From the NCBI GenBank assembly GCA_946480465.1, contig CAMLJY010000113.1:1-14717 (forward strand): DNA of 14,717 nt. Reading direction: 5' to 3'. The notes below the pieces were generated by a model, which was given only the letters and a program-made list of their open reading frames with translations, was not told where the DNA came from and did not search any database. Source of the DNA: an uncultured Burkholderiales bacterium. Lineage in GTDB: Bacteria > Pseudomonadota > Gammaproteobacteria > Burkholderiales > Burkholderiaceae. The position numbers and the translations under genes are program-made. This document shows positions 1-14,717 of this stretch, in pieces. Each line of letters begins with the position of its first letter. The stretch's first letter is position 1.

Positions 1-158
1 TGCTGCGCCGCCGCCGCGCCAGCGAGATCCCCGACGGCTACATCGACGGCTACGTTGCCCTCGACTGGCTGGAATGGCACGGCGGCGGCCTGCGGCTGAC
101 CGTCACCGGCAGCAACGTGTGCCGGCAGCTGACGCTGGCGATGACGCAAAAAGCCTGA
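1..158 (+). CDS. 3' end of an unidentified protein-coding gene (partial)
   Basis: An open frame enters from the left edge (first complete codon at base 3) and ends at TGA 156-158, giving 51 residues. The tail contains YIDGYVALDWLEWHGGGLRL and then TVTGSNVCRQ, and ends MTQKA. Its mixed composition, with W, Y, H and D residues, looks like real protein and not the Arg/Ala/Pro-rich translation typical of shadow frames here. I do not recognise the family, so no function is assigned. It converges on the MFS transporter gene, with only 36 bp between the two stop codons. The start and most of the protein lie outside the window. Confidence 0.55.
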   Translation, partial: LRRRRASEIPDGYIDGYVALDWLEWHGGGLRLTVTGSNVCRQLTLAMTQKA

Positions 159-194
159 CGAAACCGGGCGTCCGGTCGCGCCCCGCCCCCCGCC

Positions 195-1388
195 TCAGGC
201 GGTGCCGGCCCCTGCGCCTGCGGGCTGCTGCGCCCGCGGGTAGGGCAGCAGCAGCGCCGCGCTCGCCAGGGACAGCAGCAGCATGGCGCAGACCACCGCC
301 CGCAGGCCGTGCTGCTGCAGGAACGGCGCCACCGCCTGCGTGGCCGCGGCACTGCAGACCAGCAGCAGCAGCACCAGCAGGGCCGATGCCCGCCCCATCT
401 GCGCCACCGGCACGGCCAGCGCCTCGCTGAAGGCCGCCGGCCCGCGCAGGCCCAAGAGGCCGCAGAAGGCCATCCAGAACACCAGCAGCGCCGGCAGGCC
501 CACCGCCTCGACCGCCCACAGCAGGGCCAGGAAGCCTCCGCACAGCAGCACGTGCCCGAGCGCACCGGCCTGGATCGCGCGGCCGGGACCCAGGCGGGCG
601 CTGAGGCGCCCGGACTGGCTGGCCGTGGCCATGAAGGCCGCCACGCCGCAGACCTGGGCCACGGCAAAGGCCGCGTCGCCCAGGCGCAGCACCTGCTGCA
701 ACACCTGCGGGCCGCTGCCGACGAAGCTGATCAGCGCGCCGAAGCACAGCGAGTGCGACAGGGCCAGGCGCAGGTAGCGTGCGTCGGCCAGCAGCCGGCC
801 GTAGCCGGTGGGCACGCTGTGGTCCAGGTTGGGCAGTTCGCGCGGGGTGGCCCGCATGGCGAAGGGCATGGCCGCCAACGCCAGCAGCGCGATCAGCACG
901 AAGGTCAGGCGCCAATCGGCCACCAGCAGCAGCAGTGTGCCCAGCACGGGCCCCGCGGCCGGCACGATGGCCTCGATCATCGAGATCGCGGCGATGCCCT
1001 TCACGCCGTCCCGCGGCGGCAGGGTGGCCCGGATCACGGTGGGGGAGACCACCGTGGCCGCGCCGGCGGCGATGCCCTGCAAAAGACGCGTCGCCAGCAG
1101 TGAATGAAGCTCCGGCGCCAGCGCGCTGCCCAGGCTGGCCCCGATCAGCAGCCACAACCCCGACCGCACGCAGACCCGGGGGCCCCAGCGGTGCAGCGCC
1201 TCGCCCCACAGCAGCTGCGACGCCGCCAGGCCCAGCAGGAACACCGCGATGGTGGCCTGCCCCTGCGGCACGCTCAGCCCCAGATCCTGCTGCAGCGCCG
1301 GCACGGCCGGCAGGTAGAGGTCCATCGCCAGCATGCCGGCGCAGGTGATGACGGCCAGCGGAAGGATGGTTCGAACCGACGCGGACAT
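195..1388 (-). CDS. MFS transporter, Bcr/CflA (drug resistance) family
   Basis: A 397-residue inner-membrane protein with about twelve hydrophobic segments, the usual size for 12-TM MFS efflux proteins. Near the N-terminus it has GMLAMDLYLPAVPAL (about residues 18-32), the TM1 signature of the Bcr/CflA drug:H+ antiporter family. A degenerate MFS loop-2 motif follows (EALHRWGPRVCVRSG), where family members usually have DRxGRRP. The segment SMIEAIVPAAGPVLGTLLL matches the conserved TM5 region with its PxxGP motif. Family members export drugs such as bicyclomycin or chloramphenicol, or small metabolites; the substrate here cannot be read. The open frame extends to 1673, but the upstream part is Arg/Pro-rich and unlike an MFS N-terminus, so ATG 1388 (MSASVRTILPLAVITCAG) is chosen although no clear Shine-Dalgarno precedes it. 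The gene is divergent from the PBP-like gene. Confidence 0.9.
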   Translation of the reverse strand: MSASVRTILPLAVITCAGMLAMDLYLPAVPALQQDLGLSVPQGQATIAVFLLGLAASQLLWGEALHRWGPRVCVRSGLWLLIGASLGSALAPELHSLLATRLLQGIAAGAATVVSPTVIRATLPPRDGVKGIAAISMIEAIVPAAGPVLGTLLLLVADWRLTFVLIALLALAAMPFAMRATPRELPNLDHSVPTGYGRLLADARYLRLALSHSLCFGALISFVGSGPQVLQQVLRLGDAAFAVAQVCGVAAFMATASQSGRLSARLGPGRAIQAGALGHVLLCGGFLALLWAVEAVGLPALLVFWMAFCGLLGLRGPAAFSEALAVPVAQMGRASALLVLLLLVCSAAATQAVAPFLQQHGLRAVVCAMLLLSLASAALLLPYPRAQQPAGAGAGTA

Positions 1389-1449
1389 GGCGCGCAGTGT
1401 GCCGCGCGAAGGCGGCCGGCCGTGACCGGTTTGCGCTTCTGCCGCCGCT

Positions 1450-1463
1450 CGATCGCGCGATCG
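1450..1463. repeat. 14-bp perfect palindrome in the MFS/PBP divergent intergenic region
   Basis: CGATCGCGCGATCG reads the same on both strands. It lies about 60 bp upstream of the MFS start and 120 bp upstream of the PBP-like start, in a 197-bp divergent gap. The position suits a shared operator, but short CG/GATC palindromes arise easily at this base composition. I see no convincing -35/-10 pair beside it. Confidence 0.3.
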
Positions 1464-1553
1464 CGCCCGCTTCGCCCGCCAGGGCCGCAAACTCGCGGCG
1501 TGACCGGGGCAACGGCACACCCCTGCATCGACCGTGGTCTGTGCAACGGTGAT

Positions 1554-1572
1554 GGCGCCTGCCGTCGGCGCC
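1554..1572 (+). repeat. Short hairpin just before the PBP-like start codon
   Basis: GGCGCC is repeated on either side of a 7-nt spacer (TGCCGTC). Because GGCGCC is self-complementary, the transcript can form a 6-bp G/C stem ending 13 nt before the GTG start. It occupies the place where a ribosome binding site would be, and no purine-rich Shine-Dalgarno is visible there. It may lower translation initiation or be a chance result of base composition. Confidence 0.25.
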
Positions 1573-1585
1573 CCACACACTTGCC

Positions 1586-4580
1586 GTGGTGAAGCAGCCC
1601 GTGGACGTGCCCGAGGCGAGGGATCCAGCAGCAGCGGGGGCGCGCAGCCCGCGCCGCCCGCTGGCCTGGGCACGCCTGCTGCTGTCGGGCCTGCTGCTGG
1701 CGAGCGCCGCGGCCGTGCTGGCCGTCGTCGTGACGGAGGCCCGCAGCTCGCGGCTGCAGGCGCGCGCGCTGAGCCGGCTGGCCGCCGAACTGCATTTCGA
1801 GGTCGAGCCCGGCGCGGCCCCGGCCATCCGCTTTCCCGGCCCCGATGCCGGTCCCTACGACCAGCGCCTGGGCTACACCCGCCTGCCCGGCTTCATCGAG
1901 CGCCTGGCCGCGCGCGGCTTCGTCGTCACCGCGCAGGCGCGCCCCTCGGCCCGGCTGCTGGAGCTGCAGGACCAGGGGCTCTTCGCCATCTACCGCGAGC
2001 GCAGCCAGGCCGGCCTGCTGCTGCAGGACTGCCGCGGCGACGCGCTGTACGCCGAGCGCCTGCCGCGCCGCGTCTACGGGCGCTTCGAGGCGGTGCCGCC
2101 GCTGCTGGTCGACGCGCTGCTCTACATCGAGAACCGCGAGCTGCTCGATCCCGGCGCGCCGATGCGCAACCCTGCCGTCGAATGGGACCGGCTGGCGCAG
2201 GCGGTGGCCGGCCGCGTGCTGCGCGTCATCGACCCCGGCCACCCCGCGCCCGGCGGCAGCACGCTGGCCACGCAGATCGAGAAGTACCGCCACTCGCCCC
2301 AGGGGCGCACCCGCTCGGCGCACGACAAGCTGCAGCAGATGGCCTCGGCCTCGGTGCGCGCCTACCTGGACGGCGAGAACACCGAGGCGCGGCGGCGCCA
2401 GATCGTCGCCGACTACCTGGACACGGTGCCGCTGTCGGCGCAGGCCGGCGTCGGCGAGGTCAACGGCCTGGGCGACGGCCTGTGGGCCTGGTACGGGCGC
2501 GACTTCGATGAAGTCCAGCGCCTGCTGCGCGACCTGGACCGGCCGCCGGCCGGCCGGCCGGACTGGCTGCCAGGGCCGCCCCCCCGAGGTGCAGGCCGCG
2601 CAGGCGCTGCTGGCGCCGACACCGCCCACGCCGGCCGAGCAGGCGCTGGTCTTCAAGCAGGCCTTGTCGTTGCTGGTGGCGCAGCGCCGGCCCTCGTACT
2701 ACCTGGGCGAGGGAGCGGCCAGGCTGGGGCCGCTGACCGACAGCCACCTGCGCGTGATGGCCGAGGCGGGCGTCATCAGCCACGAACTGCGCGACGCCGC
2801 GCTGCCGCTGCCGCTGGCGCTGCTGCCGCGCGCGCCGGCCGAGGACGCCGCGCTGCAGGCCCAGCGCAAGCTCACCGCCACCGCGCGCAGCCGGCTGGCC
2901 GCGCTGCTGGACGTGCCGCAGGCCTACGACCTGGACCGGCTGGACCTGAGCGTGGCAGGCACCATCGACGGTGCGGCCCAGCGCGAGGTGACGCGGCGCC
3001 TGCGCGCACTGCGCGATCCCGCGGCGGCGAAGGCGGCGGGGCTGGTCGGCCAGCACATGCTCGCCCCCGGCGACGACCCCGCGCGGCTGGTCTTCAGCGT
3101 CAGCCTGTACGAACGCGGCGAACGCGCCAACCTGCTGCGGGTGCAGGCCGACAGCGGCGACCAGCCCTTCGACATCAACGAAGGCGCGCGGCTCGACCTG
3201 GGCTCCACCGCCAAGCTGCGCACGCTGGTGACCTACCTGGAACTGGTCGCCGACCTGCACCGGCGCTGGAGCGGGCTGGACGCGGCGGCGCTGCAGGCCC
3301 TGCCGGTGCACGAGCGCGACGCGCTCGGCCGCTGGGCGCGCGAGTACCTGGCGCAGGCCAGCGACCGCAGCCTGCAGGCGATGACCGAGGCGGCGATGGA
3401 ACGCCGCTACTCCGCCAGCCCCGGCGAGGCCTTCCGCACCGGCGGCGGGCTGCACCACTTCGTCAACTTCGACCGCGAGCACGACGGCCGCGTGATGAGC
3501 CTGCGCGAGGCCATGCGCCACTCCGTCAACCTCGTCTTCATCCGGCTGATGCGCGACATCGTGCACCGCCACGTGCACGCCGGGCCCGAGGCCGGCGGCC
3601 CGCCGGATGCCAGCGCCGACCCCGCCGAACGGCGCCGCCTGCTGGAGCGCTTTGCCGACCTGGAAGGCCGCGCCTACATCACCCGCTTCTACCGCCACTA
3701 CCGGGCCCACCCCGAGCAGCTGCCCGCCGCAGGCGCCGACGTCCTGGCCGCGCTGCACCCGCTGGACCAGTGGCTGGTGGGCCACCTGCACCAGCACCCG
3801 AACGCCACGCTCCGCGAGGTGCTGGCCGCCAGCACCCGCCAGCGCCAGGAGGCCTACGCCTGGCTCTTCCGCACGCGCCGCGCCGGCGCGCAGGACGTGC
3901 GCATCCGCAGCCTGCAGGAGGCGGCGGCGTTCCGGAAGATCCTGCAGTCCTGGCAGCGGCTGGGCTACCCCTTCGATGCGCTGACGCCCTCGTACGCCAC
4001 CGCCATCGGCGCCTCCGGCGACCGGCCGGCGGCGCTGGCCGAGTTGATGGGCATCGTCGCCAACGACGGCCTGCGCCTGCCGGCCATCCGCACGGCGGGC
4101 CTGCTCTTCGCGCGCGGCACGCCGTACGAAACGCGGCTGCAGCATCAGCCCGGCGCGGCGCCGCAGCGGGTGCTGCCGGCGGAGGTGGCGCGCACGGTCC
4201 GGCGCGCGCTGGCCGACGTGGTGGCCACGGGCACGGCGCGGCGGCTGCACGGCGCCTTCACCACCGCCGACGGCCGCGTACTTCAGGTGGCAGGAAAGAC
4301 CGGCACCGGCGACCACCGCTTCGAGGTCCATGGCCGCGGCGGCCGCCTGATCTCGTCGCGTGTGCTGAACCGCACCGCCAGCTTCGCCTTCCTGATCGGC
4401 GACCGTCACTACGGCACCGTGATGATCCATGCCCAGGAGCCCGACGCCGCCCGTTTCCGCTTCACCAGCGCGCTGGCGGCGCAGGTGATGAAGTCGCTGG
4501 CGCCGGTGCTGGTGCCTGCGATCGAGGGCGGCAGCGCCTGCCCGGCGCCGCCGCGGTCACCGAAGGCCGCGGGCTGGTGA
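1586..4580 (+). pseudogene. Class A PBP-like peptidoglycan glycosyltransferase/transpeptidase, interrupted by a 1-bp frameshift
   Basis: This is a bifunctional cell-wall synthase: GT51 glycosyltransferase plus penicillin-binding transpeptidase, anchored by an N-terminal membrane segment (about residues 27-48). With one C removed from the run at 2579-2585 it encodes 997 residues. The first frame holds the GT51 motifs: IENREL with the probable catalytic Glu at 182 (family consensus EDRxF), GGSTLATQ at 223-230 (consensus GGSTITQQ) and a YLDTVPLS segment like the family's YLNxVYFG. The second frame holds the rest of GT51 (LLVAQRRPSYYL) and the three transpeptidase motifs: S540-T-A-K543, S646-V-N648 and K904-T-G906. 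All catalytic motifs survive, so the gene looks recently broken, mis-sequenced or recoded. Without correction the first frame runs on to 5173 as Arg/Pro/Ala-rich nonsense. The start is GTG 1586 (an in-frame GTG follows at 1589), with no clear Shine-Dalgarno. Motif 1 is degenerate compared with standard PBP1a/1b, which fits a divergent subfamily. Confidence 0.85.
2546..2561. repeat. (CCGG)x4 tandem palindrome upstream of the frameshift
   Basis: Four perfect CCGG units lie inside the PBP-like gene, ending 17 bp before the C7 run where the frame changes. The block is fully self-complementary and could fold in DNA or RNA. It matters mainly because such structure next to a homopolymer favours polymerase slippage and base-calling errors. 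Confidence 0.5.
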
Positions 4581-4588
4581 GGAAGGTG

Positions 4589-4609
4589 CCCGGGGAGCGC
4601 CTCCCCGGG
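4589..4609. terminator. Strong hairpin between convergent genes, probable bidirectional terminator
   Basis: Arms CCCGGGGAG and CTCCCCGGG form a perfect 9-bp stem with a CGC loop. It starts 8 bp after the PBP-like stop and ends 9 bp before the stop of the converging AfsA-type gene. The downstream tracts (GCCGTTTCC on the plus strand, CACCTTCC on the minus strand) are poor in T, so it is not a textbook rho-independent terminator. Its position between two convergent stops still supports a terminator or transcript-stabilising role. Confidence 0.55.
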
Positions 4610-4618
4610 GCCGTTTCC

Positions 4619-5401
4619 TCACGGCGTGACGAACCGGCCGCCGTCCGCATCGCCCCGCTGCAGGGCGGGCGTGCGCAGGCAGCCCAGGTGACGGTCGGCG
4701 CCGGTCCGCTCCTGGCGCGCCAGCACCGCGCGATCCTGCGAGACGCCCTTGCAGCGGATGGCGGCACATTCATCGCCGGCCTGCTCGAATCGCACCGTCA
4801 GCGCCGACACCAGCAGGGCCGGCCGCGCGAAGTACCGCGTGGCACCGATGGTCAGCCGCATGGCCGTCGGCAGCGGGTACACGAAGCGGCTGAAGCTGGC
4901 TTGAAGCTCCCGCAGCAGGTGCTGCGCGCCGCCGCCGTCGCAGCCGGCCCGCGCGCAGACCTGCGGCGAGACCGCGATGAACATCTGCCGAGCGGCTTCG
5001 ATCAGCACCATGCCCTGCACGTGCAGTCCGGTGGTGTGGTCGGCCAGTTCCGCGCAGCGGTCGTCGATCACCAGCTGCGCGCTGAACGCGTCCGGCCCGC
5101 ACGCCGCCGGCTGCGTGATCACCACGTTGTGCGGCCACCGCTTGTGCACCAGCGCGCGATCGGCGCGGCGTGAGACGTGCTCTTCCAGCACCGGCGCCTG
5201 CCCGCGCGGGCAGCGCGCGACGGCCTGCCGCACCAGCGCCAGGCCTTCCGGACCGACCCCCTGCCCGACGACGATGCGGCGCGCCGGCGCCAGCCGGTCG
5301 CCCGGCCACGCCGCCAGCTGATCCACCGTCGCGACGGTGCTGCCATCGGCCAGCGCGGCGAACTTCTCGCCCACGACCAGGATCGTGCCGTTCATGCCCA
5401 T
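4619..5401 (-). CDS. AfsA-type hot-dog domain protein (A-factor biosynthesis-like)
   Basis: 260 residues. The signature DHTTGLHVQGMVLIEAARQ at 121-139 matches the conserved core of AfsA-family hot-dog domains (usual form DHxxGxHVxGMxLLEAARQ). It is preceded by HKRWPHNVVITQP and FSAQLVIDD, and followed by FVYPLPTAMRLTIGATRYFARP, consistent with one hot-dog fold over about residues 83-225. In Streptomyces, AfsA has two such repeats in about 300 residues and joins a beta-ketoacyl chain from ACP to dihydroxyacetone phosphate to make gamma-butyrolactone signals. Here only one repeat is visible, after about 75 residues of alternating strand/helix pattern (TILVVGEKFA, RRIVVGQGVG) that I cannot assign. 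No signal peptide is seen, so it is probably cytoplasmic. It starts 49 bp after iaaA and is probably co-transcribed. An AGGGGG tract (5405-5410) lies 3 nt from ATG 5401 but 9 nt from the in-frame ATG 5395, so the true start may be the latter. The family call is firm; the reaction is unknown. Confidence 0.82.
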   Translation of the reverse strand: MGMNGTILVVGEKFAALADGSTVATVDQLAAWPGDRLAPARRIVVGQGVGPEGLALVRQAVARCPRGQAPVLEEHVSRRADRALVHKRWPHNVVITQPAACGPDAFSAQLVIDDRCAELADHTTGLHVQGMVLIEAARQMFIAVSPQVCARAGCDGGGAQHLLRELQASFSRFVYPLPTAMRLTIGATRYFARPALLVSALTVRFEQAGDECAAIRCKGVSQDRAVLARQERTGADRHLGCLRTPALQRGDADGGRFVTP

Positions 5402-5450
5402 GCGCCCCCTAGCGTCTGATGTGAGCGTCCGTGCGCGCGCGGCCGGCCGG

Positions 5451-6392
5451 TCATGCGAACACCGCCGTTCCGGGTGCCTCGCCGGACCGCACCCAGCCCC
5501 GGTACATGCCGGGCGAGTTGAACGGCATCGTCAGCGTGCCGTCCCGGCCGAGCGCGATCAGCCCGCCGATGCCGCCCAGGCAAGCCACCGAGAACAGCGC
5601 CTCGGCGGCGGCATCGATGATCCGCGCGCCGCCGTACTGCATGCGCGCATGGACGTCGTGCGCGGCACAGGCGCGGATGAAATGCTCGCCGGTGCCGGTG
5701 GCCGACACCGCGCAGGTGCGGCTGTTGGCGTAGACGCCGGCACCGATGAGCGGCGAATCGCCGATGCGGCCGCGCCGCTTGTTGGTCTGGCCGCCCGTGG
5801 ACGTGGCCGCGGCCAGGTGCCCGCGCTGGTCGAGCGCCACCGCCCCCACCGTGCCCATCTGGGCCGGATCGACGAGCAGCGCCGGCGCCGGCGCCAGGCC
5901 GTGCCGGGCACCCGCGACGTCCACCTCGTGGCCGCAGGCCCGCAGCCACTGCGCATGGCGCTGCTGCGTCGAGAAGTGGGAATTGGGCACCATCGTCAGG
6001 CCGCGCGCGGCGGCGAAGGCCTCCGCACCGTGGCCGCACTGCACCACGCAGCGGCCGTCCAGCAGCACCTCGCGCGCGGCGCTGACCGGGTTGCGCAGCT
6101 TGTGGACCGCCGCGACCGAACCGGCCCGCAGCGTGGCACCGTCCATCACGCCGGCGTCCAGTTCATGCTCGCCGGCCGCGTTGAACACGGCGCCGCGGCC
6201 GGCGTTGAACAGCGGGCAGTCCTCCAGTGCCATCACCGCGGCCACCACCGCATCCAGCGCGGTTCCGCCGGCGCCCAGCACTCTCGTCCCTGCCTCGAGC
6301 GCGTCGCGCAGCCCCTCGTGGTACGGCGCCTCGTCGGCTTCACCGACGGTGATGGTGCCGGCGCCGCCATGCACCGCGAGCACAAAGTCCAT
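5451..6392 (-). CDS. iaaA: Isoaspartyl peptidase / type III L-asparaginase (Ntn hydrolase)
   Basis: A 313-residue precursor of the plant-type asparaginase family (E. coli IaaA has 321). These enzymes cut themselves before a Thr that becomes the nucleophile of the beta subunit, then hydrolyse beta-aspartyl dipeptides and L-asparagine. The cleavage site is clear: G180|T181-VGAVALD, followed by LAAATSTGG. The substrate-binding stretch GRIGDSPLIGAGVYAN (R209, D212) and the oxyanion/glycine motif SATGTGE (230-236) are intact, as are the N-terminal VHGGAG and PLFNAGRGAVF motifs. The call is therefore a functional enzyme, acting in the cytoplasm. ATG 6392 is supported by GGAGG (6399-6403) at 6-nt spacing. 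The gene follows the beta-helix gene by 67 bp and precedes the AfsA-type gene by 49 bp. In other bacteria iaaA is often next to glutathione or peptide transporters; here the nearest transporter is TRAP. Confidence 0.95.
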   Translation of the reverse strand: MDFVLAVHGGAGTITVGEADEAPYHEGLRDALEAGTRVLGAGGTALDAVVAAVMALEDCPLFNAGRGAVFNAAGEHELDAGVMDGATLRAGSVAAVHKLRNPVSAAREVLLDGRCVVQCGHGAEAFAAARGLTMVPNSHFSTQQRHAQWLRACGHEVDVAGARHGLAPAPALLVDPAQMGTVGAVALDQRGHLAAATSTGGQTNKRRGRIGDSPLIGAGVYANSRTCAVSATGTGEHFIRACAAHDVHARMQYGGARIIDAAAEALFSVACLGGIGGLIALGRDGTLTMPFNSPGMYRGWVRSGEAPGTAVFA

Positions 6393-6412
6393 GATGGTCC
6401 TCCGTTGCGCAG

Positions 6413-6424
6413 GGCACCGGTGCC
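6413..6424. repeat. 12-bp palindrome upstream of iaaA
   Basis: GGCACCGGTGCC is a perfect palindrome beginning 20 bp upstream of the iaaA start, in the 67-bp gap after the beta-helix gene. It could be a regulator site or a small transcript hairpin dividing the operon. It is short and GC-rich, so chance is a fair explanation. Confidence 0.25.
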
Positions 6425-6459
6425 GCGTGCAGCGGCGCCACGGCCCGCAGCGAGGCGGC

Positions 6460-8478
6460 TCAACGCGCCCGCTGCGATCGGGCCGCGGTGCCCGCGGGCC
6501 GGCGGTACGCGTTGACACCGAACTCCAGCGGTCGCTCGGCCTGCTGTTGCGCGCCGATGTCCGGACGCTCCATGTCGTTGAAGTTCGGCAGCCACTGCCC
6601 CGCCTGGTACGCCGCCGACCCGGCAATCACCTTGAAATGGCCGCCGGCACTCACGTCCGTGGCCGACAGGTAGAGCTTGCCGACGTATTTGGTCGAGGTG
6701 TCGGCCTTCGGGTCGAGACCGAGCGGCACGTCATAGCCGATCTCGCGCTGCACGGCCGAATCCAGCGCGGCCGCGAACAGGTCGGCATCGAAGTTCAGCG
6801 CCGGCGCGGTCAGGATGTTCCTGCCCGGGACCAGGAAGGTATCGTCCACGCCGCCGCGCGTCAGCTCGTGGTCGACGTCGCTGCTGCCGCAGGCGGCATT
6901 GATGCGCACCGCCGACTTCCGGTTCGGCTTCCAGACCGGCAGGATGTTGTTGCGGCTGACGATGTTGCAGGTGTCTCCACCGGCCTTGTCGATGCCCGCG
7001 GCCACGCCCATCCAGTGCTGGATGCCCAGCCCGCCCGGCGGCCGCGGCTGCAGCGCGGTGTTGTGGAAGAAGTACATGCGCCCGCCATTGACCTTGGCCA
7101 CGTTGGAACCGACCTTGAAGAACGACCCCCGGTCGTCGCTGTCCGGCGTGGGGTTGAATGGGCGGGACAGCCCGGCGTTGTTGTTCATGACGTTGCCGAA
7201 GACGTAGAGCGGACCGATCGACGTCGTGGCGGCCGCGATGCCGACCTGCGCCTGCTCGATGAAATTGCCCCAGATGCGCACGTTGCGGTTGGCGCCTTCG
7301 GCTTCGATGCCGTCGTCGTACACGCCGGCGATCTTGTTGCCGTGGATGTCGGAATCGGCGTAGGGGAAACCTTCGAACGTGAAGTTGTCGCTGCCGCCGA
7401 TGCCGTCGTTGAAGTAATGGCCGGGCACGGCGCTGATCTCGTTGTAGCGAATGACGTGGTTCGAACCGCAGTGGTAGAAGCCGACGGCATTCGCGACATT
7501 GGGATGGCCATAGGCCCAATGCTGCGAGCCGTAACGCGGGTCGCGAATGCGGTTGCGCTGGATGACGACGGTGTGGACCTTGCGCTCGACGGGCGTGCGG
7601 TAGTTCCAGCACCCGATGCCGAACTGCTCGTTGTAGCCCTGGCGGATGATGGCCGTCGGTTCCGAAATCGCAGCGGGCATGTCCTTCCAGCCGCTGCCGA
7701 AGCCGCTGATGTCGTTCTCCACCACCACCACGTGGTGCGCGCCATCCTGCAGCGCGATGCCGCTGCGCTGGCAGTTCTTCAGCGTCAGGCCGCGCACGAT
7801 GACGTAGGCGGCCTGGACATTCACGCAGTTGTGGTAGCTGCCCAGGTACCGGTCCGTCGCCCCCATGTCGATGGTGCTGCCTCCCGGCGCGGCGGTGTAG
7901 AGCACGTAGCCGCCCGGGCTGCCGGATTCCCTGATGTCGTAGGGCACCTCGCTGCGGCTGGGCAGGTGCACGGTCTTGGCGATGGGGAACTCCTCGCTCC
8001 AGGTCGTCACCGTCGTCGCCGAGTACGCCATCGTCGGCGACCACGCCAGCACCTCGTAGCGGGTGCCCGGCGCCAGCTTGACGATGCTGCCGCGGTACTC
8101 CTTGTTCCGCTGGTCGTACCACATCGGCAGCGCGAACTTCCATTCGCCCCCGGCCGGGCGGTAGAACACGTAGGCCGGCTGGGCGCCGTCGCCGCCCGGC
8201 GCTCCCCAGTACAGGCCCAGCGACTGGAACGTGGGGATGGCCTTCAGCGCCGTGCCGAAGTGGGGCTGGCCCAGGCGGAACGGCATCGCCATGTCGTCCG
8301 AGTACTTCAGCTTCGCGCCGGGCTCCAGTTCGGCCGGCTCGTAGCCGACGTTCTGGCGCGGGTCGTTCGTCGCGGCGAAATCACCGGCGCTGCCGGCGGC
8401 CGGCCACAGGCCCAGCGCCGCGGACAGCAGGCCCGTGGCCACGGGCCCCCAGGGGCGCATCACGCAATGAATCGGCAT
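6460..8478 (-). CDS. Secreted right-handed parallel beta-helix protein
   Basis: 672 residues. The N-terminus has a Sec-type signal (about 1-31: hydrophobic ATGLLSAALGLWP, then AAGSAG), so the protein goes to the periplasm or outside. Residues about 85-165 look like a fibronectin-III-type beta domain (YVFYRPAGGEWKF, LAPGTRYEVLAWSP). Residues about 215-515 are beta-helix coils, seen as repeated V-x-I-x-x-N turns: YVIVRGLTLKNC, HHVVVVENDI, HTVVIQRNRI, HVIRYNEIS, RNVRIWGNFIE, YVFGNVMNN, CNIVSRNNIL. The C-terminus has DIGAQQ, common at the end of pectate-lyase or chondroitinase-B-like secreted proteins. Such folds include polysaccharide lyases, hydrolases and non-enzymatic binding proteins; I cannot place the catalytic residues, so no reaction is claimed. 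The frame is open to 8568, but ATG 8478 is chosen because AAGGA (8483-8487) precedes it and a signal peptide follows at once. It lies 113 bp after the second TRAP binding protein. Confidence 0.85.
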   Translation of the reverse strand: MPIHCVMRPWGPVATGLLSAALGLWPAAGSAGDFAATNDPRQNVGYEPAELEPGAKLKYSDDMAMPFRLGQPHFGTALKAIPTFQSLGLYWGAPGGDGAQPAYVFYRPAGGEWKFALPMWYDQRNKEYRGSIVKLAPGTRYEVLAWSPTMAYSATTVTTWSEEFPIAKTVHLPSRSEVPYDIRESGSPGGYVLYTAAPGGSTIDMGATDRYLGSYHNCVNVQAAYVIVRGLTLKNCQRSGIALQDGAHHVVVVENDISGFGSGWKDMPAAISEPTAIIRQGYNEQFGIGCWNYRTPVERKVHTVVIQRNRIRDPRYGSQHWAYGHPNVANAVGFYHCGSNHVIRYNEISAVPGHYFNDGIGGSDNFTFEGFPYADSDIHGNKIAGVYDDGIEAEGANRNVRIWGNFIEQAQVGIAAATTSIGPLYVFGNVMNNNAGLSRPFNPTPDSDDRGSFFKVGSNVAKVNGGRMYFFHNTALQPRPPGGLGIQHWMGVAAGIDKAGGDTCNIVSRNNILPVWKPNRKSAVRINAACGSSDVDHELTRGGVDDTFLVPGRNILTAPALNFDADLFAAALDSAVQREIGYDVPLGLDPKADTSTKYVGKLYLSATDVSAGGHFKVIAGSAAYQAGQWLPNFNDMERPDIGAQQQAERPLEFGVNAYRRPAGTAARSQRAR

Positions 8479-8482
8479 GGTT

Positions 8483-8487
8483 TCCTT
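8483..8487 (-). promoter_or_regulatory. Ribosome binding site fixing the beta-helix gene start
   Basis: AAGGA on the minus strand, 4 nt before ATG 8478. It selects this ATG over the upstream in-frame ATG at 8568 and puts the signal peptide at the N-terminus. Confidence 0.6.
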
Positions 8488-8509
8488 CTCGCAATGGATC
8501 ATGAAACTC

Positions 8510-8530
8510 GGCGCGATGGTCCATCGCGCC
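8510..8530. repeat. 21-bp perfect inverted repeat upstream of the beta-helix gene
   Basis: Arms GGCGCGATGG and CCATCGCGCC are exact reverse complements separated by a single T. The repeat starts 32 bp upstream of the beta-helix start codon, in the 113-bp gap after the second dctP. As DNA it resembles a dimeric regulator's operator. As RNA it would form an 8-bp stem with a 5-nt loop followed by GAGTTTC, a weak terminator-like or attenuator-like structure. Either would let the distal genes be controlled apart from the TRAP genes. Confidence 0.5.
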
Positions 8531-8591
8531 ACGTGGCGTCGTCCAACGACATTCGGACATGAGGGCATGAGCAGCGCTCATGGCGGCGCGA

Positions 8592-9623
8592 TCACCGGGC
8601 GCCGGTGCGCAGGCGGCCGAGCTCGACATAGAGATCGATCACTTCGCTCGCGCCGATGCGGCGGTTGTGCTTGTCGAAGACGTCGCGCAGGCGGTTGCGG
8701 ATGCGTTCGGCGTCCTCGCGCGGGATGCTGCTGACCTGCATGCCCCGCTCGCGCAGGGCCGCCAGGGCCAGGCCCGCGGCCTCGCGGTTCCAGCGCCGCT
8801 GCAGCCCGCGCGACTCCGCGGCCGCCCGCCGCAGCGCCACCCGCTGTTCCGCGCTGAGCCGGTCCCAGTGGCGCCGCGACACGAGCAGCACGAAGGCCGA
8901 ATAGACGTGGCGCGACAGCGTCAGGTACTTCTGCACCTCGTAGAGCCGGCTGCCCAGGATGGTCGGCAGCGGGTTCTCCTGGCCGTCGACGAGCTTCGCG
9001 CGCAGCGCTTCGTACACCTGCGGGAACGGCATCGGCACGGCCTCGAAACCGAGGCGCCGGAAGCTCTCGGTCAGCATCTCGTTCTGCATGGTGCGCAGGC
9101 GCACGCCGCGGAAATCGGCCGCCTGGGCAATGGGCCGCAGGCTGTTGGTGATGTGCCGGAAACCGTTCTCCCAATAGGCCAGGCCCACCAGTCCGTGCGG
9201 CATCAGGCCGTCCAGCTGGCGCTGGCCCCAGGCGCCGTCCAGCAGGGTGTCGGCCTCGGCCTCGTCGAAGAAGGTGAATGGGTAATTGACCGCGGAAAAC
9301 GCGGGATTGAGCTGCGCCAGCGTGCTGCTGTCCGGCGCCGTCATCTCCAGCGTGCCGTCGCGCAGCGCCTGCACCATCGTCAGGTCGTTGCCGAGCTGGC
9401 CGCCCGCGTGCAACTCGATGCGCAGCGCGCCCTGCGCATAGCGATCGACGCGCTGCGCGAAGTCCTGCACCGCGCGGCCCTGGATCGAGTCGGCCGGCAG
9501 GCCGATGCCCACACGCATCTGCAACGGTGCGGAGGCTCGCGCGCCGCCCGCGAGCTGCACCCCTGCCCCCCAGGCCGCCGCCAGCAGCAGCCGCCGGCGC
9601 CGTGCGAATCCATGCTGGTCCAT
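8592..9623 (-). CDS. dctP: TRAP transporter solute-binding protein, DctP family (second copy)
   Basis: A 343-residue periplasmic binding protein that would hand its ligand to DctQM. Family hallmarks: YWENGFRHITN (150-160), the ligand-arginine region VRLRTMQNEM (R177) and LVDGQENP (211-218). The leader MDQHGFARRRRLLLAAAWGAG has a run of four arginines before a mild hydrophobic stretch, which resembles a Tat signal more than a plain Sec signal, with likely cleavage after ARASA. GGAGG at 6-nt spacing supports ATG 9623. It differs substantially from the copy upstream: the pocket neighbour is NEMLTESFRRLG here and NPVYLDTFKSLG there, and it has a longer Arg-rich C-terminus. The pair is therefore old paralogs, not a recent duplication. 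A 164-bp gap with an octamer repeat separates them. The ligand is unknown. Confidence 0.92.
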   Translation of the reverse strand: MDQHGFARRRRLLLAAAWGAGVQLAGGARASAPLQMRVGIGLPADSIQGRAVQDFAQRVDRYAQGALRIELHAGGQLGNDLTMVQALRDGTLEMTAPDSSTLAQLNPAFSAVNYPFTFFDEAEADTLLDGAWGQRQLDGLMPHGLVGLAYWENGFRHITNSLRPIAQAADFRGVRLRTMQNEMLTESFRRLGFEAVPMPFPQVYEALRAKLVDGQENPLPTILGSRLYEVQKYLTLSRHVYSAFVLLVSRRHWDRLSAEQRVALRRAAAESRGLQRRWNREAAGLALAALRERGMQVSSIPREDAERIRNRLRDVFDKHNRRIGASEVIDLYVELGRLRTGAR

Positions 9624-9716
9624 GTCGAACCCTCCACACCAGTGCCACGGAAGCGGCCGGGCGCCAGCCCCGCACGGGCGCACCGCCCCGGCCGCGGTGC
9701 CGGCGCGCGCTGGCAC

Positions 9717-9756
9717 GCCAATGCGCCAATGCGCCAATGCGCCAGTGCGCCAGTGC
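9717..9756. repeat. Five tandem copies of an 8-bp unit between the two dctP genes
   Basis: Three copies of GCCAATGC are followed directly by two of GCCAGTGC, then by GCTGCC, a partial unit. The array sits 93 bp upstream of the second dctP start and 31 bp downstream of the first dctP stop, so a change in copy number would alter no protein. It could change spacing or transcript structure between the two genes. Confidence 0.85.
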
Positions 9757-9787
9757 GCTGCCGAGCTGCCGCGCGATCGCGTTGCCG

Positions 9788-10813
9788 CTACTGCGCGCCG
9801 CGCAGCTTGGCCAGCGCGGACTGGGCCTCCTGCCACAGGTCCATGCCCACCGTGGTGGCGATGCCGGCATTGACGGTGGTCAGCTTGTCGCGCATGCGGC
9901 CGGTTTCCTTCGGCGCGATCTTGTTGAAGACCATGCCCTTGGCCTGCAGGTCCGCCAGGGCGCGTGCCGCCGCCTCGCGCGTGTCCTTGCGCTCGAACGC
10001 CCGGCTGGCGCGGGCGGCATCCGCCAGCACCTTCTGCTCGTCCTTGCTCAGGCCGTCCCAGTACTTCCTGCTGACCAGCACGATGAAGGGGCTGTAGGCA
10101 TGGTTCGTCGCGCTGACGTACTTCTGCACCTCGTAGAACTTGCCGGACAGGATGTTCGTGTACGGGTTCTCCTGGCCGTCGACGGTGCCGGTCTCCAGGG
10201 CCGGGAACAGTTCCGGGAACGCCAGCGGCACGGGGTTGGCGCCGAGGCTCTTGAAGGTGTCCAGGTACACCGGGTTCTGCATCACGCGCAGCTTGATGCC
10301 CTCCAGGTCCTGCGCGGTCTGGATCGGCTTCTTGTTGTTGGTGACGTTGCGGAAGCCGTTCTCCCAGTAGACGAGGCCGACCAGGCCCTTGTCCTGCAGC
10401 CTGTCCATCACCTTCTGGCCCACCGGGCCGTCGAGGATGGCATCGGCCTCCTGCGTGTTGTTGAACAGGAAGGGCGTGTCCCACAGCGCCATTTCCTTGG
10501 CGATGCCCACCAGCGTGGCGGTGGAGCCCACCATCATTTCCTGCGCGCCGCCGATCAGCGCCTGCTGCATCTGCACGTCGGTGCCCAGCGCGGCGCCGCC
10601 CACGGCGCGCACCTTCATCTTGCCGCCCGAGGCCTTCTCGACCTGCTCGGCGAAGAACTTGACGGCGCGCCCCTGGTTGCTGGCCTCCGCCAGCCCGTAG
10701 CCGAACCGGATGACCCGGGCCTTGACGTCCTGCGCCTGCGCGGCGGCCGGCGCCAGCACCCCGAGGGCGCATGCGAGGGAAACGGAAAGGGTGAGGCGGC
10801 GCAACGGGATCAT
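9788..10813 (-). CDS. dctP: TRAP transporter solute-binding protein, DctP family (first copy)
   Basis: A 341-residue periplasmic receptor for a TRAP transporter. It has a normal Sec signal (MIPLRRLTLSVSLACALGVL, cleavage after AQA at about 27), then the DctP-family core: YWENGFRNVTNNKKPI (149-164), IKLRVMQNPVYLDTFKSLG with the probable carboxylate-binding R176, and TVDGQENPYTNI (210-221). Most characterised members bind C4-dicarboxylates, sugar acids, 2-keto acids or similar organic acids. The conserved Arg implies a carboxylate ligand, but the exact one cannot be read. ATG 10813 has AGGAG at 6-nt spacing. It starts 37 bp after dctM, in the common Q-M-P order, and is the likely cognate receptor of this membrane pair. 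Confidence 0.95.
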   Translation of the reverse strand: MIPLRRLTLSVSLACALGVLAPAAAQAQDVKARVIRFGYGLAEASNQGRAVKFFAEQVEKASGGKMKVRAVGGAALGTDVQMQQALIGGAQEMMVGSTATLVGIAKEMALWDTPFLFNNTQEADAILDGPVGQKVMDRLQDKGLVGLVYWENGFRNVTNNKKPIQTAQDLEGIKLRVMQNPVYLDTFKSLGANPVPLAFPELFPALETGTVDGQENPYTNILSGKFYEVQKYVSATNHAYSPFIVLVSRKYWDGLSKDEQKVLADAARASRAFERKDTREAAARALADLQAKGMVFNKIAPKETGRMRDKLTTVNAGIATTVGMDLWQEAQSALAKLRGAQ

Positions 10814-10850
10814 CGATGTCTCCTAACGTCCATTGACAGTGAGTGAAGAT

Positions 10851-12143
10851 TCAGCGCATCCAGGACAGCGGCACGGTCACCACGCCCGGAACGGCCACGA
10901 GAAGGGACAGGATCAGCAGGTACGACAGCAGGAACGGGTTGACGCCCTTGATGACGCCGTGCAGCGACAGCCGGCCGACGCCGGCCACCACGTTGAGCAC
11001 GGTGCCCACCGGCGGGGTGATGAGGCCGATGGCACCGTTGAGGATGAACATCAGCCCGAAGTACACCGGGTCGATGCCGGCTTTCACGGCCAGCGGCAGC
11101 ATCACCGGCGCGAAGATCAGGATGGTCGGCGTCAGGTCCAGCGCGGTGCCGATGAGCACCAGCGACAGCATCATCGCCAGCATCAGCAGCCGCGGGCTGT
11201 CCACCAGCGGGCCGAGCAGCCCGCTGAGCACCGTGGTGCTGTCGGCCAGCGTGATCATGTAGCTGACCACCTGGGCCCCGGCGCACAGGAACATCACGAT
11301 GGCCGTGGTCCTGGACGCGCGCAGCAGCACGCCGTAGAGCGCGGTGAGTTTCATCTCGCGGTGCACGGCGAGGGAGACGAGCAGCGCGTAGAAGGCCGCC
11401 ACCACCGCGGCTTCGGTGGGCGTGAACACGCCCGTCTTCATGCCGCCGATGATGATCACCGGCATCAGCAGCGCCCAGAAGGCCCGCCCCATCGCGCGCA
11501 GCCGGTCGGCCCAGGACAGGCGGTCCTCGGCCGGCAGGTCGAGGCGCCGCATCACCAGCTTCCAGGTCAGCAGCAGCGCCACGCCCATCAGCAGCCCGGG
11601 CGCGATGCCCGACAGGAAGAGCGCCGAAATCGAGGTGTTGGTGGTGACGCCGTAGATCACGAACGGCATCGACGGCGGGATGATGGGCGCGATGATGCCG
11701 CCCGAGGCGATGAGGCCGGCCGAGGTGTTCATCGGATAGCCGCGCTCGCGCATCATCGGCAGCAGGATGGTGGCCAGCGCCGCGGTGTCGGCCAGGGCCG
11801 AGCCGCTCATGCTGGCCATCAGCACCGCGGCGGCGATGGCCACGTAGCCCAGCCCGCCACCGACGTGGCCGAACCAGGCCTGCGCGGCCTGGATGATGCG
11901 GCGGCTCAGGCCGCCCGCGTTCATCAGCTCGCCGGCCAGCACGAAGAAGGGCACGGCCAGCAGCGGGAAGCTGTCCACCCCGGCCACCAGGTTCTGCGCC
12001 AGCAGCTGGGTGTCCCAGAACCCCAGCGCCCAGGCCATGGCCGCCGCGATGAGCACCAGGGCCAGGCCCATGTTCATGCCGATGCCCAGCAGCAGCACCA
12101 TGCCGCCGATGAACAGGGCGAAGGCGAGCCACTCGTCGCTCAT
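10851..12143 (-). CDS. dctM: TRAP transporter large membrane subunit DctM
   Basis: A 430-residue inner-membrane protein with about twelve hydrophobic segments. It is the sodium- or proton-coupled transport channel of the TRAP complex. Family motifs are clear: VPFFVLAGELMNAGGLSRR (TM2-loop), LMASMSGSALADTAALATI, SAGLIASGGIIAPIIPPS (the conserved PPS re-entrant region), GVFTPTEAAVVAAFYAL and the C-terminal GLITPPVGTVLNV. The length matches the family (about 425-430). ATG 12143 is preceded by AGGAG at 7-nt spacing. It lies 60 bp after dctQ and 37 bp before dctP, so the three subunits are almost certainly co-transcribed. Confidence 0.97.
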   Translation of the reverse strand: MSDEWLAFALFIGGMVLLLGIGMNMGLALVLIAAAMAWALGFWDTQLLAQNLVAGVDSFPLLAVPFFVLAGELMNAGGLSRRIIQAAQAWFGHVGGGLGYVAIAAAVLMASMSGSALADTAALATILLPMMRERGYPMNTSAGLIASGGIIAPIIPPSMPFVIYGVTTNTSISALFLSGIAPGLLMGVALLLTWKLVMRRLDLPAEDRLSWADRLRAMGRAFWALLMPVIIIGGMKTGVFTPTEAAVVAAFYALLVSLAVHREMKLTALYGVLLRASRTTAIVMFLCAGAQVVSYMITLADSTTVLSGLLGPLVDSPRLLMLAMMLSLVLIGTALDLTPTILIFAPVMLPLAVKAGIDPVYFGLMFILNGAIGLITPPVGTVLNVVAGVGRLSLHGVIKGVNPFLLSYLLILSLLVAVPGVVTVPLSWMR

Positions 12144-12203
12144 GCGCCTGCTCCTGCGTTGACGCGTTCTTTACGAATCAGCATGGTCGTTGTCCGGTGG
12201 CGT

Positions 12204-12791
12204 TCATTCGAGGTCCTGGGCATGGCCCAGGTGCAGCGGCCGGCGCTGCAGCAGCTGCAGCGCCGCCATGGCGCCGATGGCCAGCGAACACAGCAGCGCC
12301 GGCAGCGGCAGCAGCGCACTGGGGTAGCCCAGCACCACCGAGCGACTGCCCAGCCCGACCACCACCTGCTGCCAGGCACCCCAGGCCAGCAGGGCCGAGG
12401 CCAGCACCACCAGCAGCCGGATCACGACCGCGGCCAGCGCCAGCACGCCGGGCCGGCCCTTCAGCGCCTGCAGCAGGCTGTTGAAGGCCATGTGCTCGCC
12501 GGCCGGGTAGGCCAGCGTCGCGCCGATGAAGACCATCCACACGAAGAGCAGGCGCGCCAGTTCCTCGCCGCCGGCCATGCCGGTGCCGAAGCCGTAGCGC
12601 AGCACGACGTTGATGAACACGGCCGCCGCCATCACGGCCATGCAGCCGGCCATCGCCACGCGGCAGGCCCCTGCGCCGAAGGCCAGCAGGGCGGCACCGG
12701 CACCGCCTTCAGGCGCGGCGGGCCCGCGCCCGGCGCGCTGATCGTCCATCACCGCGGGCGCGGGTGGCGCCGGCCGGGGCTTCGGCTTCAT
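12204..12791 (-). CDS. dctQ: TRAP transporter small membrane subunit DctQ
   Basis: 195 residues with four hydrophobic segments, the DctQ layout. The family signature NVVLRYGFGTGMAGGEELAR, followed directly by LLFVWMVFIGA, spans about residues 61-91. DctQ pairs with DctM and supports docking of the binding protein. The N-terminal ~35 residues (Pro/Ala-rich, KPKPRPAPPAP) are an unusual cytoplasmic extension. The frame is open to 12824, but that would overlap the dehydrogenase gene. AAGGAG at 5-nt spacing marks ATG 12791, which leaves a 26-bp gap after the dehydrogenase gene. The sequence is typical of the family apart from the extension. Confidence 0.93.
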   Translation of the reverse strand: MKPKPRPAPPAPAVMDDQRAGRGPAAPEGGAGAALLAFGAGACRVAMAGCMAVMAAAVFINVVLRYGFGTGMAGGEELARLLFVWMVFIGATLAYPAGEHMAFNSLLQALKGRPGVLALAAVVIRLLVVLASALLAWGAWQQVVVGLGSRSVVLGYPSALLPLPALLCSLAIGAMAALQLLQRRPLHLGHAQDLE

Positions 12792-12796
12792 GGCAT

Positions 12797-12802
12797 CTCC
12801 TT
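12797..12802 (-). promoter_or_regulatory. Ribosome binding site fixing the dctQ start
   Basis: AAGGAG on the minus strand, 5 nt before ATG 12791. It favours this start over the open upstream extension to 12824 and shows that dctQ has its own initiation site after the dehydrogenase stop. Confidence 0.7.
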
Positions 12803-12817
12803 CGGGCGCGGCATCCG

Positions 12818-13828
12818 CTACCACGCGTTCACCCAGTTCCGCGGTGCCTCGCCCCGAAGCACGCGCACCGCCTCCTCGGCCGCCTTGCGCTGCAGTTCGC
12901 GCATCGACTCCTCGCTGTACCAGCCGACGTGGTTGGTCACGATGACGTTGTCGAGGGCGAAGAGCGGGTGCGACAGGTCCGGCGGCTCGGGATCGAAGAC
13001 GTCGAGGCCCGCGCCGAGCAGCTGGCCGGCGCTCATCGCCGCATGCAGCGCGTCGAGGTCCACCAGGCCGCCCCGCGCGGGGTTGACCAGGATGGCGCCC
13101 GGCGGCATCAGCGCGAGCCGGCGCGCATGGGCCAGGTGGCGGGTATCGGCGTTCAAGGGCGCGTGGAGCGAGACCAGGTCGGACTCGGCGAACAGCGTGT
13201 CGAGGTCCGCCGCCTGCACGCCGCCGGGCAGGTCGGCATGGGGGTCGTGCACCAGCACGCGCGCGAAGCCGAAGCCCATCAGCTTCTCCTGCGTCATGCG
13301 CGCGATGCGGCCGTAGCCCACCAGCCCCAGGGTGCGGCCGCGCCAGCGGTACATGGGCTTGAGCACGCCCGCGGACCAGCGGCCGGCGCGCACCTCGGCG
13401 TCGTGCAGCCGCAGGCGCCGGGCCACCGCCAGCGCCAGCGCCACGGCCTGGCTGCTGACCTCGTCGACGCCGTAGTCCGGCACGTTGGCGACCACGACGC
13501 CGCGCTCGCGCGCAGCCGCCAGGTCGACGTTGTCGACGCCCACCCCGTAGCGCACGATCGCCCGCAGCCGCGGCAGCGCCTCGATCACCGGGCGCGACAG
13601 CGGCGACTCGCGCACCAGCACCACGTCAGCGTCCCGCGCGGCCAGGGCCACGGCCGCGGGGTCGCCGCCGCACGGCCGCACCTGGAACTGCGCCCCCACC
13701 GCGCCGAGCAGCGCCGCCTCCTGGTCGTAGGCGGCGTAGCCGTCGTCCACCGCGACCACGCGATGCTTCAGGGCGTCGGGGCCCCGGTTGGAGGCCGGTC
13801 GGGACGGTGTCGGGAGGCAATGGTCCAT
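12818..13828 (-). CDS. D-isomer-specific 2-hydroxyacid dehydrogenase, CtBP-like
   Basis: A 336-residue cytoplasmic NAD(P)-dependent oxidoreductase that interconverts a 2-hydroxy acid and a 2-keto acid. The Rossmann loop is LGLVGYGRIARM (GxGxxA, 171-176), with D195 (VHDP) placed to bind the NAD ribose, which suggests NAD over NADP. The catalytic triad is present: R252 (NPARGG), E281 (FDPEPP) and H300 (NHVGWYSEES). The HVGWYSEES tail and RKAAEEAVRVLRGEAPRN resemble the C-terminal-binding-protein-like branch more than SerA; no ACT domain is present, so serine biosynthesis is unlikely. It is the first gene of the run and is divergent from the GntR gene, so its substrate is probably the imported compound or an early product. 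The start is ATG 13828; no Shine-Dalgarno is visible, and residues 1-20 are not family-like, so a later start is possible. Confidence 0.92.
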   Translation of the reverse strand: MDHCLPTPSRPASNRGPDALKHRVVAVDDGYAAYDQEAALLGAVGAQFQVRPCGGDPAAVALAARDADVVLVRESPLSRPVIEALPRLRAIVRYGVGVDNVDLAAARERGVVVANVPDYGVDEVSSQAVALALAVARRLRLHDAEVRAGRWSAGVLKPMYRWRGRTLGLVGYGRIARMTQEKLMGFGFARVLVHDPHADLPGGVQAADLDTLFAESDLVSLHAPLNADTRHLAHARRLALMPPGAILVNPARGGLVDLDALHAAMSAGQLLGAGLDVFDPEPPDLSHPLFALDNVIVTNHVGWYSEESMRELQRKAAEEAVRVLRGEAPRNWVNAW

Positions 13829-13863
13829 GGCGTGATGACAGCGAGATCTGCAATGCGGCGTAC

Positions 13864-13878
13864 GATATCTGAGATATC
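13864..13878. promoter_or_regulatory. Candidate operator, GATATC-N3-GATATC
   Basis: Two GATATC half-sites separated by TGA form a near-perfect 15-bp dyad, 36 bp upstream of the dehydrogenase start and 71 bp before the GntR-gene promoter -10. It is AT-rich in an otherwise very GC-rich window, as is common for protected regulatory sites. It could be bound by the divergent GntR protein to control the TRAP run. No binding data can be read from sequence. Confidence 0.5.
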
Positions 13879-13888
13879 AGATGCGGAA

Positions 13889-13906
13889 TCTAGGATTTAC
13901 CCTAGA
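13889..13906. promoter_or_regulatory. Candidate operator, TCTAGG-N6-CCTAGA, overlapping the GntR-gene -35
   Basis: Perfect 6-bp arms flank ATTTAC. The centre overlaps the putative -35 of the GntR-family gene (13896-13901), so a protein bound here would block RNA polymerase. That is the usual geometry for autorepression. The spacing (18 bp overall) suits a winged-helix dimer. Confidence 0.5.
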
Positions 13907-13923
13907 GGGTGCGGGCCTATACT
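13896..13923 (+). promoter_or_regulatory. Putative sigma-70 promoter of the GntR-family gene
   Basis: TTTACC (13896-13901, 4/6 match to TTGACA), a 16-bp spacer and TATACT (13918-13923, 5/6 match to TATAAT). The -10 lies 25 bp upstream of the ATG, giving a short leader that contains the GGGAG ribosome binding site at 13937-13941. This AT-richer stretch stands out from its surroundings. Confidence 0.5.
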
Positions 13924-13948
13924 GCGGCCTTCGAATGGGAGCACCGAC

Positions 13949-14599
13949 ATGAGCGTTGCGCTGAACTTGGAGCGGCCGCAACTGCTGACCGACCTGGCGG
14001 CAGACCGGATCCGCGAGGCCATCGTGCGCGGCGAGCTCAAGCTCGGCGAGCAGGTGTCGGAGGCGCAGCTCGCGCAGCGCATGGGCGTCAGCAAGACACC
14101 GGTCCGCGAGGCGCTGCTGCGGCTGAAGTCAGAGGGCCTGGTCGAGGTGCATCCGCAGCGCGGCACCTTCGTGTTCCGCCTCGATCCCGAACAGGTCGGC
14201 CAGCTGTGCCGCTACCGGGTGATGGTCGAGAGCGCCGCGATGCGCGAGGCGATGGGCAGCGATGCGGCCGCACTCGCGGCGGACATGGCGAAGCTGGTCG
14301 CCGACATGAAGAAGGCCGAGCGGGCACGGGACGAACAGGCGCTGGCCCGCATCGACATGGAGTTCCACTGGCTGCTGTTCGCGCACTGCAGCAACGGCTA
14401 CCTGCGCTCCGGCTACGAGGTGATCCGCTCGCAGCTCGTCGCGCTGCGCCACCGGTCGCCGACCAGCGACATGGTCTCGGCCCACCAGGTGCTGGTCGAT
14501 GCGGTGGCGGCGGGCGACGTGCGGCGCGCGACCGCCCTGCTCGCCGAGCACGTCCTGCTGAACGAGGCGCGCTACCGCGTGGCCTGCGGGGGCGACTGA
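13949..14599 (+). CDS. GntR-family transcriptional regulator, FadR subfamily (FCD domain)
   Basis: 216 residues. The N-terminal winged helix-turn-helix (about 10-77) has the GntR signature: LAADRIREAIVRGELKLGEQ, then EAQLAQRMGVSKTPVREALL, then LKSEGLVEVHPQRGTFV. The C-terminal FCD domain (about 83-205) has the expected metal/ligand residues D136 and H140 (DMEFH), H179 (SAHQVL) and H201 (LAEHV). FCD regulators sense small organic acids and mostly repress an adjacent catabolic or transport operon. Divergent placement next to a dehydrogenase-TRAP run fits this exactly; the inducer is probably the imported acid or its keto product. The frame is open far upstream, but ATG 13949 has GGGAG at 7-nt spacing, follows a promoter, and begins the conserved domain ten residues in. 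Confidence 0.95.
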   Translation: MSVALNLERPQLLTDLAADRIREAIVRGELKLGEQVSEAQLAQRMGVSKTPVREALLRLKSEGLVEVHPQRGTFVFRLDPEQVGQLCRYRVMVESAAMREAMGSDAAALAADMAKLVADMKKAERARDEQALARIDMEFHWLLFAHCSNGYLRSGYEVIRSQLVALRHRSPTSDMVSAHQVLVDAVAAGDVRRATALLAEHVLLNEARYRVACGGD

Positions 14600-14717
14600 G
14601 CGCCTGGGTTCCGGGCCGCCGCCGGCGGTTGAGCCACGCAGCGGGCGGCGCAGCGGCCGGGCCTGCCCGCCGCGCCGCGCTGGCGCTTACCGCGACGCCG
14701 TCCCGTGCGCCCGCCGC

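Follow-up and report, generated by a model that had tools for sequence, protein, structure and literature searches.

An AfsA-related standalone hotdog gene in a Burkholderiales contig

The gene and its surroundings

We analyzed a 14.7-kb stretch of DNA (14,717 nucleotides; hereafter, the window) in which one minus-strand gene encodes a free-standing protein related to AfsA. The features discussed below, with the evidence for each in brackets, are as follows.

4619..5401, minus strand: AfsA-related standalone hotdog gene (open reading frame, PF03756, relatives in public assemblies)
4745..5152, minus strand: single AfsA hotdog domain (PF03756), residues 84-219 (Pfam, model, alignment)
4964..4966, minus strand: position 146, Pro in the window protein and Gly/Ala in four clade relatives (alignment)
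4985..5041, minus strand: core motif, residues 121-139 (alignments)
5168..5395, minus strand: N-terminal alpha/beta domain, residues 3-78, with invariant Q47-G48 (model, alignments A2 and A4)
5451..6536, minus strand: beta-aspartyl peptidase/asparaginase, PF01112 (Pfam, 326 bits; NCBIfam equivalog below its cut-off)
8592..12824, minus strand: TRAP transporter genes DctQ, DctM, DctP, and a second DctP (Pfam)
12818..13828, minus strand: D-2-hydroxyacid dehydrogenase, first gene of the same-strand row (Pfam, NCBIfam)

The frame at 4619-5401 is open for 260 codons, and the first ATG of the gene is directly preceded by AGGGGGCGC. In two relatives (P0003 and P0004), the protein starts at the residue corresponding to Met3 of the window protein, and the true translation start is therefore probably base 5395, giving a protein of 258 amino acids. 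Among the 19 protein matches, one from a public assembly is 99% identical over the full length (P0001); its assembly possibly comes from the same sample as the window or from a related one. Four more, also from public assemblies, are 65 to 75% identical (P0002-P0005), and the other 14 reach at most 39%.

The neighbors in the window are genes for a penicillin-binding protein, an MFS transporter, a beta-aspartyl peptidase/asparaginase, a beta-helix protein, a TRAP transporter, a 2-hydroxyacid dehydrogenase, and a GntR regulator. The same-strand row runs from the 2-hydroxyacid dehydrogenase through DctQ-DctM-DctP-DctP, the beta-helix protein, and the beta-aspartyl peptidase to the AfsA gene, which comes last. 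The peptidase gene, upstream on the same strand across a 49-base gap, is a possible operon partner; a consensus scan of 4300-6700 found no sigma-70-like promoter. In 12 Burkholderiales genomes, the best of 56 with a peptidase match, no other window gene was found near the peptidase within up to ~10 kb on each side. The initial annotation had placed this DNA in a probable betaproteobacterium, and the neighboring DctP agrees: the named matches listed for it are mostly Burkholderiales, among them Burkholderiaceae, Rhizobacter, Albitalea, Curvibacter, and Ramlibacter.

Two further observations concern the neighbors themselves. The gene between the TRAP DctP and beta-aspartyl peptidase genes (6460-8568, minus strand) encodes a right-handed beta-helix protein of roughly 675-700 amino acids, with weak Beta_helix and NosD matches. 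On the plus strand, the penicillin-binding-protein gene at 1586-4580 is split, with its transglycosylase (Transgly) and transpeptidase domains in different frames, so it is either frame-shifted or contains a sequence error.

A single hotdog with a conserved N-terminal domain

In Streptomyces, antibiotic production is under the control of hormone-like butyrolactones and butenolides, which are synthesized by AfsA-type enzymes. The initial annotation assigned the window gene to this family as a hot-dog protein and proposed a profile search and a structure prediction as checks, both of which support the assignment. PF03756 matches the window protein once, at residues 84-219 (E 7.6e-16), with 58.8 bits against a curated cut-off of 24, and an AlphaFold2 model built on 79 aligned sequences shows a hotdog with a mean pLDDT of 93.8 and a pTM of 0.88. 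In model numbering, to which 2 is added to obtain protein numbering, a small alpha/beta domain at 4-71 is followed by the hotdog, which has two short strands (97-100 and 103-108), a long central helix (128-149), and four long strands (157-168, 178-189, 194-205, and 208-221); a C-terminal helix closes the chain. The fold call is drawn solely from the secondary structure of the model together with the profile match. The one PF03756 stretch and the one hotdog of the model agree with the single repeat given in the initial annotation, and the window protein is an AfsA-superfamily member in compact form.

The comparison with the classical enzymes is informative. Two Streptomyces ScbA/BarX-type controls, both scoring above the ScbA/BarX cut-off, gave two PF03756 stretches each in the same scan, and Rhodococcus GblA is also described as having two AfsA repeats (PMC5735094). 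The window protein shares with the AfsA/ScbA/BarX group the PF03756 hotdog, the E..RQ of the central helix, and the H-K/R motif with which the domain opens. It differs in having one repeat and an extra N-terminal alpha/beta domain, and it scores 30.4 bits against the ScbA/BarX equivalog (NF041195), well below the cut-off of 200. On this score and the single repeat, we classify it as not a ScbA/BarX-type butyrolactone synthase. A Pfam scan of 11 window frames found neither a TetR/ArpA-type receptor nor a known butyrolactone reductase, which bears out the initial annotation's statement that neither adjoins the gene; its caution about butyrolactone signaling was right. Superfamily membership and the portable chemistry of the pathway would also suit a genuine synthase of gamma-butyrolactone hormones (A-factor type) whose receptor and reductase lie elsewhere in the genome, but the equivalog score, the single repeat, and the lack of both genes among the scanned frames make this very unlikely.

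The active-site motifs are those of the superfamily. Residues 121-139 of the window protein read DHTTGLHVQGMVLIEAARQ. In an alignment of eight sequences (three standalone hotdogs, one domain embedded in a polyketide synthase, and both repeats of the Streptomyces AfsA-type proteins L099 and L100), E135, R138, and Q139 align with E..RQ in all eight. This places the conserved Glu and Arg that the initial annotation wished to locate, since E135 and R138 match the E..R of both repeats in L099 and L100. In ScbA, the corresponding Glu and Arg are the catalytic residues. The H-K/R start motif of the window domain is as in repeat 1 of the two-repeat proteins, while its DH...H..GM..EAARQ motif is nearest to repeat 2. 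The single-hotdog form may be similar to the one that preceded the duplication behind two-repeat AfsA. Two single-hotdog chains probably associate, and such a homodimer would have the double-hotdog core that a two-repeat AfsA holds within a single polypeptide. His86-Lys87, Asp121-His122, His127, Glu135, Arg138, and Gln139 are conserved, and their positions in the alignment and secondary structure suggest that they surround an active site at the long helix.

To describe the wider family, we scanned species-representative genomes; of the 155 relatives found, the 80 best-scoring loci were retained. Near-duplicate species are present among them and the loci were selected by score, so they do not amount to 80 independent observations. 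Alignment A2 omits 20 of the 80: L044, L047, and L080, which have short or compromised frames, and 17 that were picked by eye as kin of kept rows. The apparent AfsA-histidine kinase fusion in L047 was dismissed because its frame crosses unread bases and thus gives no evidence for a fusion.

PF03756 is matched by all 79 aligned members at E<=0.05 (best E 1.1e-21). Fifteen residues are invariant in all 79, the window protein included: Q47, G48, H86, K87, N92, D121, H122, H127, G130, E135, R138, Q139, P176, Q207, and E231 (protein numbering). All 15 are also unchanged in 103 of 103 further relatives (P0141-P0243), which come from the best 120 of 345 at E<=1e-15; beyond the best 120, the 345 may take in other AfsA types. 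In the core motif of these 103, G125 is the same throughout, as are D121, H122, H127, G130, E135, R138, and Q139. Because Q47 and G48 are invariant and lie within the N-terminal domain, the N-terminal part is a family trait. The initial annotation had described a single repeat and an unassigned N-terminal part. Both are present, and no Pfam family matches the N-terminal domain of the window protein above cut-off, but the arrangement is not peculiar to this protein: the 79 aligned members all share it, as do all 103 further relatives. Judged by these alignments, an N-terminal part followed by a single hotdog is the conserved build of a standalone "AfsA-related hotdog" family, and the window protein carries the family signature (a QG N-terminal domain, then a hotdog with HK, N, DH, H, G, E..RQ, P, Q, and E). 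A profile search of the N-terminal domain against the PDB gave nothing convincing; its best match, to TetR proteins, spanned 29 positions with an E of 0.024.

A different kind of hotdog enzyme also has to be weighed. The window protein could be an ordinary thioesterase- or dehydratase-like enzyme acting on acyl-CoA or acyl-ACP and having nothing to do with butenolide synthesis, its AfsA match reflecting shared hotdog ancestry only. A PDB sequence search with the window protein itself found no match, while profile A2 weakly matched hotdog dehydratases that act on beta-hydroxyacyl-ACP (best E 0.0013); weak 4HBT_2 matches in 4 of the 79 members and a FabA match in one point the same way. Against these stand the PF03756 match in every member, compared with at most four members for any other hotdog family (best E 0.0017), and the E..RQ and DH..H..G motifs, which follow AfsA. 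This alternative would also leave unexplained the phosphatase gene found beside 71 of the 80 relatives, and we judge it unlikely.

Phosphatase and other partner genes of the relatives

The initial annotation had suggested surveying the neighbors of homologs for a conserved partner. Such a partner exists, and it is a HAD-IB phosphatase rather than a receptor. In the first clustering of neighbor genes, a HAD phosphatase was the dominant partner (59 of 80 loci), and its representative passes the TIGR01490 (HAD-IB) cut-off. A HAD profile search then matched in 73 of the 80 loci, with the HAD-IB gene on the same strand, downstream, and less than 4.5 kb away in 71; these 71 span Actinomycetota, Bdellovibrionota, Myxococcota, and Pseudomonadota. 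Three HAD places were found elsewhere in those 80 loci, and in L003 and L079 the match lies only elsewhere than the downstream place. Seven loci have no HAD match (L036, L039, L044, L047, L054, L075, and L078), of which L044 holds just a short AfsA frame, L047 has unread bases, and L075 lies on a contig that ends soon after the gene.

Other samples give a mixed picture. Four loci of the Burkholderiales sample on contigs outside the 80 (L141-L144) all have a HAD match within ~5 kb of the AfsA domain; in one of them this domain is part of a polyketide synthase. In a Burkholderia/Paraburkholderia genus sample around G007, PF03756 scored above its cut-off in 9 of 117, and 4 of these nine loci (L132-L140) have a HAD match, three of the four (L132, L133, and L135) being genomes already in the 80. 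Among the six new loci, in stretches of ~3.3 kb, one has a HAD match (L138), and two (L136 and L139) fall outside the standalone-family profile. For L091, a second Streptomyces copy, the 3.6-kb stretch contains no HAD match, and the Streptomyces clavuligerus and Mycetohabitans plasmid copies have no annotated HAD gene within ~5-6 kb in a gene table that is incomplete. HAD pairing is thus usual, not universal. As a separate observation, in three Burkholderia/Paraburkholderia-type loci of the genus sample (L134, L137, and L140), the AfsA hotdog adjoins a short-chain dehydrogenase match, not HAD, in the short stretch.

The lack of a HAD-IB partner is an odd feature of the window locus. With filters off, the six frames of the 14.7-kb window gave no HAD match; this search covered the window, and a HAD gene may lie elsewhere in the genome. 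The ketoacyl synthase, thiolase, and short-chain reductase of the partner groups gave no above-chance match in the window either. Of eleven other partner profiles, the general MFS-transporter profile alone had a clear match, which was the MFS gene at 195-1673 (E 3.7e-9), and the remaining matches were at chance level (E 0.08-0.9).

Several other genes recur beside the relatives. Two groups, c2 and c5 (200-aa and 280-aa proteins), are both present in 36 of the 80 loci, and one scanned representative of each had no Pfam or NCBIfam match. FAD monooxygenases occur in 14 of the 80. In 14 loci, a family-3 solute-binding protein is accompanied by a histidine kinase, and ten of these loci also have a GGDEF-group match, the Pfam domains of these three groups being read from one representative each. 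Together with the AfsA hotdog and HAD genes, the solute-binding/kinase set looks like a system for a small molecule that is both made and sensed. The loci with this set are L012, L015, L018-L020, L028, L030, L040, L049-L051, L061, L062, and L076. The Ruegeria pomeroyi megaplasmid locus (L105, 2570-9596) is a named and annotated example of a larger cluster, with genes for an MFS protein, a CMD-family protein, an aldo/keto reductase, a LysR regulator, two hypothetical proteins that correspond to c2 and c5, the AfsA hotdog, a tautomerase, and HAD-IB.

In the Burkholderiales locus L095/L141, the AfsA domain belongs to a polyketide synthase (L141, 7156-12686) with a C-terminal ACP and one PF03756 domain. 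The synthase gene is directly followed by a HAD phosphatase gene, which begins 3 bases past the synthase stop, and by one for a FAD monooxygenase. The locus possibly encodes a further butenolide-releasing synthase besides that of gladiostatin.

The gladiostatin synthase of Burkholderia gladioli provides the chemical precedent. Its terminus, the ACP-AfsA-like di-domain of GdsF, is described as condensing 3-ketothioesters with dihydroxyacetone phosphate in vitro; the authors call the domain a phosphorylated butenolide synthase and report two putative phosphatases in the cluster (PMC7756379). Like the window protein, GdsF has an AfsA-like domain in a betaproteobacterium. By its description, however, that domain is fused to a polyketide synthase module and has putative phosphatases in its cluster, whereas the window protein is free-standing with an N-terminal domain of its own and adjoins neither a polyketide synthase nor a phosphatase.

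Another known protein, R. pomeroyi WP_011242119.1, matches the standalone-family profile (E 1.3e-90), and its gene has LysR, tautomerase, and HAD-IB neighbors. Quorum sensing in Chromobacterium subtsugae co-induces an AfsA-related hotdog gene (U6115_04635) and the adjoining HAD-IB gene, both within the most strongly induced cluster, for which no product is reported (PMC12114271); we liken this protein by its name and its HAD-IB neighbor, not by sequence. A literature search, with most subscription papers outside its reach, found no standalone family member that had been studied biochemically.

The usual HAD-IB neighbor favors phosphorylated-butenolide-type chemistry for the family. By analogy, the reading of the window protein that we favor, at about an even chance, is an AfsA-superfamily enzyme that condenses acyl thioesters in this way. 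It would take a beta-ketoacyl thioester (ACP or CoA) as substrate and join the acyl unit to a hydroxylated phosphate of small size, which the precedent suggests is dihydroxyacetone phosphate, and the product would be a phosphorylated acyl butenolide or a corresponding ester. For the majority of the relatives that we examined, the phosphate would then be removed by the HAD-IB phosphatase encoded up to ~4 kb downstream. Since no phosphatase adjoins the window gene, one of three variants would apply here: dephosphorylation by an enzyme encoded elsewhere, direct use of the phosphorylated product, or a different acceptor. The end product would be a signal or another specialized metabolite, and the initial annotation's suggestion that the protein makes a different acyl-derived metabolite is plausible.

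Overall, a compact AfsA form beside a phosphatase in 71 of 80 loci, across four phyla, points to an uncharacterized small-molecule pathway in Proteobacteria. The first two steps of this candidate pathway are directly testable.

Divergence and rarity of the window clade

In a quick maximum-likelihood tree of 79 relatives, the window protein groups with P0002-P0005 (SH-aLRT 100). The stem of this five-member clade is long, at 1.5 changes per column, and it has no clear sister. All five members retain the 15 invariant residues, E135 and R138 included, so these positions look constrained. Position 146 behaves differently: Glu is present in 73 of the 74 other aligned relatives and in 99 of the 103 further relatives, while it is absent from the clade. 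The loss of E146, taken with the long stem, suggests that the chemistry of the clade may have changed. Unlike the R. pomeroyi and C. subtsugae genes, the window gene has no HAD-IB neighbor, and its clade is an outlying branch without E146. From its sequence, the window protein appears to be a constrained yet divergent offshoot of the family without a nearby phosphatase partner.

A change of role would also be consistent with the long stem and the clade-wide loss of E146. The clade might have shifted to another acceptor, or to a binding or regulatory role tied to the TRAP, hydroxyacid dehydrogenase, and isoaspartyl peptidase genes; the lack of a HAD gene in the window and the 49-base gap to the same-strand peptidase gene fit such a tie. 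Every family-invariant position is retained, however, and the synteny of the 12 best peptidase genomes, where the other window genes are missing, is unsupportive. We regard this shift as improbable. Under the condensing-enzyme reading, the window protein, with all invariant residues and no nearby phosphatase gene, would reveal if the product of the pathway depends on the phosphatase and on E146.

A broader proposal, which we put forward as a doubtful speculation, is that the standalone hotdog and HAD-IB pair, accompanied in 14 of 80 loci by the solute-binding/kinase set, represents a little-recognized butenolide-type pathway across Gram-negatives, possibly used in signaling. The window clade would then be an offshoot that lacks the phosphatase and one glutamate and so makes a different, perhaps phosphorylated, product.

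The family is rare among the Burkholderiales genomes searched. The window clade was absent from a 399-genome Burkholderiales order sample, which gave six matches at no more than 35% identity: four convincing AfsA hotdogs (G001, G278, G289, and G347), one embedded in a polyketide synthase (G109), and one weak match (G100). None of the profiles agrees with L096, the weak match from the order sample. A 399-genome family sample likewise held no clade member among three matches at up to 40% identity; one was clear, in the center genome G001 itself, and two were weak. Such scarcity nearby would suit a recently acquired gene that is functionless in its host, an idea we consider extremely improbable because clade members at 65 to 75% identity retain all invariant residues. 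Among the best 80 of the 155 loci in the species-representative scan, no relative exceeded 43% identity (best segment). No relatives were found in viral contigs, and plasmids yielded 17 records, each below 60% identity.
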